Below are positions 1-64,000 of a stretch of DNA of 64,000 nucleotides, piece by piece. Under the pieces are notes generated by a model that saw only the letters and a list, made by a program, of their open reading frames with translations, was not told where the DNA came from and did no database searches. The position numbers and the translations under genes are program-made. Positions within the stretch are counted from its first letter, which is position 1; the number at the start of each line of letters is the position of its first letter. Origin of the DNA: Conyzicola lurida (GTDB lineage: Bacteria; Actinomycetota; Actinomycetes; Actinomycetales; Microbacteriaceae); assembly GCF_014204935.1 (NCBI RefSeq), contig NZ_JACHMJ010000001.1, forward strand, positions 2,356,001 through 2,420,000, in the 5' to 3' direction.

Positions 1-1
1 G

Positions 2-142
2 TTCATCTTCCAAGGCCAGTTCAACACCAACTACACGGTCGCGTTCGCGTCATACCTGATGGCGCTCGCTCCCCTGCTCGTGGTCTACGTGGTTGCGCAG
101 CGCTGGGTCGTCAGCGGGGTGATGCGCGGGTCGGTGAAGTAG
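2..142 (+). CDS. Carbohydrate ABC transporter permease, C-terminal end (partial)
   Basis: Only the last 46 codons are in the window. They encode the end of a transmembrane helix (ALAPLLVVYVVAQRW) followed by a tail ending SGVMRGSVK, which is the usual C-terminus of MalG-type (CUT1) sugar permeases. The protein would sit in the cytoplasmic membrane and pass a sugar from a lipoprotein receptor to the cytosol. The downstream SDR and lactonase-like genes fit use of the imported sugar. The sugar cannot be told from this fragment. Confidence 0.8.
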   Translation, partial: FIFQGQFNTNYTVAFASYLMALAPLLVVYVVAQRWVVSGVMRGSVK

Positions 143-162
143 CCTGCGGAACAGGGTTGCGG

Positions 163-198
163 CCGACTATACAACCGGTCAACCGGTTGTATAGTCGG
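163..198. promoter_or_regulatory. 36-bp perfect palindrome upstream of the SDR, probable operator
   Basis: Two 17-bp arms (163-179 and 182-198) are exact reverse complements around a 2-bp centre. The inner part carries two ACCGGT blocks with CG centres, the symmetry typical of LacI-family operators. It lies 34 bp before the SDR start, so control of the SDR-lactonase pair is likely. It could instead fold as a terminator for the upstream permease, but no T-run follows on the plus strand. Confidence 0.6.
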
Positions 199-232
199 CT
201 GTGAACCGCCCACCAATTCAAAGAGGAATTCC

Positions 233-1072
233 GTGACCGATCACCCCGTTTCCGTCCCGTCTACGCCGTCGTCCGCGTCCGTTCCCGGGTCAGTGACCAC
301 GCCCGCGCCCGTGCCTGACTCCGGCCGCCTCGCCGGCAAGACGGCCCTGGTCACCGGCGCCGCCGCCGGAATCGGCCGGGGAGTCGCCGCCCGCTTCGCC
401 GCGGAGGGTGCGCGGGTCGTTTTCTCGGACCGTGACGGAGCCGGTGCCGAAGCGGCCGCGGCCGAGAGCGAGAACTCCCGCGGCATCGCGCTCGACATCT
501 CCGACGAGGCGAGCGTCAGCGGCGCGTTCACGGATCTCGCCGCGAGCGGCTGGACGCCCGACGTCGTCGTCGCGAACGCCGGCGTGCAACTGTTCGGCCA
601 CGATGCGAAGGTCGCCGACCTCGACCTCGACGTCTGGCGCCGCACGATCGACATCAACCTCACCGGCACGTTCCTCACCGTCAAGCACGCGGTGCGCGCC
701 ATGCTCGCCGCGGGCGGCGGGTCGATCATCCTCACCGGAAGCCCCACCGGCCTGAACGGAGAGGGCGCCGACTTCACCGCCTACAGCTCGTCGAAGGCCG
801 GCATCCACGGTCTCGCCCGCACGGTCGCCGCGGCATACGCGGGCGAGAACATCCGCGTCAACACGGTGGTGCCCGCCTACACCGAGACCCCTCTCGTCTC
901 CGCGATCACCTCCGACCCCGAGGCACGGGCCGCGATCATCGGCCGCATCCCGCTCGGCCGCGCCGGCTCCCCCGCCGACATCGAGGGCATCATGGTCTAC
1001 CTCGCCAGCGACGACGGCGCCTTCGCCACGGGCGCGCTCTTCGCCGTCGACGGCGGCATGACCACGCTGTGA
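233..1072 (+). CDS. SDR-family NAD(P)-dependent oxidoreductase
   Basis: 279 aa with a GTG start behind an AAAGAGGAA ribosome site. After a Pro/Ser/Thr-rich extension of about 30 residues comes the classical SDR fold: TGAAAGIG cofactor loop (41-48), NAG (115-117), Asn142, Ser170 and the YxxxK pair Tyr184/Lys188. The complete tetrad indicates an active alcohol or sugar dehydrogenase or 3-ketoacyl-type reductase. Its stop overlaps the GTG of the next gene by 4 bp (GTGA), so the two are co-translated. The substrate is inferred only from context (sugar permease upstream, lactonase-like protein downstream). The N-terminal extension could be non-native if a downstream GTG is used. Confidence 0.88.
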   Translation: MTDHPVSVPSTPSSASVPGSVTTPAPVPDSGRLAGKTALVTGAAAGIGRGVAARFAAEGARVVFSDRDGAGAEAAAAESENSRGIALDISDEASVSGAFTDLAASGWTPDVVVANAGVQLFGHDAKVADLDLDVWRRTIDINLTGTFLTVKHAVRAMLAAGGGSIILTGSPTGLNGEGADFTAYSSSKAGIHGLARTVAAAYAGENIRVNTVVPAYTETPLVSAITSDPEARAAIIGRIPLGRAGSPADIEGIMVYLASDDGAFATGALFAVDGGMTTL

Positions 1073-2802
1073 CCTCGCACGCGATCTCGGACGCCGCCTG
1101 GGGCGAGGTCACGCCCGAACCCCTGGTCTGGTCGAGCGGCCCGTGGTCGCTCGAGTTGCGCGCGGACGAGATCGCCGACGTGCGCTTCGACGGCACCGTC
1201 GTGCTGCGCTCGGTGCGTGCCGTGGTGCGGGACCGCGACTGGGGCACGGCCCCGGCGGCGGTGACGGGCGTGGACGCGTCGGCGTCGGAGCTCGTCGTGC
1301 GCCTGAAGCACGTCGGCCTCGGCGCAGACTTCGACGGGGAGCTCCGTGTCGCCGCGGCATCCCGAAGCTCTTTTACGACGTTGGATGTCGCGTTCTCGAC
1401 GACCGCGAACGCCGACTTCTGGCGCAACCGCATCGGCCTCGTCGTGCTGCACCCGCCCGCCGTGGCGGGCACCCCGCTCGTCGTCGAGCACTCGGACGGC
1501 ACCGCGGACGAGACCCGCTTCCCGCTGTCGGTCAGCCCGCACCAGCCGGCGTTCGACATCGCGGCGCTTCACTGGATGGGCGACGGCGTCGAGTCGTCGC
1601 TCGTGTTCCGCGGCGACGTGTTCGAGATGGAGGACCAGCGCAACTGGACAGACGCCTCGTTCAAGACGTACAGCACGCCGCTGGCGCTGCCGTTCCCGGT
1701 GCTCGTGCCGAGCGGCACCGTGGTGGAGCAGTCGATCTCGCTGCGGGGCGCTCGTGTGGCGGCCGCTCCCGTCTCCCCCGTCGCCGAGCCCGTCACGCTC
1801 GTCGAAACGGGTCTCACCGTGCCCGAGTTCGCGGTCGGCGCGTCGACGGCGCCCGGTTCCGTTCCCGACGGTCTGGCGCTCCCGGCGACGCTGCTCGTCG
1901 AGGTCGACGCGTCCGCCTCGAACGCGTCGGCGGTGCTCGACCGGGCACGGGCGGAGGCGGACGGACGCCCCCTCGACGTCCGGGTCATCGCCGCCTCGTC
2001 GGACGAACTCGACCGGGTGCTCGACCTGCTCGCCGGCGTCCCGGTGCGCCGTCTCGGCGTCTACACGCCGGGCATCCACATGAGCGAACCGTCCCTGTGG
2101 AACGCGCTGGTCGCCGGTGCCCGCACCCGCGGCCTCGCGGCGGACCTCGTCGGCGGGACGCGCGCGCACTTCGCCGAACTCAACCGGCGTCACGGCGCGC
2201 TGCCCGACCTGCCGGCACTGACCGTCAGCATCACGCCGCAGATGCACGCGACCGAGACCGCCCAACTCGTCGAGTCGATCGCGATGCAGGCCGTGGTCGC
2301 CCGGGATGCCCTGCGCATCGCCGACGGACTCCCGGTGCACGTCGGACCGGTCACTCTGCGCGCGCGGTTCAACGCTGTCGCGACCACGCCTGCCGCGCCC
2401 GATACCCGGACCGACATCGAGGCCGGATACGGCGCCGAGTTCGTCCCCTTTGCGACCGACGACCGGCAATCCTCGTCCGCCCTCGTGGCCTGGACCGTCG
2501 CGAGTGCCGCGGCGCTCTGCGCGGAGGGTGTCGCGAGCATCGCCTACTTCGAGTCGTGGGGACACCGCGGCGTGCACGGCTTCCCGGTCGCGACGGCGAT
2601 CGGCTGGCTGGACGGGCTGTCGGGCGCGGCCTTGCTCGCGGCATCCGCCCCTCTGCCCTCGGGTGTCTGGATGCTCGCCGGCCGCACCGCCGACGGAACC
2701 GTCGCTCTCGTCGCGAACCTGAATCCGGCGGCGGTCGTCGTGACGGTCGACGGCGTGACGGTCGAGATCGCGCCGTTGTCGGCGAGGCGGTTGGCGCTCT
2801 AG
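1069..2802 (+). CDS. apnL: Probable D-apionate lactonase-type protein (ApnL-like)
   Basis: 577 aa. Several segments recall the D-apionate lactonase family, in particular RDRDWGTAP (residues 58-66), a central VSITPQMHATE stretch and GPVTLRARFN. ApnL hydrolyses D-apionolactone in D-apiose catabolism. The family assignment is from remembered motifs, not an alignment. The gene overlaps the SDR stop by 4 bp, so a dehydrogenase-lactonase pair is plausible. No signal peptide or membrane segment is seen, so it is cytosolic. Its TAG stop shares a CTAG with the TAG of the convergent amine oxidase gene. If not ApnL, it is a large unknown beta-rich/TIM-like sugar enzyme. Confidence 0.6.
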   Translation: MTSHAISDAAWGEVTPEPLVWSSGPWSLELRADEIADVRFDGTVVLRSVRAVVRDRDWGTAPAAVTGVDASASELVVRLKHVGLGADFDGELRVAAASRSSFTTLDVAFSTTANADFWRNRIGLVVLHPPAVAGTPLVVEHSDGTADETRFPLSVSPHQPAFDIAALHWMGDGVESSLVFRGDVFEMEDQRNWTDASFKTYSTPLALPFPVLVPSGTVVEQSISLRGARVAAAPVSPVAEPVTLVETGLTVPEFAVGASTAPGSVPDGLALPATLLVEVDASASNASAVLDRARAEADGRPLDVRVIAASSDELDRVLDLLAGVPVRRLGVYTPGIHMSEPSLWNALVAGARTRGLAADLVGGTRAHFAELNRRHGALPDLPALTVSITPQMHATETAQLVESIAMQAVVARDALRIADGLPVHVGPVTLRARFNAVATTPAAPDTRTDIEAGYGAEFVPFATDDRQSSSALVAWTVASAAALCAEGVASIAYFESWGHRGVHGFPVATAIGWLDGLSGAALLAASAPLPSGVWMLAGRTADGTVALVANLNPAAVVVTVDGVTVEIAPLSARRLAL

Positions 2803-4157
2803 TCCTGCAGTTCGCCGGCGATGCGGGTCGCGGTCTCGTGCCCGATGCGGATGGCGCCGTCGACGTGCTGGTATCCCTCGGCGGCGAGGTCGCTGCTGGC
2901 GAAGCTGATCGGGCCGACGGGCTCGCGCAGCACGGCGCCGAACCGGGCGAGACCGCCGAGGTCGAAGCTCGCGGCGTAGGCGCCGCCGGTCCACTCCTCC
3001 GACACCCAGTCGCTCTCGAAGTAGACGACGGGGTCCTCGGCCTCGGGACCGTAGTAGGTCGCGAGCGAGGCGAGGATGCGTTCGCGGCGCTCGGCTGCGG
3101 GGAGGGCGAGCATGGCATCCGCGGTCTCGGATGCCACGAAGCCGACGAGGGTTCCGGTTGCTTCGCCGTGTCCGGAGTTGTCGTAGGCCTCGTGCACGAT
3201 CTGGAACGGGCTGAACGCCGTGCCCGACAGCCCGGCGGCGCGCCAGAACGGGGTCGCGTACACGGCGTGCACCTTGATGACGAGGCCGAGCGAGATGTGC
3301 TGGTGCGCCTGCTGGCGCGAGGCGGGCAGCGCGGGTTCGTAGGCGATACGGCCGTAGAGGTTCGGCGGCACCGCGACGACGACGCGGCGCGCGTGCACCT
3401 CGAGGCCGTCGGTCGTGACTGTCACATCCGAGTCGGTCCAGCGGATGCGACGGGCCGGCTGCCCGAGGTACACCCGGTCGCCGAGCCGGTCGGCCAGGGC
3501 GAGCGGCACACGCTGGAGGCCGCCGACGACGCGCTTGTCGAGGATGTAGTCGGCGTCGACGAGGTGCTGGAACCCTCCGGCGCTCGCGGCCATCAGCAGC
3601 GCCTGCAGAACCGAGAACGCGTGCGCGGGTTTGGTGATCATGGCCTCGGCGATGAACAGGGCGACATTCGCCCGGGCTTCGGCGTCGGCGGACTGCTCCT
3701 CGAGCCAGGCCTGGAACGACTGGGCGTCGAGGGCCGCGGCTCGCGGGTGTTCCCACGGCGCGGCGGGGTCGACCTCGTCGGTGAGGGCGGACAGCAGGGC
3801 GATGAGCCGTTCGATCTCGTTCTGCGTCTCGACCGCGGTCGGGAAGAGGTCGCCGGTGAAGCGCACCGCCGAGCCCGCGGCATCCACATAGACGCTGTCG
3901 CCGTCGCGGTATCGCTCGAAGGTCTCGAGGCCGAGTTCGTCGAGTGTGGCGATCAGTCCGGCCTGGTCGGGCGAGACCCACTGGCCGCCGAGTTCGAGCA
4001 CGGCTCCCTCGACGGTCTCTGTGCGCAGGCGGCCGCCGACGCGGTCGCGCGCTTCGACGACGATGGTCGATAGGCCGGCCTTCTCCAGGTCGGTCGCGAT
4101 CGTGAGGCCCGTGGCGCCGGCCCCGATGACCACGACGTCGCAGTGCAGTTGTCTCAT
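2799..4157 (-). CDS. Flavin monoamine oxidase family protein
   Basis: About 452 aa. An N-terminal dinucleotide-binding motif VVVIGAGATGLT is followed by EARDRVGGR, the two FAD-contacting signatures of the amine oxidase (MAO/putrescine oxidase) family. The protein is expected to oxidise a primary or polyamine to an aldehyde with release of H2O2 and ammonia. The ATG at 4157 is chosen because GGGGGA precedes it. A longer frame to 4304 adds a basic, non-homologous leader. The gene is convergent with the lactonase-like gene and divergent from aroD. The substrate is not evident. Confidence 0.85.
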   Translation of the reverse strand: MRQLHCDVVVIGAGATGLTIATDLEKAGLSTIVVEARDRVGGRLRTETVEGAVLELGGQWVSPDQAGLIATLDELGLETFERYRDGDSVYVDAAGSAVRFTGDLFPTAVETQNEIERLIALLSALTDEVDPAAPWEHPRAAALDAQSFQAWLEEQSADAEARANVALFIAEAMITKPAHAFSVLQALLMAASAGGFQHLVDADYILDKRVVGGLQRVPLALADRLGDRVYLGQPARRIRWTDSDVTVTTDGLEVHARRVVVAVPPNLYGRIAYEPALPASRQQAHQHISLGLVIKVHAVYATPFWRAAGLSGTAFSPFQIVHEAYDNSGHGEATGTLVGFVASETADAMLALPAAERRERILASLATYYGPEAEDPVVYFESDWVSEEWTGGAYAASFDLGGLARFGAVLREPVGPISFASSDLAAEGYQHVDGAIRIGHETATRIAGELQD

Positions 4158-4352
4158 GATTCCCCCGTGCCGTTCGTCGGCAGTCGATCGCGCCGTGTCG
4201 TGTTCTTTGACGCGTCTCGTGTTGTGCCGTGTCTCGATTTTGCCAGCGACGGCTGCGCTCGTGCCGACACCCCGCCGGGGCGCGGTACCGTGAGGATGTC
4301 GCATGCGCGACTCATTCCTCCCCTATATCTCTCCTCGACCGGAAGGCACCGC

Positions 4353-5129
4353 GTGGCAGACTCACCGCGACCGCTCGCAGCCGTCGCCCTGCGTGACGTC
4401 GTCCTGGGCGAGGGTGTGCCGAAGATCTGCGTGCCGATTATGGGGCCGGATGTCGCGGCACTCCGCAGCGCGACGCTGGCGTTACCCGTGGCCGACCTCG
4501 ATCTCGTCGAGCTGCGCGCCGATTACCTCGACGATCTCGGCGATGCTCCGGCCGCGATCGACGCCGTGCGTTCGGCGCTGCCCGCCGATGTTCCGCTGCT
4601 CTTCACGTTCCGCACCCTCGCCGAGGGCGGGGAACGCGAGCTGCCCGTCGCCGACTACGAGTCGCTGCTGCTGCGCGCGATCGAGAGCGGACTGGTCGAC
4701 GCCGTGGACGTGGAACAGTTCACGCCCCGCGACTCGCTCGAGCACATCGTCGCCGCCGCGCACACTGCCGGGGTGCCGGTCGTGATGTCGTCGCACGACT
4801 TCGACGCCACGCCCGAGCGCGACGAGATCGTCGACCGGCTTCGCGCGCAGCAGGACCTCGGCGCCGATGTCGTGAAGATCGCCGTTATGCCCCACAGGGC
4901 GCGCGACGTGCTGATGCTGCTCGATGCGACCGAGGAATTCCGCTCGAACCACGCGCGGGTGCCGGCCATCACGATGGCCATGGGTTCGCTCGGTGTGGTG
5001 TCCAGGCTCGCCGGCGAGACGTTCGGCTCCTGCCTCACGTTCGGATCCGCCGGTGCTGCCAGCGCTCCCGGCCAGGTCGAAGTCGGTCAGTTGCGCGCCA
5101 TTCTGGCGCTGGTGCACGGCTCGGAGTAG
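4353..5129 (+). CDS. aroD: Type I 3-dehydroquinate dehydratase
   Basis: 258 aa. It dehydrates 3-dehydroquinate to 3-dehydroshikimate in the shikimate pathway through a Schiff base. Visible catalytic features are ELRAD (Glu53, Arg55), SSHDF with His148 and VVKIA with Lys175. The His-Lys spacing of 27 matches the E. coli enzyme (143/170). The C-terminal MAMGSLGVVSR and FGSAG segments complete the substrate site. GTG at 4353 is chosen over an upstream ATG because GGAAGG lies just ahead and the family starts here. Most actinobacteria use the type II enzyme (AroQ), so this copy may be additional or used for quinate. Confidence 0.93.
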   Translation: MADSPRPLAAVALRDVVLGEGVPKICVPIMGPDVAALRSATLALPVADLDLVELRADYLDDLGDAPAAIDAVRSALPADVPLLFTFRTLAEGGERELPVADYESLLLRAIESGLVDAVDVEQFTPRDSLEHIVAAAHTAGVPVVMSSHDFDATPERDEIVDRLRAQQDLGADVVKIAVMPHRARDVLMLLDATEEFRSNHARVPAITMAMGSLGVVSRLAGETFGSCLTFGSAGAASAPGQVEVGQLRAILALVHGSE

Positions 5130-5172
5130 TCCAGTTGATCGATCGCGCGTACCCGTTCTGGAACCGGTTCCG

Positions 5173-5287
5173 TTAGAAGAGCATGTCGTCGCCTTCGTCG
5201 GCGACCGGGGTGTCCCAATTCTTCGGGGTCTCGTCTGCCGCGGTTGCCTTCTTTGCCGCTTTGAGGAAGCCGGGTGCGAGGCGGGGG
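5173..5287 (-). other. Orphan open tail in the +1 frame after the lipid kinase gene
   Basis: Immediately after the stop of the lipid kinase, the +1 frame stays open for about 35 codons. It reads LAPGFLKAAKKATAADET, then PKNWDTPVADEGDDMLF and a TAA at 5173-5175. Composition is lysine-rich then acidic, like a genuine protein tail, and no start codon with a ribosome site precedes it. It may be an ancestral C-terminal extension cut off by a one-base shift, or a remnant of another gene. I do not recognise it. Confidence 0.35.
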
Positions 5288-6295
5288 TTACTCCGCCGGC
5301 ACCCGTACCGAAAGCCCGCCGGGCTCCAGCCAGGTCTTAAAGGCCACGGCCTCGCCGAAACCGTCGCCGTCGAGCTCGATCTCCTCGGGCTTCGTCAGCC
5401 GCAGGGTCAGCGAGGTTCCGGTCGTGTACTTGAGGGCGTCGACGTCGCGCGTCGGCAGCTTGCGGCCGGCCTTGGTGCGGGCGAGGACGCCGTTTTCCCA
5501 GAACACCTTGCCGAAGATCTGGATCCAACCGAAAACGCTCTTCGGGTTGAGCACCAACACGTCGAAAACCCCGTCGTCTACGGCGGCATCCGGCATCAGC
5601 AGAATGTTCGCGGGAAGCGACCCGCAGTTCCCGATCATGATCGAGTGCGCGCTCACCGACCGTTCGCGGTGCTGGTCGAGCTTGTACCGGAAGTGCAGGC
5701 GGTTCTTGTCCTTGAACACCAGCACGATGGCCTTCACGTAGGCGAGCCAGCCGGCCTTCGCCTTGAGGTCGTCGTCGGTGTTGGCGATCATCTTGGCGTC
5801 GATGCCGAGACCGGCCATCACGAGGTAGCTGTGCTCGTCGACCGACTTGTCGCTGCGTTCGATCTTGATGCGGGCGATGTCGATGTCGCGATCGGTGCCG
5901 GTGAAGGCCGACGCGATCGAGTGATCCATGTCGTTGAGGGTGAGCTTGAGGTTGCGGGCGAGCAGGTTGCCCGTGCCCGAGGGCAGCAGGGCGAGTGTCA
6001 CGTCGGAACCACGCAGCGCCTCGGCTACGGCGCGCACGGTGCCGTCGCCGCCGGCCACGATGATCATCGTGGCGCCAGCGGCGATCGCCTCGGCGGTCGG
6101 TCCCTGTCCGGGGTCTTCGGCCGACGTCTCGAAGAACAGCGTCTCGGGCCAGCCCGCGGCGGCTTCCTCGCGCTGCACCGCCGCCTTGATCGCGTCGATG
6201 TCGACCTTGATGGGGTTGTAGACGACAGCGGCTTGGCCGACCTGCGGCGGCGTGGGTTCGGGAGAGCTGGTGGTCGCGTTCTCTGTGGCGGTCAT
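5288..6295 (-). CDS. Diacylglycerol/lipid kinase family protein (DagK/YegS-like)
   Basis: 335 aa. The N-terminal catalytic domain carries GGDGT (82-86), the nucleotide-binding signature of DAGK-catalytic-domain proteins, and PSGTGN (105-110). The C-terminal beta-sandwich ends SVRVPAE. The protein should phosphorylate diacylglycerol or a related lipid at the inner membrane face. About 20 residues of Thr/Pro-rich leader precede the fold. A 30-codon ORF lies 31 bp upstream on the same strand. Downstream the +1 frame remains open for 35 codons, which suggests the C-terminus may once have been longer. Confidence 0.88.
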   Translation of the reverse strand: MTATENATTSSPEPTPPQVGQAAVVYNPIKVDIDAIKAAVQREEAAAGWPETLFFETSAEDPGQGPTAEAIAAGATMIIVAGGDGTVRAVAEALRGSDVTLALLPSGTGNLLARNLKLTLNDMDHSIASAFTGTDRDIDIARIKIERSDKSVDEHSYLVMAGLGIDAKMIANTDDDLKAKAGWLAYVKAIVLVFKDKNRLHFRYKLDQHRERSVSAHSIMIGNCGSLPANILLMPDAAVDDGVFDVLVLNPKSVFGWIQIFGKVFWENGVLARTKAGRKLPTRDVDALKYTTGTSLTLRLTKPEEIELDGDGFGEAVAFKTWLEPGGLSVRVPAE

Positions 6296-6326
6296 GCTGC
6301 CTCCTCGTTGGGTCGGTGCAGCCAGA

Positions 6327-6419
6327 TTAGTCGGCGAGCAGGGCGGAGATGTCGATCGCCTCGGTGACGGGCAGCTCGAGGGTGTCGTAGGGGGCGGAGG
6401 GTGCGGTCGTTTCGTTCAT
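6327..6419 (-). CDS. Candidate 30-aa acidic peptide upstream of the lipid kinase
   Basis: ATG at 6419 opens a 30-codon frame (MNETTAPSAPYDTLELPVTE, then AIDISALLAD) ending at TAA 6327-6329. The peptide is acidic, without Cys, Lys or Arg. The upstream GAAAGCGACG is only a weak ribosome site. It is 31 bp from the lipid kinase start in the same direction and could be a leader peptide or small regulator. Its amino-acid composition looks protein-like rather than random. No family recognised. Confidence 0.35.
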   Translation of the reverse strand: MNETTAPSAPYDTLELPVTEAIDISALLAD

Positions 6420-6466
6420 CGGCGTCGCTTTCGGGTGCGCAGGAGGGGTCGAATAGGCCGTTCAGC

Positions 6467-6479
6467 TTATTACTAGACA
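6467..6479. promoter_or_regulatory. 13-bp element shared with the 8.87-kb promoter
   Basis: TTATTACTAGACA occurs here, in the AT-rich region before the coiled-coil protein gene, and again exactly at 8871-8883 before the small unknown gene. Identical AT-rich 13-mers in this GC-rich DNA, both upstream of small stress-type genes flanking two MarR genes, suggest a common regulator or sigma factor site. Confidence 0.45.
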
Positions 6480-6571
6480 GACTAATGATAAGTTTGGTGA
6501 ACGGTCAATTCGGCCCGGGCCTTGACAGCGCGGGTCGCAGACGCCATCGCTACAGACAAAGGAGCTCGCCC

Positions 6572-6787
6572 ATGGGAACCCTCGACAACATCAAGGACGC
6601 CGCGGAAGCAACCGGTAAGAAGATCGCCCGCACCGCGGAGGACATCGCCGACACAGTCTCCGACAAGGCCGACGAAGTGAAGGCCGACGCCGCCGTCAAG
6701 AAAAGCGAGGCCGAGGTCAAGAAGGCCGAGTCCGACCGTGACGCCACCGCGAAGAAGAACGAGTACAAGGAGTCGCTGCGCGACTAG
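6572..6787 (+). CDS. Small highly charged helical protein, stress-type (CsbD/YtxH-like)
   Basis: 71 aa, starting at ATG 6572 behind AAAGGAG. The sequence is almost entirely Ala, Lys, Glu and Asp with heptad-like spacing (for example ADEVKADAAVKKSEAEVKKA), so one long amphipathic helix or coiled coil is expected. There is no signal peptide, Cys or Trp. Such proteins in actinobacteria are linked to general stress, but this one lacks a clear CsbD signature. It is followed by the DUF1206 gene, and its upstream region shares an element with the 8.9-kb promoter. Confidence 0.75.
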   Translation: MGTLDNIKDAAEATGKKIARTAEDIADTVSDKADEVKADAAVKKSEAEVKKAESDRDATAKKNEYKESLRD

Positions 6788-6841
6788 CCGGAGTCGCCGG
6801 CGCTCGGCATCGGGCGCCGGCATCCGTCATACTCTCCAACC

Positions 6842-7660
6842 ATGACCGACAATATCGAGGATGCCGCGGCCGCAGTCCGCGGCGGCGCCGACACACTCCA
6901 CCGCAACCCCGTTTTGCGGGCCCTCGCCCGCGGCGGATACGCCGTCAACGGCCTGATCCACCTGCTCATCGGAGCGATCGCGATCTCCGTGGCATTCGGT
7001 GCCGACGGGGAGGCCGACCAGGGCGGCGCCCTCGCCGAGATCGCGCGCCACCCGTTCGGGTTCGTGGTGCTCTGGATCCTCGTCGTCGGCCTCGCCGCCC
7101 TCGGCCTGTTCCAACTGGTCGAGGCCGCGGTCATCCGCGGCACCGACAAAGACGACTGGGCAGACCGCGGCAAAGAAGCGGCGAAGGGCGTGGCGTATCT
7201 GGCCATCGGCGGATCGGCAGCGACCTACGCTCTGGGAGGCTCGAGCGACAGCAGTGCGCAGTCGCAAGACCTGAGCGCCACCCTGCTCGGCACGCCGGGA
7301 GGGATCGTCCTGCTGGTGATCGTCGGCCTTGTCGCGGCGGCGGTCGGCGTCTACTTCGTCGTCAAGGGCGCGCGCAAGAAGTTCCTCGAAGACCTGTCGC
7401 TGCCGGGCCGCACCTGGCGCCGCATCGCGACGGTCCTCGGCGTCGGCGGGTACGTCGCCAAGGGAATCGCCATCTTCGTCGTCGGCGTTCTGTTCCTGAT
7501 CGCCGCGGCGACCACCGATCCCAGTAGCGCCACCGGACTCGACGGCGCACTCAAGTCGCTCGCCGCGCTTCCCGCCGGCGTCGTCGTGCTGAACCTGGTC
7601 GGTGTCGGGCTCATCGCCTACGGCGTGTACTGCTTCGTGCGGGCGCGGTTCCGGGCGTAG
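6842..7660 (+). CDS. DUF1206 family membrane protein
   Basis: 272 aa with six predicted membrane helices arranged as three repeats of a two-helix unit. The units open with related motifs: ARGGYAVNGLIHLLIG, AKGVAYLAIGGSA and VGGYVAKGIAIFVVG. This triplication is typical of DUF1206, an envelope protein of unknown role found mainly in actinobacteria. There is no ribosome site. TACTCT (6830-6835) lies 6 nt before the ATG, so the mRNA is probably leaderless. The gene follows the coiled-coil stress gene and is convergent with the first MarR gene. Confidence 0.88.
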   Translation: MTDNIEDAAAAVRGGADTLHRNPVLRALARGGYAVNGLIHLLIGAIAISVAFGADGEADQGGALAEIARHPFGFVVLWILVVGLAALGLFQLVEAAVIRGTDKDDWADRGKEAAKGVAYLAIGGSAATYALGGSSDSSAQSQDLSATLLGTPGGIVLLVIVGLVAAAVGVYFVVKGARKKFLEDLSLPGRTWRRIATVLGVGGYVAKGIAIFVVGVLFLIAAATTDPSSATGLDGALKSLAALPAGVVVLNLVGVGLIAYGVYCFVRARFRA

Positions 7661-7671
7661 AGGTCCGGACG

Positions 7672-8181
7672 CTAGGACGAGACGGATTCGCGGTCGACGT
7701 CGTCGACCGCGGCCGTCATCGCCGCCAGGAATGTCGTGACGAGCTCTGCATCCACGTCGCTCAGCGCACGCGAGGCATCGATCATTCGCCGGTGCATCGC
7801 ACCGAGCGTCTGGCGCACTTCCTCGTCGGAGCCGGGAGTGGCCGTGATCATGTTGCTGCGACGGTTGGTCGGGTGCGGCGTGCGCTGCACGTGCCCGCTC
7901 TTGGTGAGCCGGTCCAGCAAAGCGGTCACCGAGGCCGACGTCATACCGAGATGGTCGGCGAGGTCTCGCCCGGAAACGGTCCGGCCGACACCCTGCGCCT
8001 TGAGCAGGAATCGCAGGGCCTGCAGGTCGTTGGATCCCATTCGCATCGAATCGCCGGTGCGGCGACGCATCGCCTCCTCGGCGGAACGGTATTCGAGAAG
8101 GGTGACGATCAACTCCGCCACATGGGGTTGGGTGAGGCCGTCTAGTCCGGTACCCTCCGGTTGTCGCGGGTCTTCATTCAC
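7672..8181 (-). CDS. MarR family transcriptional regulator (copy 1)
   Basis: 169 aa. A winged-helix domain (DLADHLGMTSASVTALLDRL recognition region, then the wing HPTNRRSNMI) is flanked by dimerisation helices. It is clearly paralogous to the next MarR protein, sharing YRxAExAMRRRT and SMxMGxNDLxALR. MarR proteins repress nearby genes and are released by small ligands. None of the conserved sensing Cys of the OhrR subgroup is present. The two genes are in tandem, 56 bp apart, on the same strand. Confidence 0.9.
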   Translation of the reverse strand: MNEDPRQPEGTGLDGLTQPHVAELIVTLLEYRSAEEAMRRRTGDSMRMGSNDLQALRFLLKAQGVGRTVSGRDLADHLGMTSASVTALLDRLTKSGHVQRTPHPTNRRSNMITATPGSDEEVRQTLGAMHRRMIDASRALSDVDAELVTTFLAAMTAAVDDVDRESVSS

Positions 8182-8237
8182 CGTTAAAACGTAACTTGTT
8201 CACCGTGGGGCGAAAAATCGCCCCCGAGACCTTGCGC

Positions 8238-8768
8238 TTACGGCTGCGTAGCCTTATCGGAAGATACGTGTGCATCGATCTCGTCGACAGCCGCGCGCAT
8301 GCCCCGGAGGAAGTCGATGACGACCTGTGCCTGCTCGGGGGTGAGCGACGATGCGACCTCCACCATGCGTTCCGGCACGTCGCCGAGTGCGGCGCGTATT
8401 TCTTCGTCGGTGGTTGCCGTCGGCACGAGAATCAGGGCCCGGCGGTCGAACGGGCTGTTCTCGCGGCGGATCTCGCCGCTGCGCTCCAGTCGGTCGAGCA
8501 GGACAGTGGTCGACGCGCTCGAAATTCCGAGGTAACTGGTGAGTTCTTTGGGGCCGATCGAGCGCCCGGCCTGCTGGGCCATGATCACATAGCGCAGCGC
8601 GAGGAGGTCGTTCTCCCCCATACCCATGGATACCTGGGTCCGCCGTCGCATCGCGGATTCCGCTGCACGGTACGTGCGCATTGCTTCTAAAACGGCGACA
8701 CTTCGCTCGCGTTCAGCGTCGTCGGAGTACCAGTAATGCGTTGCCGCTTCCTGTTCCGAATTTGCCAT
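8238..8768 (-). CDS. MarR family transcriptional regulator (copy 2)
   Basis: 176 aa, a paralogue of the neighbouring MarR protein with the same core (AMRRRTQVSMGMGENDLLAL, helix-turn-helix ELTSYLGISSASTTVLLDRL). A TAGTTCATCTAAC motif lies 11 bp upstream of its start (8779-8791) and a near-identical copy precedes the divergent small gene at 8894-8906. The simplest reading is autoregulation plus repression of the divergent gene. No Cys sensor is seen, so the ligand is unknown. Confidence 0.9.
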   Translation of the reverse strand: MANSEQEAATHYWYSDDAERERSVAVLEAMRTYRAAESAMRRRTQVSMGMGENDLLALRYVIMAQQAGRSIGPKELTSYLGISSASTTVLLDRLERSGEIRRENSPFDRRALILVPTATTDEEIRAALGDVPERMVEVASSLTPEQAQVVIDFLRGMRAAVDEIDAHVSSDKATQP

Positions 8769-8778
8769 TCGTCAAGAC

Positions 8779-8791
8779 TAGTTCATCTAAC
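8779..8791. promoter_or_regulatory. Probable MarR operator 1
   Basis: TAGTTCATCTAAC, just before the second MarR gene. It matches 8894-8906 at 12 of 13 positions. Position against the start codon fits autorepression. Confidence 0.55.
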
Positions 8792-8870
8792 AAGTTGTTG
8801 CGAGCCCGAAACTCCCAGCAATTACCTGCCCCGGGATCACGTATTTGCGGATTCTTTTGGTTCATGTAAG

Positions 8871-8906
8871 TTATTACTAGACAAGCGAACTAATAGTTCA
8901 ACTAAC
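8871..8906. promoter_or_regulatory. Composite promoter/operator of the small unknown gene
   Basis: Three elements overlap here: the 13-mer TTATTACTAGACA (8871-8883) repeated from 6467-6479, a perfect 6-1-6 palindrome GAACTAATAGTTC (8887-8899), and TAGTTCAACTAAC (8894-8906), the partner of the motif before MarR copy 2. The block sits 16-51 bp before the start of the next gene. Confidence 0.55.
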
Positions 8907-8921
8907 GAACAGGGGATCGAG

Positions 8922-9248
8922 ATGACCATCGTGCAGACACGCGGCACCGAGGCCGCATCGACCGAGATCTCGTGGTCGAGCCCCGATCTCAACCTCTGGG
9001 TCGCGACCGTCAACGGCGACTACGCGGGAATGATCGAGTTCACCGACGGTCACTTCGTCGTGAACGACCACACCGGCGAGATCATCGCAACGACCAGCAG
9101 CATCCCGGCCGCGCAGTCCGAGCTGGCCGTTCACGCTGAGGCCCGCGTTGCCGCCAACCCGGTCGCCGAGCTCATCTCCCACATCGCACCCCGCCTCGCC
9201 CGCACGCCGCGTACGTCGTACGCCCGCGGCAACGCCAAGTGCGCCTGA
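8922..9248 (+). CDS. Small conserved-type protein of unknown function
   Basis: 108 aa from ATG 8922, with GGGGATCGAG as ribosome site. No membrane segment. The middle reads like a small beta-fold (WVATVNGDYAGMIEFTDGHF, then VVNDHTGEIIATTSS), followed by a basic Ala/Arg-rich tail ending NAKCA. I do not recognise the family. Its promoter carries the MarR-type operator pair and the shared 13-mer, so it is probably a target of the adjacent repressors, together with the membrane protein downstream. Confidence 0.7.
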   Translation: MTIVQTRGTEAASTEISWSSPDLNLWVATVNGDYAGMIEFTDGHFVVNDHTGEIIATTSSIPAAQSELAVHAEARVAANPVAELISHIAPRLARTPRTSYARGNAKCA

Positions 9249-9326
9249 ACCTCACCTGACAAGCGCGGTCATCACCCGCCGACCACGTCCACCCCATCAG
9301 CACCACAGACACGAAAGTAGAAACTC

Positions 9327-9587
9327 ATGGGCTTCTTCGGATTTCTCCTCCTAGGACTCATCGCCGGCGCCATCGCGAAGCTGATCCTGCCGGGTCGCCA
9401 GGGCGGCGGCTGGATCATCACCCTGGTGCTCGGCGTCATCGGAGCCCTGCTCGGCGGATTCATCGGTAGCGCCGTCTTCGGCGTCGGCCTCGAAGAGTTC
9501 TTCGACCTCTCTACCTGGGCACTCGCCATCGGCGGCGCGCTCATCGTCCTCGTCATCTACGGCGCACTCACCGGCCGCAAGCGCTAA
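9327..9587 (+). CDS. GlsB/YeaQ/YmgE family stress response membrane protein
   Basis: 86 aa with three hydrophobic helices and the family's glycine-rich signature: GLIAGAIAKLILPGRQGGG, then GVIGALLGGFIG. Members are small inner-membrane proteins (transglycosylase-associated annotation) induced in stationary phase and stress; the molecular role is unknown. The gene lies 78 bp after the small unknown gene and is followed by a strong terminator, closing this stress cluster. Confidence 0.92.
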   Translation: MGFFGFLLLGLIAGAIAKLILPGRQGGGWIITLVLGVIGALLGGFIGSAVFGVGLEEFFDLSTWALAIGGALIVLVIYGALTGRKR

Positions 9588-9621
9588 CCCGAGCCTCACC
9601 CGCACACACCTCCTCCAGAGG

Positions 9622-9654
9622 AAAGGCACCGCGTCTTCGGACGCGGTGCCTTTT
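9622..9654. terminator. Rho-independent terminator, probably bidirectional
   Basis: A 14-bp stem (AAAGGCACCGCGTC with its complement) closes on a TTCG tetraloop and is followed by TTTT. The A-run on the other side makes it usable from the minus strand too, so it can end both the GlsB/YeaQ gene and the convergent arcA. Confidence 0.9.
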
Positions 9655-9680
9655 GCATGCCCGGTCGGGCCTGCGTGCCG

Positions 9681-10934
9681 TCAATAGTCGACTGCGTCCC
9701 GGATGATGGGACAGGTCATGCAGTGCCCGCCACCCCGGCCCCGTCCCAGCTCGGCACCCACGATCGGGATGACCTCGACACCGGCATCCCGAAGCAACTG
9801 GTTCGTCTGCGTGTTGCGGTCGTAGGTGTAGACGACGCCCGGGCGCAGGGCGACCGCGTTGTTCCCGGAGTCCCACTGTTGGCGCTCCGACGCGTAGGCG
9901 TCGCCCGCCGTCGCGACGACGTGCAGCTTCGGCAGGCCGAGCGAGCGCGCGACCACGTCGACGAACGAGGCGTCGTCGCCCTCGTCGGTGACGTCGACGC
10001 CACGCCCCGTGTCGGTCGGCCGCAGCGTGAACGCGTGCACACCGTCCATGATGTTCGGGAACAGTGTCACGATGTCACGGTCGGCGAAGGTGAACACGGT
10101 GTCGAGGTGCATCGCCGCGCGCAGCTTCGGCATACCGGCGACGATCACCTGCTCTGCCGCCTCCCGCGCGAACAGCGCCGCCGCGACCTGCGTGATCGCC
10201 TGCCGCGAGGTGCGCTCGCTCATGCCCATGAGCACCACGCCGTTGCCCACGGGCATGATGTCGCCGCCCTCGAACGTGGCCTGCCCCCAGTCGCGCTCGG
10301 GGTCGCCCCACCAGACCGTCGAGCCGACGAAGTCGGGATGGAACTCGTACACCGCCTTCATCAGCAGCGTCTCGTCGTGCCGCGCGGGCCAGTAGAGCGG
10401 GTTCAACGTCACTCCCCCGTACAGCCAACAGGTGGTGTCTCGTGTGTAGAGGGTGTTGGGCAGCGGTGGGAGCAGGTACTCGCGCACCCCGGTCGACTCG
10501 CGGGCGAGCGCGACGTAGCCCGCGCGAAAATCTCCGGGCAGGTCGGATGTCGCGAGCCCGCCGATCAGGAACTCCGCGAGTTCCCGCGGCGGGAGGCTCT
10601 CGAGGAACGCGCGCGTGCCGTCGACGAGCCCGAGCCCGACCTCGTTCGGGGTGATCGTGCGGTCGAGGAGCCAGTCCTGGGCGCCGGGGACGGCGAGGGT
10701 CTCGGCGAGCAGATCGTGTAATTCGACCACCTCGACGTCGTGCGACCGCAGGTCGGACACGAAGTCGGCGTGGTCGCGCTGGGCGTTCTCGACCCAGAGC
10801 ACATCGTCGAAGAGCAGGTCGTCGGCGTTGGTCGGGGTCAGCCGGCGGTGGGCGAGCCCGGGAGCGCAGACGAGGACCTTGCGTAGCTGGCCCACTTCGG
10901 AGTGGACGCCGTAGGTGACGGATGGCGCGGCCAT
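9681..10934 (-). CDS. arcA: Arginine deiminase
   Basis: 417 aa. It hydrolyses L-arginine to citrulline and ammonia. The guanidine-modifying enzyme features are complete: FEGGD (Glu222, Asp225), the catalytic His276 in [11 protein letters not shown] and nucleophile Cys405 in the C-terminal [12 protein letters not shown] 10934 follows AAAGGA. The arcD-type transporter lies 25 bp upstream on the same strand, so the pair is an operon. No ornithine carbamoyltransferase (arcB) or carbamate kinase (arcC) is adjacent, so ATP from citrulline would need genes elsewhere. Alone, the pair could serve acid resistance or nitrogen supply. Confidence 0.95.
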
Positions 10935-10959
10935 GGGGTGTGTCCTTTCGAGAGGTGGT

Positions 10960-12417
10960 TCAGATCGAGATCGCGCCCGTCGCGAGCCCGACGAGTCCGG
11001 CGAGTGCGCCGACCACGACGAGGGCGAAGACGATCCAGCCCGGCGTCGTGAAGACGCGGCCGTTCTGCTCGCGACGGGCGAAGGCGTAGAGCAGGGTGCC
11101 CGGCGCGAGCAGGATGCAGGCGAAGAGCAGGAAGACCGGTCCGGCGGCCCAGATGAGGAAGAGCGTGTAGACGACGGCGATCGCGGCGACGACGAGCTCC
11201 CGCGTGCGGATGCGCCCGGGCAGACCCGCATACCCGTCGCGCGTGACCGCGATCTTCAGCGCGTACCCCGCGGCGAGCGCGAACGGGATGAGCGAGAGGG
11301 CCGCGGTGAGGTCGAGCATAAAGTCGAGGGCGCCGCTGGCGAACAGCACGACCACGAGCAGCAGCTGGATGAACAGCGTGGAGAGCAGCAGCGCGTTGCT
11401 CGGCACGCCCTTCGCCGTCGACTTCGCGAGAAAAGCCGGCAGGTCGCGGTCTTTCGCCGCGGCGAACAGCACCTCGGCCGCCATCAGGCTCCAGGCCAGG
11501 AAGGCGCCGAGCACCGAGACGATCAGCCCGGCGCTGATGAACCACGCGCCCCACGGTCCGACCGCCGCCTCGAGCACGCTGCCGACCGACGGCTGCCGCA
11601 GCGTAGCGAGCTCTGCCTTGGGAAGGATGCCGTAAGAGATGATCGACACCGTTCCGAACAGGGCCAGCACGGAGAGGAAGCCGAGAACCGTCGCCCGGCC
11701 GACATCCTCGCGTTTTCTGGCATACCGCGAGTAGACGCTCGCCCCCTCGATACCGAGGAACACGAACACCGTGACGAGCATCGTGCCCTGCACCTGGTCG
11801 AACAGGCTGTCCCCGCCGACCTCGTCGTAGCCGCCGGTGATGTTCTCGACGAAGACGTCGGGTTTGAGAGCGACGATCGCGACCACCACGAACACCAGCA
11901 GCGGGATCATCTTCGCGGCCGTGACGACCGCGTTGATGCCGGCGGCCTCCTTCACCCCGCGCATGATCAGCAGGTAGAAACCCCAGATGCCGGCGGACGA
12001 CACGGCCACGGCCAGCAGGGTGTCGCCGTCGCCGAAGGCCGGAACGAGCGGTTTGAGGGTGGACGTGATGAGCACCCAGTAGAAGGTGTTGCCGGCGCAC
12101 GAACTGGCCCAGTAGCCGAACGCGGAGAGAAAGCCCGGGTAGACGCCGAAACCGGTCTTCGCGTAGACGTACACCCCGTTGTCGAGCTGGGGTTTGCGCA
12201 CCGCGAGACTCTGGAAGACGAAGCCGAGCATCAGCATGCCCGCTCCCGCGACGACCCAGGCGATGACCGCGCCGAGCACACCGGTCTGGCTCGCGAACCG
12301 CTGCGGCAGGGTGAAGACGCCGGCGCCGACCATCGACCCGACGACCATCGCGGTGAGGGCGGCGACGCTGAGTGTGTCTGACGGAGTATCGGTTGCCGCG
12401 GTGTCGCGCTGGCTCAT
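10960..12417 (-). CDS. arcD: APC-family basic amino acid/polyamine antiporter (arginine-ornithine type)
   Basis: 485 aa with about 12 membrane helices. The first helix has the APA-subfamily signature [16 protein letters not shown]. The protein should exchange arginine for ornithine or another cationic amine. ATG 12417 is chosen because AAAGGAG precedes it; the open frame runs further upstream without homology. Coupling to arcA supports arginine import. The gene symbol is by function and context; related members carry lysine, agmatine or cadaverine. Confidence 0.82.
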
Positions 12418-12591
12418 GAGCGCTCCTTTCGGACGCTCCGATGCTGGCATCACCGTCGTGGGATGGCGGTCACCTTGATCGGGTGAACCCGCCGCGTCGG
12501 TGGCGACGCGCAGCTGGGGTAACGCTCGCACGGTTAGCGCCTCCGTTCGGAGGGGCTTTCCTCGCCCGCCGTGACTCGCTAGACCGTACGC

Positions 12592-12954
12592 ATGAAATAC
12601 ATGATCATGGTGTTCGGCGACCGCTCCGCCCTGGACGACCGCTCCCCCGAGTGGATCGACCGGCTGATCCGGTTTATGCACCAGATCGACCGCGATCTCG
12701 AGTCGGCCGGCGAACTGGTCTTCCAGCAGGGACTCGCGGATCCCTCCGAGGCCCGCACCGTCGCGCCATCCACCACCCGGATGACGGCGACCGCCGGCTC
12801 GGCGATCGCACCGGCCGACGCGCTCGCAGGATTCTGGATCGTCGACGTCGCGGACGAGGCGCGCGCCGTGGAAATCGCCGCGTCGATCGCTGCGGTCACG
12901 GAGGCCCCGGTCGAGGTGCGGGCGTGTATGGATGCGCCGCCGGAGCGGGTCTAG
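12592..12954 (+). CDS. YciI-like (DGPF domain) protein
   Basis: 120 aa. It starts with MKYMIMVFGDRSA and contains FMHQIDRDLESAGELVFQQG, followed by AGFWIVDVADEARAVEIA, the layout of the YCII/DGPF fold, a small alpha-beta dimer related to muconolactone isomerase. Actinobacterial members are often paired with ECF sigma factors, but none is adjacent here. There is no ribosome site before the ATG; a TAGACC lies 6 nt upstream. Function unknown. Confidence 0.82.
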   Translation: MKYMIMVFGDRSALDDRSPEWIDRLIRFMHQIDRDLESAGELVFQQGLADPSEARTVAPSTTRMTATAGSAIAPADALAGFWIVDVADEARAVEIAASIAAVTEAPVEVRACMDAPPERV

Positions 12955-13028
12955 AAGTTCTGGTCTTATCGACGCGTTGCTGTGAGACTGAGGATTCGAC
13001 AGCACCACTGACGCTCGGAGGCTGACTT

Positions 13029-13217
13029 ATGGATGTAGGCGGACTGACGATTCTTGCCACCACTGGCGGCGTGGGGGTCGCCCTGGCGATTCTGATCGCG
13101 CTCGGCTTCGGCGCGTGGAGACGCCGAGTGGACACGACGCCGACGCAGGATGCGGAGTCCGCCGCGGCACTCCGCGGCATCCAAGCGGATATCGAAAAGG
13201 GACAGCGCGGCTTCTAG
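13029..13217 (+). CDS. Small single-pass membrane protein
   Basis: 62 aa with GGAGG 7 nt before the ATG. One N-terminal hydrophobic segment (VGVALAILIALGFGAW, residues about 15-30) is followed by Arg-Arg-Arg and an acidic/Gln cytoplasmic tail. No family recognised. It stands alone between the YciI-like gene and a convergent pseudogene. Confidence 0.6.
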   Translation: MDVGGLTILATTGGVGVALAILIALGFGAWRRRVDTTPTQDAESAAALRGIQADIEKGQRGF

Positions 13218-13230
13218 CGATTAGAGCAAC

Positions 13231-13548
13231 TCAGTCTCCGAGTAATAGCCGCCCGCGCCCTCGCGCGTGATCGAGCAGCGGGACGACGACGCCAGCGAGA
13301 CGCGGCTCGAAGCCGCCGATCTCGGCAGCGCCACCCGCGATCGTGATGGTGACCTCGGTCACCGCAGGCGACACGGCGACGTAGCCGTCTGGGGCGGTCA
13401 GGGGCGGTCAGGGTGACCACGCAGTCGCCCGCGACCAGTCCCCCGATGGCGAACGTACCGTCGACAGGGGTGGCGAACCTCAGTGGGCCCGCCGGACCGG
13501 AGCGCATCCCCCTGGTGTCGATCGGATTGACTATCGCACCTCGGGCGG
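13231..13548 (-). pseudogene. Remnant of a Cna-B/carboxypeptidase-regulatory-like domain protein
   Basis: Read from high to low coordinates, one frame gives PLRFATPVDGTFAIGGLVAG and then DCVVTLTAPD, a typical repeat of surface proteins with Cna-B-like sandwiches. At 13391-13410 the 10-mer GGGGCGGTCA is duplicated in tandem. Skipping one copy restores the frame, continuing GYVAVSPAVTEVTITIAGGA and ending at a stop at 13231. The gene is thus a frameshifted fragment without its N-terminal part. The upstream limit is uncertain, at or inside the end of the acetyltransferase gene. Confidence 0.7.
13391..13410. repeat. Tandem duplication of a 10-bp unit
   Basis: GGGGCGGTCA twice in direct succession. 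Because 10 is not a multiple of three it shifts the frame of the Cna-B-like remnant. It looks like a replication-slippage event. Confidence 0.9.
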
Positions 13549-14091
13549 CTAGCCGCTCGATTCCGATCGGACGTTGCCATCTCGTGGCCACAACGCCGAG
13601 CGACGTTCGACGAGGATCGTGTCGCGCCACACCCCGGCTTCAGGGCCGTATCCCATCAGAGCGATGCGCTCGCGCCGCCCGACCTCTCGGAAGCCATGGC
13701 GCTGGTGCAGTTGCAGGCTCGCAATGTTCTCAGGGAAGATGCTCGATTGGATCGTCCAGATCCCGTGCCGTTCGGCAATGTCGATGAGGCCGGCCAGCAG
13801 CAGGCCGCCGACGCCACGGCCACGCGCGGTGGCCGCGACGTAGACGGAGTGTTCGACCACGCCCGAGTACACGGGGCGACCCGATACGGGTGACGCGGCA
13901 GCCCAGCCGAGAACGCCGGAATCGTCGACGGCGACGATTCGCAAGTCCGGATGCTTGCCAGCGTCGAACCCTTCCCAGGTCGGCGGGCTGGATTCGAAGG
14001 TGGCGTGGCCGCTGTCGATGCCTTCGCGGTAGATCGCCTCGACGGCGGGCCAGTCGTCCTCTCCAAGCGGGCGGACGAACGGCGCGGTCAT
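13549..14091 (-). CDS. arsN1: GNAT acetyltransferase of the phosphinothricin/arsinothricin type (ArsN1)
   Basis: 180 aa. It contains AIYREGIDSGHATFESSPPTW at its start region, the PVYSGVVEHSVYVAATARGRGVG acetyl-CoA pyrophosphate loop in two parts, and LHQRHGFREVGRR near the end, all typical of PPT N-acetyltransferases. These enzymes acetylate the amino group of phosphinothricin, methionine sulfoximine or the arsenical antibiotic arsinothricin. It overlaps the arsR stop by 4 bp (ATGA), which points to the ArsN1 role rather than herbicide resistance. Substrate choice is inferred from this linkage. Confidence 0.82.
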   Translation of the reverse strand: MTAPFVRPLGEDDWPAVEAIYREGIDSGHATFESSPPTWEGFDAGKHPDLRIVAVDDSGVLGWAAASPVSGRPVYSGVVEHSVYVAATARGRGVGGLLLAGLIDIAERHGIWTIQSSIFPENIASLQLHQRHGFREVGRRERIALMGYGPEAGVWRDTILVERRSALWPRDGNVRSESSG

Positions 14092-14438
14092 GAGGAGAGC
14101 AAGGCTCGCGCGCTCGAGTCGAGGGCTTCGGGGACGACCCGGTAGTAGGCCCACCTGCCGCGCTGCTCCCGGGTGGCCAGACCCGCGGCGACGAGCTTGC
14201 TCATGTGGTGCGAGACGGTCGGCTGCGACAGTCCGACCGGCTCGGTGAGGTCGCAGATGCAGGCCTCGCCACCGTCGCTCGCTGCGATCAAGGACAGAAG
14301 GCGGACGCGCGTCGGATCGCCGAGTGCCTTGAACACGCGGGCGATACTCTCCGCCTGGTCGGCATCGAGAGCCCCTCCGGTCACGGTGGCGCAGCACGCA
14401 GAGTCGCGTGCGGTCAGGAGGGGGAGCCCGATGGTCAT
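14088..14438 (-). CDS. arsR: ArsR-family arsenite-responsive repressor
   Basis: 116 aa winged helix with recognition region GLSQPTVSHHMSKLVAAGL. Cysteines at 15-16 (ACCAT) and 60/62 (EACICDLT) match the pattern of Corynebacterium glutamicum ArsR, where two N-terminal Cys and one from the helix-turn-helix side bind As(III). The first gene of an arsR-arsN1 operon (4-bp overlap), divergent from the ArsO-like gene. A 16-bp perfect palindrome between the two divergent genes is the likely operator. A CxC near residue 60 is also seen in E. coli-type ArsR, so which thiols bind is not certain. Confidence 0.92.
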   Translation of the reverse strand: MTIGLPLLTARDSACCATVTGGALDADQAESIARVFKALGDPTRVRLLSLIAASDGGEACICDLTEPVGLSQPTVSHHMSKLVAAGLATREQRGRWAYYRVVPEALDSSARALLSS

Positions 14439-14459
14439 ACATCCATTCTGCCAGCCATA

Positions 14460-14483
14460 TTGACAAATGTCGATGCATCGACA
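14460..14483. promoter_or_regulatory. ArsR operator (16-bp palindrome) with -35-like TTGACA
   Basis: TGTCGATGCATCGACA at 14468-14483 is a perfect palindrome in the divergent region between arsR and the ArsO-like gene. A TTGACA hexamer abuts it at 14460-14465. Binding here would block both directions. The palindrome differs completely from the operators of the neighbouring arsC and fusion genes. Confidence 0.7.
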
Positions 14484-14523
14484 AACCTCGATATGTCATC
14501 ACGCTTCGACCGAGGAGAACGCC

Positions 14524-15840
14524 ATGAACGACCTGCCCGTAGTTGTCATCGGGGCGGGCCCCCAGGGCCTGGCCGCCGCCGCGCACCTTCTCGAGCGCGG
14601 CGATTCACCCCTGGTGCTCGAAGCGGGCGACGGACCCGCCGCGGCCGTTTCCGAGTGGGGTCACGTCCGCCTGTTCTCCGGCTGGAGCGAACTCGTCGAC
14701 GCCGCTGCCGCCCGTCTTCTCGCGCAGACCGGCTGGGAATCGCCGACAACGGGCTATCCGACCGGTGCGCAGTGGATCTCGTCGTACCTGGCGCCGCTCG
14801 CGACAGCACTGGGCGACAGCATTCGTTACGGCGCCAGGGTGACCGGCGTCGGACGCATGGGCCGTGACCGACTCGTCGATGAGGGACGCGCGGAGCAGCC
14901 GTTCACGGTCCACATCATCGATGCCGACGGCAACGAATCGCGCATCACCGCCCGCGCCGTCATCGACGCGTCGGGAACGTGGTCGCAGCCGAACCCCGCG
15001 GGCGCAGACGGCCTCCCGGGCCAGGGCGAGCGAGCGGCGTCAGAGCGCATCTCTTACCGGATCCCCGACTTCGCACACCCGGCGCCGTTCGCCGGCAAGC
15101 ACACGATCGTCGTCGGTAGCGGCCACTCGGCCGCGACCGCAGTGAACGAGCTTGCCCGGATAGCCAAGCGCCACCCGGAGACCCGCATCACCTGGGCGCT
15201 GCGCCGCGGCTCCGTGGGCAACACGTTCGGCGGCGGCGACGCAGACGAACTCCCGGCGCGTGGCGCCCTCGGCACTCGCGCCCGTCAGGCAGTCGATGCG
15301 GGGCTGGTCGAACTCGTCACCGGGTTCCGCGTGGAGTCCGTCATCAGCACCGAGCAGGGCGCCGTGCTCGTATCCGAGGACGGCCGCGAACTCGCCGCCG
15401 CCGACGTCGTCGTCGTGCTGGCCGGATTCCGTCCCGACCTCTCCTTCCTGTCGGAGATCCGGCTAGAACTCGATCACACCCTGCAGGCGCCGTCGCGGAT
15501 CGCCGCCGAGGTCGATCCGAACGCCCACAGCTGCGGCTCCGTCCGCGCCACCGGCGCGAAAGATCTCGCTCAGCCCGAGACGGACTTCTACATCGTCGGC
15601 TCCAAGTCCTACGGGCGCGCACCGACGTTCTTAGCGATGACCGGATACGAGCAGGTGCGCAGCGTGGCGGCCGCCCTCACCGGCGACCAGGCAGCAGCAG
15701 CGAGGGTCGAGTTGGTGCTCCCAGACACCGGCGTGTGCGGCGGAGCCGGAACGTTCGACGGTCTCGGCGACGCATCTGCCGCGTGCTGCAGCCCGACGCC
15801 CACCCTTGTCCGACTCGGCCGGACACCGATGACGGCGTAG
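14524..15840 (+). CDS. arsO: ArsO-like FAD/NAD(P)-dependent flavoprotein monooxygenase
   Basis: 438 aa. The N-terminal VVVIGAGPQGLAAAAHLLER binds FAD, and HTIVVGSGHSAATAVNELA (about residue 195-215) binds NAD(P)H. The C-terminus has Cys in VCGGAG and a CC pair in SAACCSPT, as in flavoproteins encoded in actinobacterial ars clusters. ATG 14524 follows GAGGAGAA. It is divergent from arsR and shares its operator. ArsO's reaction is poorly defined in the literature; an oxidation linked to organoarsenicals or thiol redox is possible. The call rests on context plus the flavoprotein architecture. Confidence 0.75.
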   Translation: MNDLPVVVIGAGPQGLAAAAHLLERGDSPLVLEAGDGPAAAVSEWGHVRLFSGWSELVDAAAARLLAQTGWESPTTGYPTGAQWISSYLAPLATALGDSIRYGARVTGVGRMGRDRLVDEGRAEQPFTVHIIDADGNESRITARAVIDASGTWSQPNPAGADGLPGQGERAASERISYRIPDFAHPAPFAGKHTIVVGSGHSAATAVNELARIAKRHPETRITWALRRGSVGNTFGGGDADELPARGALGTRARQAVDAGLVELVTGFRVESVISTEQGAVLVSEDGRELAAADVVVVLAGFRPDLSFLSEIRLELDHTLQAPSRIAAEVDPNAHSCGSVRATGAKDLAQPETDFYIVGSKSYGRAPTFLAMTGYEQVRSVAAALTGDQAAAARVELVLPDTGVCGGAGTFDGLGDASAACCSPTPTLVRLGRTPMTA

Positions 15841-15976
15841 AAGGCAAGCGGCGTCGGCTCGATTCCGAGGCTCTCGAGCATCGTGTCGACGTGGGCTCGG
15901 ATCTGACCGCGAGCAACTCGACGTTAGTGGAGTCCGGGCACGCCGCGCTGGGGCCTCGCGCCTGTCGACGTCGGCG

Positions 15977-16387
15977 TCACGCCTTCTCGGGCAACAGCTC
16001 GGCGAGCAGCACCTGGATGCGTGCCTTGATGTCGTCCCGGATCGGTCGCACCTCGTCGATACTCTTTCCCTTGGGGTCGACCAGGTCCCAGTCCTCGTAG
16101 CGCTTGCCCGGGAAGATGGGGCATACATCGCCGCAGCCCATCGTGATCACGACATCGGAATCGCGCACCTGTTCGGTGGTCATCAACTGCGGGATGCCGT
16201 GACTGATGTCGATGCCCTCTTCCGCCATCGCGGCGATGGCCATCGGATTGATCTGGTCACCGGGCTCGGATCCGCCGGAACGGACCTCGACGGCCCCGTC
16301 CGAGAGTGCGCGCATGTAGCCGGCGGCCATCTGGGAGCGTCCCGCATTGTGGATGCAGACGAAGAGGACGGTGGGTTTGTCGGTCAT
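15977..16387 (-). CDS. arsC: Arsenate reductase, low-molecular-weight phosphatase type
   Basis: 136 aa. The phosphatase loop VCIHNAGRS gives nucleophile Cys11 and Arg17. Cys85 and Cys89 in MGCGDVCP are candidates for the redox relay, and WDLVDP supplies the general acid. It reduces As(V) to As(III) in the cytosol, with thioredoxin or mycothiol as electron source (not resolvable here). GAGGAA precedes the ATG. Its promoter has CATAGA-N6-TCTATG, the same operator as the ArsR-ArsC fusion gene 70 bp upstream, so the fusion protein probably controls it. Confidence 0.93.
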   Translation of the reverse strand: MTDKPTVLFVCIHNAGRSQMAAGYMRALSDGAVEVRSGGSEPGDQINPMAIAAMAEEGIDISHGIPQLMTTEQVRDSDVVITMGCGDVCPIFPGKRYEDWDLVDPKGKSIDEVRPIRDDIKARIQVLLAELLPEKA

Positions 16388-16415
16388 GGGATTCCTCGCT
16401 ATCGGTTATCCAAAG

Positions 16416-16433
16416 CATAGACCGTCATCTATG
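16416..16433. promoter_or_regulatory. ArsR-type operator before arsC (CATAGA-N6-TCTATG)
   Basis: Inverted repeat CATAGA (16416-16421) and TCTATG (16428-16433), extended by one G/C pair, in the 72-bp gap before arsC. The same 6-6-6 layout recurs at 17357-17374. Confidence 0.65.
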
Positions 16434-16459
16434 CCTTATTTCGACGGTGTGACCTCAGT

Positions 16460-17359
16460 TCACCGCGAGTTCACCTCGAGGGTTCCGATCAATTCGCGAA
16501 CCCGCGCCTCGATGTCGTCCCGGATGCCGCGCACGCGCGCCAAGGGCAGGCCAACCGGGTCCTCGAGATCCCAGTCGAGGTAGAGCCGGCCGGGGTAGAC
16601 CGGACAGGCGTCGCCGCAGCCCATTGTGATGACGATGTCCGCCGCCCGCACGACCTCGTCTGTCAACGGCTTCGGATACTCGCCCCCGATCGGAACGCCG
16701 ATCTCGTCGAGAGCCGAGACCACGACCGACCGCACCGCGCCCGCCGGGGCGGATCCCGCAGTTCTGACATGCACGCTATCGCCCGCGAGATGACGGAGGA
16801 TGCCGGCAGCCATCTGCGATCGCCCCGCATTCTGTACGCACACGAACAGCACCTCGGGCCTGCGCCCTGCGCGCGGCGGGCCCTCGACAATAAGAGCACT
16901 GAGACGGTCGGCGGCGAATTGAGACGTGAGCGACGACAGATAGCGGGGGGCGTGAGACTGCTGCGAGAGCAGCGCGTAGCTCTCGCGCACGTAGCGCTCG
17001 ACGGTCTCGGCAGCGAACGTGCCCGCGAACCGCGTCGCCAGATCAACGGAAATCCGGCCGAGGATCTCCTCGGTCATCTCCGTATCCGGTGTGCCCTGCA
17101 CAAGCTCCGAGATGCGGTCGGCCTGGTCGGGAGCGACCGAATACCAGACGGAACGACCCTCGGGGTGACGTTCGAGCAGTCCTTCGTCGAATAGTGCTTT
17201 GAGATGGTGGCTGACCGTGGGCTGGCGGAGGTTGAGCTCCCTCGCCAGCAGGCTGACCATCTGGCGACCGTCGGCGCTATTCATAATCAGCGACATGATG
17301 CGCGATCTGGTCGGATCGCCCAGAAGTTTCAGCTCGGTCGTCGATCCCGCGATTCCCAT
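16460..17359 (-). CDS. ArsR-ArsC fusion protein (repressor plus arsenate reductase)
   Basis: 299 aa. Residues 1-90 form an ArsR winged helix (LNLRQPTVSHHLKALFDEGL). Residues about 93-160 form a helical linker of the type seen before some actinobacterial ArsC domains (DLATRFAGTFAAETVERYV). Residues 168-299 form an ArsC domain with Cys174 and Arg180 in VCVQNAGRS and a MGCGDACP motif. There is no cysteine before residue 174, so the repressor part cannot bind As(III) in the usual way. The start at 17359 has no ribosome site; TAGACT lies 7 nt upstream, suggesting a leaderless mRNA. The gene's own operator overlaps its start codon. Confidence 0.9.
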   Translation of the reverse strand: MGIAGSTTELKLLGDPTRSRIMSLIMNSADGRQMVSLLARELNLRQPTVSHHLKALFDEGLLERHPEGRSVWYSVAPDQADRISELVQGTPDTEMTEEILGRISVDLATRFAGTFAAETVERYVRESYALLSQQSHAPRYLSSLTSQFAADRLSALIVEGPPRAGRRPEVLFVCVQNAGRSQMAAGILRHLAGDSVHVRTAGSAPAGAVRSVVVSALDEIGVPIGGEYPKPLTDEVVRAADIVITMGCGDACPVYPGRLYLDWDLEDPVGLPLARVRGIRDDIEARVRELIGTLEVNSR

Positions 17360-17374
17360 AGACGAGAGTCTATG
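17357..17374. promoter_or_regulatory. Operator overlapping the -10 box and start of the ArsR-ArsC gene
   Basis: CATAGACGAGAGTCTATG is a perfect 7-4-7 inverted repeat, containing the CATAGA-N6-TCTATG pattern found before arsC. It covers both the start codon (17357-17359, read on the minus strand) and the TAGACT -10 hexamer (17367-17372). Autorepression by steric block is expected. Confidence 0.7.
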
Positions 17375-17520
17375 CACACCCTCGCCCGGCGAGCGCTGGT
17401 GCCCGCTGCTCGATACCGACCTCGACAGCATGGCGGTCGCTCTCGACGAGGCAGGCCCGAGATCGACTGGTGGCGGTTTGTTGCTCGTGGCCGCTGTCGG
17501 GCAGGTCTTGTGACGGCATA

Positions 17521-17559
17521 AAAAATGCCCGGTTCCCAATGAATCAAGGGGAACCGGGC
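17521..17559 (-). terminator. Terminator downstream of tRNA-Glu
   Basis: An 11-bp stem (17527-17537 with 17549-17559) and an 11-nt loop, followed on the minus strand by a run of T (A-run at 17521-17525). It begins 6 bp after the tRNA 3' end. Confidence 0.85.
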
Positions 17560-17564
17560 TGTTG

Positions 17565-17637
17565 TGACCCCAACCGGATTCGAACCGGTGTTACCGCCGT
17601 GAGAGGGCAGCGTACTAGGCCGCTATACGATGGGGCC
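17565..17637 (-). tRNA. tRNA-Glu (CTC)
   Basis: 73 nt with a 7-bp acceptor stem (GGCCCCA with TGGGGTC, one G-T pair), discriminator A, T-arm GGTTCGAATCC and anticodon loop CCTCTCA giving CTC. CCA is not encoded. A promoter lies upstream (17653-17681) and a terminator directly downstream, so it is a single-tRNA unit. Confidence 0.95.
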
Positions 17638-17652
17638 GAAAGCAACTAGATG

Positions 17653-17681
17653 AGTATGCCATAGCGCGCGGGCGGTGCCAA
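17653..17681 (-). promoter_or_regulatory. Promoter of tRNA-Glu
   Basis: On the minus strand TTGGCA (17676-17681) and CATACT (17653-17658) are separated by 17 bp, a good vegetative sigma pattern, 15 nt ahead of the mature tRNA. Confidence 0.65.
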
Positions 17682-17733
17682 ATCGAGGGCGGCGCGGGCG
17701 GCGCCGGGCGTTTCGCACGGCTTTCCGACCGTC

Positions 17734-18732
17734 TCAGGGACCGGCGAGCAGTCGTGCCTCCTTGGCGGTCGGGAGACCCAGCACGGGTCGGTCGGGGCGC
17801 TGCGGCGCCACTCCCCCGATGGACTGGAGCCAGTCCCAGGTGTCGCCGACGGTTTCGGCCAGCGGACGGATGGTCAGGCCCGCCGCGAGCGCCGCGGTGA
17901 CGTCGCCGCGGTGCATGCCGTCGAAGTCAAGTCCCTGCGGAATCCACACCGGGAGCTCCATCCACGGCTCGACGCCCTCGAGTTGCTCCGGCGTGAACCA
18001 GCGCAGCTCGGCGTCGGAACCGGTCGCCGCGATGCACGCGTAGAGGAAGTCGCGCATCGTGGTGACGTCGGGCGGGCTGACGACGTTGACCGGCCCGGTG
18101 ACGGTCGCGTCGAGACCGAAGGCGGCGAGGTCGCGCGCGTCGACGTACTGGATGCAGGCGTCGGCGGGACCCGGTGCGACCACGGGTCCGCCGCGGGCGA
18201 TGCGGGTGAGCCACCACGGCAGGCGCCCGATGTTCTCGCGCGGCCCGAGGATGAGCCCGGCTCGCAGCAGCAGGGCGCGGTCGCCGAAACCGGCGAGGGC
18301 GCCGAGCTCGCCGCCGCGTTTGGCCCGTGCGTAGTCGTCGAACCCCGTGTCGTCGGCGGAGGCGTCGACCACCGGGGCATCCTCGCGAGCGTAGGCCGGG
18401 GCGGGATACTCGTGCACCGACCGGGAGGACACGTAGACGAATCTGTCTGCCCGCGAGGAGAGAAGAGCCGCGGCATCCCGCACCGCTCTCGGTCCCCACG
18501 ACCAGGTGTCGACGACGAGATCCCACGTTCCCGCGCCCGCTTCCGACGAATTCAGCGCGTCGAGCCCGCCGGGGGCCGTGCGGTCGCCGACGAGCGTGGT
18601 GACACCGTGGAGCGGGGCTCGGGATCCGCGGTTGAGCACGGTGACGTCGTGCCCGCGGCCGAGCGCTTCGTCGACGAACGCGCGGCCGACGAACTCGGTG
18701 CCGCCGAGGATGAGGACGCGGGTGTTGGTCAT
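17734..18732 (-). CDS. NAD-dependent epimerase/dehydratase family protein (extended SDR)
   Basis: 332 aa. The N-terminal VLILGGTEFVGRAFVDEAL is the GGTxFxG cofactor loop of an atypical extended SDR group (isoflavone-reductase/RNA-binding-like epimerases). SSRSVHEY lies about residue 105, and a YARAK segment offers the Tyr/Lys pair. ATG 18732 is preferred to an upstream ATG at 18750, which would add six residues. It stands alone between tRNA-Glu and the GNAT gene. Sugar or secondary-metabolite reduction is possible; the substrate is unknown. Confidence 0.82.
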   Translation of the reverse strand: MTNTRVLILGGTEFVGRAFVDEALGRGHDVTVLNRGSRAPLHGVTTLVGDRTAPGGLDALNSSEAGAGTWDLVVDTWSWGPRAVRDAAALLSSRADRFVYVSSRSVHEYPAPAYAREDAPVVDASADDTGFDDYARAKRGGELGALAGFGDRALLLRAGLILGPRENIGRLPWWLTRIARGGPVVAPGPADACIQYVDARDLAAFGLDATVTGPVNVVSPPDVTTMRDFLYACIAATGSDAELRWFTPEQLEGVEPWMELPVWIPQGLDFDGMHRGDVTAALAAGLTIRPLAETVGDTWDWLQSIGGVAPQRPDRPVLGLPTAKEARLLAGP

Positions 18733-18812
18733 GATTCCAGCGTCGCGCACCGGGTCGTCCCGGCCGAGCGGTTTCGCTGCGGGCTTAGCAGCCAGAGGCA
18801 GTCAGCAGCCCG

Positions 18813-18857
18813 GTTCTCACCAACCCAGTTCTCACCAACCTAGTTCTCACCAACCCA
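18813..18857. repeat. Three 15-bp tandem repeats overlapping the GNAT stop
   Basis: GTTCTCACCAACCCA is repeated three times (one copy with T for C near its end). The copy nearest the gene contains its stop, and each unit re-creates the TTGG-TGA context read on the minus strand, so loss or gain of a unit would not alter the protein. Confidence 0.85.
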
Positions 18858-19356
18858 GTGCGAACACGATGTCGTCGCCCAGCGCTTCGCCGGTGACGCG
18901 GTCGAGATCGGAGCGACGCTCGAGCCCGACGGCGAGCGCGGTTTTCTGCGAACCGATGTTGCCGGGCGTCGTGTACGCGATGATCGGGTGCTCGGAGTGC
19001 TCCGCGCGCCAGAGCTCGACCGCGGCCGTCGCGCCCTCGGTCGCGTAGCCCTTGCCCCAGGCACTCGGCGTGTAGCGGTATGACAGGTTGAGAACCGTGC
19101 GCTCATTCCAGGTCGAGAAACGGATGCCGGTGAACCCGACGATCCCGTCGGCGTCGCGTACCGTCCAGTAGCCGAAACCGTGCTCGTGCCAGTGGCCGAG
19201 CCACTCGCCGAACTGGCGCTGCGCCTTCGCGCGGTCGGTGAGCGGCCCCGCAGGGTTGAACTCGTTGGTGAGGGGGTCGGCGTGGATGCTCCACATGGCG
19301 TCGAAGTCGACCACGGAGAGTTTGGCGAGCGAGAGTCGGGCGGTGGAAACGGTCAC
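18847..19356 (-). CDS. GNAT-family N-acetyltransferase (RimJ/RimL type)
   Basis: 169 aa. TARLSLAKLSVVDFDAMWSI opens the fold, GFGYWTVRDADGIVGFTGIR follows, and SAWGKGYATEGATAAVELW carries the acetyl-CoA loop, as in RimJ/RimL-like ribosomal-protein or small-molecule acetyltransferases. GTG 19356 is 4-bp overlapped by the hydrolase stop, so the two may be coupled; alternatively TAGGAT 7 nt upstream allows a leaderless mRNA. Substrate unknown. The C-terminus ends in a 15-bp repeat tract. Confidence 0.85.
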   Translation of the reverse strand: MTVSTARLSLAKLSVVDFDAMWSIHADPLTNEFNPAGPLTDRAKAQRQFGEWLGHWHEHGFGYWTVRDADGIVGFTGIRFSTWNERTVLNLSYRYTPSAWGKGYATEGATAAVELWRAEHSEHPIIAYTTPGNIGSQKTALAVGLERRSDLDRVTGEALGDDIVFALGW

Positions 19357-20273
19357 GACTGCGATCCTAGGGCGAGCACTGCTGACGCGAACTCGAGCGG
19401 CGCCTGCTGCGGCACATTGTGGCCGACACCGGCCACGAGCTCCTGACCGTACGGGCCGACGAACATCTCGCGGTCGTCGTCGACGGGTGCGCCGAGGATG
19501 CCGTCGGCTCCCGTCTCGAGCACGATGGTCGGCACGAGGATGTGCGGTTTCTCGGCGAGCGCCTCTTCGATCTCGATGTAGCGCAGGTCGCCGTCGGCGA
19601 GTGAGAACCGGTGGCGGTAGGAGTGCACGACCACGTCGACGAAGTCGGGGTTGTGCAGGCTCGGGGCGCTGGCGGCGAACACCTCGGGCGCGAAGTTCCA
19701 GGTCGGCGACCAGGTGCGCCAGAGCAGTTCGCAGAGTTCGTCGCGGTTGCGTTCGAGGCCGAGGCGGCCACGCTCGCCGTGGAAGTAGTACTGGTACCAG
19801 TAGGTCGCCTCCCACGCGGGCGGCGCGGGCTCGCCGGCCGCGGCGATGTCCTGGATGTTGTAGCCGTCGACACTCACCAGACCGGCCACCCGCTCGGGCC
19901 AGAGTGCGGCGACGATGCACGCGGCGCGTCCGCCCCAGTCGAAACCGGCGAGCACCGCGGGACCGAGGTCGAGCGCCTCGAGGAGCGCGAGCAGGTCGGC
20001 GCCGAGCGCGGCCTGCTGGCCCGACCGCGGGGTCTCGTCGTCGAGGAACCGGGTCGCCCCGAATCCGCGCAGGGACGGCACGATCACGCGGCGGCCGGCT
20101 TCGGCGAGCACCGGTGCGACCTCGTCGAAGGCGCGCGCGTCGTAGGGGAACCCGTGCAGCAGCACGACGGGGTCGCCGTCGGCCGGTCCCCACTCCTCGT
20201 AAGCGATCTCGAGCACGTCGGTACGCGTAGTCATGGGTCTGGCGGTCGTGGCGCTACCGGTCGTGGAGGTCAT
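19353..20273 (-). CDS. Alpha/beta hydrolase (epoxide hydrolase/dehalogenase-like)
   Basis: 306 aa. HGFP forms the oxyanion motif, and the nucleophile elbow GFDWGG has Asp, not Ser, placing it with epoxide hydrolases and haloalkane dehalogenases. The C-terminal GVGHNVPQQAP supplies the catalytic His. The cap contains YWYQYYFHGERG. The start is uncertain: ATG 20273 gives a Ser/Thr-rich leader, while ATG 20234 begins directly before the fold; neither has a clear ribosome site. The stop overlaps the GNAT start. Confidence 0.85.
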   Translation of the reverse strand: MTSTTGSATTARPMTTRTDVLEIAYEEWGPADGDPVVLLHGFPYDARAFDEVAPVLAEAGRRVIVPSLRGFGATRFLDDETPRSGQQAALGADLLALLEALDLGPAVLAGFDWGGRAACIVAALWPERVAGLVSVDGYNIQDIAAAGEPAPPAWEATYWYQYYFHGERGRLGLERNRDELCELLWRTWSPTWNFAPEVFAASAPSLHNPDFVDVVVHSYRHRFSLADGDLRYIEIEEALAEKPHILVPTIVLETGADGILGAPVDDDREMFVGPYGQELVAGVGHNVPQQAPLEFASAVLALGSQS

Positions 20274-20321
20274 GCCCCATGGTCGCAGCTACCGCCGACA
20301 CCTCCGACCGCCGACTCGCTG

Positions 20322-21236
20322 CTAGGCGAGGATGCGCAGCGCCCCCGGCACCATCTCGATGTCGACGGGCAGCAGCGAGACCCGCTCGCCGTCCGCGTAG
20401 GCCGCGACCGATTCCGCCTCGATGCGCACGGTCGTCGCACGGTGCACTGTGACCCGCGGGTCGGTGAGATGGGTGCCCGCGAACACGCGCGGGAACACCC
20501 GGAGAAAGGCGAGGCGAGAGAGCGGAGTGACGACCAGGACGTCGAACAGCCCGTCGTCGACGACGGCGTCGGGCGTGACCCGCATGCCGCCGCCGATCGA
20601 CTGGTTGTTGCCGACGGCGATGAGCGCGGCATCCGTCACCGTCTCGACACCGTCGAGCACGAGCCGGTAGCGGATCGGCTTCAATCGCGCCAACTCGATG
20701 GCGAGGGCGACGAGGTACCGGCTCTTTCCGCGGGGGCGGCGCAGGTTGTTGGCGCGCTCGTTGACGATCGCGTCGAATCCGGCGGAGAGCACGCAGGCGA
20801 ACCACGTGGTCTGTGGGCGTCCGTCGGCATCGAGGTGGTGGATGCGCCCGGCGTCGATCGCCCGCGGCGCCCGTGCGAGGGACTCGAGGAGCGCGTCGAC
20901 CGCGGCATCGGGGTCGCCCACGGGGATGCCGAGCCCGCGCGCCATGTCGTTGCCCGTGCCGGACGGGATAATGCCGAGCGGCACGTCGGTGGTGGCGAGC
21001 AGGTTGACGCCGAGGCTGACCATGCCGTCGCCGCCGACGACGACGAGCGCGTCGGGTGTTTGCGCGACGGCGAGCGCGGCGGCCTCGACCAGGTGGGCGA
21101 AGTCGGGCTCTTGCAGACTGGTCACGCGGTGCCCGGCGGCGCGCAGGCGGGCGACCACGGCGGGGCCGACGGAGCGGCTCTTGCCGAACGACGCGGACGG
21201 GTTGATAGCGACGACGATCGTCAGCGGGTTCGGCAC
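20322..21236 (-). CDS. Diacylglycerol kinase family lipid kinase (second copy)
   Basis: 304 aa. LTIVVAINPSASFGKSRS leads into VVVGGDGMVSLG (GGDGM 68-72 in place of GGDGT) and IIPSGTGNDMARGLG (PSGTGN 91-96). The domain order matches DAGK/YegS/LCB5 proteins. It is only distantly similar to the copy at 5288-6295. GTG 21236 is the first codon compatible with the fold; no ribosome site precedes it, so translation may be leaderless. Likely acts on diacylglycerol or a related membrane lipid. Confidence 0.85.
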   Translation of the reverse strand: MPNPLTIVVAINPSASFGKSRSVGPAVVARLRAAGHRVTSLQEPDFAHLVEAAALAVAQTPDALVVVGGDGMVSLGVNLLATTDVPLGIIPSGTGNDMARGLGIPVGDPDAAVDALLESLARAPRAIDAGRIHHLDADGRPQTTWFACVLSAGFDAIVNERANNLRRPRGKSRYLVALAIELARLKPIRYRLVLDGVETVTDAALIAVGNNQSIGGGMRVTPDAVVDDGLFDVLVVTPLSRLAFLRVFPRVFAGTHLTDPRVTVHRATTVRIEAESVAAYADGERVSLLPVDIEMVPGALRILA

Positions 21237-21259
21237 GTGTTTATTGTGGCAGAACGGAG

Positions 21260-23380
21260 CTACAGCTTGACCCGCCGCAACAGCTGCGCGTTCAGCGCCA
21301 CCACGATCGTCGAGACCGACATGAAGATCGCACCGACGGCGGGCGAGAGCAGGATGCCGGCACCGAACAGCACACCCGCGGCGAGCGGGATGCCGATCAC
21401 GTTGTAGCCCGCGCCCCACCACAGGTTCTGCTGCATCTTGCGGTACGTCGCCCGGCTCAGCCGGAACGCCGCGAGTACCCCGCGCGGATCGCTCGACGCC
21501 AACACGATGCCGGCCGACTCGATCGCGACATCCGTGCCCGCACCGATGGCGATGCCGACGTCGGCCTGCGCGAGAGCCGGGGCGTCGTTCACCCCGTCGC
21601 CGACCATGGCGACGCGGGTGCCGTCCCGCTGCAGCGTCGCGACGACCTCGGACTTCTGCCCGGGCAGCACCTCGGCGAAGACCTCGGTGATGCCGAGCTG
21701 CGCCGCGACCCAGTTGCCGACGTCGCGCGAGTCGCCCGTGAGCATCGCGACCCGCACCCCGCTCTTCTGGAGTTCGGCGACGGCCTCGGCCGACTCGGGA
21801 CGGATGACGTCGGCGAGGGCGATGAGGCCGAGCACCGCGTCATCCAGAACGAAGACCACCGTCATGCCCTGGCCGGTCGCGTCCTTGGCGGCATGCACGA
21901 GGTCCGCCGGGATCTGCAGCCCGCGCTCGATCACGACGCGCTGGCTCGCGACGGTCACGTGGCGTCCGTCGACGTGCGCCTCGGCGCCGCGGCCGGCGAG
22001 CGACGCGAACTCCGTCGCCGCGGGAACCGTGAGCCCCCGGGTGGTCGCCTCGGCGACGATGGCCCGGGCGATCGGGTGCTCCGAGCTGGCTTCGACGGAT
22101 GCCGCGAGCCTGACGAGCTCGTCGGCCGTCACGGTGCCGGCCGAGTTCACGGTCGCCACACCCTGTTTGCCCTCGGTGAGGGTTCCGGTCTTGTCGAACA
22201 GCACGACGTCGATGTTGCGGGCGTCCTCGAGCGCGGCCCGGCTGCGGATGAGCAGGCCCTTGCGCGCCGCGATCGCGGTGGAGAGCTGCGCCACGAGCGG
22301 GATCGCGAGACCGAGGGCGTGCGGGCAGGCGATGATCAGCACGGTGACGACGCGCTCGATCACGAACGCGGGATCGTCGGGGGTGATCAGCGCCCAGACC
22401 ACGAGGGTGATGACGGCCGCGGCGACCGCGACATAGAAGAGGAGCGCGGCGGCGCGGTCGGCGAGCACCTGCGCGCCGGACTTGCTCGCCTGCGCATCGG
22501 CGACGAGCTTCATCACCCCGGCGATCGCCGTGTCGTCGCCGGTCTTGGCGACGCGCACGGTGAGGGCGCCGGATCCGTTGAGGCTTCCGGCGATGACGTC
22601 GGCTCCGACATCCTTCGCCACCAGGGTCGATTCGCCCGTCAGCAGGGACTCGTTGACCTCGGAGGCGCCGTCGGTGACGACGCCGTCGACCGGAACCGCG
22701 GCTCCGGGGCGGACGAGGACGTGGTCGCCGACCGTCAGAGTGTTTACGGCGACCGTCATCACATGGTCGCCGTGGACGAGGTCGGCCTCGTCGGGGATGA
22801 GCTTGGCCAGCTCGCCGAGGGCGTTCTGTGCGCCCATGATGGCGGACATCTCGACCCAGTGGCCGAGCAGCATGATGGTGATGAGGGTGGCGAGTTCCCA
22901 CCAGAAGTCCATGCCCGGGAACCCGAGGGTGACGGCGACGCTGTAGCCGAGCGCGACGACGATCGCGAGCGAGATGAGCGTCATCATGCCGGGCTGCTTG
23001 GCGCGGAGCTCCCCGATTCCGCCGCGGAGGAAGACGAGCCCGCCGTAGAAGAAGATCGCGATCGCGAAGGCGGCGGGGATGAACTCGCTGCCGGGGAAGC
23101 GCGGGCCGTCGAGGCCGAGGATCTCCTGGAGGCCCTGCGAGAAGACCAGGGTCGGGATGGTGAGGACGAGGCTCAGCCAGAACTTGCGGCGGAACTGTGC
23201 CGGGTCGTGGTGGGAGTGGTCGTGGCCGTCGTGGTGGTCGTGCCCGGTCGCTGAGCCTGTCGAAGCGTGGTGGTGCGCGTGGTCGTGCCCGGCGTGGTGC
23301 TCGTGCTCTGCGTCATCCGGCACTGCATTTTCGGGCCCTTCCACCAGCTCAGGGACCGTTCCATTGTGCTCGTGGCTCAT
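21260..23380 (-). CDS. copB: Heavy-metal P1B-type ATPase, CopB-like (CPH class)
   Basis: 706 aa. A His-rich N-terminus (residues 25-60, many HDH/HHH runs) replaces the HMA domain. Membrane helices, TGES (248-251), CPH (352-354) in the ion path and DKTGT (396-400) follow, with a GDGVNDAPAL hinge. CPH pumps (P1B-3) export Cu(I), Cu(II) or Ag. The gene follows csoR with stop and start overlapping (TAATG). Two copies of a dispersed repeat are translated in frame in the N-terminus (PELVEG 10-15 and STGSAT 40-45). Zn or Ni transport cannot be excluded because the repressor has C-H-H ligands. Confidence 0.92.
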   Translation of the reverse strand: MSHEHNGTVPELVEGPENAVPDDAEHEHHAGHDHAHHHASTGSATGHDHHDGHDHSHHDPAQFRRKFWLSLVLTIPTLVFSQGLQEILGLDGPRFPGSEFIPAAFAIAIFFYGGLVFLRGGIGELRAKQPGMMTLISLAIVVALGYSVAVTLGFPGMDFWWELATLITIMLLGHWVEMSAIMGAQNALGELAKLIPDEADLVHGDHVMTVAVNTLTVGDHVLVRPGAAVPVDGVVTDGASEVNESLLTGESTLVAKDVGADVIAGSLNGSGALTVRVAKTGDDTAIAGVMKLVADAQASKSGAQVLADRAAALLFYVAVAAAVITLVVWALITPDDPAFVIERVVTVLIIACPHALGLAIPLVAQLSTAIAARKGLLIRSRAALEDARNIDVVLFDKTGTLTEGKQGVATVNSAGTVTADELVRLAASVEASSEHPIARAIVAEATTRGLTVPAATEFASLAGRGAEAHVDGRHVTVASQRVVIERGLQIPADLVHAAKDATGQGMTVVFVLDDAVLGLIALADVIRPESAEAVAELQKSGVRVAMLTGDSRDVGNWVAAQLGITEVFAEVLPGQKSEVVATLQRDGTRVAMVGDGVNDAPALAQADVGIAIGAGTDVAIESAGIVLASSDPRGVLAAFRLSRATYRKMQQNLWWGAGYNVIGIPLAAGVLFGAGILLSPAVGAIFMSVSTIVVALNAQLLRRVKL
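23246..23357. repeat. Two copies of a dispersed palindromic repeat inside copB
   Basis: GGTCGCTGAGCCTGTCGAAG (23246-23265) and CTTCCACCAGCTCAGGGACC (23338-23357) are inverted relatives of a repeat widespread in actinobacterial genomes, usually intergenic and reading CTGAGC-TTGTCGAAG. Here both lie in the coding N-terminus and add PELVEG and STGSAT to the protein. Confidence 0.7.
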
Positions 23381-23661
23381 TACTCTCCCCGGTTGTTGTT
23401 GAGTTCGTAGACCTTCAGCAGCTCGTCGACCGCGAGGTCACGCTGCTCTCCCCCGGCAGCGAACATGTCGCTGACGTGGGTGCGCAGGTGGTTCTCGACG
23501 AGGAGTTTGTTCAGGCTGCGGAGGCTTTTCTGGATGGCGAGGGACTGCGTGATGATGTCCATGCAGTACTCCTCGTTGTCGATCATCTTCTCGAGCCCGC
23601 GCATCTGCCCCTCGAGGATTCTGCTGCGGTGCAGTGCGCGTTTCTTGATGTCTGCGATCAT
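23380..23661 (-). CDS. csoR: CsoR/RcnR-family metal-sensing repressor
   Basis: 93 aa all-helical DUF156 protein. Metal ligands by spacing are Cys33 (EYCMDI), His58 and His62 (NHLRTH). Copper CsoR has Cys-His-Cys at these places and RcnR has an extra N-terminal His with Cys-His-His, so this protein is intermediate. ATG 23661 is used; the longer frame is non-homologous. The operator at 23672-23686 lies 11 bp upstream. Forms an operon with copB (1-nt stop/start overlap). It should release DNA when the exported metal binds. Confidence 0.9.
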   Translation of the reverse strand: MIADIKKRALHRSRILEGQMRGLEKMIDNEEYCMDIITQSLAIQKSLRSLNKLLVENHLRTHVSDMFAAGGEQRDLAVDELLKVYELNNNRGE

Positions 23662-23671
23662 GCAACCACGG

Positions 23672-23686
23672 TACCCCCCGGGGGTA
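23672..23686. promoter_or_regulatory. CsoR-type operator
   Basis: TACCCCCCGGGGGTA is a perfect inverted repeat with the A/T-flanked G-C tract typical of CsoR and RcnR sites, placed directly upstream of the csoR start. Confidence 0.8.
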
Positions 23687-23730
23687 TTCCCCGCAACAGT
23701 GCGCGGGGCGACGCGGCGTAGGCTCGCACT

Positions 23731-24366
23731 ATGAAGCTGACCAAGTTCGAACACGCCGCCCTGGTGTTGGAAAAGGCGGGTGAGACGCTCGTCGTCGACC
23801 CCGGCGCCTTTACGATGCCCCTGTCCGATCTGCGCCACGTTGTCGCGATCGTCATCACCCACGAGCACCCCGACCACTGGACTCCGGAACAGCTCGACCG
23901 CATCATCGAGATGAATCCCGACCTGAAGATCTACGGTCCGTCGGGCGTCGCGGTCGCGGCATCCAGTTACCCGGTCACCGTCGTGCACGACGGCGACGTG
24001 ATCCTGGCCGGCGAGTTCACTCTGCGATTCTTCGGCGAGAAGCACGCCGTCATCCACTCGTCGCTCCCCGTGATCGACAACGTCGGCGTGCTCGTCGACG
24101 ACACCCTGTTCTACCCGGGCGACTCGTTCACCGTGCCGCCCGTCGCGGTCGACGTGCTCGCCGTGCCCGCGGGCGCCCCGTGGCTCAAGATCGGCGAGGT
24201 CATGGACTACGTCGCCACCGTGAAGCCGAAGCGCTCGTTCCCGACGCACGAGATGGTGCTCTCGGTGATCGGAAAGAACATGGCCAACGACCGCATCGGC
24301 ACCGTCACGACGCAGAACGGCGGAGAGTTCTTCCCGCTGGAGCCGGGGCAGTCGCTGGACTTGTAG
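23731..24366 (+). CDS. MBL-fold metal-dependent hydrolase (UlaG-like)
   Basis: 211 aa. The metal-binding signature is THEHPDHW (HxHxDH), with His in EKHAVIH and Asp in YPGDSF. The sequence begins MKLTKFEHAALVLEKAG, as in the UlaG/YfiS-like beta-lactamase-fold group, acting on an unknown ester or lactone. TAGGCT at 23719-23724 lies 6 nt before the ATG and no ribosome site is present, so the mRNA is probably leaderless. Divergent from the csoR-copB operon but without its own visible operator. Confidence 0.85.
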   Translation: MKLTKFEHAALVLEKAGETLVVDPGAFTMPLSDLRHVVAIVITHEHPDHWTPEQLDRIIEMNPDLKIYGPSGVAVAASSYPVTVVHDGDVILAGEFTLRFFGEKHAVIHSSLPVIDNVGVLVDDTLFYPGDSFTVPPVAVDVLAVPAGAPWLKIGEVMDYVATVKPKRSFPTHEMVLSVIGKNMANDRIGTVTTQNGGEFFPLEPGQSLDL

Positions 24367-24476
24367 GGTCTCGACCTCCTGCTCCACAGGCGCGCATCGT
24401 TGATCGTTATCCACAGTAAATTAGCCGCCTGACCTGCTTTTTATGCAATGTCGGTGGGTGCTGTCATTCTTCGAAC

Positions 24477-25880
24477 ATGGATGACGCGACCACCACGATT
24501 CGGCAGGTCGGCGAGCTGCTCGCCGGCCTCGCCGCGGTGCCGCCCGCCGCTCTCGCCGATGACGGGTTGTGCGAGTGGACGTCAGAGCTCGAGGCCGTCG
24601 GGCGCATCGTCGACGCCATGCGCGTGGTCGCCGCGGCCGAGATAGACGCTCGCTCCTCGTCGAGGATCGACGGGCTGTCCGACCGCTACGGCTTCCGCAC
24701 GGGCGCGCAGTTCGTGGAGTTCCTCACCCGGGTGTCGTCGGCGGAAGCCTCGCGCCGCGTACGGGTGGGCCGAGCGACGATCGTGGGAACGTCGCTGGTC
24801 GGCATCGGGCTTCCGCCGGCCCACTCCCGGGTTGCCGAGGCGCTGCACGCCGGCGAGATCGGGGTCGAGTCTGCCGCCGTGATCGTCCGGACCCTCGACC
24901 AGGCGGGGCCGCACGCGACGCCCGACGAGATCGACGTCGCCGAGGCCGAGCTGGTGGCGTCGGCTCGGCGCGACAGCACCGATCTGGTCGCGGTACAGGC
25001 TCGCGCGTGGCGGGAAGCGCTCGACCCCGACGGCGCGGAACCGCGGGACGAGCGCATCAGCCGCCTGCGCCGGTTCACTATCGGGCGTGAGACCGAGGCG
25101 GGGCTCACCCCGTTCAGCGGACTGGCCGACCCCGTCCTGGCGGCGCTCCTCCGCTCGGCTATCAACAAGGCGAACAAGACCGGGGTCGAGCCGCGCTTCC
25201 TCTCGGAGGCCGACCGGCAGGCGGGGCTGACGCTGGTCGAGACGCCGGACGGCACCGTCGTCGAGAGCGTGACCGATCCGCGCACGCGGGACCAGCGCAA
25301 TTACGACGTGTTCCAAGGACTGATCACCGCCGGCCTCCGCGCCACCGGAACGGAGAAGGGCGAGATGCGCGGCCTCACGCAGGTCATCGCCGTGGTCTCT
25401 GCCGCCGACCTCGAGAACGGCACGGGCGTCGGCTGGCTCGACGACGTGACCGAACCCATTTCCGCTTCGCACGCCGCCGAACTCGCCTGCTCGACCGGAC
25501 TCGCGACGATCATCATGGGCGAGAACGGCGAGCCGCTGTATCTCGGCAAGCACAAGCGCTACTTCACCGAGGCGCAGATGCGCGCGCTGGCCGTGCGCGA
25601 CGGCGGGTGCGTCTGGCCCGGTTGCGGCGCGCCCGCCTCGTGGGCCGACGGGCATCACGTGATCCCGCATTCGCAGGGCGGCCCCACGAACATCGACAAC
25701 GGCGTGCTGCTCTGCCCGTACCACCACCACAAGCTCCATCGGTCCGGATTCCGGATCCGCATGATCGACGCCCGCCCGCACATGCTGCTGACGCCGGCGA
25801 TGGACCCCGCTCAGCAGTGGCGGCCGATCGGCAAGTCGCGCATCAAGGCGGTGCAGCTGCGGCGGATTCGGGCGGGGTGA
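24477..25880 (+). CDS. DUF222 domain-containing HNH endonuclease-like protein
   Basis: 467 aa. The N-terminal two thirds is the helical DUF222 (13E12-repeat) domain, including SSRIDGLSDRYGFRTGAQFV. The C-terminus is an HNH module with CVWPGCGAP, DGHHVIPHSQGG, a following Asn and CPYHHHKLH. These proteins occur in many copies in actinobacterial genomes, and their role is unknown; nuclease activity is predicted from the intact His/Asn residues. CATTCT sits 6 nt before the ATG with no ribosome site, so leaderless. No transposase or attachment site is visible around it. Confidence 0.9.
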   Translation: MDDATTTIRQVGELLAGLAAVPPAALADDGLCEWTSELEAVGRIVDAMRVVAAAEIDARSSSRIDGLSDRYGFRTGAQFVEFLTRVSSAEASRRVRVGRATIVGTSLVGIGLPPAHSRVAEALHAGEIGVESAAVIVRTLDQAGPHATPDEIDVAEAELVASARRDSTDLVAVQARAWREALDPDGAEPRDERISRLRRFTIGRETEAGLTPFSGLADPVLAALLRSAINKANKTGVEPRFLSEADRQAGLTLVETPDGTVVESVTDPRTRDQRNYDVFQGLITAGLRATGTEKGEMRGLTQVIAVVSAADLENGTGVGWLDDVTEPISASHAAELACSTGLATIIMGENGEPLYLGKHKRYFTEAQMRALAVRDGGCVWPGCGAPASWADGHHVIPHSQGGPTNIDNGVLLCPYHHHKLHRSGFRIRMIDARPHMLLTPAMDPAQQWRPIGKSRIKAVQLRRIRAG

Positions 25881-25929
25881 GGGGTTTGGGTCGCATGCCG
25901 GGTGCCGTGGCGTTCCGATGCGCTGCGGC

Positions 25930-25999
25930 GCCCCGGTGGGCCGGATCGCCCCGGTGTGCCGGATCGCCCCGGTAGGCCGGATCGCCCCGGTGTGTCGCG
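25930..25999. repeat. 18-bp tandem repeat, three full units and a partial fourth
   Basis: The unit GCCCCGGTGGGCCGGATC occurs at 25930-25947, 25948-25965 and 25966-25983 with one or two changes each, then a partial copy. It fills the convergent gap between the HNH gene and the DHFR-like gene. The units can pair with themselves (CCGG cores), so a decayed terminator or a slippage array are both possible. Confidence 0.85.
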
Positions 26000-26590
26000 T
26001 CAGCGGTGCACCGGATACACCAGGTGCGTTACCCGCTTCGCCTCGATCCGCGTGGTCGGGTCGCCGAGTCGCCAGGTATCGCCGCCGGTGAAGTACGGCC
26101 GCCCCGAGCCGAGAATGACGGGCACGAGATCGACCCGAACCTCGTCGAGCAGCCCGGACTCGAGCGCCTGAGATGCCATCTCCCCCGCCGCCACGCTGAC
26201 GTCGAGGTCGCCGGCGAGACTGCGCGCGACGGCCACGGCCGCGGTGATGCCGTCCGTGACGAAGTGAAAGTTACCCGAGCCCGGATAGGACCAGCCGGCC
26301 GGTCTATCGTGGGTGGCGACGACGACCGGCACGTCGTACGGGTGTCGGCCGCGCCAGCCGTCCGTGACGTCGAACAGGCGGCGCCCGACGACCAGCGCCC
26401 CGAGACGCGAGGTCAGACGGCGGACATACCGGGCGGATTCCGCGGTCAGATGGAAGGTCAGAGATTCCATCGCGGTCGGGACCTCGATGTCCCCGGCCTC
26501 GTACCAGTCGAACAGAGCACCGGGGTTGTCGTCCTCGTAGGCGATGTAGCCGTCGAGCGACATCGACGCGGACGAGTAGACGGTTCCCAT
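26000..26590 (-). CDS. Dihydrofolate reductase family protein (RibD C-terminal-like)
   Basis: 196 aa. SASMSLDGYIAYEDDNPG is the usual opening of the RibD_C/DHFR-like family; GALVVGRRLFDVTDGW and the late DLVPVILGSGRPYF complete the fold. These NADPH reductases act on pteridines, flavin precursors or unknown substrates and are not true DHFR. ATG 26590 is preferred to an upstream start at 26680, which would add an unrelated leader. Divergent from the tetR-MFS operon. Confidence 0.85.
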   Translation of the reverse strand: MGTVYSSASMSLDGYIAYEDDNPGALFDWYEAGDIEVPTAMESLTFHLTAESARYVRRLTSRLGALVVGRRLFDVTDGWRGRHPYDVPVVVATHDRPAGWSYPGSGNFHFVTDGITAAVAVARSLAGDLDVSVAAGEMASQALESGLLDEVRVDLVPVILGSGRPYFTGGDTWRLGDPTTRIEAKRVTHLVYPVHR

Positions 26591-26715
26591 GGCGTTCCCC
26601 TTCGGTCGGCACCACGGTAGGAGCGGCCCCGGGAACACGTCAACGGGTGAGCGCTTCCTTGCAGTCCCGCAAAGTTGCACTTGCGTAATTTTGCAGTACG
26701 CGCAACAATAGACTC

Positions 26716-27336
26716 ATGACAATCGAGAGGCTGGGCCTGCGTGACCGCAAGAGAATCGAGACCCGCCAGCGGCTCGAAGCCTGCGCTGTCGAACTGGTCC
26801 TGCGTGACGGCATCGAGAACGCCACTATCGACGCGATCAGCGAACTCGCCGACGTCTCCCCGCGCACGTTCTTCAACTACTTCGACTGCAAAGAGGACGC
26901 GATCCTCGGTGTGCGCGACGTGGAGATCACCGATGAACACGTCGCGGCACACATCGCCGAGCACGCAGAGGCCGACGCAATCGAGTCGATCGTGCGTCTC
27001 ATCCTCACCATGATCGGCACGTCGGTCGGGGAGCACGAGGTCCGCGCCCAGCGGCTCGAGCTCGTCGTGCGGTATCCGCAGCTGATGAGCCGCCGGTTCA
27101 CCCACATGACGCGGGTCGCCCAACACCTGACGAGCGCCGCGACCGCGATCCTCGCCACCGACGACCGTTTCGCCGACGCGGAGCCGGCCACCGTCGACAT
27201 CATTCTCACCATCTGCGGATCGGCCGTACGCGTCGCCGTGATGGAACTGGCCGCCGCCCACGGCGAGCCCGACATCGAACAACTGCAACAGCGGGCCACC
27301 GGGCTCGTCAGAGAGGTAGTACAGAAACTGCAATGA
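26716..27336 (+). CDS. TetR-family regulator of the adjacent MFS exporter
   Basis: 206 aa. The N-terminal helix-turn-helix (AISELADVSPRTFFNYFDCK) is a classic TetR motif, followed by a helical ligand domain. It overlaps the MFS gene by 4 bp (ATGA), so repressor and pump are made together. AACAAT (26704-26709) lies 6 nt before the ATG and there is no ribosome site: probably leaderless. The AT-rich upstream region repeats TTGCA/TTGCG and ends CGCGCAAC, a possible operator. Ligand unknown. Confidence 0.9.
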   Translation: MTIERLGLRDRKRIETRQRLEACAVELVLRDGIENATIDAISELADVSPRTFFNYFDCKEDAILGVRDVEITDEHVAAHIAEHAEADAIESIVRLILTMIGTSVGEHEVRAQRLELVVRYPQLMSRRFTHMTRVAQHLTSAATAILATDDRFADAEPATVDIILTICGSAVRVAVMELAAAHGEPDIEQLQQRATGLVREVVQKLQ

Positions 27337-29027
27337 GCACCGCACAAACGACCGCGCAACCCGCTCCGGGTGCCGCGCAGAACGACCCGGCGATGAAACG
27401 CAACATCCTGCTGGTCTTCGGCGGCCTCATGGTCACGATGCTGCTCGCGTCGCTCGACCAGACCATCTTCTCCACCGCCCTCCCGACGATCGTCGGCGAA
27501 CTCGACGGCGTCGACCACATGCTGTGGGTTACCACCGCGTACATCCTCGCGTCGACCATCATGCTTCCCGTCTACGGCAAGCTCGGCGACCTGATCGGCC
27601 GCAAAGGCCTCTTCATCGCCGCGATCGGCCTGTTCATCGCCGGTTCCGTCGTCGGCGGTCTCGCGGACAACATGACCTGGCTCATCGCCGGCCGCGCCAT
27701 CCAGGGCCTCGGCGGCGGCGGACTGATGATCCTCTCGCAGGCGATCATCGCCGACGTCGTCCCCGCCCGCGAACGCGGCAAGTACATGGGCATCATGGGC
27801 GGCGTCTTCGCCCTCTCCTCGGTCGCCGGCCCGCTCCTCGGCGGCTGGTTCACCGAGGGCATCGGCTGGCGTTGGGCGTTCTGGATGAACATCCCCCTCG
27901 GCATCCTCGCCATCGCCTCGGCCGTGCTCTTCCTGCGCCTGCCGAAGGTCGACCACGCCAAGCCGCGCATCGACGTCGCCGGCATGGGCCTGCTCGCGAT
28001 CGCCTCCACCTGCCTCGTGCTCGTCACGACCTGGGGCGGCACCACCTACGACTGGGACTCGCTCGTCATCATCGGCCTCATCGCCGGGTTCGTGATCACC
28101 GCCATCGCGTTCGTGATGGTCGAACGCACCGCCGCCGAGCCGATCATGCCGCTGCACCTGTTCAAGGACCGCAACTTCAACCTGACGACGATCGCCGGCC
28201 TCATCACCGGTATCGCCATGTTCGGCGCACTCGCCTACCTCCCCACCTACCTCCAGATGGTGACCGGGGTGAACGCGACGCAGGCCGGCTTCCTCATGAT
28301 CCCGATGATGGCCGCGCTGCTCGTCTCGTCGATCGCGTCGGGCCAGCTCGTCAGCCGCACCGGCCGCTACAAGTGGCTGCCGATCGTCGGAACCTTCATC
28401 GTCGCCGTCGCCCTCGTGCTGATGTCGACCATGACCCCCGACCTGCCGATCTGGATCCTCTGCTCCTACCTCGCCGTGATGGGCATCGGTCTGGGTATGA
28501 GCATGCAGATCCTCATCCTCATCGTTCAGAACTCGTTCCCGGTACGCGAGGTCGGAACGGCCACCGCGTCGAACAACTACTTCCGCCAGATCGGTGCCTC
28601 GCTCGGCGCCGCCATCGTCGGCAGCCTGTTCGTCGCACGCCTCACCGACCTGCTCGCCGAGCGCATGCCGGCCGGCGCTGCCGACGGCGGCGGATCGAAC
28701 TCGTTCACCCCGGCCATCGTGCGGGACCTCCCCGCTGCGGTGCGCGACGTGATCGTCGGTTCGTACAACGACGCGCTCACCCCCGTGTTCCTCTACATGG
28801 TCCCGCTGGTGCTCGTGGCCGCCATCCTGCTCTGCTTCGTCACGGAGAAGCCGCTCGCCACCTCGATCGAGCGCGACGTGCTGCCCGAGTCGCTCGAGGT
28901 CGACGGGGCGTCGAGCGTCGCGATGGCCACCGCGTCGATCCCGACGGTTGCCGCCGACACCGTTTCGTCGAGCACCGAGAGCGAGACGGATGCCGCGGCT
29001 GGCGCCTCGCGTCCGACCGGCGCCTGA
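27333..29027 (+). CDS. DHA2-family MFS multidrug exporter (EmrB/QacA type, 14 TMS)
   Basis: 564 aa. The first helix contains the drug:H+ antiporter motif LDQTIFSTALPTIV (motif D1). GKLGDLIGRKGLF is motif A and GRAIQGLGGGGLM motif B. Fourteen helices and a long charged C-terminal tail are expected. It exports hydrophobic cations or antibiotics by proton exchange. Coupled to tetR upstream and followed by a terminator hairpin. Substrate unknown. Confidence 0.93.
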   Translation: MSTAQTTAQPAPGAAQNDPAMKRNILLVFGGLMVTMLLASLDQTIFSTALPTIVGELDGVDHMLWVTTAYILASTIMLPVYGKLGDLIGRKGLFIAAIGLFIAGSVVGGLADNMTWLIAGRAIQGLGGGGLMILSQAIIADVVPARERGKYMGIMGGVFALSSVAGPLLGGWFTEGIGWRWAFWMNIPLGILAIASAVLFLRLPKVDHAKPRIDVAGMGLLAIASTCLVLVTTWGGTTYDWDSLVIIGLIAGFVITAIAFVMVERTAAEPIMPLHLFKDRNFNLTTIAGLITGIAMFGALAYLPTYLQMVTGVNATQAGFLMIPMMAALLVSSIASGQLVSRTGRYKWLPIVGTFIVAVALVLMSTMTPDLPIWILCSYLAVMGIGLGMSMQILILIVQNSFPVREVGTATASNNYFRQIGASLGAAIVGSLFVARLTDLLAERMPAGAADGGGSNSFTPAIVRDLPAAVRDVIVGSYNDALTPVFLYMVPLVLVAAILLCFVTEKPLATSIERDVLPESLEVDGASSVAMATASIPTVAADTVSSSTESETDAAAGASRPTGA

Positions 29028-29045
29028 CGCAGCGATCGGGTAGCA

Positions 29046-29080
29046 CGAAACGGCGGGTCCCGACGGGGCCCGCCGTTTCG
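29046..29080. terminator. Hairpin terminator between MFS and the convergent small gene
   Basis: A 12-bp perfect stem CGAAACGGCGGG with CCCGCCGTTTCG and a short loop, located between convergent genes. There is no long T-run, so it may work as a bidirectional or rho-assisted hairpin. Confidence 0.7.
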
Positions 29081-29088
29081 CGTTCCGG

Positions 29089-29343
29089 TCAGCTGTCGGT
29101 GTCGGTGTCCGCGCCGTCGGCCTCGCGTTCACGCTCGATCCGCGCCGCCGCCGAGTACCGCACGGTGCTGAACACGAGCACGACCAGCACCCCGACGAGC
29201 CCCGCCACGAGCAGCAGTTCCTGGCTCCCCGACAGGTAGGCCACGACGATCAGGGCGACGCCCAGCACCGTGGCGATCCAGTAGAGAACCGCGAAGGGCC
29301 CGCGCCGCCCGGCTTCGGAAAAGGCGCTTCTTCTCGTGGCCAT
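29089..29343 (-). CDS. Small two-helix membrane protein
   Basis: 84 aa from ATG 29343, preceded by GGAGGAG. Two hydrophobic segments (VLYWIATVLGVALIVVAYL and ELLLVAGLVGVLVVLVF) are followed by a charged RIEREREADG tail. No family recognised. It lies 19 bp after the stop of the secreted protein gene on the same strand and is likely co-transcribed with it. Confidence 0.7.
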   Translation of the reverse strand: MATRRSAFSEAGRRGPFAVLYWIATVLGVALIVVAYLSGSQELLLVAGLVGVLVVLVFSTVRYSAAARIEREREADGADTDTDS

Positions 29344-29362
29344 CGGTGTCAACTCCTCCACA

Positions 29363-30451
29363 TCAGGCATAGCAGCCGACCGACACCAGCTGGGCGAAGG
29401 AGACCATGTTTCCCCGCCAGACCCGCACCCCCGTGCACCGGCCGGTCGCCAGAACGATGTTCGCCTGCGCCCATCCGCCGATGAGCAGCGCGGCACATAC
29501 CCCGGCGCCCGCGCCGAGGAACCGGCAGGCGATTCCCGGGCTGAGGGCGTGTGCAGCGAGCAAGCGGGTCTCGTAGCGCGAGAGCAGGAGCGTGCACCAG
29601 ACGGCGTCGCAGGCCAGTCGCGGATCGGCGACCACGGGGTACGACGCTCCGCGGTGGTCGACCCTCTGGACGAGCACGTTGCCCTGCACCGAGTACGACG
29701 TCGGCACCGCCACGCCCGCGGCATCCGTGGCCCAGGCCGGTGCGATCGAGTTCACGATGTCGCCCGTGGCCGACAGCACCTCGACTCCCCCGCCGTCCGT
29801 CGGACGCAGCGTCGCCGGTTGCCCGTCGACGGTGAACGCGAACCGGTACTCGGTCGGCGCCGTCTGCGCCGAGATGACCGCGTACCCCGCGTTGGCCCCG
29901 GTTTTTCCGGTGCTCAGCGCGAAGCTCGAGTCGGCGGTGTTCTCGTAGACGGCGAGGCCGCCCGGGCTCAGGGCGCGGCCGTCACCGGCGGCGATCGGCA
30001 CCACGCCGACCGTGCTCGCCCCCGACGGGACCGTGAGTCCGTCGGCCAGACTGACGGAAGCGGTGGACTCCGCGACGGGCGCGCCCTTCGTGACCGTGGG
30101 GAGCGGGAGCGCGCCGGTCGGCAGCGCGCTGTCGCGCGCGGCGTCCGGTCCGGCGAGGGGCGCCGACCGCGGTGCCGTCACCGCCGTGGCCTTCAGATCG
30201 TTCACCGCGCCCGTTCCGCGCAGGATCTGTTCCACGGCGGCGGCGTCGGCCGCGGCATCCGTGTTCGAAAAGGCACTGCCCGGGGTCGCGGGTTCTGCGA
30301 CGGCGGGACTCGCGGCGAGTGCCGACGCCACCATCACGAGCGCCACCGCCGCCGCGACCGGAGCGAGCCGCAGGAAACGCCCGCGACCCGCGCCAGCATC
30401 GGATTCCATACGACCGGGGTCGAGCGCCTGACGGCTGTTCTTGTAGTTCAT
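29363..30451 (-). CDS. Secreted Cys-containing protein of unknown function
   Basis: 362 aa. A basic N-region, a hydrophobic core (APVAAAVALVMVASALA) and ASPAVAEPA predict Sec export with cleavage near residue 55. The mature protein begins Ala/Pro-rich and low in structure. The last 80 residues have six Cys (LACDAVWC, IACRF, GVCAA, GRCTG, VGCYA) and a YPVVADP motif seen at the end of the propeptide-like part in secreted actinobacterial proteins. ATG 30451 follows GGAGGAG. Function unknown; disulfide-stabilised C-terminal domain inferred. Confidence 0.78.
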   Translation of the reverse strand: MNYKNSRQALDPGRMESDAGAGRGRFLRLAPVAAAVALVMVASALAASPAVAEPATPGSAFSNTDAAADAAAVEQILRGTGAVNDLKATAVTAPRSAPLAGPDAARDSALPTGALPLPTVTKGAPVAESTASVSLADGLTVPSGASTVGVVPIAAGDGRALSPGGLAVYENTADSSFALSTGKTGANAGYAVISAQTAPTEYRFAFTVDGQPATLRPTDGGGVEVLSATGDIVNSIAPAWATDAAGVAVPTSYSVQGNVLVQRVDHRGASYPVVADPRLACDAVWCTLLLSRYETRLLAAHALSPGIACRFLGAGAGVCAALLIGGWAQANIVLATGRCTGVRVWRGNMVSFAQLVSVGCYA

Positions 30452-30592
30452 CGAATCTCCTCCTGAAATCGTCGAATCGGATCCCGGCACGGGAGTGACG
30501 GTAATTCCGGCCCGACGGCCGTGGGGGGAAAGTCGCGAAACTGGGCGCTATTGGGAGGACGCCCTGTGAATAACTCGCTGTGCGGCGACGTA

Positions 30593-32335
30593 CTAGCTGC
30601 GCAAGCGCGCCTGGCTCGAGGTGTCGAGCGCGAATTCCTCCGCGTCGATGCCGAGGAGCACCTCGCGCATCACCTCTTCGTCGATGTTGTCGGCGTCGCG
30701 CTCGCGGATCAGCACCTCGCGGCGGAACCGCAGGATCTCTCGGCGCATCTGCAGGAGTTGCTCACGGTCGGGCCGCCCCAGCTCGGCATCGGCCTGCTGG
30801 TCGGCGGCCGCTTCGGCCTCGCTGCGGGCGAGCTGGCCGCGCATGCGCTCGAAGACCATCCGGGTGAGGACGGGCCCGTACTTGGCCTCCCACTCTTCGC
30901 GGTTGGACTCGGCGAAGTCGATACCCTCCTCGAGCGCGAGACGCGTCACGCGGTGTTCCTCTTCGAGGTCGCGGTCGCGCTGTCCGGGATCGGTGACGGT
31001 GAAGGCGCGGATGACCAGCGGCAGCGTCAGCCCCTGGATCAGCAGCGTTCCCACCGTGACGAAGAAGGCGATGAAGATGAGCGAGTCGCGCTCGGGCAGG
31101 GATTCCGGGATGGATGCCGCTGCCGCCAGGGTGACCACGCCGCGCATGCCGGTCCAGGAGACCACGGCCAGTTCGCGCCAGGTCATGAGCCTCTCTGGAC
31201 GGAAGTTCCGCTGCTGCGCGAGCCGTTCCCGGTTCTCCTGGGAGACCTCTCGACCACGCCGCGCCTGACGCCGGAGCCAGCGTTCGGCGCGCTCCTCGCG
31301 CTTGGCCTGGATGCGCGGCACGTCGCGCTTGTTGTCGATCACGCTGAGGTAGTAGGTAGGGAACACGAAGAGCGGCCGCACGAGGATGACGACGAGCAGC
31401 ACCACCGAGGCGATACCGACGTTCGCCCAGACGCCGAGGTCGGACTCGGAGAGGTTCTCGAGGTTGCCCTTGAGCTGCAGCCCGATGAGCGCGAAGACGA
31501 AGCCCTCGAGCAGCACGTCGAGCGCCGCCCACACGGGCCGCTCCTGCAGCCGCGACGCGTAGCCGGCCTTCGGCGAGTTGTACCCGACGACGAGTCCCGC
31601 CGCAACGACCGCGATCACACCCGAGCCGACGAACGGTTCGATGCCGATGTGCTCGGCGCCGATGTAGAGCGCGAACGGCAACAGCAGGCCGACGAGCGTC
31701 TCGATCACCGGGTCGTTCAGCTTGCTGCGCAGCCGCACGAAGGCGCCGCCGACGGCCACACCGAGGAAAACGCCGATGACGACCGCGGCACCGAAGATGC
31801 CGAAGTCGGCGAGCACGGTGTAGCCCGACCCGACGACGATCGCCACGAACACCTTGAGCAGGGTGAGGGATGCGGCGTCGTTGATGAGGCTCTCACCCGA
31901 GAGCACCGTCATCACGTGCCGGGGCAGGCCGAGCTTCTGTCCGATCGCCGCGGCCGACACAGCGTCGGGCGGCGAGACCACGGCGCCCAACAGCAGGGCG
32001 GCAGGCAGCGAGATGCCCGGGATCAGCCACCACGCGATCAGACCGACGGCGAGTGCGGTGAACACCACGAGTCCGATGCCGAGCCGGTAGATGTGTTTGC
32101 TACTCCGCGCGAAGTTCTGGAACGACACCTCGAGCGACGACGAGTAGAGCAGTGGCGGCAGCACGATCGTGAGGATCAGCTCCGGCTCGATCTCGAATTC
32201 CGGCATCCCGGGTATAAAAGACACGGCGAGAGCGACCGCCGTCACGACCAGCGGCGCGGGAAGACCGTAGCGGCGGGCCACCGCGGTGAGTCCCACCGAG
32301 CAGGCGACGAGGATGATCAGCGGCAGAAACTCCAT
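30593..32335 (-). CDS. Na+/H+ antiporter, CPA1 family
   Basis: 580 aa. Twelve or so helices, with the transport core SPPDAVSAAAIGQKLGLP and SGESLINDAASLTLLK, the two broken-helix motifs of NhaP/CPA1 proteins. A long cytoplasmic tail (about 150 residues, rich in Arg/Glu) follows, with coiled-coil character. Expels Na+ (or K+) for H+ to hold pH and salt balance. GTG 32344 or ATG 32335 may start it; the ATG is used here. It is not obviously in an operon. Confidence 0.92.
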   Translation of the reverse strand: MEFLPLIILVACSVGLTAVARRYGLPAPLVVTAVALAVSFIPGMPEFEIEPELILTIVLPPLLYSSSLEVSFQNFARSSKHIYRLGIGLVVFTALAVGLIAWWLIPGISLPAALLLGAVVSPPDAVSAAAIGQKLGLPRHVMTVLSGESLINDAASLTLLKVFVAIVVGSGYTVLADFGIFGAAVVIGVFLGVAVGGAFVRLRSKLNDPVIETLVGLLLPFALYIGAEHIGIEPFVGSGVIAVVAAGLVVGYNSPKAGYASRLQERPVWAALDVLLEGFVFALIGLQLKGNLENLSESDLGVWANVGIASVVLLVVILVRPLFVFPTYYLSVIDNKRDVPRIQAKREERAERWLRRQARRGREVSQENRERLAQQRNFRPERLMTWRELAVVSWTGMRGVVTLAAAASIPESLPERDSLIFIAFFVTVGTLLIQGLTLPLVIRAFTVTDPGQRDRDLEEEHRVTRLALEEGIDFAESNREEWEAKYGPVLTRMVFERMRGQLARSEAEAAADQQADAELGRPDREQLLQMRREILRFRREVLIRERDADNIDEEVMREVLLGIDAEEFALDTSSQARLRS

Positions 32336-32449
32336 GGCTGCCACGATACCGAGGGTGCCTCATACGACAGACGGGATGTCGCGGCCGAAGCGGCGCGATT
32401 CCCCGGTCGGGCGGGCACACGGCGTCATCGCGCCCGTGGAGCGGGGCGC

Positions 32450-33088
32450 TCAGCCCTGGCGCAGCCGCGCGTCTTCGATGCGGCGGATGACGATCTCTTC
32501 GAGCCGTACGTACAGCCCCTCGGCTCCCTCGTCGGCCGGGCTCTCGAGAATCCACGCGTTGGTGACCGTGAAGCACTCGATCGTCACCTCGAGGATCATC
32601 TCGTCGAGCAGATCGGCACCCAGTCGGGTGCTGATCAGCGTGCGCGTCTGCACCGCGATGAACGGCGCGAGCAGCCCGGCCATACGTCCGTCCAGGGCCG
32701 CGGCGACGTCGCCGTTGCGCATCGCGCGGTAGAAACTCTTGCGGCGGGCGAAGTGGTGCGCGTACGCGCTCACGGTCGGCGCGGACCCGGTCAGCGCGAG
32801 CGCCTCGAGCCCCAGGTCGTCACGACAGTTGCGGAGCGCGGCCTCGATCAGTATTTCGTCGACGCTGGAGAAGAGGGCGGATGCCGCGTCGGCAGCGATT
32901 CCGGCGGCGGCGGCGATCTCGCCGAAGCCGACCGCGGGCGTCTGGTAGCGCTCGGCCACAGCGACGGCCGCGTCGAGCAGTGCCTCGCGGGCGGAGCGGT
33001 CGTCGGGGGTAATCGGCTGACCGGAAGACGGGCCGTCCTGATCGTGGGATCGCAGGCAGGTTGCAGAATCTTCAGTTATGTCCGTCAT
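32450..33088 (-). CDS. TetR-family transcriptional regulator
   Basis: 212 aa. The N-terminal 28 residues are polar; then REALLDAAVAVAERY leads into a TetR-type helix-turn-helix (FGEIAAAAGIAADAASALFS), degenerate at the recognition helix. The C-terminal helices resemble a ligand domain (LLDEMILEVTIECFTVTN). Divergent from pdxY and 115 bp downstream of nothing on its strand except the antiporter, which it may regulate. Confidence in TetR membership is moderate because the recognition helix is atypical. Confidence 0.75.
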   Translation of the reverse strand: MTDITEDSATCLRSHDQDGPSSGQPITPDDRSAREALLDAAVAVAERYQTPAVGFGEIAAAAGIAADAASALFSSVDEILIEAALRNCRDDLGLEALALTGSAPTVSAYAHHFARRKSFYRAMRNGDVAAALDGRMAGLLAPFIAVQTRTLISTRLGADLLDEMILEVTIECFTVTNAWILESPADEGAEGLYVRLEEIVIRRIEDARLRQG

Positions 33089-33184
33089 CGCGTTCCACTC
33101 TATCGGCAGGCGCTGACAGTCAGCTGCGGGAGTAAGGCAGCGCGCGGCTGCCGTCTCGCCCGCCGGATGCGGGAGAATGGAGGG

Positions 33185-34036
33185 GTGAAGATCCTCTCGA
33201 TCCAGTCAGCCGTCGCATTCGGCCATGTCGGAAACTCGGCAGCCGTTTTCCCCCTCCAGCGCATCGGAGTCGAGGTGCTTCCCGTCTACACGGTGAACTT
33301 CTCGAACCACACCGGATACGGAGCGTGGCGCGGTCCCCTCATCTCTCCGGAAGACGTACACGACGTGATCCTCGGCATCGAAGACCGTGGCGCACTGGCC
33401 GGGGTCGACGTCGTGCTCTCGGGCTACCAGGGCGGCGTGGGCATCGGCGACGTCATCATCGACGCGGTCGAGCGGGTCAAGAAGGCGAACCCCACCGCGG
33501 TCTACGCGTGCGACCCGGTCATGGGCAACGCTAAGTCGGGCTGCTTCGTCGCACCGGAGATCCCCCTGCTGCTGCGCGAACGCGTCGTGCCGGCCGCCGA
33601 CATCATCACCCCCAACCAGTTCGAGCTGGGTTACCTGACCGACACCGACCCGTCGACGCTCGAGTCGACGCTCTCCTCCGTCGACGCGGCCCGCGCGATG
33701 GGGCCGTCGACGGTTCTCGTCACGAGCGTCGAGCGCCCCGACCGCGAATCCGGCACGATCGAGATGCTCGCGGTCGACGACGCCGGCGCCTGGCTGGTGC
33801 AGACCCCGTACATGCCGTTCAAGGCCAACGGGTCCGGCGACGTCACCGCGGCCCTGTTCACGGCGCACTACCGCGAGACCGGCGACGCGGCGACGGCGCT
33901 CGAGCGCACGGCGTCGAGCGTTTTCGACCTCATCGAGCTGACGCACCGCTCCGGCGACCGCGAACTGCAGCTCGTGCAGGCGCAAGAGTTCTACGCCCAC
34001 CCGCGCATGCAGTTCACGGCGTCGCAGGTGCGCTGA
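33185..34036 (+). CDS. pdxY: Pyridoxal kinase
   Basis: 283 aa. Phosphorylates pyridoxal to pyridoxal 5'-phosphate in vitamin B6 salvage. The ribokinase-fold signatures are present: SIQSAVAFGHVGNSAA at the start, VYACDPVMGN, ITPNQFELGYLT and NGSGDVTAALF with catalytic Asp219. GTG 33185 has GGAGG immediately ahead. Ends 16 bp from the convergent operon that carries an ornithine-cyclodeaminase-like gene, not obviously related in function. Confidence 0.93.
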   Translation: MKILSIQSAVAFGHVGNSAAVFPLQRIGVEVLPVYTVNFSNHTGYGAWRGPLISPEDVHDVILGIEDRGALAGVDVVLSGYQGGVGIGDVIIDAVERVKKANPTAVYACDPVMGNAKSGCFVAPEIPLLLRERVVPAADIITPNQFELGYLTDTDPSTLESTLSSVDAARAMGPSTVLVTSVERPDRESGTIEMLAVDDAGAWLVQTPYMPFKANGSGDVTAALFTAHYRETGDAATALERTASSVFDLIELTHRSGDRELQLVQAQEFYAHPRMQFTASQVR

Positions 34037-34052
34037 TAACGGCCGGAGCCGC

Positions 34053-35033
34053 TCAACCGTTGAGGTCGAGCTGCACCCCGATGCCGCGCGCACGAGCCTC
34101 GCGCACGAGCAGGTCGGCGATCGCCAGGTCCTGGGCACCGATACCGACCGAGTCGAACAGCGTGATCTGCCCGGCGTCTGTGCGGCCGGAGCACATGCCC
34201 GCGAGCACCTGGCCGACCGTGCCGACCACGTCGTCGAGGGTCACGACCCCCTCGGCGACGGCCATCATCAGGTCGCCCGACTTCGTCTCGGCCGTCGCGA
34301 CGTCGTCCACCCAGACGGAAGAACGGGCCATCGTCGTCGCATCGACCTCGCGCTCGTCGGGGCGCGGGCGGGCTCCGACGACGTTCAGGTGCTGGCCGGG
34401 GCGGAGCCATTCCCCCCGGACGATCGGGGTGACGGACGGCGTGAGCGTGCAGACCACATCCGACAGTTGGAACACGGACTCACACTCGTCTACGACCTCG
34501 ATCGCACCGTCCCAGTCGAGCGAGTCGGCGAGCGCCGCAGCCCGCTCCCCCGTGCGCGACCAGATCACGAGCCGGTCCCAGTCGCGCACGCCCCGCATCG
34601 CCTCGACGTGTTCGCGCGCGAGGCCGCCCGCTCCGACGAGGCCCAGCGTGCGGCTGTCCTCCCGCGACAAAGCCCTGGTCGCGACGGCACTTGCCGCCGC
34701 CGTGCGCACCCGGGTGGGCGGACCGCCGTGGAGCAGCGCGATCGGCGAACCGTCGGTGCGGTCGAGCACCACGATCATCGAGCGCTGGGTCGGCAGACCG
34801 CGCGCGGAGTTGTCGGGCACGTCGGCGAGCAGTTTGACCGCGGCGGTCCCGGTCGTGTCCGACAGGGCCGCCATCAGCAGGTAGCGGCCGCTGTCGGCGG
34901 CGGTGCTCATGGAGGTGGGGCGCGGCTGGTCAGCCGAACCCCGCGCGATATCGAGGAATACCTGCGCGACGGCCCGCTCGGTGGCCGGCCGGTCGACAAG
35001 CCCCTCGAGCTGGGAGGCGGTGAGCACGATCAT
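34053..35033 (-). CDS. Ornithine cyclodeaminase/mu-crystallin family NAD(P)-binding protein
   Basis: 326 aa. LGLVGAGGLAREHVEAMRG is the dinucleotide loop, and LLADVPDNSARGLPTQRS and the later GARPRPDEREVD are family hallmarks. Relatives cyclise ornithine to proline, reduce ketimines or make 2,3-diaminopropionate. It is the last gene of a six-gene operon, overlapping the amidohydrolase by 4 bp, so it likely handles an amino or imino product released by that enzyme. The exact reaction is not known. Confidence 0.85.
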   Translation of the reverse strand: MIVLTASQLEGLVDRPATERAVAQVFLDIARGSADQPRPTSMSTAADSGRYLLMAALSDTTGTAAVKLLADVPDNSARGLPTQRSMIVVLDRTDGSPIALLHGGPPTRVRTAAASAVATRALSREDSRTLGLVGAGGLAREHVEAMRGVRDWDRLVIWSRTGERAAALADSLDWDGAIEVVDECESVFQLSDVVCTLTPSVTPIVRGEWLRPGQHLNVVGARPRPDEREVDATTMARSSVWVDDVATAETKSGDLMMAVAEGVVTLDDVVGTVGQVLAGMCSGRTDAGQITLFDSVGIGAQDLAIADLLVREARARGIGVQLDLNG

Positions 35034-36244
35034 GCGGCCCCGGTGAGCTCGAGGCCGTCGGCGACGACGGCGCCGCCGAACAGCACGGTGCGGTCGGGCA
35101 GGCGGTCCATGACCGCACTGGTGACGGTCTCGCCCGTCACGAGCTGGAGGTCGGCCCGGTCACCCTCGGCGACGCCCGGACGGTCGAGCCGCCCGTTCAG
35201 CGCGGGTGCGGTGCCGAGAACCGAGCGGCCGCCGACGGTGGCGACAGCAACGCAGTGCTCGATGTCCTCGTCGCGGCGGAAGTTGTTCGTGAAGGCCATC
35301 TGCCAGGTGCGGTCGAGCATGTCGGCGTTGCCGTAGGGCGTCCAGTAGTCGCGCTGGCCGTCCTCACCCAGACCGAGACGGATTCCGTGCTCGGCGAGGA
35401 GCAGCGTCGGCAGCGGCGTCGAGGGCGCGATGGTCGCCCAGGCGATGTCCAGTTCGGCGAACTGCTCGAGCAGGGGCACGAGCTGCTCGCGCGGCAGCTG
35501 GCCGAGCCCGTACCCGTGCGAGATGGTGACGCGTCCGGTCATCCCGAGGGCGCGGGTGCGCTCCACGATCAGCTCGGCCGAGAACTTCGCCAGTTGGTCG
35601 GGTTCGTGCAGATGGATGTCGATGGGCGCGTCGTACCGCTCGGCGAGACCGAAAACCAGGTCCAAGTGCCTGACCGGATCCCGGTCCAGCATGCAGGGGT
35701 CGATGCCGCCGACCACGTCGGCGCCCTGACGCATGGCTTCCTCGAGCAGCTCGACGGAGCCTTCCTCCCGCAGCAGTCCGGCCTGCGGGAACGCGATCAC
35801 CTCGACGGTGGCGCGGTCCCGGTGCGCGTCCTTCGCCGCGAGGACGCCGTCCAGCCGTTCGAGCCCGGCGTCCACGTCGACCTGCGCGTAGCTGCGCACG
35901 CTCGTGGTGCCGTGGGCGATCATCCGAGCCAAAGTCTCGGTGGTGCGCTCGGCGATCGGTACGCCCGCGTCGCGCCAATTGGCGCGGTCGTTGAGCATCA
36001 TCCCCCACACGCCGGGGGTGCCGGTGTGCGGACGGAAGGGCAGGCCGATGCGGGTGGAGTCGAGGTGCACGTGCACGTCGGCGAACGAGGGAAGCAGGAT
36101 CCGTCCGCGGCCGTCGATCACCGTCTCGCCGGTCTGCGGCGGGGTGCCGACGGGGAGGATCTCGGCGATGGTCCCGTCGACGATCCGCACGTCACGGGCG
36201 GGTCCGCCCCAGGGGCGCGCGTCCGTGATCAGGGCGCGGCTCAC
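35030..36244 (-). CDS. Amidohydrolase family protein (cytosine deaminase-like)
   Basis: 404 aa. FADVHVHLDSTRIGLPFRPH gives the HxH metal site, IDIHLHEPDQ the next His pair, ISHGYGLGQLP a His and LGEDGQRDYW the catalytic Asp, the order found in cytosine-deaminase-like amidohydrolases. It should hydrolyse an amidine, cyclic amide or guanidine-type bond of an imported compound. Four-base overlaps on both sides (with the binding protein and the cyclodeaminase-like gene) make it part of the operon. No signal peptide, so cytosolic. Confidence 0.88.
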   Translation of the reverse strand: MSRALITDARPWGGPARDVRIVDGTIAEILPVGTPPQTGETVIDGRGRILLPSFADVHVHLDSTRIGLPFRPHTGTPGVWGMMLNDRANWRDAGVPIAERTTETLARMIAHGTTSVRSYAQVDVDAGLERLDGVLAAKDAHRDRATVEVIAFPQAGLLREEGSVELLEEAMRQGADVVGGIDPCMLDRDPVRHLDLVFGLAERYDAPIDIHLHEPDQLAKFSAELIVERTRALGMTGRVTISHGYGLGQLPREQLVPLLEQFAELDIAWATIAPSTPLPTLLLAEHGIRLGLGEDGQRDYWTPYGNADMLDRTWQMAFTNNFRRDEDIEHCVAVATVGGRSVLGTAPALNGRLDRPGVAEGDRADLQLVTGETVTSAVMDRLPDRTVLFGGAVVADGLELTGAA

Positions 36245-37782
36245 CGGAAGCTCGTCTGCGTGAAGTCGAACAGTCCGTCGGCGCGCGGAGTCCAGTCGAG
36301 GTCGGGGTCGGCCGCGTAGTTGTTCATCGGCACGTAGAGCGGCACGTAGTAGCCCTGTTCGTTGCTGTACTGCAGCAGTTCCGCGAAGACGTCGAGTCGG
36401 TCCTCGCCGTCGACGCCACGCTGCTCGGCGGCGAGTTCGGCGGTACGCGGGTCCTGCGCGTAGTTGTTGTTGCCGGCCGGCTCGTACAGGTCGGTGAGGG
36501 GCAGGTCGCCGTCGACGGTGGACGGCGCCCAGGTGTTCAGGTAGATGCCCTCCATCTCGCGGCCGCGCACCTTGAGGGTGTGCGCCTGCTGGTCGGCGCC
36601 GCGAAGGTCGATGGTGAAGCCGACGTCCTCGAGGGAGGCCTGCACGGTCTGCGCAACCTCGGACGACAGCGGGATGCGGCCGTCGGTCGCGTAGTCGAAC
36701 GGGATCGGCTCACCCGCGTATCCGGCCTCCGCGAGCAGTTCGCGGGCTCGGTCGGGATCGTAGCCCGTGTTTTCCACGTCGTCGCTGAAGCCCTCGACGG
36801 CTGGCGCCAGGGTCGTCGTGGCCGGCTCGGCGAGTCCGCCGAGAAGCCCGTCGGTGATCGCTTCCTTGTCGATAGCGAGGCCGATGGCCTCGCGGATACG
36901 CACGTCGGTCAGGACGCCGCTCGTGGAATTGACGCCCAGGAACACGACACCGTTCGAGAGCGCGGAGAAGACCTGCGCGGAGCCCTGGCTTTCGACCGAC
37001 TCCACCTGCGTCGGGCCGATCGGGGCGACGTCGAGGCTGCCCGAGAGCACGCCGTTGACGCGCGACTCGTCGGACGAGACCGGCTGCAGGGAGATCTGCT
37101 CGATCGCCGGGGCGTCGCCCCAGTAGTCGTCGTTGCGCACGAGGTCGTACGAGACGCCGGTCTGGATGCTGTCGAACACGTACGGGCCCGAGCCGATCGG
37201 GTCCTGGGCGAACGCGTCCGCGCCCACCTCCTGGTAGGTGTCGGCCGGGACGACCGAGATCAGCGAGGTGTTGCGGGGGAAGGCCGAGAACGGGGACTTG
37301 AGGGTGAAGCGCACCGTCAGCTCGTCGACCGCCTCGACCGACGCGACCGAGCTGAGGTAGGCGTAGTTCTCGCCGGTCGGATCGCCGAGGATCGTCTGGT
37401 ACGAGAAGGCGACGTCCTCGGCCGTGATGGCCTCGCCGTTGCTGGCCTCGACGCCCTCCCGCAGCGTGAAGTCCCACTGGGTGAGGTCGTCGTTCGCGCT
37501 CCACTCGGTGGCGAGCTTCGGCGCGAGCTCGCCGTCCGCCGTGATGGTGACGAGCTGGTCGAAGGTGTGGAAGAACACCGACAGCACGACGAGAGCGCCG
37601 GAGCGGATCGGGTCCATCGACGTCGGATCGGTGGGGATGGCGGCGACGATGCGGGTCGGGGTCTCACCCGAGGCATCGGTGTCGCCGTCGAAGCCTCCGG
37701 CACACCCTGAGAGTGCGAGTGTTCCGGTGGCGACGAGGGCGCCGGCGGTGAGAATCCGGCGGCTGAAGGCGGACGTGGGCAT
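36241..37782 (-). CDS. ABC transporter substrate-binding lipoprotein, family 5 (peptide/opine type)
   Basis: 513 aa. A lipoprotein signal (ILTAGALVATGTLALSGC) puts the receptor at the outer face of the membrane. TDPTSMDPIRS and the later LVRNDDYWGDAPAIEQI are typical of DppA/OppA/NikA-like receptors. ATG 37782 is used because GAGGAA precedes it; an ATG four codons earlier is also open. It lies after the permeases and ATPase, which is unusual, and overlaps the amidohydrolase by 4 bp. The ligand is unknown. Confidence 0.92.
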   Translation of the reverse strand: MPTSAFSRRILTAGALVATGTLALSGCAGGFDGDTDASGETPTRIVAAIPTDPTSMDPIRSGALVVLSVFFHTFDQLVTITADGELAPKLATEWSANDDLTQWDFTLREGVEASNGEAITAEDVAFSYQTILGDPTGENYAYLSSVASVEAVDELTVRFTLKSPFSAFPRNTSLISVVPADTYQEVGADAFAQDPIGSGPYVFDSIQTGVSYDLVRNDDYWGDAPAIEQISLQPVSSDESRVNGVLSGSLDVAPIGPTQVESVESQGSAQVFSALSNGVVFLGVNSTSGVLTDVRIREAIGLAIDKEAITDGLLGGLAEPATTTLAPAVEGFSDDVENTGYDPDRARELLAEAGYAGEPIPFDYATDGRIPLSSEVAQTVQASLEDVGFTIDLRGADQQAHTLKVRGREMEGIYLNTWAPSTVDGDLPLTDLYEPAGNNNYAQDPRTAELAAEQRGVDGEDRLDVFAELLQYSNEQGYYVPLYVPMNNYAADPDLDWTPRADGLFDFTQTSFR

Positions 37783-37833
37783 GGAATTCCTCATTTCGAT
37801 GGATGACGCGAAGGGAGTGGTAACGGTGTGGGA

Positions 37834-39465
37834 TCAGGGGCGGCTGGAGGCCTGCGCTGTACGGCGCGGCCCGTCGAGGCGCGGCACCGCGGCGAGCAGT
37901 TGACGCGTGAACGGGTGCTGGGGGTCGCGGAAGATCTGGGCGGTCGGCGCCTCCTCGACGACTCGGCCGTTCTGCATCACGATCACCCGGTCCGCGATGC
38001 TGCGCACCACGCCGAGGTCGTGCGAGATAAAGAGGTAGCCGAGTCCGTGCTCGCGCTGGAGCGCGTCGAGCAGGGTGAGGACCTGGGCTTGGATCGAGAC
38101 GTCGAGCGCCGAGACCGGCTCGTCGAGCACGAGCAAACGGGGCCGGAGTGCGAGAGCGCGCGCGATGCCGACCCGCTGACGCTGGCCGCCGGAGAGCTGC
38201 CCGGGCATGCGCTTCGCGAACGATTCGTCGAGGCCGACGTCGGCGAGCAGCCCGGCGACCTTGCCACGGTCGTAGGCGCGGCGGATACGCAGCGGCTCGG
38301 CCACGAGGTCGTGCACGGTCAGGCGCGGATCGAGCGCCGAGTACGGATCCTGGAAGACGATCTGGGCGCGCTCGCGCTCGACCGCCGTCCGCTGGGCGAT
38401 CGCGGCGCCCATGCGTGCACCGGCAACGGCGATCGAGCCCCTCGTGGCGGGCTGGATACCGAGCACCGCCTTCGCGAGGGACGACTTGCCGCACCCGGAT
38501 TCCCCGACCACGGCCACCGTCTCGCCCGCGGCGATACGCACCGACACCCCGTCGACGGCCCGCACCGGGTTCGAACGCCCGGGGATCCGGTACTCGACGA
38601 CGATGTCCTCCGCGACGAGCGCGTCGGCCTCTCCGGTGCGCACCGCCGGGGCGGTCCGCTCGGACTCGGCGGGCATCGCGGCCATGAGGCGGCGGGTGTA
38701 GTCCTCCGCCGGCGCGTCGAGAACCGCACGCGTCTCGCCGGTCTCGACCACGCGGCCGTGGTGCATGACGGCGAGCCGGTCGCTGTTCTCGGCGACGAGG
38801 CCGAGGTCGTGGGTGATGAGCACGAGGGCCGAGCCCGTGCGTTCGCGTACCTCGGCGAGCAGGTCCATGACCTGTGCCTGGACGGTGACGTCGAGGGCGG
38901 TGGTGGGCTCGTCGGCGATCAGGAGCAGCGGGTCGTGCGCGATCGCCATGGCGATCATCGCGCGCTGGCGCATGCCTCCCGACCACTGGTGGGGACGGGT
39001 GGCCGCGCGCTCGGCGGCATCGCGCACACCCACGGAGGTGAGCAACTCGACCGCCCGTTCGCGCGCCGCACGACGGCCCAGCCGTGGCGCGTGCACCCGC
39101 ACCGCCGAAGCGACCTGCGCACCGACTGCCCGCAGCGGGTCCAGCGACGACATGGGGTCCTGGAAGACCATGGCCGCGGTCCGACCGCGCAGCGCCCGCA
39201 ACTCGCGTTCGCCCGCCCAGACACCCGCCTCGACGTCGACGAGCACCTGCTCGTCGAGCACGATGCGTCCGCCCGCGATGCGTGTCCCGACGGGGAGCAG
39301 ACCGAGTGCGGCCAGCACCGTGAGGCTCTTGCCGGAGCCGGACTCGCCGACGACGCCGAGCGATTCGCCGCGGTCGACCCGCAGCGAGACGCCGTCGACG
39401 AGCGTGCGCGGCTGGTCGCCCACGGTCTCGATCCGCAGGTTGTCGATTCGCAGAACGGTGCTCAT
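37834..39465 (-). CDS. Fused two-domain ABC transporter ATPase (DppD-DppF type)
   Basis: 543 aa. Two nucleotide-binding domains in one chain: the first Walker A GESGSGKS (40-47) and the second GESGCGKS near residue 320; LSGGQRQRVGIARAL is the signature of the second half and HQWSGGMRQRAMIAMA of the first. It powers the dipeptide-type importer with the two permeases upstream. GGGAGG precedes ATG 39465, which overlaps the permease stop by 4 bp. Energy for the family-5 receptor encoded next. Confidence 0.94.
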   Translation of the reverse strand: MSTVLRIDNLRIETVGDQPRTLVDGVSLRVDRGESLGVVGESGSGKSLTVLAALGLLPVGTRIAGGRIVLDEQVLVDVEAGVWAGERELRALRGRTAAMVFQDPMSSLDPLRAVGAQVASAVRVHAPRLGRRAARERAVELLTSVGVRDAAERAATRPHQWSGGMRQRAMIAMAIAHDPLLLIADEPTTALDVTVQAQVMDLLAEVRERTGSALVLITHDLGLVAENSDRLAVMHHGRVVETGETRAVLDAPAEDYTRRLMAAMPAESERTAPAVRTGEADALVAEDIVVEYRIPGRSNPVRAVDGVSVRIAAGETVAVVGESGCGKSSLAKAVLGIQPATRGSIAVAGARMGAAIAQRTAVERERAQIVFQDPYSALDPRLTVHDLVAEPLRIRRAYDRGKVAGLLADVGLDESFAKRMPGQLSGGQRQRVGIARALALRPRLLVLDEPVSALDVSIQAQVLTLLDALQREHGLGYLFISHDLGVVRSIADRVIVMQNGRVVEEAPTAQIFRDPQHPFTRQLLAAVPRLDGPRRTAQASSRP

Positions 39466-40337
39466 CGCATGCCTCCCTTGCGCAGCAGGCCGCCGCGGGT
39501 CTCCGCCGTGAACTGCTGACTCAGGAACTGCACGCCGCCGACCGCGAGAAGCATCACCAGTCCGGGCAGCAGCGCCAGCCAGGGGTCGCCGGCGAGGTGG
39601 CGTTGGCCGTCGAAGATCATCGAGCCCCAACTCGGCACTGGCGGTTGGACGCCGAGTCCGAGGTACTCGAGCGACGACGTGATGAGGACGATCGTCGCGA
39701 CATCCGTCGCCGCAATGATGAGAGTGTGCGGCCAGACGTTGGGCACCACGTGCCGGGTGAGCACCCAGATCGAGTCGGCGCCCTGTGTGAGCGGCGAGAC
39801 CACGAAGTCCTGGCGTCGCAGCGACGCGGCGACGTTGCGGGTGACCCGGGCGTACCCGACCCACCAGGTGAGGCCGAGCACGAGGATCGTCAGGCCGGCG
39901 CTCGGCCGCAGCACCGCGCAGATCGCGATGAGCAGCAGCACGACGGGCATCGCCAGCGTGACGTTGCTCACCAGGGTGATGAGCGTCTCGAGTCGGCCGC
40001 CGAAGTACCCGGCGAGGATCCCGACGAAACTGCCGATCAGCGCGTTCATGATCACGATCAGCACGGTCATGCCGAGCGTCACCGCCGAGGCGAGGGCGAT
40101 CCGGCTGAGCAGGTCGCGGCCGAGAGCGTCGGTGCCGAGCGGGTGTCCCGGGTCGGACAGCGGGGGCAGGAGCGCCGCGCGCAGGTCCTGCGCCATCGGG
40201 TCGTAGCCGGGGAGGAGCGGGACGACGGCGGTGAGCAGCAGCACGCTGCCGAGCATGATGGCGCCGACGACAGCCCCGGGGCGTGGGCGCCAGCGCCGCA
40301 CGACGGGCGCGGGTGACGCGACGAGCGAGGTGGTCAT
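39462..40337 (-). CDS. ABC transporter permease, DppC-like
   Basis: 291 aa, six helices. The cytoplasmic loop matching the ATPase (EAA-like) includes VTRNVAASLRRQDFVVSPLTQGADS. PLSDPGHPLGTDALGRDLLSRI in the first part is the hallmark DppC sequence. It pairs with the DppB-like permease encoded directly upstream (4-bp overlap). Confidence 0.93.
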   Translation of the reverse strand: MTTSLVASPAPVVRRWRPRPGAVVGAIMLGSVLLLTAVVPLLPGYDPMAQDLRAALLPPLSDPGHPLGTDALGRDLLSRIALASAVTLGMTVLIVIMNALIGSFVGILAGYFGGRLETLITLVSNVTLAMPVVLLLIAICAVLRPSAGLTILVLGLTWWVGYARVTRNVAASLRRQDFVVSPLTQGADSIWVLTRHVVPNVWPHTLIIAATDVATIVLITSSLEYLGLGVQPPVPSWGSMIFDGQRHLAGDPWLALLPGLVMLLAVGGVQFLSQQFTAETRGGLLRKGGMR

Positions 40338-41251
40338 GAGGTCGCCGTCCTTGTGTCGATGCGGCGGACGAGCACGTCCACCGCGGTGTTGACGATCACG
40401 AATGCGAGGGCCACGAACACCAGGCCCGCCTGCACGATCGGGAAGTCGCGCTGGCTGACGGCGTCCGTCAGCAGCTTGCCGAGACCGGGCCAGGCGAACA
40501 CGACTTCGACCACCACGGTGCCGCCGAGCAGGCCGCCGAGGTTCAGGCCGGCCATTCCGAGCACCGGCAGAATCGCATTCGGCAGCATCCGGGTGAACAG
40601 CACGGTCGAGCGGCGCTGCCCCTGCGCGATGGCGGTGCGCACGTAGTCCTGACCGGCCTGCTCACTGAGCGCGGCGTCCAGCAGCCGGAGATACATCACG
40701 AACTGGCCGGTGGCGAGGGTGAGCACCGGCAGCACCAGGCTGGCGTAGCTCGTGCGCCCGAGGGACGGGAGGACCCCGAGGATCACCGAGAAGACGAGGA
40801 CGAGTAGGAGCGCGAAGAAGAAGTCGGGCACCGACTGTCGGATCGCACCGGCCCAGCCGACGATCGCCCGCAGCACACGGCTGCCGGTGAGCTGGATGGC
40901 CAGGGCCCCGGCGACGGCGAGCACGATCCCGATCGCGAAGGCCCAGAACGCGAGCTCGATCGTGGCGGGCACCCGCTCGAGCACGAGGCCGAGCGCCGAT
41001 TCGCGAAGGCGGTACGAGTCGCCGAAGTCGCCGGTGACGAGTCCGACGAGCGTGTCGAGGTACTGCACGATCAGGGGGCGGTCGAAGCCGAGCGCTGCGT
41101 TGAGCGCGTCGACGTCGGACCGCGTCGCGTTGTCGGGCAGGAGCAGCGCACCGGGCTCGCCGGTGGCGCGGCCGAGCACGAAGGCGATGGTCACCACGGC
41201 GAGCACTGTGGCGACGGCGAGGGCCAGTCGGCGGGCGATGAATAGGAGCAC
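40334..41251 (-). CDS. ABC transporter permease, DppB-like
   Basis: 305 aa, six helices beginning LLFIARRLALAVATVLAVV. NAALGFDRPLIVQYLDTLVG and the later EAA-like AGQDYVRTAIAQGQRRS are typical of DppB. GTG 41251 is chosen at the start of the first helix; no strong ribosome site is seen. The open frame extends upstream without homology. First gene of the six-gene operon, divergent from gntR. Confidence 0.9.
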   Translation of the reverse strand: MLLFIARRLALAVATVLAVVTIAFVLGRATGEPGALLLPDNATRSDVDALNAALGFDRPLIVQYLDTLVGLVTGDFGDSYRLRESALGLVLERVPATIELAFWAFAIGIVLAVAGALAIQLTGSRVLRAIVGWAGAIRQSVPDFFFALLLVLVFSVILGVLPSLGRTSYASLVLPVLTLATGQFVMYLRLLDAALSEQAGQDYVRTAIAQGQRRSTVLFTRMLPNAILPVLGMAGLNLGGLLGGTVVVEVVFAWPGLGKLLTDAVSQRDFPIVQAGLVFVALAFVIVNTAVDVLVRRIDTRTATS

Positions 41252-41336
41252 GTCGATGACGCTATGCGACGGTCTGCCCGATAGTGGCCGACGTAACACG
41301 CTCGTCACATACTTCTTACACTTTCGACACTTTCGC

Positions 41337-41390
41337 ATACCAAATCCCCTATTGCGGCATCTTTTTTGCCTAGGAATCGCATTCTGGTAT
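41337..41390. promoter_or_regulatory. Possible GntR operator region
   Basis: In the AT-rich divergent gap, ATACCA (41337-41342) and TGGTAT (41385-41390) are inverted across 42 bp, with similar flanks. FadR-type GntR proteins often bind such short half-sites. Weak evidence. Confidence 0.3.
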
Positions 41391-41419
41391 TCAATCAGGC
41401 GACTTGGGGACGTGACAGA

Positions 41420-42139
41420 ATGGTGCTCATGAGCCTCGAACAGACCCCCGCGCGTATCGCGAACGTCCTGCGCGAACAGATCATCACGGGCGAGCTGGAG
41501 ATGGGATCGAAGCTCAACGAGCGCGAGATCGCCGAGCGGCTGCAGGTCTCGCGCATCCCCGTGCGAGAGGCACTGCCGATCCTCGAGTCCGAGGGCTTCA
41601 TCACGTCGCAGCCCCGGCGCGGTGCGGTCGTGCACGTGCTCACCCTCACCGACGCCGCCGAGCTCTTCGACCTGCGTCGCCAGCTCGAACCCATGGCGTC
41701 GGCCTTCGCCGCGCGCCGGGCCGCGGCTGGTGCCGACGTCGGTCCGATGCTGTCAGCGCTTCAGACGGCCCGCGGCGCGACCCTCCCGCTGGCCCCGGTG
41801 CTCGATTCCCCGGACCAGGTCGCGCCCCCGTCGACCCGCAACTCCGATCTGCACGAGGAGATCATCGCCCTCGCCGACCACGCGCTGCTGCGGCGGGTGA
41901 CGAAACTCATGAGCGGACGCGTGCGCTGGCTGTTCCGCCTCACGCCGCAGCGCGACACCACCGCGATGTGGATCGAGCACCGCGAAATCGTCGACGCGAT
42001 CGTCGCGGGCCAGGAGGACGTCGCAGAACTGCTCACCGCGGCCCACGTCGAGCGCGGACGATTCGAGTCGATGCCGCTTCTGGCCGACAAGCTGCCCTCG
42101 GCGGTCCCGATGCCGAAGAGGCGCCGCAAAGCCAGTTGA
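41420..42139 (+). CDS. GntR-family (FCD-type) transcriptional regulator
   Basis: 239 aa. The N-terminal wHTH carries LREQIITGELEMGSKLNERE and ERLQVSRIPVREALPILESE, diagnostic for FadR-subfamily GntR proteins. The C-terminal half is all-helical, with HEEIIALADHALLRRV and the FCD metal-His positions partly present. Divergent from the six-gene importer operon, so it is the likely repressor responding to the imported compound or a product. ATG 41420 follows GGGGACG; an ATG at 41429 is an alternative. Confidence 0.9.
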   Translation: MVLMSLEQTPARIANVLREQIITGELEMGSKLNEREIAERLQVSRIPVREALPILESEGFITSQPRRGAVVHVLTLTDAAELFDLRRQLEPMASAFAARRAAAGADVGPMLSALQTARGATLPLAPVLDSPDQVAPPSTRNSDLHEEIIALADHALLRRVTKLMSGRVRWLFRLTPQRDTTAMWIEHREIVDAIVAGQEDVAELLTAAHVERGRFESMPLLADKLPSAVPMPKRRRKAS

Positions 42140-42211
42140 TCCGCCCCTCGCGGCTGGAACGTGAGAACCACTAATGTAATCCTCACCCGCCGATCTATCC
42201 CGAGGATCACC

Positions 42212-42682
42212 ATGCCCGACACCGTTCCGACCGCTGCCCCGACCACGCCGCCCGCCGGCTGGTACGCCCACCCGGCCCTCCCCGGATCCGACCTGTGGTG
42301 GTCGGGTGTTGAGTGGACCCAGCACGCCCGACCGACGGGCTCCGAATCAGCGGCACCCGTCACCGGGCCGTTCACCGGCCAGCCGTACTCGCTCGAGACG
42401 ACGGACGGCGGCCCGACCGCGAAGACGCTCCAGCCCGCGATCACCTCGCTGGTCTTCGGCATCCTGTCGTTCGCTCTCAACGCCTTCTTCCTCGCGTCGA
42501 TCGTGGCGATCGCCCGCGGGCGCCAGGCGCTCACGCGCGCGAAGGCGCTGCAGCTCGAGGGCAAGCCGCCGCACGGACGGGCTCTCGCGCTCTGGGGCAG
42601 CTGGCTGGGAGTCGCCGGCTTGCTCACGGGCGCGCTCCAGTCGTGGCTTGTCGTCACGGCGTGGTCGGCGTACCTGTTCTAG
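42212..42682 (+). CDS. DUF2510 domain membrane protein
   Basis: 156 aa. The N-terminal PPAGWYAHPALPGSDLWWSG, continuing VEWT, is the short DUF2510 motif common in actinobacterial membrane proteins. Two helices follow (ITSLVFGILSFALNAFFLAS and GVAGLLTGALQSWLVVTAW) of DUF4190 type. CGAGGA precedes the ATG 42212. No functional clue beyond membrane location. It is convergent with the DUF6504-like gene. Confidence 0.8.
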   Translation: MPDTVPTAAPTTPPAGWYAHPALPGSDLWWSGVEWTQHARPTGSESAAPVTGPFTGQPYSLETTDGGPTAKTLQPAITSLVFGILSFALNAFFLASIVAIARGRQALTRAKALQLEGKPPHGRALALWGSWLGVAGLLTGALQSWLVVTAWSAYLF

Positions 42683-42689
42683 CCGCCCG

Positions 42690-42956
42690 TCACTCGTAGG
42701 TGCCGACGAGCACCCACTCGTTGCGCCCGGCGTCGAGCCGAACGTCGAACACCCGGCAGTCCCCCGTGATCGTCGTCGCCTGGAAACGCCAGCCGCCGCC
42801 CAGACCCGCCGTCGGGTGCATCGTCCACTCGTTCACCGGAACCGACGGTAGCACCGTCGGCGCGTCGGACACTCGGTATCTCTCGCCGCCGTAGACCAGA
42901 CGCCTCGGCACCCCGCGCTCGTCCAGCCACACCGCGACCCGCTCGTGCAGCATCAT
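42690..42956 (-). CDS. DUF6504-like small protein under a LexA box
   Basis: 88 aa. VAVWLDERGVPRRLVYGGER, then YRVSDAPT, and the later WRFQATTITGDCRVFDVRLD resemble DUF6504, a family that in many actinobacteria sits next to the imuA'-imuB-dnaE2 translesion mutagenesis genes. Family placement is from memory of the pattern, not alignment. ATG 42956 is used (GGGG ahead); a TTG at 42968 is open. A perfect SOS box lies 17 bp upstream, which independently supports a DNA-damage role. Confidence 0.65.
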   Translation of the reverse strand: MMLHERVAVWLDERGVPRRLVYGGERYRVSDAPTVLPSVPVNEWTMHPTAGLGGGWRFQATTITGDCRVFDVRLDAGRNEWVLVGTYE

Positions 42957-42972
42957 CTCGAACCCCAATCAC

Positions 42973-42988
42973 TCGAACACACGTTCGA
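42973..42988. promoter_or_regulatory. LexA (SOS) box
   Basis: TCGAACACACGTTCGA fits the actinobacterial LexA consensus TCGAAC-N4-GTTCGA at every fixed position. It lies just upstream of the DUF6504-like gene on the minus strand; the convergent end of the MFS gene is on the other side, so the small gene is the only target. Confidence 0.85.
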
Positions 42989-43049
42989 ATGTATCGATGT
43001 TCGCACCTCTGCGCGCGACACGCCAAGAGCGCTGCGCGGGATGCCGCGA

Positions 43050-44240
43050 TCAGGCCAGCCGCGCCCGGCGGAAGCGCAGGAATCCGAGCTGCAGAGCCGC
43101 GAAGGAGATCACGAGGACGGCCGCCGAGAACACCGGGATCAGGCCGGCCCCGCCGATGCCGAGCGCCGTCGCCGCGAGCACGGGCGCCAGGCCGATACCG
43201 AGGTACATCGCCGTCGTGTACCAGGAGATGGCGATTCCGGATGTCGCGGGGTCGATGCTGATCAACCGGTGCTGGATCGGCGGCACCACGGCGAAGCCCG
43301 CGAGACCGCACATCAAGAAGATCGCGGCCGACGCGGCGTAGTGGCCGGACGCGACCGGCAGCGACAGGAGAGCGGCCGCGAGCAGGACGAAGAAGATCGT
43401 CGCGGTGGTGCGGCTGCCGAGCCTGTCAGTCAGCCAGCCGGCGGCGATCGTTCCGACGAAACCGCCGACGCCGTAGATCAACAGCAGGCTCGCGAGCACG
43501 GTGCCCGATCCGCCGGTCGTCTCCCGCTCGATCTGCGTGCTGAAGATGTAGACGGAGTTGACCGCGGCGAGCAGGAACATCGCCGCGACGAGGGTCGCGA
43601 GCACCCGCGGGTCGCGCAGCGGGGTGAACCGTTGGGCGAGCGGCACGGCGGGCGCGAGCGGGATCTCGCGCAGCACCAGCGCGTAGAGCCCCGCGAGCAC
43701 GAGGGCGAGGGCGGCGACGCAGAACAGCGGCACGCGCCATCCCGCCAGATCGCCGAGGGCGGTACCGACCGGCGAGCCGAGCGCCGTCGCGGCCGTGAAG
43801 CCGATCGAGACGATGGCGAGGGCGCTCCCCCGCTTGGACACCGGGACGATGGCGACGGCCGCCGCAGTGGCCGCCGGCACGAGGGCGGCTCCGCCGAGGC
43901 CGGCGATGATGCGTCCCGCCGTGAAAAATCCGATACCGCCGGATGACGCGGAGATCACGGTGCCGACGGCGATCAGCAGCAGCGCCAGAGCCATGAGCCG
44001 CGTGCGAGACAGTCGCGTGACGAAGGTCGAGATCGTCGGGGCCGCGACCGCGACGACGACCGCGTAGAAGGTGATCGAGTAGCCGACGTCGGCCACGTGT
44101 GCGCCGAGACCGCTGGCGATCTCCGGCAGCAGGCCGGCGATGACGAAGGCGTTCGTGCCGACGACGAACAACCCGAAGGCGAGCAGCGCGAGTCGCGGGT
44201 ACAGGCGCGCGGAGCCGTATGATTGTTCGATGTTCGTCAT
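43050..44240 (-). CDS. MFS transporter, DHA1 family (Cmx/AraJ-like)
   Basis: 396 aa with 12 helices. RLALLAFGLFVVGTNAFVIA is followed by LLPEIASGLGAHVADVGYSI, as in the DHA1 chloramphenicol/arabinose-efflux type; AGRIIAGLGGAALVPA is motif B and GWLTDRLGSR motif A in the second half. Probably exports a drug or sugar by proton exchange. Divergent from an ArsR-type regulator with paired operator sites between them. Confidence 0.9.
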   Translation of the reverse strand: MTNIEQSYGSARLYPRLALLAFGLFVVGTNAFVIAGLLPEIASGLGAHVADVGYSITFYAVVVAVAAPTISTFVTRLSRTRLMALALLLIAVGTVISASSGGIGFFTAGRIIAGLGGAALVPAATAAAVAIVPVSKRGSALAIVSIGFTAATALGSPVGTALGDLAGWRVPLFCVAALALVLAGLYALVLREIPLAPAVPLAQRFTPLRDPRVLATLVAAMFLLAAVNSVYIFSTQIERETTGGSGTVLASLLLIYGVGGFVGTIAAGWLTDRLGSRTTATIFFVLLAAALLSLPVASGHYAASAAIFLMCGLAGFAVVPPIQHRLISIDPATSGIAISWYTTAMYLGIGLAPVLAATALGIGGAGLIPVFSAAVLVISFAALQLGFLRFRRARLA

Positions 44241-44278
44241 ACCGATACGCTAGCAGGTAGTTCGACGTTCATCGAACA
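44224..44278. promoter_or_regulatory. Two inverted operator sites between MFS and ArsR-type genes
   Basis: TGTTCGATGTTCGTC (44224-44238) and GACGTTCATCGAACA (44264-44278), whose complement is TGTTCGATGAACGTC. The two 15-mers match at 13 of 15 positions in opposite orientation and flank the divergent promoters; the first overlaps the MFS start region. Confidence 0.6.
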
Positions 44279-44306
44279 TTTTTTTGCGCGAGCCCGAGGA
44301 GGAGCC

Positions 44307-44648
44307 GTGAGCGGAACACCCGCGTTCCCGATGCCGGAGGCACGCGACATCCGTCTCACCGATCTTCTCCGAGCTCTCTCGGACCCGGGCCGCGTGCGGA
44401 TGCTGGCCGTCCTCTCCGACGGCGAGTTCCACCCCTGCAACGTCGAGGAGTTCGGGCTCGATATCCAGAAGTCCACGCTCTCGCACCACTTCAAGACCAT
44501 GCGGGAGGCCGGGCTCACCGAGGTGCGCGTGCAGGGTCGCAACCACGACATCCGGCTACGGTCGGCCGAACTCGAGGCCCGGTTCCCGGGTCTCGTCGAG
44601 GCGCTCACGTCGCCCGCGGCCGTCGCCGACCTGGGGCGCGACAGCTGA
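44307..44648 (+). CDS. ArsR-family winged-helix regulator
   Basis: 113 aa. LLRALSDPGRVRMLAVLSDG is the ArsR helix pair and LDIQKSTLSHHFKTMREAGL the recognition helix. One Cys (HPCNVEE) only, so metal sensing is unlikely. GTG 44307 with GAGGAGG ahead is chosen; the frame runs upstream through the operator, which is unlikely to be translated. Divergent from the MFS gene, which it probably represses. Confidence 0.87.
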   Translation: MSGTPAFPMPEARDIRLTDLLRALSDPGRVRMLAVLSDGEFHPCNVEEFGLDIQKSTLSHHFKTMREAGLTEVRVQGRNHDIRLRSAELEARFPGLVEALTSPAAVADLGRDS

Positions 44649-44650
44649 CC

Positions 44651-45511
44651 CTACGGGGTTTGGGGGAGGAAGCGTACGGGCAGATCTGCGATGGGCAGGC
44701 CCGACGTGCGGATGGCGTTCTCGATCCCGTCACGCTCACGGCTCGAGGCCCTGATCTGCACTTTGCCGATGCCGTCCGTCTGGGTTCCGACATCGGCAGA
44801 GAAGCTCGTCACACCGTGATTCTCGGCGAGGTCGGTCAGCAGGGCGAGGTACCGATCGTGCTCGTCGGCCGCAATGACCACGCTGAGGGCGGCGGCGTTG
44901 ATCTCGACGGGCTCGCTGGTATCGAGTCCCGCGGCGTCGCGCACGTCCTCGGCATGGTCGACGAGCGGCAGGAGCGCCGGCAGCGCCCCCGCGTCGTCGT
45001 CGACCACGACCAGCGCGAAGCGGCCGTTGTCCCAGATGGACGCCTGCAGCTCGACGTTAGGAACGGATCGTCCGATCTCTGCGACGAGGCCCGGCGCGTC
45101 GAAACCGAAGTCGAGACAGGGTACGTCGCCGGCCGGCGCCGCGGCCAGGGATACGACGCTTCCGTTGTCGGTCGCCACCCGCAGGGACCAATCGACCGGG
45201 TCGGGGTAGTCCGCGGCGCACGCGGTGGACAGCAGCTCGGGAAGATCCGGTTCGTCGACGGTGAGCTGGATCCACGATCTCGGGTCGGAGAAAGTGGGTG
45301 CTTCCACCCACCGCTGCGAGTCGTCGACGGTCACACCGTGCGTTTTCTCGATTCGCGCGGCCAGCCGGTCGAAGCTCTCGTCGGGCCGGTCGAAGTGTGT
45401 CTCGTCGATCGTCCAGACGAACACCACGAGCGATGCGAACACCGCACCGACAGCGGCCGCGACGGCGACGCCGAGCCACACGCGCTTCACGCTTATCCTC
45501 GACTCGGCCAT
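44651..45511 (-). CDS. Membrane-anchored extracytoplasmic protein, unknown
   Basis: 286 aa. One N-terminal helix (VWLGVAVAAAVGAVFASLVV) after a short basic segment anchors a large outside domain that shows no catalytic motif. Two Cys (AACAADY region and PCLDF) could form a disulfide. The start ATG 45511 is at the beginning of the helix. Convergent with the ArsR-type gene and divergent from pitA. Family not recognised. Confidence 0.68.
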   Translation of the reverse strand: MAESRISVKRVWLGVAVAAAVGAVFASLVVFVWTIDETHFDRPDESFDRLAARIEKTHGVTVDDSQRWVEAPTFSDPRSWIQLTVDEPDLPELLSTACAADYPDPVDWSLRVATDNGSVVSLAAAPAGDVPCLDFGFDAPGLVAEIGRSVPNVELQASIWDNGRFALVVVDDDAGALPALLPLVDHAEDVRDAAGLDTSEPVEINAAALSVVIAADEHDRYLALLTDLAENHGVTSFSADVGTQTDGIGKVQIRASSRERDGIENAIRTSGLPIADLPVRFLPQTP

Positions 45512-45625
45512 GCCTCGAGTCTGATCACCGCCCGCGAGGGCGTCAACCGCGCCTACTCCGCCGAGCAGGTGAACATCGAGTGAATTGAGTAGCGCTTCGG
45601 ATTGAGCGCGGACGGCAACGGGAGC

Positions 45626-46849
45626 ATGCTCGTAGCCGTGGATCCTTTTGTACTTCTCCTGCTGGTCATCGTCACGGCGCTGGCGTTCGACTTCACCAAT
45701 GGTTTTCACGACACGGCCAACGCGATGGCCACGTCGATCGCCACCGGGGCCCTCGCGCCCAAGGTCGCCGTCACCCTCTCGGCCATCCTCAACCTCGTCG
45801 GGGCATTCCTGAGCATCGAGGTGGCACTCACGGTGACGAACGCCGTGGTGAAGATCCAGGACGAAACGGGCGGACCCGACCCGGCCCTGCTCGAAGACGG
45901 CGGATCGGCCCTCCTGCTGATCGTGCTCGCCGGGCTCATCGGCGGCATCATCTGGAACCTGTTGACCTGGCTGCTCGGGCTGCCGTCGAGCTCGTCGCAC
46001 GCCCTCTTCGGCGGCTTGATCGGCTCGGCACTCGCGGGCTTGGGCCTCGACGGGGTCAACTGGGCCGGCGACGGTTCGAAGCTCGACGGCGTCGTCGGCA
46101 AGGTGATCCTTCCCGCCCTCATGTCGCCGGTGCTCGCCGGGGTGGTGGCCGCGATCGGAACCTGGTTGGTATTCCGGGTCATCGGCAACCTCGCGGGCAA
46201 GCGGATCGACCACGGATTCCGCATCGGTCAGATCGGCAGCGCCTCTCTCGTCTCGCTCGCCCACGGCACCAACGACGCGCAGAAGACCATGGGCGTCATC
46301 ACCCTCGCCCTGATCGCGGCCGGAGGATGGGACGACACGGAGTCCGTACCGTTCTGGGTGAAGCTCAGCTGCGCGCTCGCCATCTCGCTCGGCACCTACA
46401 TCGGCGGCTGGCGCATCATCCGCACGGTGGGCAAGGGCCTCGTGGAGATCACCACCCCGCAGGGCATGGCGGCGGAGAGCTCCTCGGCCGCGGTCATCCT
46501 CGCCTCGAGCCACCTCGGCTTCGCGCTCTCCACCACGCACGTGGCCACCGGGTCGATCCTCGGTTCAGGCGTCGGCCGGCCCGGCGCCCAGGTGCGCTGG
46601 CGCGTCGCGCTCCGCATGGTGATCGCGTGGGTGATCACCCTGCCGGCCGCGGCCCTGGTCGGCGCACTGATGTGGTGGATCGGCAACCTCGCCGGAGGCG
46701 CCGTGGGCGGCATCCTGATGTTCGTGATTCTGATCGGTCTCGCGGTCGCCATCTACATCCGTTCCCGGCGCAGCAGCGTCGGCGCACACAACGTCAACGA
46801 CGAATGGCAGGACGCCAAGCGTCCCGCCCCGCAGAAGACCAGCGTCTAA
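45626..46849 (+). CDS. pitA: Low-affinity inorganic phosphate transporter (PiT family)
   Basis: 407 aa. The two PiT signatures are FTNGFHDTANAMATSIATGA near the start and SLAHGTNDAQKTMGVITLAL in the second half, with GLPSSSSHALFGGL in between. It takes up metal-phosphate with H+. Several starts are possible (TTG 45602, ATG 45626, GTG 45638); ATG is used. Followed at 12 bp by a small membrane protein and then a DUF3349 protein, the same order as pitA-Rv0544c-Rv0543c in Mycobacterium tuberculosis. Confidence 0.93.
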   Translation: MLVAVDPFVLLLLVIVTALAFDFTNGFHDTANAMATSIATGALAPKVAVTLSAILNLVGAFLSIEVALTVTNAVVKIQDETGGPDPALLEDGGSALLLIVLAGLIGGIIWNLLTWLLGLPSSSSHALFGGLIGSALAGLGLDGVNWAGDGSKLDGVVGKVILPALMSPVLAGVVAAIGTWLVFRVIGNLAGKRIDHGFRIGQIGSASLVSLAHGTNDAQKTMGVITLALIAAGGWDDTESVPFWVKLSCALAISLGTYIGGWRIIRTVGKGLVEITTPQGMAAESSSAAVILASSHLGFALSTTHVATGSILGSGVGRPGAQVRWRVALRMVIAWVITLPAAALVGALMWWIGNLAGGAVGGILMFVILIGLAVAIYIRSRRSSVGAHNVNDEWQDAKRPAPQKTSV

Positions 46850-46861
46850 GGAGACCGGACG

Positions 46862-47176
46862 ATGTTCACACTCTTCCTCGAAGCCGCCGGACAGGTCGCC
46901 CTGGCCGCCCTCCTCCTCGGGGCCGGCCTTCCCGCACTGTTCGCGGTCGGAGTCCGCTCCTTCACACTCGCCGGCGCCGCGGGTCGACCCGTCACCGACG
47001 ACGAGACCGTGACTCCGTCGCGGATCCCCGCTCCCCTGCTCCGCACCATCGGCACGCTGTGCTTCGCGCTCGTCGTGGCCGCCGTCGCCATCGGTTTGAC
47101 CGTCATCATCGCGACCGGGTTCGGCCAGGAGGTCAGCTTCGAGAACATCGTGCCCACGTTCGTGCCCAAAGACTGA
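46862..47176 (+). CDS. Small membrane protein linked to pitA
   Basis: 104 aa, AAGGAG before the ATG. Two helices (VALAALLLGAGLPALFAVGV and LCFALVVAAVAIGLTVIIAT) flank a hydrophilic loop. Sits between pitA and the DUF3349 gene, matching the place of Rv0544c in mycobacteria. Probably an accessory of the phosphate carrier. No motif beyond the helices. Confidence 0.8.
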   Translation: MFTLFLEAAGQVALAALLLGAGLPALFAVGVRSFTLAGAAGRPVTDDETVTPSRIPAPLLRTIGTLCFALVVAAVAIGLTVIIATGFGQEVSFENIVPTFVPKD

Positions 47177-47178
47177 CG

Positions 47179-47826
47179 ATGTCGGCCGCCGAGAGCTACG
47201 AACCCGTCGCGGACCAGGCCGGTTTGATCAGCCGGGTCATCGGCTGGCTGCGCGCCGGCTACCCCACGGGCGTGCCCGAGCAGGACTACGTGCCGCTCCT
47301 GGGAATCCTGCAGCGAAGCCTGACGCCGACCGAGCTGGCGCGGGTCGTCGACGAACTCGTCGCCGACTCGGCGCGTTCCGAAGGAACCGGCGACCGGGTC
47401 GACCCGGCGTACATGCGCGCGCGCATTGAAAAGCTGCTCCTGGGCCCCGCGCTGCCCGACGACCTCGTGCGTGTCTCTGCTCGGCTGGCCGCCGCCGGAT
47501 GGCCGCTCGGCGATCCGGAAACGCCCGGGCCCGAGCGGACCGGGCTCATCGCCCGCGTCGTGCAGTGGCTCCGGGCCGGCTACCCCGCCGGGCTGCCCGA
47601 GCAGGACTTCGTACCGCTGATCGCTCTACTGCGCCGACGACTGACCGACGCCGAGGTAACGGCGGTCGGCGCCCAACTCGTCGCCGCAGGGCAACTCCCG
47701 GCAAGCAGGGTCGACGTCGGGACGGCGATCGCGCGCGTCACCTCGGAACTGCCGTCGGACGACGACGTCGACCGGGTGCGGCGGTATCTCGCCGAGCACG
47801 GCTGGCCGGAGGAGTTCGCGGTTTAG
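47179..47826 (+). CDS. DUF3349 protein with two tandem domains
   Basis: 215 aa. Two copies of the same unit: GLISRVIGWLRAGYPTGVPE (about residue 15) and GLIARVVQWLRAGYPAGLPE (about 115), each followed by a second conserved helix block. The single-domain mycobacterial homologue Rv0543c is about 100 aa, so this is an internal duplication or fusion. Starts 2 bp after the previous stop and is translationally coupled. Function unknown; linkage to pitA suggests a phosphate-related role. Confidence 0.85.
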   Translation: MSAAESYEPVADQAGLISRVIGWLRAGYPTGVPEQDYVPLLGILQRSLTPTELARVVDELVADSARSEGTGDRVDPAYMRARIEKLLLGPALPDDLVRVSARLAAAGWPLGDPETPGPERTGLIARVVQWLRAGYPAGLPEQDFVPLIALLRRRLTDAEVTAVGAQLVAAGQLPASRVDVGTAIARVTSELPSDDDVDRVRRYLAEHGWPEEFAV

Positions 47827-47836
47827 ACGCGGTTTC

Positions 47837-48454
47837 TTACCGGGCTTGGTGCGCGTAGAGGTCGCGCAGCAGCGCGATCTCTGCGGCGTGGTGCAGGATC
47901 TCCTGGTTCTCCCACCACACGTTCGACGGGAAGGTCTCCTCGGGGTCGCTGCCGTAGGGGTAGGTGGTCAGTCCCGTGCTGTCATAGTCGGACTCGTCCA
48001 CACCGAGCATCGCCCGGCGCCAGTCGGCCGCGGCCTCGCGGAACGCCCCGATGGCGCCGGCCGCATCCGGTCGCGACTCGTACGTCGCTCGCTCGAACGT
48101 CCGGTCGCCTCCGAGATGGCTCGCGCGGCCCGCCAGCGTCTCGGTGAGGTGGTCGAGGCGCCAGGCGATGGTCGTGAAGGGCGGCGGCCACGGGCTTTCG
48201 GGGGCTGCGTCGCGACCCCACTCCCCCGCGCCGAGGAGCTTCAACGCGCCCGGACCGGGACCGTCGACACGCCGACGCACCGACCAGCACGCGGCGACCG
48301 GCTCCCAGAGGTACTCGGCGTCCGTGAGCATCGGCACCTCGACTCCGCGCCCGTCGCCCGAGTCGCTGGTAGGTCCGGCGAGGCGGGTGAGGAGTCGTTC
48401 GACGGCGAAGTCGTACTGCTCGAGCAACGGTTCGAAGCGCTTGTTGGTCGACAT
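47837..48454 (-). CDS. DinB-superfamily protein
   Basis: 205 aa. AWRLDHLTETLAGRASHLGG and WWENQEILHHAAEIALLRDL place the three His of a DinB/YfiT-like metal site on a four-helix bundle. Such proteins in actinobacteria include mycothiol-dependent enzymes. TAGGCT (48462-48467) lies 7 nt before the ATG and no ribosome site exists: leaderless. Not the DNA polymerase DinB. Confidence 0.82.
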   Translation of the reverse strand: MSTNKRFEPLLEQYDFAVERLLTRLAGPTSDSGDGRGVEVPMLTDAEYLWEPVAACWSVRRRVDGPGPGALKLLGAGEWGRDAAPESPWPPPFTTIAWRLDHLTETLAGRASHLGGDRTFERATYESRPDAAGAIGAFREAAADWRRAMLGVDESDYDSTGLTTYPYGSDPEETFPSNVWWENQEILHHAAEIALLRDLYAHQAR

Positions 48455-48475
48455 GGTGTCGAGCCTAGGCCCGGG

Positions 48476-49450
<975 letters not shown>

Positions 49451-49861
49451 TCAGTCGAAGGTGACGTGCATGAGCGGGCTGCCGGAGACCCAGGCCGCCA
49501 CCGGCTCGACGGGTTGGGACAGGTAGCCGCGGTGCAGCGGCTGGTTGAGGTCGTCGACGATGGCCGTGAAGATCCGGCGTCGTTCGTCGATGTCGAGCAC
49601 CGGCTTCGCCGTCGCGTCAAGATCGGCGTGCGCGCCGTTCTTGACGTGGAAGGTGAAGCGCGGGTTAGCCAGCAGGTTGGCGTACCAGCTGCGTACGGCG
49701 GGCTGGGTGGTGAGGTAGATCTCGCCGTCGACGCGGTAGAACCAGATCTCGATGCGCCTCGTTCGACCAGTGCGAGCGCCCGTGGTCGAGACGTCGACGG
49801 TGCGGGCGGACGCCGGCGATGCCGGGGTGATGGCCAGCGCGCGCCGGATTCTCTCGTCCAT
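49451..49861 (-). CDS. DUF385-type nitroreductase/deazaflavin-dependent-like protein
   Basis: 136 aa. STTGARTGRTRRIEIWFYRV and the following GEIYLTTQP are the split-barrel F420-binding signature of the DDN family (or a related FMN-type). RSWYANLLANPRFTFHVK completes it. These enzymes reduce quinones or nitro compounds. Divergent from a TetR gene with a strong palindrome between them; co-directional with the aldo/keto reductase gene, so an inducible detoxification pair is plausible. Confidence 0.85.
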   Translation of the reverse strand: MDERIRRALAITPASPASARTVDVSTTGARTGRTRRIEIWFYRVDGEIYLTTQPAVRSWYANLLANPRFTFHVKNGAHADLDATAKPVLDIDERRRIFTAIVDDLNQPLHRGYLSQPVEPVAAWVSGSPLMHVTFD

Positions 49862-49869
49862 CGATCCTC

Positions 49870-49909
49870 CTAAGTAAATGTTCTCTTACTTAGACCCTAG
49901 CCTAAGTAA
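49870..49909. promoter_or_regulatory. TetR operator
   Basis: CTAAGTAA-N8-TTACTTAG (49870-49893) is a perfect 24-bp inverted repeat and a third half-site CTAAGTAA follows at 49902-49909. It lies between the DUF385-like gene and the divergent tetR. Confidence 0.8.
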
Positions 49910-49934
49910 GCAAACGTTTCGCTACGATGGGCTG

Positions 49935-50495
49935 ATGAAGCGCGACGCCGAGGCCACCCGAGAACGCATTCTGGCTGCGGCGTCGGCCGAGTTCGCCGAG
50001 CGGGGGCTCGCCGGTGCTCGAATCGACCGCATCGCCGCGGGTGCGGCATCCAATGTTCGTCTTATCTATGCGCACTTCACGAGCAAGGACAACCTCTTTG
50101 CGGTGACGCTCGACCGGGAGCTGACGGCGATGGCCGAGGCGGTTCCCGTCGACGTGGACGACCTGCCCGGATGGGTCGGCCGGCTGTTCGACTACCACCG
50201 CGAACACCCGTCGGGGGTGCGGATCAGCCTGTGGCGGGAACTCGAGCGGCCCGATCTGGGGCCGGAAGATGCGCCCGTGTACGCGGCGAAGGTCGCCACG
50301 ATGGCGGGGGCCACGGGTAGCGCGGCGGCGGCTGTCGATCTTCTGGTTCTTTTGTACGGGATGGCGCAGGCCTGGTTCTTCACTCCGGCCGGGTTGCGCG
50401 GGGTGGACGGCAGCGACCCGCACGGCGACGACCGCGCGCGGGAGCACCGGGCGGCGCTGGTCGCGGCGGCGGAGACGCTCACGACGAACCGGTGA
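49935..50495 (+). CDS. TetR-family regulator
   Basis: 186 aa. RERILAAASAEFAERGLAGA and the helix-turn-helix IDRIAAGAASNVRLIYAHFT are standard TetR. TACGAT (49923-49928) lies 6 nt before the ATG with no ribosome site: leaderless. The palindrome at 49870-49893 is the likely operator, so it should control itself and the divergent DUF385-like and aldo/keto reductase genes. Confidence 0.9.
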   Translation: MKRDAEATRERILAAASAEFAERGLAGARIDRIAAGAASNVRLIYAHFTSKDNLFAVTLDRELTAMAEAVPVDVDDLPGWVGRLFDYHREHPSGVRISLWRELERPDLGPEDAPVYAAKVATMAGATGSAAAAVDLLVLLYGMAQAWFFTPAGLRGVDGSDPHGDDRAREHRAALVAAAETLTTNR

Positions 50496-50529
50496 CATCG
50501 CACCGCGTCGTGAGCGAGCGCAGGGCGAC

Positions 50530-51162
50530 TCAGCCCAACGATTCGCCCAGCAGCTCGGCGATCACCGCGTCGTCGGCGCCGATGAGCCGCAGCACGTCGG
50601 CGACCAGGGAGTCGGCCAACTGCGCGCGGTCTTCTTCGGGCAGTGTCGACGCCGCCGCGAGCACCGCCCCGATCGACCCCATCGCCGAGATCTCCGTGGA
50701 CGGTCCGCGGGGAATCGTCGGCGAGAGTGACGCCATCGCACCGGCGACGTCCGCGCGGATGCGACCGTCGAGCGGCGCTTTCCCGGCGTAGAGGGCCGTG
50801 TACTGGCCGATCAGCAGATGCGCCTGTTCCGGGTGCGAAAGGTGGAGCCTGCCGGTGTACCGGATGCTGAGAGACAGCCGACGCAGCGGATCGGTGACGC
50901 CGCTGAGCCGCTCGTCCAACCACTCCTCGTATCGCTGGGCGACCTCGGTGAGCGCCGCGTCGAAGAGCTCTGCCTTGTTCTCGAAGTGATTGAAGAACGA
51001 GCCGAAGCCGACATCGGCGAGTTCGGTGATCGCCTTGATGCTGGCGTCGTGGGCGTGCCCGGTTGCGAGGAGCTCCTGCGCCGCGCGCACGAGCGCCGCA
51101 CGCGTTCGCTCTTTGCGCCGCGCATTCCGCCCCTCGGCGGGCACCGTCGTCATTCCGTCCAC
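50530..51162 (-). CDS. TetR-family regulator
   Basis: 210 aa. ALVRAAQELLATGHAHDASI and AITELADVGFGSFFNHFENK make the TetR DNA-binding domain. GTG 51162 has TAGCGT (51169-51174) 6 nt ahead and no ribosome site, so leaderless; ATG 51153 is an alternative. Convergent with the previous tetR. No specific target is evident; the membrane protein and amidohydrolase genes upstream on the same strand are candidates. Confidence 0.88.
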   Translation of the reverse strand: MDGMTTVPAEGRNARRKERTRAALVRAAQELLATGHAHDASIKAITELADVGFGSFFNHFENKAELFDAALTEVAQRYEEWLDERLSGVTDPLRRLSLSIRYTGRLHLSHPEQAHLLIGQYTALYAGKAPLDGRIRADVAGAMASLSPTIPRGPSTEISAMGSIGAVLAAASTLPEEDRAQLADSLVADVLRLIGADDAVIAELLGESLG

Positions 51163-51191
51163 CCGTTTACGCTACAGCGCCCGCCGCCCCG

Positions 51192-51824
51192 TCACCTCTC
51201 GTCGACGGCGATCCCCGAGACGGTCTCGAGCGAGGCGATCGGGGTGAAGCTGTCGCACGCCAGCGTGACCGTCGAAACGTCGTGGGTCCAGTTCTGCCTC
51301 GTGTTCGCGCAGGTGACCTCGGCTGTTCCGTCGTCGAACGACACGGTCGCGACGAGTCGGGGCGTGGTGCGGTCGTTTGCACTGACCGTGAGGTCGAGCG
51401 TGGTCTGGTGGTACTCGTCGCTCGTGACGACGGCCATGCCCGAGACCCGGTACCCCGCCCCGCTCGTGCCGGAGTCGACCTCCGCGGTGACCGTGCCGGT
51501 GGTCTGCGCGACCACCGCGATCGGCACGACACCGGCGACGATCGCCCCGAGGGCGGTCGCGATCGCGGCCGTCCGGAACGCCAGCGACGCCCTGCGACTG
51601 TGGTGCGGTGACACCATCCAGATCAGCACGATGCCCGCACAGAAGAGGAGCAACGTGGCGGCGCCCGCGATGGACGCATTGACGGATTCGCCCAGGATGG
51701 TGAGTTCCACCGACCACACCCAGGAGATCACGACGCCGAGACCGATGAGAGTCCACCCGGCCGCTCGCGTCCACCGTCGGCGTGCCGTGCTGTGGGTCGC
51801 CGATTGTGATTCGTGGTTCGTCAT
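51192..51824 (-). CDS. Membrane protein with extracytoplasmic domain, unknown
   Basis: 210 aa. Three N-terminal helices (GWTLIGLGVVISWVWSV, ATLLLFCAGIVLIWMV, AAIATALGAIVAGVVPIAVV) are followed by a polar domain of about 110 residues with two Cys (TCANT and ACDSF) that could pair. Overlaps the Tat-amidohydrolase stop by 4 bp (ATGA), so the two are co-translated. No family recognised. Confidence 0.7.
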   Translation of the reverse strand: MTNHESQSATHSTARRRWTRAAGWTLIGLGVVISWVWSVELTILGESVNASIAGAATLLLFCAGIVLIWMVSPHHSRRASLAFRTAAIATALGAIVAGVVPIAVVAQTTGTVTAEVDSGTSGAGYRVSGMAVVTSDEYHQTTLDLTVSANDRTTPRLVATVSFDDGTAEVTCANTRQNWTHDVSTVTLACDSFTPIASLETVSGIAVDER

Positions 51825-53461
51825 GACGCCTCCGCGGAAGTCAGTAGTCGGTCGACCGTCTCGTCGAGCTGCGCGACGGTGTGGTAGTTGCCGGAGTTCA
51901 CGACGGCGCTGATGGCGCTGAGGTTGTCGACGCTCTGGAGCGGGTCGCCGTCGAGCAGCAGGAAGTCGGCCGCCATGCCCGCGTCGACGGCACCCATCTG
52001 GTCGGAGCGTCCGAGGAACGCAGCCGGCACAGTGGTCGTCGCGCGCAGCACGTCGAGCGGGCCGAGACCCGCGGCCGCCAGCTCCTGGAATTCGGAGGGC
52101 ATGTCCTGCCCCGGATTGCCTCCCGGGCCGTCCGTGCCGGTCATGATCGGAACGCCCGCGGCGTGGAGGATCCCGATCAGCTTCAGCGAGGTGTCGTAGT
52201 AGCGGTGGTACGCGCTCCGGCGATCCCTCGGCAGGTCGAGGAAGGCCGTGCGAGTCGTCTGGAAGTTAGTCCGCACCTGCGGCGCCAACATCTCCAACCA
52301 CGGGTGGTTCTTGTACTCGGCGGCATCCATGCGGTACTCGGTGCGCAACCGCGACAGCGTGGGGGTCTGCCAGGTGCCGTTCTTCGCGAAGGTCGCGGCC
52401 AGCTTCCGCGCGGCGCCCTCGTCGAAGGTGTCGAGCGCCCGCTGCAGCACCGGGATGAACTCGGGCGGATCGGACAGCGCGGGATTGAGCAGCGTCGTCG
52501 CCGTCACCTTGACGACGAGCTCGCTCGCGAAGAGCTGTTCCGCGAACGGCACGTAGCCGAGTGAGTTGGGCAGGGCCAGCGAGGTGTCTGCCGCGGCTCG
52601 AAGTGCAGAGCTGTCGCTGGATGTCTCGATCCAGACGTTCGCGCTGGTGCCGAGGTGCTCGAGGAAGTCGTAGCCCGCGTCCGACGCCTCGGCCGGGGTG
52701 ATCGACGGCGGAAGGTGTCCGCCGATCGTCATGCCCCGCTTGTGCGCCCAGCTCACCGCGGCGAAGAAAACATCGCGCTCGACCATGATCAGCTTGATGA
52801 AGTCGGCACCGAGGGCCTTCTGGCGGTCGATTTCGTGGCGCACCCGCTCGATGCTCGGAGAGTTGAACGGCATCAGGATCGCGCCGGACATCGCCAGCAG
52901 ACCCGGGGTGTCGGCGCCGAGCGAGAGCCGCCCCTCGGCGCGGCGGCGGAGCAGCGCATCCGGTCCCGCCAGTTGCCGCATACCGGTCGTGCCCTCCCGC
53001 AGCATCGTCGCCATGAACAGCTCGGATCGCTCCTCCTGGAACACGTGCGTGTGCATGTTGTTGTAGCCGGGCACCACAAAACGGCCTCCGCCGTCGATCA
53101 CGCGCACACCCTTCGCGCTCGCGTCCGTGGCGGCGCCGACCGAGACGATCTTCCCGCCGCGCACGAGCACGGACATGTCCGCGCGCGCACTGCCGTCACG
53201 GGGATCGACGACCGTCACGTGGTCGATCCGGAACGGCGCCGCGTCCGCCTCGGTCGACCGGGGCGGGACTCTCTGTCCGCCCAGCGCCGAGAAGAGAGGC
53301 CCGCCGGATGCCGCGACCACACCGACTCCGAGGGCAGCGAAGCCGATGTTCTTGATCAGGGTTCGCCGGGACGGACCGGCAGCCGCATCCGCTGCGGGGT
53401 TCTTTCTCGGCTTCGCCGTCATGCGCATCTCGCTATCCCGACCGGCCGCTGCCGTCGTCAT
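51821..53461 (-). CDS. Tat-exported amidohydrolase family protein
   Basis: 546 aa. SRRTLIKNIGFAALGVG is a twin-arginine signal about residue 31, followed by the amidohydrolase fold: VVPGYNNMHTHVF (metal HxH), MTIGGHLPPS, DFLEHLG and MTGTDGPGG with the catalytic Asp. It resembles the protein encoded divergently at 53552 (same DPRDGSxxxDM and VVPGYNxMHxH), but that one lacks the signal. Tat export implies a folded metalloenzyme outside the cell. Several starts (53461, 53428, 53422) are possible. Substrate unknown; prolidase- or imidazolonepropionase-like. Confidence 0.87.
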   Translation of the reverse strand: MTTAAAGRDSEMRMTAKPRKNPAADAAAGPSRRTLIKNIGFAALGVGVVAASGGPLFSALGGQRVPPRSTEADAAPFRIDHVTVVDPRDGSARADMSVLVRGGKIVSVGAATDASAKGVRVIDGGGRFVVPGYNNMHTHVFQEERSELFMATMLREGTTGMRQLAGPDALLRRRAEGRLSLGADTPGLLAMSGAILMPFNSPSIERVRHEIDRQKALGADFIKLIMVERDVFFAAVSWAHKRGMTIGGHLPPSITPAEASDAGYDFLEHLGTSANVWIETSSDSSALRAAADTSLALPNSLGYVPFAEQLFASELVVKVTATTLLNPALSDPPEFIPVLQRALDTFDEGAARKLAATFAKNGTWQTPTLSRLRTEYRMDAAEYKNHPWLEMLAPQVRTNFQTTRTAFLDLPRDRRSAYHRYYDTSLKLIGILHAAGVPIMTGTDGPGGNPGQDMPSEFQELAAAGLGPLDVLRATTTVPAAFLGRSDQMGAVDAGMAADFLLLDGDPLQSVDNLSAISAVVNSGNYHTVAQLDETVDRLLTSAEAS

Positions 53462-53551
53462 TGATCATTGTTACATTTGTGATTGTATCATCAACTAGTG
53501 GTGCAGCCTGTTGCCGTGCGCCCGTGAATGCTCGCCCGCAGAAGGAGCCCC

Positions 53552-54967
53552 ATGACCGTTCTCACCCTGACCGGGGCGAACGTCGTCGACCCGCGCGACG
53601 GCTCGATCGAACGGGACATGGACGTCACGATCGTCGACGGCCGCATCGCCAGCGTTGCCGCGGCGCAGGTGGTGTCGCCCGGTGATCGCCGCATCGACGT
53701 CGCTGGAAAATTCGTCGTGCCCGGCTACAACGACATGCACGCCCACGCGCTGAACGAGAAGGATCCGGCGGGGGCGCTCGAGCTCATGCTCGTCCACGGC
53801 ATCACCGGATTCCGGCAGATGAGCGGTTCCGACGCACTTCTCGACGCGCGCAGGAACGGCGCGCTCCCCATCGGCGCCGGGATGCCGCGACTGCTCGAGC
53901 TCCCCGCCGAGGTCCTCTCGCCCGGCAACGGCGGGACCGTCGAACAGGCCGTTGCGACACTGCGCCACCAGGTCGACGCGGGTGCCGACTTCATCAAGGT
54001 CGCCGCCGTCACGCCGGCGGTCTTCTCCGCACTCCAGCAGGCAGCACGAGCGAGCGGCACGACCATCTCGGGGCATCTGCCCGCGGCATCCGACCCCATA
54101 AAAACGTCCCGGGACGGCCTTCGTTCGATCGAGCACCTCGGCCCGGGCATCGCCATGCTCGCCGCCTGCTCGAGCGACGAGACGGCGATCAGGCACACGC
54201 TCGCCCAGACGGTCGAGCTGAGACTTCCGCCCTTCAGGATTCCGTTTATGGACAGGATCCTCGGAGCGTTGATGCGGCGGATCGTCGTCAATCCGGTGCA
54301 GGTCAGCTCGCCGCGCTCGATCGCGCTGCTGCAGCACGCGATCGACACGTTCGACGAATCGAAGGCCCGTGCCCTCGCGAGGGAGTTCGCGGCGAACGGG
54401 ACATGGCATACGCCGACGCTGATGCGACAGCTGACCACCCAGCAGTGCGACCTGCCGCGGTTCCCGGCGGACCCCGATCTGATGTACGTGGCACCCGCGA
54501 CGCTGAAACTGTGGCACTCCACGCGCCGTAGGTTCGTCACGAAGTTCGGCCCAGCGGAGCGCGCCACCCTGCGCGCCGAGTACGGGCTGCAGCTGCGCCT
54601 CCTCCGGATCTTCGACGAGGAAGGCGTCGGCATTCTGACGGGCACGGATGCCACGGGCGGCGTCTGGCTCGTGCCGGGGCCGTCACTGCATCACGAGTTC
54701 GACGAACTCGCGCGCGCGGGCCTCTCGCCGCTGAGAATTCTGCAGTCGACGACGACCAGCGCCGCGGAGTTCCTCGGCACGACCGCGACGCACGGCACGA
54801 TCGAGGCGGGCAAAGCAGCTGATCTCGTGATTCTGGACGAGAACCCCGTCGACTCGGCGAGCGCCCTCCACTCGATCGCCGGGGTGGTGGTCGGCGGCGA
54901 GTATCGGTCTCGATCCGACCTCGCAATGATCGCCGAACGGGTGGCCGGCGACCGCTCGATCACGTGA
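53552..54967 (+). CDS. Amidohydrolase family protein, cytosolic paralogue
   Basis: 471 aa. VVPGYNDMHAHALNEKDPAG gives the HxH site, TISGHLPAA the His, IEHLGPG a second His and ILTGTDATGGV the Asp. Same architecture as the Tat-exported neighbour on the other strand, without signal. AAGGAG precedes ATG 53552. The AT-rich divergent region (53462-53510) has a direct repeat ATTGTTACA/ATTGTATCA that may bind a common regulator. The pair suggests extracellular and intracellular steps on similar substrates. Confidence 0.87.
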   Translation: MTVLTLTGANVVDPRDGSIERDMDVTIVDGRIASVAAAQVVSPGDRRIDVAGKFVVPGYNDMHAHALNEKDPAGALELMLVHGITGFRQMSGSDALLDARRNGALPIGAGMPRLLELPAEVLSPGNGGTVEQAVATLRHQVDAGADFIKVAAVTPAVFSALQQAARASGTTISGHLPAASDPIKTSRDGLRSIEHLGPGIAMLAACSSDETAIRHTLAQTVELRLPPFRIPFMDRILGALMRRIVVNPVQVSSPRSIALLQHAIDTFDESKARALAREFAANGTWHTPTLMRQLTTQQCDLPRFPADPDLMYVAPATLKLWHSTRRRFVTKFGPAERATLRAEYGLQLRLLRIFDEEGVGILTGTDATGGVWLVPGPSLHHEFDELARAGLSPLRILQSTTTSAAEFLGTTATHGTIEAGKAADLVILDENPVDSASALHSIAGVVVGGEYRSRSDLAMIAERVAGDRSIT

Positions 54968-55484
54968 CGGCTGGCGCTGGGCCGACCGCCGAGGTCACTG
55001 CGTCGAGGTGTGGCAGCACGACCGTTTCCCACGCCGATTCGTGTCGCGCAACGCTTTCGGCGTCCTCGAACCCGCTGTGGACCAGTCGGAGTGCCGTGCC
55101 CGGCTCCGCAGGGCGGAGATCGAAGCTGACTAAGGTCTCGGCCCCACGGGTGCCCGGATCGCCCGTTACCCAGGTCATCTCGACGAGCCTGTCAGGAATC
55201 AGTTTCACGAACCTGCCGTAGTGACTGTGGAAACGTCCCTCGTGGAGGGTCTGGAAGACGAAGGGTTCACCTTCCCGTGGGCGCATAACGATCTTTCCCG
55301 GAGCCGCGAACCAGGTGTCGAAGCCTTCCGTGAGGGCGATGAAAAGAACGCCCGGCGACGCGGCCATGCTCCGCTCGACCGCTAACGAATAGGAGTCGGA
55401 TCTGACTTCAGGAGATGCCAGCGGGCGGATAGCGCCTCCTGCCGCTGACCGATCCAGCGATTCGCTGGAGCTCGGCGTCATCAT
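54960..55484 (-). CDS. SRPBCC (AHSA1/START-like) domain protein
   Basis: 174 aa. SLAVERSMAASPGVLFIALT opens the hydrophobic pocket fold; RFHSHYGRFVKLIPDRLVEM and ALRLVHSGFEDAESVARHES are typical. These proteins bind ligands or activate Hsp90-like partners, and are commonly found with ArsR regulators and VOC proteins, as here. Tail-to-tail overlap of 8 bp with the amidohydrolase, and 4-bp overlap with the VOC gene upstream. Confidence 0.87.
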   Translation of the reverse strand: MMTPSSSESLDRSAAGGAIRPLASPEVRSDSYSLAVERSMAASPGVLFIALTEGFDTWFAAPGKIVMRPREGEPFVFQTLHEGRFHSHYGRFVKLIPDRLVEMTWVTGDPGTRGAETLVSFDLRPAEPGTALRLVHSGFEDAESVARHESAWETVVLPHLDAVTSAVGPAPAVT

Positions 55485-55867
55485 CGAGGGCCAGCCAGCC
55501 CGATGACATTGCCTTCCGGGTCGGCGAAGTGGGCCACGACCAGCCCGCCCCCGGGTTTGGCAGAGATGGGAAGCACCACGGTCCCGCCCAGGCTTTCGGC
55601 GCGCGCCAGCGCGACGGCGACATCCGGCACCCCGACATAGAAGATCGTGTGCGCCGCGCGCCCGGCGCCACCACCGATTCCTCCCGGGATTCCGCCCGGT
55701 CCGGCATCAGCCGGGTGATCGATGAAACCGTACTCGCCAGCGTCAGAAATCTCGGGCGCGACGACCGAGTCCGTGTCGGCGACCCATCCGAAGAGCTCTC
55801 CGTAAAACCGCCGCAGATCATCCGGCCTCTGCCCGATGATCTCGAAATGCACTATCGGGTTCGTCAT
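55481..55867 (-). CDS. VOC (glyoxalase-like) family protein
   Basis: 128 aa. IVHFEIIGQRPDDLRRFYGE and VVAHFADPEGNVIGLAG are the two ends of the vicinal-oxygen-chelate fold, with the Gly-rich GGIPGGIGGGAG loop between. GAGGAGGGG precedes ATG 55867. Translationally coupled to the SRPBCC gene. Metal-dependent isomerase, dioxygenase or resistance protein; substrate unknown. Confidence 0.87.
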   Translation of the reverse strand: MTNPIVHFEIIGQRPDDLRRFYGELFGWVADTDSVVAPEISDAGEYGFIDHPADAGPGGIPGGIGGGAGRAAHTIFYVGVPDVAVALARAESLGGTVVLPISAKPGGGLVVAHFADPEGNVIGLAGPR

Positions 55868-56038
55868 GACATCCCCTCCTCGACGATGCACACACCGTAC
55901 ACATGGTGTGCGGCGGCCGACAGAGGGTGGATGGCGCGGCCGCTGCGTCCTGAAAGTTACGATTGCGCTCGCGCCATGGTGGTCATCGTCAGTCTCGCGC
56001 AGTATGGGTAAGAGCCCCGCCGCCACCGACGCATTCCC

Positions 56039-56290
56039 TCACCGCCGTTTCATCACGGTTGTCTTGTACGGGACGCCGTTCGCGTCGTAGGTGGTCCACT
56101 CACCCACCTGCACCCCGGATTCGAAGTCGCCCGACCTCATGAGGGTGCCGTCGAGTCGGAACCACTCCCAATAGCCGTGGGGCTCTCCGCGCAGTGTCTG
56201 ACCCGTCGCCCAGACCGATCCGTCCCGGTGGAGCTTCGTGTACCGGATGCTCTCGTCGGATTCGGGCGGGGTCACTCCTGTCGGCACCAT
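56039..56290 (-). CDS. Small MORN-like/YwqK-type repeat protein
   Basis: 83 aa. Repeated units GSVWATGQTLRGEPHGYWEW, GTLMRSGDFESGVQVGEWT and a final YDANGVPYKTTV follow the GxxxxxGxxxxGxxxGxW pattern of toxin-antitoxin YwqK-like and MORN proteins. ATG 56290 is used. It lies 7 bp after the VOC gene's stop on the same strand and may be co-transcribed. No partner toxin is visible, so the antitoxin label should not be used. Confidence 0.65.
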   Translation of the reverse strand: MVPTGVTPPESDESIRYTKLHRDGSVWATGQTLRGEPHGYWEWFRLDGTLMRSGDFESGVQVGEWTTYDANGVPYKTTVMKRR

Positions 56291-56297
56291 CGCTGCC

Positions 56298-56687
56298 TCA
56301 ACCGACCCACTGGGCGAGCTGCAGCAGGTTGCCGCAGGTGTCGTCGAGCACCGCGACAATCACCGGCCCCATCGGTGTCGGGGGCTGGGTGAAGGTCTCG
56401 CCGAGGGCCACGAGGCGGTCGTACTCGTTGTGGACGTCGTCCACTCCGAGGACGCAAAACGGGATGCCGTCGGCGGCGAGCGCCTCGGTGAAAGGGCGGA
56501 CCGCCGGATGACCCTTCGGCTCGAGCGAGATCTGCGTGCCGTCCGGTCTCGTCGGGTCGACGACGGTGAGCCAGCGGTGCTCTCCCATCGGGATGTCCGC
56601 GGTGACACTGAATCCCAGTCGGGACGTGTAGAAGTCGACGGCCCGGTGCTGGTCGTCGACGAAAATACTGATTGTCTGGAGCTTCAC
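56298..56687 (-). CDS. VOC (glyoxalase-like) family protein
   Basis: 129 aa. KLQTISIFVDDQHRAVDFYT and GPVIVAVLDDTCGNLLQLAQ mark the VOC fold ends. GTG 56687 has GAGAGG ahead and overlaps the ArsR stop, so the regulator and this gene are co-translated. Relatives bind small ligands such as bleomycin or catalyse isomerisations. Substrate unknown. Confidence 0.87.
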   Translation of the reverse strand: MKLQTISIFVDDQHRAVDFYTSRLGFSVTADIPMGEHRWLTVVDPTRPDGTQISLEPKGHPAVRPFTEALAADGIPFCVLGVDDVHNEYDRLVALGETFTQPPTPMGPVIVAVLDDTCGNLLQLAQWVG

Positions 56688-56965
56688 GGTTGTACCTCTC
56701 TCGAAGGCCATCGCTCGGAGATCTGCGACAGCGGTGTCGTGTCGACGGTGTGGAACTTGTAGCGACCACGACGCTCGGTGCGCACGAGTCCCGCCTCCTC
56801 GAGCACGCCCAGGTGCTGAGACACGGCTTGGCGGGTGGGGGTCAGGTCGTGGTTCATGGCGAGCTTCATGCACAGTTCGAACAGTGTCTGCTCGTCCCTG
56901 CCGAGAAGCTCGTCCAGCAGCACGCGCCTCGTCTCGTCGGCGAGCGCCTTGTAGATGTCGGTCAC
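56684..56965 (-). CDS. ArsR-family regulator (leaderless) controlling VOC genes
   Basis: 93 aa. TDIYKALADETRRVLLDELL opens the ArsR fold and LTPTRQAVSQHLGVLEEAGL is the recognition region. The start is set at GTG 56965, because TTGACA and TATCGT lie in promoter positions with TATCGT 6 nt before the GTG; a TTG at 57001 would translate through the operator. One Cys only. Co-translated with the downstream VOC gene. Relatives regulate SRPBCC/VOC detoxification pairs. Confidence 0.88.
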   Translation of the reverse strand: MTDIYKALADETRRVLLDELLGRDEQTLFELCMKLAMNHDLTPTRQAVSQHLGVLEEAGLVRTERRGRYKFHTVDTTPLSQISERWPSREVQP

Positions 56966-56971
56966 GACATC

Positions 56972-57001
56972 ACGATAGGCAAGTGAAAGCTTGCCTGTCA
57001 A
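56972..57001 (-). promoter_or_regulatory. Leaderless promoter with embedded operator (ArsR-VOC operon)
   Basis: On the minus strand TTGACA (56996-57001), an 18-bp spacer and TATCGT (56972-56977) are followed after 6 nt by GTG 56965. The spacer is exactly an inverted repeat GGCAAG-N6-CTTGCC (56978-56995). Repressor binding would sit between the two hexamers. Confidence 0.8.
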
Positions 57002-57594
57002 TGCACGAAGTGCCGGAGCTGACGACTCGGTGCGGCTCGCCCCGCGTGTTGCCGATAGTGCGTGGGTGACTCTCCGACGATCCGTTTGAACGCGTCACTG
57101 AACGCGCTATCCAATCCGTATCCGAGTTGCGCCGCCAGGGCGCCGATCCGCGCGTCGGGATCCCGCAGCGCGTGCTGGGCAAGCACCATTCGCCACGGCG
57201 ACAAGTACGCCAACGGTGGCTCGTCGGCCGCGCGGCGAAAGCGCTCAGAGTACACCGTGCGCGACATGCCAGCAGTCGAAGCGAGTTCCACGAGCCCCCA
57301 CGGCCGGCCCGGTTCCGCGTGCATCAGGCGGAGGGCCGGTGCGAGACTTTGGTCGGCAAGGACACGCAGCCAGCCGACGGCAGGCTGCTCCCGCTCGAGG
57401 TACGACCGCAAGGCCTCGAGGAGGAGTAGTTGGGCGTTCTGCCGGATGGCAAAGCCCGATCCGAGGCGCGTGCCAGAAGCTTCCTCGAACAGGCGCTTCA
57501 CCAGCCCGCTGGACCTCGAGGGCGCGGGACCTGATGCTGGGATGTGCACCAGTGCCGGCAACGCATCCCGGAGCAGTTCGGCCAACACCATCAT
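56998..57594 (-). CDS. AraC-family regulator, N-terminally truncated (possible pseudogene)
   Basis: 198 aa. The C-terminal two helix-turn-helix motifs are intact (LVELASTAGMSRTVYSERFR and IGALAAQLGYGLDSAFSDAF). Full-length relatives of this cupin_6 type are about 300 aa with an N-terminal sensor. Here the sensor is missing, and the preceding frame (…GTLFDGLLAALG at about 57600-57650) carries the expected sensor end but in another frame. So a frameshift has probably cut the gene. The short form may still be translated from ATG 57594. Confidence 0.65.
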   Translation of the reverse strand: MMVLAELLRDALPALVHIPASGPAPSRSSGLVKRLFEEASGTRLGSGFAIRQNAQLLLLEALRSYLEREQPAVGWLRVLADQSLAPALRLMHAEPGRPWGLVELASTAGMSRTVYSERFRRAADEPPLAYLSPWRMVLAQHALRDPDARIGALAAQLGYGLDSAFSDAFKRIVGESPTHYRQHAGRAAPSRQLRHFVH

Positions 57595-57728
57595 CTACCC
57601 CGAGGGCGGCTAGAAGGCCGTCGAACAGTGTGCCGCGAACTTGGTCTTCGGCGCCCACCGCCTGATCGCTCGTGAGCCGGGACGCCCGGGGTCGGGTGAG
57701 ACGACAGCGATGGCCCCGCGGGTGATCG

Positions 57729-58142
57729 CTAGACCGCGGGCTGGAGCAGCTCGACGAGCATTCGCTCGTTGTCGCGGATGAACGCGAACCGGTCGCCGGA
57801 GTCGTTCGGCACGTCGGCCGGACGGATGACGATCTCGACCCCGGCGGCTTCGAGAAGTGCGATCGTCGCCTCTAAGTCGTCAGTGCCCAGTGCCAGATGG
57901 TTGACTCCCCCGCTTCTGAGCGTTGTTCCGACATCCTGTCGTTGGGGCGTGATGGGCGTGGATCCTTCTGCCTGGATCAGTTCGATCCGCGCTTCCCCGT
58001 GCACGAGCATCGTCGCCCGGGAGCCGGGGAGCGAATAGTCGTACTGGTGAACAAATCCGAAGTGTTCGGAGTACCACGCGGTGCTGGCTTCGAGGTCTTG
58101 GACGACGATGGCGACGTGGTGGAGGCGAAGTACGCGAGTCAT
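57729..58142 (-). CDS. VOC (glyoxalase/bleomycin-resistance-like) family protein
   Basis: 137 aa. RVLRLHHVAIVVQDLEASTA and FAFIRDNERMLVELLQPAV are the fold ends, with ARIELIQAEGSTP in the middle. The His of LHHVAIVV and Glu of LVELLQ are in the metal positions of glyoxalase I-like proteins. Upstream at 41 bp on the same strand lies the SDR gene, so the pair may form an operon. The substrate is not known. Confidence 0.88.
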   Translation of the reverse strand: MTRVLRLHHVAIVVQDLEASTAWYSEHFGFVHQYDYSLPGSRATMLVHGEARIELIQAEGSTPITPQRQDVGTTLRSGGVNHLALGTDDLEATIALLEAAGVEIVIRPADVPNDSGDRFAFIRDNERMLVELLQPAV

Positions 58143-58183
58143 AGGTTTCTCCGGGCTTTTTGGGGAGGTGTAGGTCGGGTTCG

Positions 58184-58930
58184 TCAGGCGGTGATGCCGC
58201 CGTCGACGACGAGTTCGGTGCCGGTGACGAAGCTGCTGTCGTCGGAGGCGAGGAACAGTGCCGCTTTCGCGAGGTCGTCGGGCCTTCCCCACCGGCCGAG
58301 GGGGATCATGTCGGCCACGGCGTCGTCGAGTTCGGCGAGTTGTTGTGCCGTGAGTCCCAGGGTGTGCGGCATCGAGGTGCGCGTCGGGCCGGGGGTGAGC
58401 ACGTTCACCCGGATACCCCGGTGCTTGAGATCCATCGCCCAGTTACGGGCGAACGAGCGGATCGCGCCTTTGGTTCCGGCGTAGACGGCGTGACCATCCA
58501 TGGCTCTGCTGCCCGCTGTCGACCCGGTCAGGATGATCGATCCACCGTTGGTGATCAGCGGGAGCATCTTCTGGGCGGAGAAGAAGGTGCCCTTGACGTT
58601 GATCGCGAATAGTCGGTCGAACGCATCCTCGGCCACCTCGCCGAACGGTGCCAGCGCGTTCACTCCCGCGTTGGCGAAGAAGATGTCGATGCGGCCGAAG
58701 TCGGCGGCGACTACCGCGACGAGCCGGTCGAGATCTGACATGCTGCCGGTGTCTCCCCGCACGGCGATCGCGTTCTCGCCCATCTCCCGCTGCGCCGCAT
58801 CGAGCTCCGGCTGTCGGCGGCCGGTGATAATCACGCGCGCGCCCTCGGCGACGAACTCTTTCGCCGTCGCTAGTCCGATGCCGCTGCTTCCGCCCGTGAT
58901 GACGGCGGTTTTTCCCTCGAGCTTGTGCAC
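58184..58930 (-). CDS. SDR-family oxidoreductase
   Basis: 248 aa. ITGGSSGIG (11-19), NAG, Ser137, Tyr150 and Lys154 complete the classical SDR set, with LFLASDDSSFVTGTELVVDG at the end. GTG 58930 is used because TAAGGAT lies 8 nt upstream; GTG 58960 is open but lacks a ribosome site. Divergent from the MmyB-like regulator, a common arrangement in which the XRE protein represses the SDR gene. Substrate unknown. Confidence 0.9.
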   Translation of the reverse strand: MHKLEGKTAVITGGSSGIGLATAKEFVAEGARVIITGRRQPELDAAQREMGENAIAVRGDTGSMSDLDRLVAVVAADFGRIDIFFANAGVNALAPFGEVAEDAFDRLFAINVKGTFFSAQKMLPLITNGGSIILTGSTAGSRAMDGHAVYAGTKGAIRSFARNWAMDLKHRGIRVNVLTPGPTRTSMPHTLGLTAQQLAELDDAVADMIPLGRWGRPDDLAKAALFLASDDSSFVTGTELVVDGGITA

Positions 58931-59091
58931 GTTGATCCTTACGTATTTCGGCGTTGACACCGGAGGAACACGATGGATCCGTCCGGCTCGTCAAACGGTA
59001 CGACCGACCGCACCACCCAGCGAGGGTTCCCCTTGCCCTAGGGGATGACAGGACCCCCTCTCGTTCTCCGCCCCTCGCCTAGGCTCGGACC

Positions 59092-59964
59092 ATGGCCGAG
59101 AAGATCAACACGTTGGGCGCGTATCTCCGTGCGCGGCGCGACGCTGTGACCGCCGAGCAGGCGGGCATCAGCGATGAGGGTGTGCGCCGCGTGCCGGGTT
59201 TGCGCCGCGAAGAGGTCGCCATGCTCGCCGGTATCAGCGCCGACTACTACCTCCGCCTCGAACAGGGCAAGGACCGGAACCCGTCGGTGCAAGTGCTCGA
59301 ATCCATCGCCCGCGTGCTCGGCCTCGATGACGACCACCGCGCGCATCTTCTCGCTCTCGGGGCGCCCGTGCCGCGCCGCAACAGGCGTCGCCCTCAGCCC
59401 GAAACCGTCCCCGACGGCGTTTCAAAGCTGCTGCACTCGCTGACACAGCCGGCATTCATCGAGGGACGCTACTTCGACATCCTCGCCTCGAACCACCTCG
59501 CCCAGTCGCTCGATCCGGCCCTGACGGTCGGGCGGAACCAATTGCGCGATTTGTTCCTCGACCCCGGAACTCAGACCGCGCATCCCGACTGGCCGGCACT
59601 CACGGAATGCCTGGTCGCGAGCCTCCGACAAGCCGTCGGAACCGACATCGACGACCCGCGATTCATCGAACTGACCGGCGAACTGTCCCTCGGCAGCGAT
59701 CGCTTCCGGAAGCTCTGGGCACGGCACGACGTGATAACGCTCTACGGGGGAACCGAGGTACGGATCGATCACCCCGAAATCGGCGGCCTGACCGTCAACC
59801 GGGAACGGTTGGCAATAGGCGGCACGAACGGACTCACGCTCGTCGTCTACCATCCCGACGCTCGATCTGACAGTGACGAGAAACTGGCTCTGCTCGCTTC
59901 CGCACGCGCAACCGCCGTACGACCTGACCTCGCCAGCGCGATGAATACACTTCCGACGCCCTGA
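59092..59964 (+). CDS. XRE-family regulator with MmyB-like ligand-binding domain
   Basis: 290 aa. The N-terminal XRE domain includes RVPGLRREEVAMLAGISADY and the following YLRLEQGKDRNPSVQVLESI, the signature of MmyB-like regulators. The C-terminal half (about 105-290) matches the MmyB ligand domain, which may bind a fatty acid or similar molecule. TAGGCT lies 6 nt before the ATG and no ribosome site is present: leaderless. Divergent from the SDR gene and probably its repressor. Confidence 0.9.
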   Translation: MAEKINTLGAYLRARRDAVTAEQAGISDEGVRRVPGLRREEVAMLAGISADYYLRLEQGKDRNPSVQVLESIARVLGLDDDHRAHLLALGAPVPRRNRRRPQPETVPDGVSKLLHSLTQPAFIEGRYFDILASNHLAQSLDPALTVGRNQLRDLFLDPGTQTAHPDWPALTECLVASLRQAVGTDIDDPRFIELTGELSLGSDRFRKLWARHDVITLYGGTEVRIDHPEIGGLTVNRERLAIGGTNGLTLVVYHPDARSDSDEKLALLASARATAVRPDLASAMNTLPTP

Positions 59965-59992
59965 TCGATCAGCCCTAAGTTGGCGTGCACTC

Positions 59993-60203
59993 GGGATCCG
60001 GCCTCGGGGATTTCGAAGGCGAATGCCTCGCGGGTGATTGCCTCGACGGGCGTGCCACCACGGACACCGGTGTCGAGGGCGACAATCGCGGGCAGCTGGT
60101 CGGCGGACAGCCCGAAGCCGAAGATATCGAAATTCTCCGCGATACGGGCAGCCTTGGTCGACTTCGGGATCGCGGAACGGCTGAGATGGCAAACCCGGGG
60201 CAC
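59993..60203 (-). pseudogene. C-terminal remnant of an aldo/keto reductase
   Basis: On the minus strand SAIPKSTKAARIAENFDIFG, then FGLSADQLPAIVALDTGVRG and EAFAFEIPEA reproduce the end of an AKR5-type reductase (IPKS loop and final IPEA). The catalytic N-terminal two thirds is absent; the frame then runs into non-coding sequence antisense to the XRE gene. It is a truncated remnant next to the XRE gene. Confidence 0.8.
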
Positions 60204-60302
60204 TGAACACCGCGAAACGAGATCACTGCTCGAAGCAGAGCCATCAACCGACTCCGAAGGGTGATCAGCGGCGTCGCCGGCTTCACGACCCTAGGTTAAC
60301 GC

Positions 60303-60324
60303 AAAAACCCCCGCCTGAGCGGGG
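60303..60324 (-). terminator. Terminator downstream of tRNA-Gln
   Basis: Stem CCCCGC/GCGGGG with a CTGA loop; the A-run at 60303-60307 becomes a T-run on the minus strand after the stem. It begins 9 bp after the tRNA end. Confidence 0.85.
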
Positions 60325-60332
60325 ATTCACAG

Positions 60333-60404
60333 CTGGGGTACCTGGACTCGAACCAAGAACAAAAGAATCAGAATCTTCCGTGTTGCCAATTACACCATAC
60401 CCCA
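60333..60404 (-). tRNA. tRNA-Gln (CTG)
   Basis: 72 nt with acceptor stem TGGGGTA/TACCCCA, discriminator G, T-arm GGTTCGAGTCC and anticodon loop TTCTGAT giving CTG. CCA is not encoded. Weak promoter TTTACT-N16-TAAAGT at 60437-60464 and a downstream terminator. It lies 104 bp from gltX. Confidence 0.95.
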
Positions 60405-60508
60405 CCGTCCCTCACCGAAGCTCGGGCCGACGGTCTACTTTAGCCCATCCTCGGCGATAGTAAAAACCGAGCGCGGCGCCCGCCCGAAATCAGGGCGGGC
60501 AGCCGGGC

Positions 60509-61984
60509 CTACAGCTGCGAGCGCAGGTTCGTCAGCCGGACGAGCGACGACTCCTTGCCGAGCAGTTCCATCGACTCGAACAGCGGCGGGCTGATGCGCT
60601 TGCCCGAGATGGCCGAGCGCAGCGGGCCGAACGCGATACGCGGCTTGAGTCCGAGTCCCTCGATGAGCGCGGCACGCAGCGCGGCCTCGATGGTCTCGTG
60701 GTTCCAGTCGGTGACCGCGCCGAGGGCGGTGATCGAGGCGTCCAGCACGGCGGCTCCGGCGTCTCCCGGCATGGCGTCGGCATCGACCGTGATCGCGCCG
60801 TCGCTGAGGAACAGGAAGCCGAGCAGGGCGGGCGCTTCACCGAGCAGCTGCATACGCTCCTGCACCAACGGCGTGGCCTGCCGCAGCAGAGCGCGGTCCC
60901 CGTCGGTGGTCACGAGGCTGCCGAGGTACGGCTCGATGCGCGAGGCGAGGTCCTCGACGGTGAGCAGACGGATGTGGTCGCCGTTGATCGACTCGGCCTT
61001 CTTGAGGTCGAAGCGGGCCGGGTTCGGGTTGACGTCGGCGACGTCGAACGCCGCGACCATCTCGTCGCTGGTGAACACGTCGCGGTCGTGCGACAGCGAC
61101 CAGCCGAGCAGCGACAGGTAGTTGAGGAGACCCTCGGGCACGAACCCGCGCTCACGGTGGTGGAAGAGGTTCGACTCGGGGTCGCGCTTCGAGAGCTTCT
61201 TGTTGTTCTCGCCCATGACGTAGGGCAGGTGGCCGAAGCGCGGAATGAACTTCGTCACGCCGATCTCGATGAGCGCGGTGTACAGCGCGATCTGTCGCGG
61301 GGTCGAGGAGAGCAGGTCCTCGCCTCGCAACACGTGCGTGATACCCATCAGGGCGTCATCCAAGGGGTTCACAAACGTGTACAGCGGCGCACCGTTCGGG
61401 CGCACGACCACGAAGTCGGTGAACGAACCGGCCGGGAAGGTGATCTCGCCGCGCACGAGGTCGTCGAAGCTGAGGTCGGTGTCGGGCACGCGCAGGCGCA
61501 GCGCCGGGCTGCGGCCCTCGGCCTTGTACGCGGCGATCTGCTCGGCGGTGAGGTCGCGTTCGAAATTGTCGTAGCCCTGCTTGGGGTCGCGGCCGGCGGC
61601 GATGTTGCGCGCCTCGATCTCCTCGCCGGTGGCGAAGCTCTCGTAGAGGTGGCCGCTGTTCTTCAGCTGCTCGATGACACCGAGGTAGATGTCGGAGCGC
61701 TGCGACTGGCGGTAGGGCTCGTGCGGCCCGCCGGTCTCCACTCCCTCGTCCCAGGTGAGCCCGAGCCAGCGCATCGCGTCGAGCAGCTGGAGGTAGCTCT
61801 CTTCGCTGTCGCGGGCGGCATCCGTGTCTTCGATCCGGAAGACCAGTTTGCCGCCGGTGTGGCGGGCGTACGCCCAGTTGAAGAGGGCTGTGCGAATGAG
61901 ACCGACATGGGGGGTTCCGGTGGGCGACGGGCAGAATCGCACGCGCACATCGGCACCGGCAGCGGTGGAGAAAGTGGCAGACAT
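60509..61984 (-). CDS. gltX: Glutamyl-tRNA synthetase
   Basis: 491 aa. The class I signatures are [11 protein letters not shown] (HIGH-like, 18-28) and KLSKR (263-267). It charges tRNA-Glu with glutamate. In actinobacteria that lack GlnRS it also mischarges tRNA-Gln, later corrected by GatCAB; the adjacent tRNA-Gln makes this relevant but the window cannot show which specificity applies. ATG 61984 is used; a TTG further upstream is open without a ribosome site. Confidence 0.96.
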
Positions 61985-62014
61985 CGGCAGCAATCCTACC
62001 GCGGGCCCCCGGGC

Positions 62015-62653
62015 CTACGGGCAGTACTCGAGGGCGGCCAGCTGGTTCTCGCTCGCCTCGCTGTTGTCGGCGGCGCACGACAGCTGGACGCTCGCGGTGC
62101 CTCCCGGCGTGACCGCGGAGACGCTGCCCGAGAACGGCTCCTGGCCGTCGCACTCGATCGTGAACGGCATCACCTGCGGCGTGGTCTCGACGGCGGTGAC
62201 GAAGGTGCCGTCGGCGGGCGGGTCGGCCGTCACGTACTGCTGCTCTCCGAGCACGAAGTCGGTCGCGAAGTCCTCGCCGACCTGCCCGGTGGTGCGCGCG
62301 TCCTCGATCAGCACGCTCTCCCACTCGTCGCGCAGGTCGCTGTCGAAGTCCGAGACCATGTTGATGCCGTCGCCGCCGAACTGCGGCTCGGTCGGCACGG
62401 CGATCGTCTCGACGGTCGTGACGGGACCGGACGGCGTCGTCGATCCGGTGGTGGTGACGACCTGGACGCCGACGGGCACGTTCTCCCCGTAGCTCAGAGT
62501 GCCCCAACTGATTGCCCCGGTCTCGGGCGTGCAGCCGCTGGTCGCGGCCGGCTCGGCGGTGGGTTCGGTGTCGTCCCCGGCGGTCGTGCAGCCGGCCATG
62601 GTGATGGCCGCGAGTGCCGCGACGAGGAGTGCTGAATACTGGCGAGTTGTCAT
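62015..62653 (-). CDS. Lipoprotein of unknown function
   Basis: 212 aa. LVAALAAITMAGC is a lipobox, followed by a Thr/Pro-rich linker and a beta-rich domain with Cys in SGCTPET, TIECDGQ, LSCAAD and EYCP. ATG 62653 has GGAGG ahead. Anchored outside the cytoplasmic membrane. No family recognised; it ends 30 bp before gltX starts on the same strand, but a functional link is not evident. Confidence 0.72.
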   Translation of the reverse strand: MTTRQYSALLVAALAAITMAGCTTAGDDTEPTAEPAATSGCTPETGAISWGTLSYGENVPVGVQVVTTTGSTTPSGPVTTVETIAVPTEPQFGGDGINMVSDFDSDLRDEWESVLIEDARTTGQVGEDFATDFVLGEQQYVTADPPADGTFVTAVETTPQVMPFTIECDGQEPFSGSVSAVTPGGTASVQLSCAADNSEASENQLAALEYCP

Positions 62654-62736
62654 TGCTGCCTCCATCCTTGGTCTTCGACGCTACGCCCGGCACCGAGAGA
62701 ATATGAGCTATTCACAGGCAACACGGATGTCGCGGC

Positions 62737-63951
62737 TCAGGCGTCGACGACGCGCAACCGCCCCGCGAGCCCGAGGACGACCGCTACGATCGCGAGCGCG
62801 ACGACGGCGAGGCCCGCGTACCCGAGCAGCGTGAGAACGGGTCCCGCGAGAGCGCCGCCGAGCGCGCCCGCCGCGTTCATCGCGAGGTCGGAGCGCCCCT
62901 GCATGACCGAGCGCCGCTCGGCCAGAACCGACTCGGCGAGCAGCGCCGACCCCGCCACGGTGGCCGCGCTCCAGCCGAGCCCGAGCAGCACGAGGCCGAC
63001 CGTGACCCCGACGTGGCTCTCGGCCCCGAGCGCGACGGTCAGCAGCGCCGCCACGAGCACCGCCTGCCCGCCGAGGATCACGGGGATGCTCCCGAGGCGG
63101 TCGGCGAGCGCGCCGAACACCGGCGAGAGCACGTACATGCCGGCGATGTGCAGGCTGATCACCAGCCCGACGACGGTGATCGACGAGCCGTGGCCGCTGA
63201 GGTGCACGGGCGTCATCGACATCACGGAGACCATGACCGCGTGGCTGAGGGCCACGGCCGCGATCGCGAAGGTGGCGCGACGGGGGCGCGCGACAGCCGG
63301 TGTCACGGCCGCGGCCACGGGCGCGGCATCCAACCGCTGTCGGAGCAGGAGCGGGTCGGGCCGCAGGCCGACCGTGTAGACGAGCGCCGCGGCGAGCTGG
63401 GCGACCACGGTGAAGACGAAGGGGCCGGCGAGCGGCGGCAGGCCGAGCGCTTCGCCGACGCGCTCCCCCGGGCCGACGAGGTTCGGGCCGACGACCGCGC
63501 CGAGCGACGTGGCCCAGACGACGAGCGAGAGGTCGCGTGCGCGGTGCGCGGCCGAGGCGAGGTCGGTGGCGGCGAACCGGGCCTGCAGGGCGACCGCGGT
63601 GCCGCTGCCGAGGCCCGCGAGCGCGAGCAAGAGCAGCGGGAACGATTCGACCACCACGCTCGTGATGGTGAGCAGCGCGCCGACCGTGGCGATAAGAGCA
63701 CCGAGCGCGAGGGCGACCCGGCGACCCCGGCTCCGCGCGAGACGCGCGAGCGGGATCGCGGCCGCCGCGGCGCCGAGCGTGCTCATGGTCGCGGCCATGC
63801 CGCTCCAGGCCGGGGAACCGGAGAGCGACTCGGCGATGATCGCGCCGAGCGACAGGGTGGCCCCGAGGCCGAGGCCGCCGAGCACCTGTCCGATGCTCAG
63901 CAGCGCGACGGAGCGCCGCTGGACCGCGCGGTACTCGTCGAGGGTGGTCAC
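62737..63951 (-). CDS. MFS transporter
   Basis: 404 aa with 12 helices. SIGQVLGGLGLGATLSLGAI opens the first helix; LARLARSRGRRVALALGAL is motif A and VFGALADRLGSIPVILGGQ its repeat in the second half. The GTG at 63951 overlaps the previous stop by 4 bp, so it is co-translated with the gene cut at the window edge. Substrate unknown; export-type by similarity to DHA1-like transporters. Confidence 0.88.
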   Translation of the reverse strand: MTTLDEYRAVQRRSVALLSIGQVLGGLGLGATLSLGAIIAESLSGSPAWSGMAATMSTLGAAAAAIPLARLARSRGRRVALALGALIATVGALLTITSVVVESFPLLLLALAGLGSGTAVALQARFAATDLASAAHRARDLSLVVWATSLGAVVGPNLVGPGERVGEALGLPPLAGPFVFTVVAQLAAALVYTVGLRPDPLLLRQRLDAAPVAAAVTPAVARPRRATFAIAAVALSHAVMVSVMSMTPVHLSGHGSSITVVGLVISLHIAGMYVLSPVFGALADRLGSIPVILGGQAVLVAALLTVALGAESHVGVTVGLVLLGLGWSAATVAGSALLAESVLAERRSVMQGRSDLAMNAAGALGGALAGPVLTLLGYAGLAVVALAIVAVVLGLAGRLRVVDA

Positions 63952-64000
63952 GCCCGTGCGCGCGTGGGGTTGCCGAGCGTGCCGATGCCGCCGATTCCGA
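63948..64000 (-). CDS. C-terminal end of an unidentified protein (partial)
   Basis: Only the last 17 codons are inside the window, ending GIGGIGTLGNPTRARA and a TGA at 63948-63950 that overlaps the MFS GTG start. This is too short to identify. The overlap makes it part of the same operon as the MFS gene. Confidence 0.5.
   Translation of the reverse strand, partial: GIGGIGTLGNPTRARA

Follow-up and report, generated by a model that had tools for sequence, protein, structure and literature searches.

The reductase domain as a possible arsenic sensor in a class of ArsR-ArsC fusions whose repressor part lacks the CxC motif

How can a repressor of the ArsR family respond to arsenic if its DNA-binding part contains no cysteine? 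The As(III)-responsive ArsR types named in the literature available here bind arsenite through cysteines of the repressor itself; the available text of PMC11868830 distinguishes three earlier site types and a fourth, all made up of Cys. The question is raised by a gene in a 64,000-nucleotide stretch of Conyzicola lurida DNA (contig NZ_JACHMJ010000001.1, positions 2,356,001 to 2,420,000), hereafter the window. The gene lies on the minus strand at 16460..17359, with its ATG at 17357-17359, and encodes a 299-amino-acid protein with an ArsR and an ArsC domain in one open frame, i.e. an ArsRC fusion, of the type that we call class I below. Residues 1-90 (17090..17359; all features of the fusion are on the minus strand) form a Cys-free ArsR/SmtB winged-helix domain, which was recognized by PF01022 (HTH_5, residues 15-63, 43.8 bits, cut-off 22) and NF033788 (65.3 bits, cut-off 55), and whose helices and strands are present in the structure model. 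A three-helix domain follows in residues 100-156 (16892..17062; PF21234, 68.3 bits, cut-off 27), then the ArsC domain in residues 170-290 (16490..16852; Pfam LMWPc, above cut-off).

An alignment of 45 rows identified the three catalytic cysteines of the ArsC domain as C174 (16838..16840), which is invariant and belongs to the C-x5-R motif, C248 (16616..16618) and C252 (16604..16606). The C-x5-R motif, two distal Cys and the three-helix domain are features of thioredoxin-type arsenate reductases of the Cg_ArsC1' kind, and the scores against the curated arsenate reductase models stayed below their cut-offs (TIGR02689, 68 vs. 157.6 bits; TIGR02691, 53.5 vs. 174.3; PRK13530, 57.4 vs. 215). In the ArsR half the same alignment showed D15, T17, R18, V35, Q46-T48, S50-H52, G68 and R69 to be invariant, and by eye no cluster resembling a metal site could be discerned among these residues. 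The result rows of the structure comparison were taken up by the ArsC domain, and the ArsR part was barely probed by it.

According to the initial annotation, the first 173 residues contain no Cys and the only thiols are those of the C-terminal reductase. Both statements proved correct: C174, C248 and C252, all in ArsC, are the only cysteines of the protein. The Cys ligands of the site types set out in the accessible part of PMC11868830 are thus absent from residues 1-173, and none of these sites is possible in the ArsR part of the fusion. For a single protein the lack is unremarkable, because at the Cys rate of 0.59%, found in 26 long, real-looking ORFs of the window, the chance of one Cys-free stretch of 173 residues is 0.36. 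The Cys count of this one protein was therefore rejected as evidence.

Relatives were drawn from 299 genomes of the family, 394 of the class, 396 of the order and 396 of the phylum, and from the best 80 of 584 named loci. It must be noted that all fusion counts refer to fetched loci, taken with the best matches first, they are not a census, and the figures for the family and the order hold among the matches listed. Near-full-length matches at E 1e-28 or better occurred, among the matches listed, in at least 40 of the 299 family genomes, including the source genome. The 272 loci that were listed as matches and fetched yielded 181 distinct fused open frames: 83 of class I (the window type, window protein included), 92 of class II and 6 others. 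The classes were defined by profile score, independently of Cys, and kinship was ignored in the counts; no fusion count includes the weak HTH-LMWPc open frames L129, L153 and L161. By profile score the window protein belongs to class I; it has no CxC and there is no ACR3 match in its genome, thus it does not qualify as class II.

CxC, the thiol motif of ArsRs, was found among the matches listed in none of the 83 class I fusions, in 81 of the 92 class II fusions and in none of the six others, and in the same set of matches the catalytic triad was complete in 83/83, 89/92 and 6/6, respectively. Class I also kept the C-x5-R and DW..DP motifs in all 83 sequences. Ahead of the catalytic Cys the 83 class I proteins, window protein included, contain four Cys in 13,708 residues, where about 81 would be expected if kinship is ignored; one of the four occupies the first CxC position (L055, QCVT). 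The ArsR part was Cys-free in 79 of the 83 listed matches. Cys are, however, rare in these proteins altogether: 79 of the 83 have exactly three, the remainder four, i.e. in 79 there is no Cys anywhere outside the triad, and selective loss of Cys from the ArsR part was rejected as an explanation. Since class I proteins are mostly without any Cys beyond the triad, it is the missing CxC that is meaningful, and the compared sequences indicate that this absence is a clade trait of class I beyond chance. The initial annotation had suggested looking for Cys ahead of the ArsC domain in other ArsR-ArsC proteins, and had considered that a Cys conserved in close homologues would mark the window copy as degenerate; no such conserved Cys was found among the class I relatives. 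Free ArsCs with the three-helix domain also have exactly three Cys (18/18). The fused and the free three-helix ArsCs (83 and 18 sequences) differ at V175, L188, R189, R238 and other positions, and no mechanism emerged from these differences.

The 11 class II fusions without CxC (of 92) map to six changes on a tree, of which at least four are forced by well-supported branches. The tree comprised all 92 class II and 6 of the 83 class I fusions, was obtained by a quick search, and has L144 and L263 on long branches; as it included the CxC columns, it should cluster the rows without CxC and thus lower the number of changes. Loss of CxC appears to be the simpler reading, because CxC is common among class II fusions and unfused ArsRs alike; the tree does not separate loss from gain. 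Three class II fusions (L244, L247, L249) lack both CxC and the third catalytic Cys (CGDAV or CGDSV). They account for all class II triad misses, thus absence of CxC from the ArsR part can coincide with an incomplete triad.

The operator that the initial annotation had placed at the fusion start is a perfect palindrome, CATAGAC-N4-GTCTATG, at 17357..17374, over the start codon, as expected for an ArsR/SmtB repressor acting at its own promoter, and the predicted site is conserved in the clade. A near-copy at 16416..16433 is a second predicted operator, upstream of a free arsC gene. In a scan of the 3.64-Mb genome these two were the only sites with 0 or 1 mismatch, and one further site had 2; as with up to two mismatches a backward control pattern matched as often as the operator pattern (5 and 3), only exact sites count. 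The pattern ATAGAC-N4-RTCTAT was counted in the 724,264 bases of the 83 class I loci. Of its 117 occurrences 62 were at a fusion start and 55 elsewhere, and each of these 55 extra sites preceded, by 35-128 nt, the ArsC domain of a different open frame on the same strand. A control pattern with reversed halves had no site in the same 724,264 bases. The strict operator was absent from the fusion start in 21 of the 83 loci, and 16 of 83 had none with a looser pattern. In 66 fusion-start sites collected with a slightly looser pattern, the T after ATAGAC, a position that the pattern leaves open, and the final G, which completes the ATG, were present in all 66, and the flanks varied. TAGACT in the left half of the first operator, seven bases before the ATG, resembles the -10 element of a leaderless transcript and may serve as such. 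The class I operator was not found within 220 nt upstream of any of the 92 class II fusions.

The free arsC (15977..16387, minus strand, 136 aa, LMWPc 76.7 bits), with the second operator upstream of it, is the predicted second target of the fusion. Further along the window there is a canonical ArsR with the motif EACICDL (14088..14438, minus strand), a separate regulator, flanked on one side by a GNAT gene and on the other by a gene for an ArsO-like FAD enzyme (14467..15840, plus strand; its true start is perhaps downstream of 14467); the names ArsN1 and ArsO were below the NCBIfam cut-offs. The region between canonical arsR and the ArsO-like gene (14439-14475) has its own type of palindrome, TATTGAC-N4-GTCGATG at 14458..14475, thus two arsenic regulons may adjoin here. 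The pattern wTYGAC-N4-GTCRAw, as in this window site, was present in 30 of 62 divergent arsR/arsO intergenic regions, possible duplicates included, and the class I operator in none of the 62. Directly beyond the fusion lies a tRNA-Glu gene (17564-17637). An island duplication of the tRNA-Glu end was considered and rejected: its end has a single copy in the 64-kb window, which shows no sign of island boundaries.

The company of the fusion genes also differs between the classes. Among the listed matches with loci longer than 8 kb, an ACR3 gene accompanied 1 of 53 in class I vs. 16 of 24 in class II, and 50 of the 53 class I loci had a second ArsC open frame; class I thus appears to go with the reductase gene arsC, not with the exporter. 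A Rhodococcus ACR3 query, which found ACR3 in the 16 class II loci, had no match in the source genome, a negative that by itself says little, and two weaker SBF-family matches in this genome were rejected as ACR3, as no ACR3 model matched them. The genome has one ArsB-family match (PF02040; L278, G000:C1:3323510-3324565), far from the window, which is an uncertain candidate for the arsenite exporter of this strain.

A related arrangement was found among unfused ArsRs, 18 of 136 of which were Cys-free over the domain and generous flanks. Sixteen unfused ArsRs without CxC scored at least 99 bits with the class I profile; one (L100) is a fusion truncated at a contig end and was not counted. The other 15 all had an ArsC-domain gene directly downstream on the same strand, 13 of them within 541-758 nt, and two (L200, L225) when longer sequence was taken. 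These two-gene loci are L063, L072, L079, L093, L120, L133, L137, L139, L140, L148, L176, L178, L180, L225/L275 and L200/L276. As a control, an ArsC domain followed only 1 of 75 CxC-bearing unfused ArsRs with 1000 nt of downstream sequence. In the 14 loci whose second product was read (all except L180), it has an HTH-like N-terminus, a three-helix domain and an ArsC domain; in the 12 pairs inspected singly, this N-terminus scored 0 to 58 bits as an ArsR. The two products of such a pair may possibly form a mixed dimer in which the ArsR-like domain of one partner has decayed. Three unfused ArsRs, all below 99 bits, are exceptions to the pairing: in the 1000 nt downstream of L195 (1501-1770; Cys-free, 88 bits against the class I profile) no ArsC domain was found, and the same applies to L141 and L191, which lack CxC and have other Cys. 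A fusion-type operator was considered for 14 unfused Cys-free arsR genes and rejected, as none was found upstream of them. A tree of ArsR domains (30 of the 83 class I, 25 of the 92 class II, the 14 unfused Cys-free ArsRs and 35 of 86 CxC ArsRs), based on too few columns, did not reject class I and the 14 unfused ArsRs as one clade (p-AU 0.72); it does not show this clade.

We think that in class I the ArsC domain is the sensory half, and that arsenate reduction is under the control of the fusion, separately from the nearby ArsR of the As(III) type; on the comparative data we give this reading a probability of about 0.5. Three observations favour ArsC as the sensor: CxC is absent from all 83 class I fusions while the triad is kept in all 83, CxC changed repeatedly in class II, and the CxC-less unfused ArsRs of the window type are paired with an ArsC gene in 15 of 15 cases. 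The window protein would then repress through a DNA-binding half devoid of an arsenic site and sense through the fused thioredoxin-type reductase. When arsenic is absent, the fusion, presumably as a dimer, would occupy the palindromes at its own start and before the free arsC, over the element resembling a -10 box. Arsenate entering the cell would bind to, or be turned over by, the reductase domain, and what matters would be either occupancy of the phosphate loop or the redox state (thiol or disulfide) of C174-C248-C252. The change would be relayed through the three-helix linker, DNA would be released, arsC would be produced when arsenate is present, and thioredoxin would reset the fusion, leaving As(III) to the canonical CxC ArsR next door with its different operator. 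Because class I is associated with arsC and not with an exporter, we favour arsenate or its turnover as the probable signal over arsenite bound by the triad, although the sequences separate the two poorly. The initial annotation had proposed ArsC as the sensor, and the comparison favours it as the sensory part; between arsenate, arsenite at the triad and the disulfide state as the signal it does not decide.

Some observations count against sensing by ArsC. Conservation of the triad also fits a plain enzyme, and the free three-helix ArsCs have their three Cys too, three class II fusions have neither CxC nor the third Cys, L195, L141 and L191 stand alone, and some loci have no strict operator at the start. 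There is also an argument that few Cys suffice to bind As(III): in the portion of PMC13236881 at hand, an ArsR with one Cys is reported to be similar in As(III) affinity to one with three, and other residues were suggested as possible contributors. More tentatively, it is possible that this lineage handed sensing to the enzyme, a thiol-free DNA-binding part gated by occupancy or turnover of the reductase making a direct arsenate switch for arsC, both in fused form and in the two-gene form (a thiol-free ArsR and a partner with decayed HTH, three-helix and ArsC domains), and that class II moved the same way several times. If so, there is a clade of repressors that are read out through catalysis or substrate binding, which would explain induction of arsC by arsenate itself, beyond its reduced product, and could be turned into a biosensor component specific for arsenate. 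Operators and targets are predicted with enough precision to be put to a direct test.

Among the alternatives, it is conceivable, if unlikely, that the repressor does not answer to arsenic through ArsC at all, being constitutive or obeying another signal or partner, with ArsC merely a tethered enzyme. Some members of the ArsR family do not sense arsenic, and L244, L247 and L249 suggest that some class II fusions manage without either thiol site. However, all 55 extra operators precede an arsC, and this explanation leaves the tie of CxC-less ArsRs to ArsC (by fusion in 83, in tandem in 15 of 15, against 1 of 75 in the control) unaccounted for.

We consider it rather unlikely that the triad merely binds As(III) through its three thiols, in the manner of an ArsR site that has been relocated, and that neither arsenate nor turnover plays a part. 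Both C-x5-R and DW..DP are kept in 83/83, which mere As(III) binding would not require, and in reductases of this fold the first Cys lies in the phosphate loop. What speaks for relocation is that the fusion has exactly three Cys, and that the known As(III) sites of ArsRs, as presented in the available sections of PMC11868830, use three Cys whose positions vary between types.

A local supply, with As(III) produced by the fused reductase and then bound by the ArsR part of that very polypeptide, is very improbable here. The Paracoccus ArsRC, a fusion of the same general kind, is so summarized in the accessible text of PMC9479143, non-Cys residues may help As(III) binding (PMC13236881, as far as available), and the scheme is plausible for class II, with CxC in 81 of 92. 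In the window protein, and likewise in 79 of 83 class I fusions, there is no Cys in the ArsR part to capture As(III), and CxC occurs in none, so supply to such a site was rejected for class I. The weakest alternative, a degenerate copy that has lost regulation, may come to mind when a single protein encoded beside a canonical ArsR lacks the expected Cys, but all 83 class I proteins share the lack of CxC, their HTH residues are invariant and their operator sites conserved, which leaves it practically no room, and it was rejected.

It is instructive to compare the class I fusions with systems that are already known. ArsRC2 of Microbacterium A33 is reportedly a negative regulator of its own operon, in which the fusion is said to be accompanied by a thioredoxin system and ACR3. 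The gene set reported for strain A33 resembles that of a Microbacterium plasmid in our sample (L274:3515-7325), on which trxB, trxA and an ACR3-like gene (identified by eye) are found together with arsC and a class II fusion; both this fusion and the ACR3-like gene appear frame-broken. Since the A33 gene order resembles that of class II, whose members mostly carry CxC, A33 ArsRC2 probably belongs to class II. Like this protein, the other actinobacterial fusions share with the window protein the presence of ArsR and ArsC in one polypeptide. Cg_ArsC1' of Corynebacterium glutamicum (PDB 3t38, 199 residues in the structure) matches only residues 94-298 of the fusion, including the three-helix domain, and has no ArsR domain.

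ArsR-ArsC fusions are, judging from the portions of the papers available, on record from several actinobacterial genera (PMC6514093, clusters C4 and C7; PMC6205960) and from Leptospirillum (PMC4443643); the available part of PMC6514093 contains no discussion of Cys in their ArsR part. In a literature search that covered few subscription papers we met with no description of fusions whose ArsR is Cys-free, of the operator pair or of the two-gene form, and nothing on arsenic sensing without Cys. According to the initial annotation, a repressor gated by its own enzyme would be a new mode of sensing. The broader idea, arsenate sensing by an ArsR-ArsC fusion, has already been published for the Paracoccus ArsRC; the Cys-free class and its regulon are what we did not find in print in this partly accessible literature. 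The Paracoccus protein, with improved arsenate sensing (Chen 2022, Environ. Microbiol., doi 10.1111/1462-2920.15957, as summarized in the part of PMC9479143 available), resembles the window protein in having ArsR fused to ArsC, and differs from it in that As(III) is said to bind to ArsR. Two further repressors, known here from parts of their reports, are similar in other respects. TtSmtB of Thermus thermophilus, of the ArsR family, is reported to prefer arsenate and to control arsC, but it is unfused and has Cys that are proposed to coordinate metal (PMC5658604). ArsRM of Brevundimonas is an ArsR fused to an arsenic enzyme and binds its own promoter; unlike in the window protein, the enzyme is a methyltransferase, and the proposed As(III) site includes C134 (PMC10190100).
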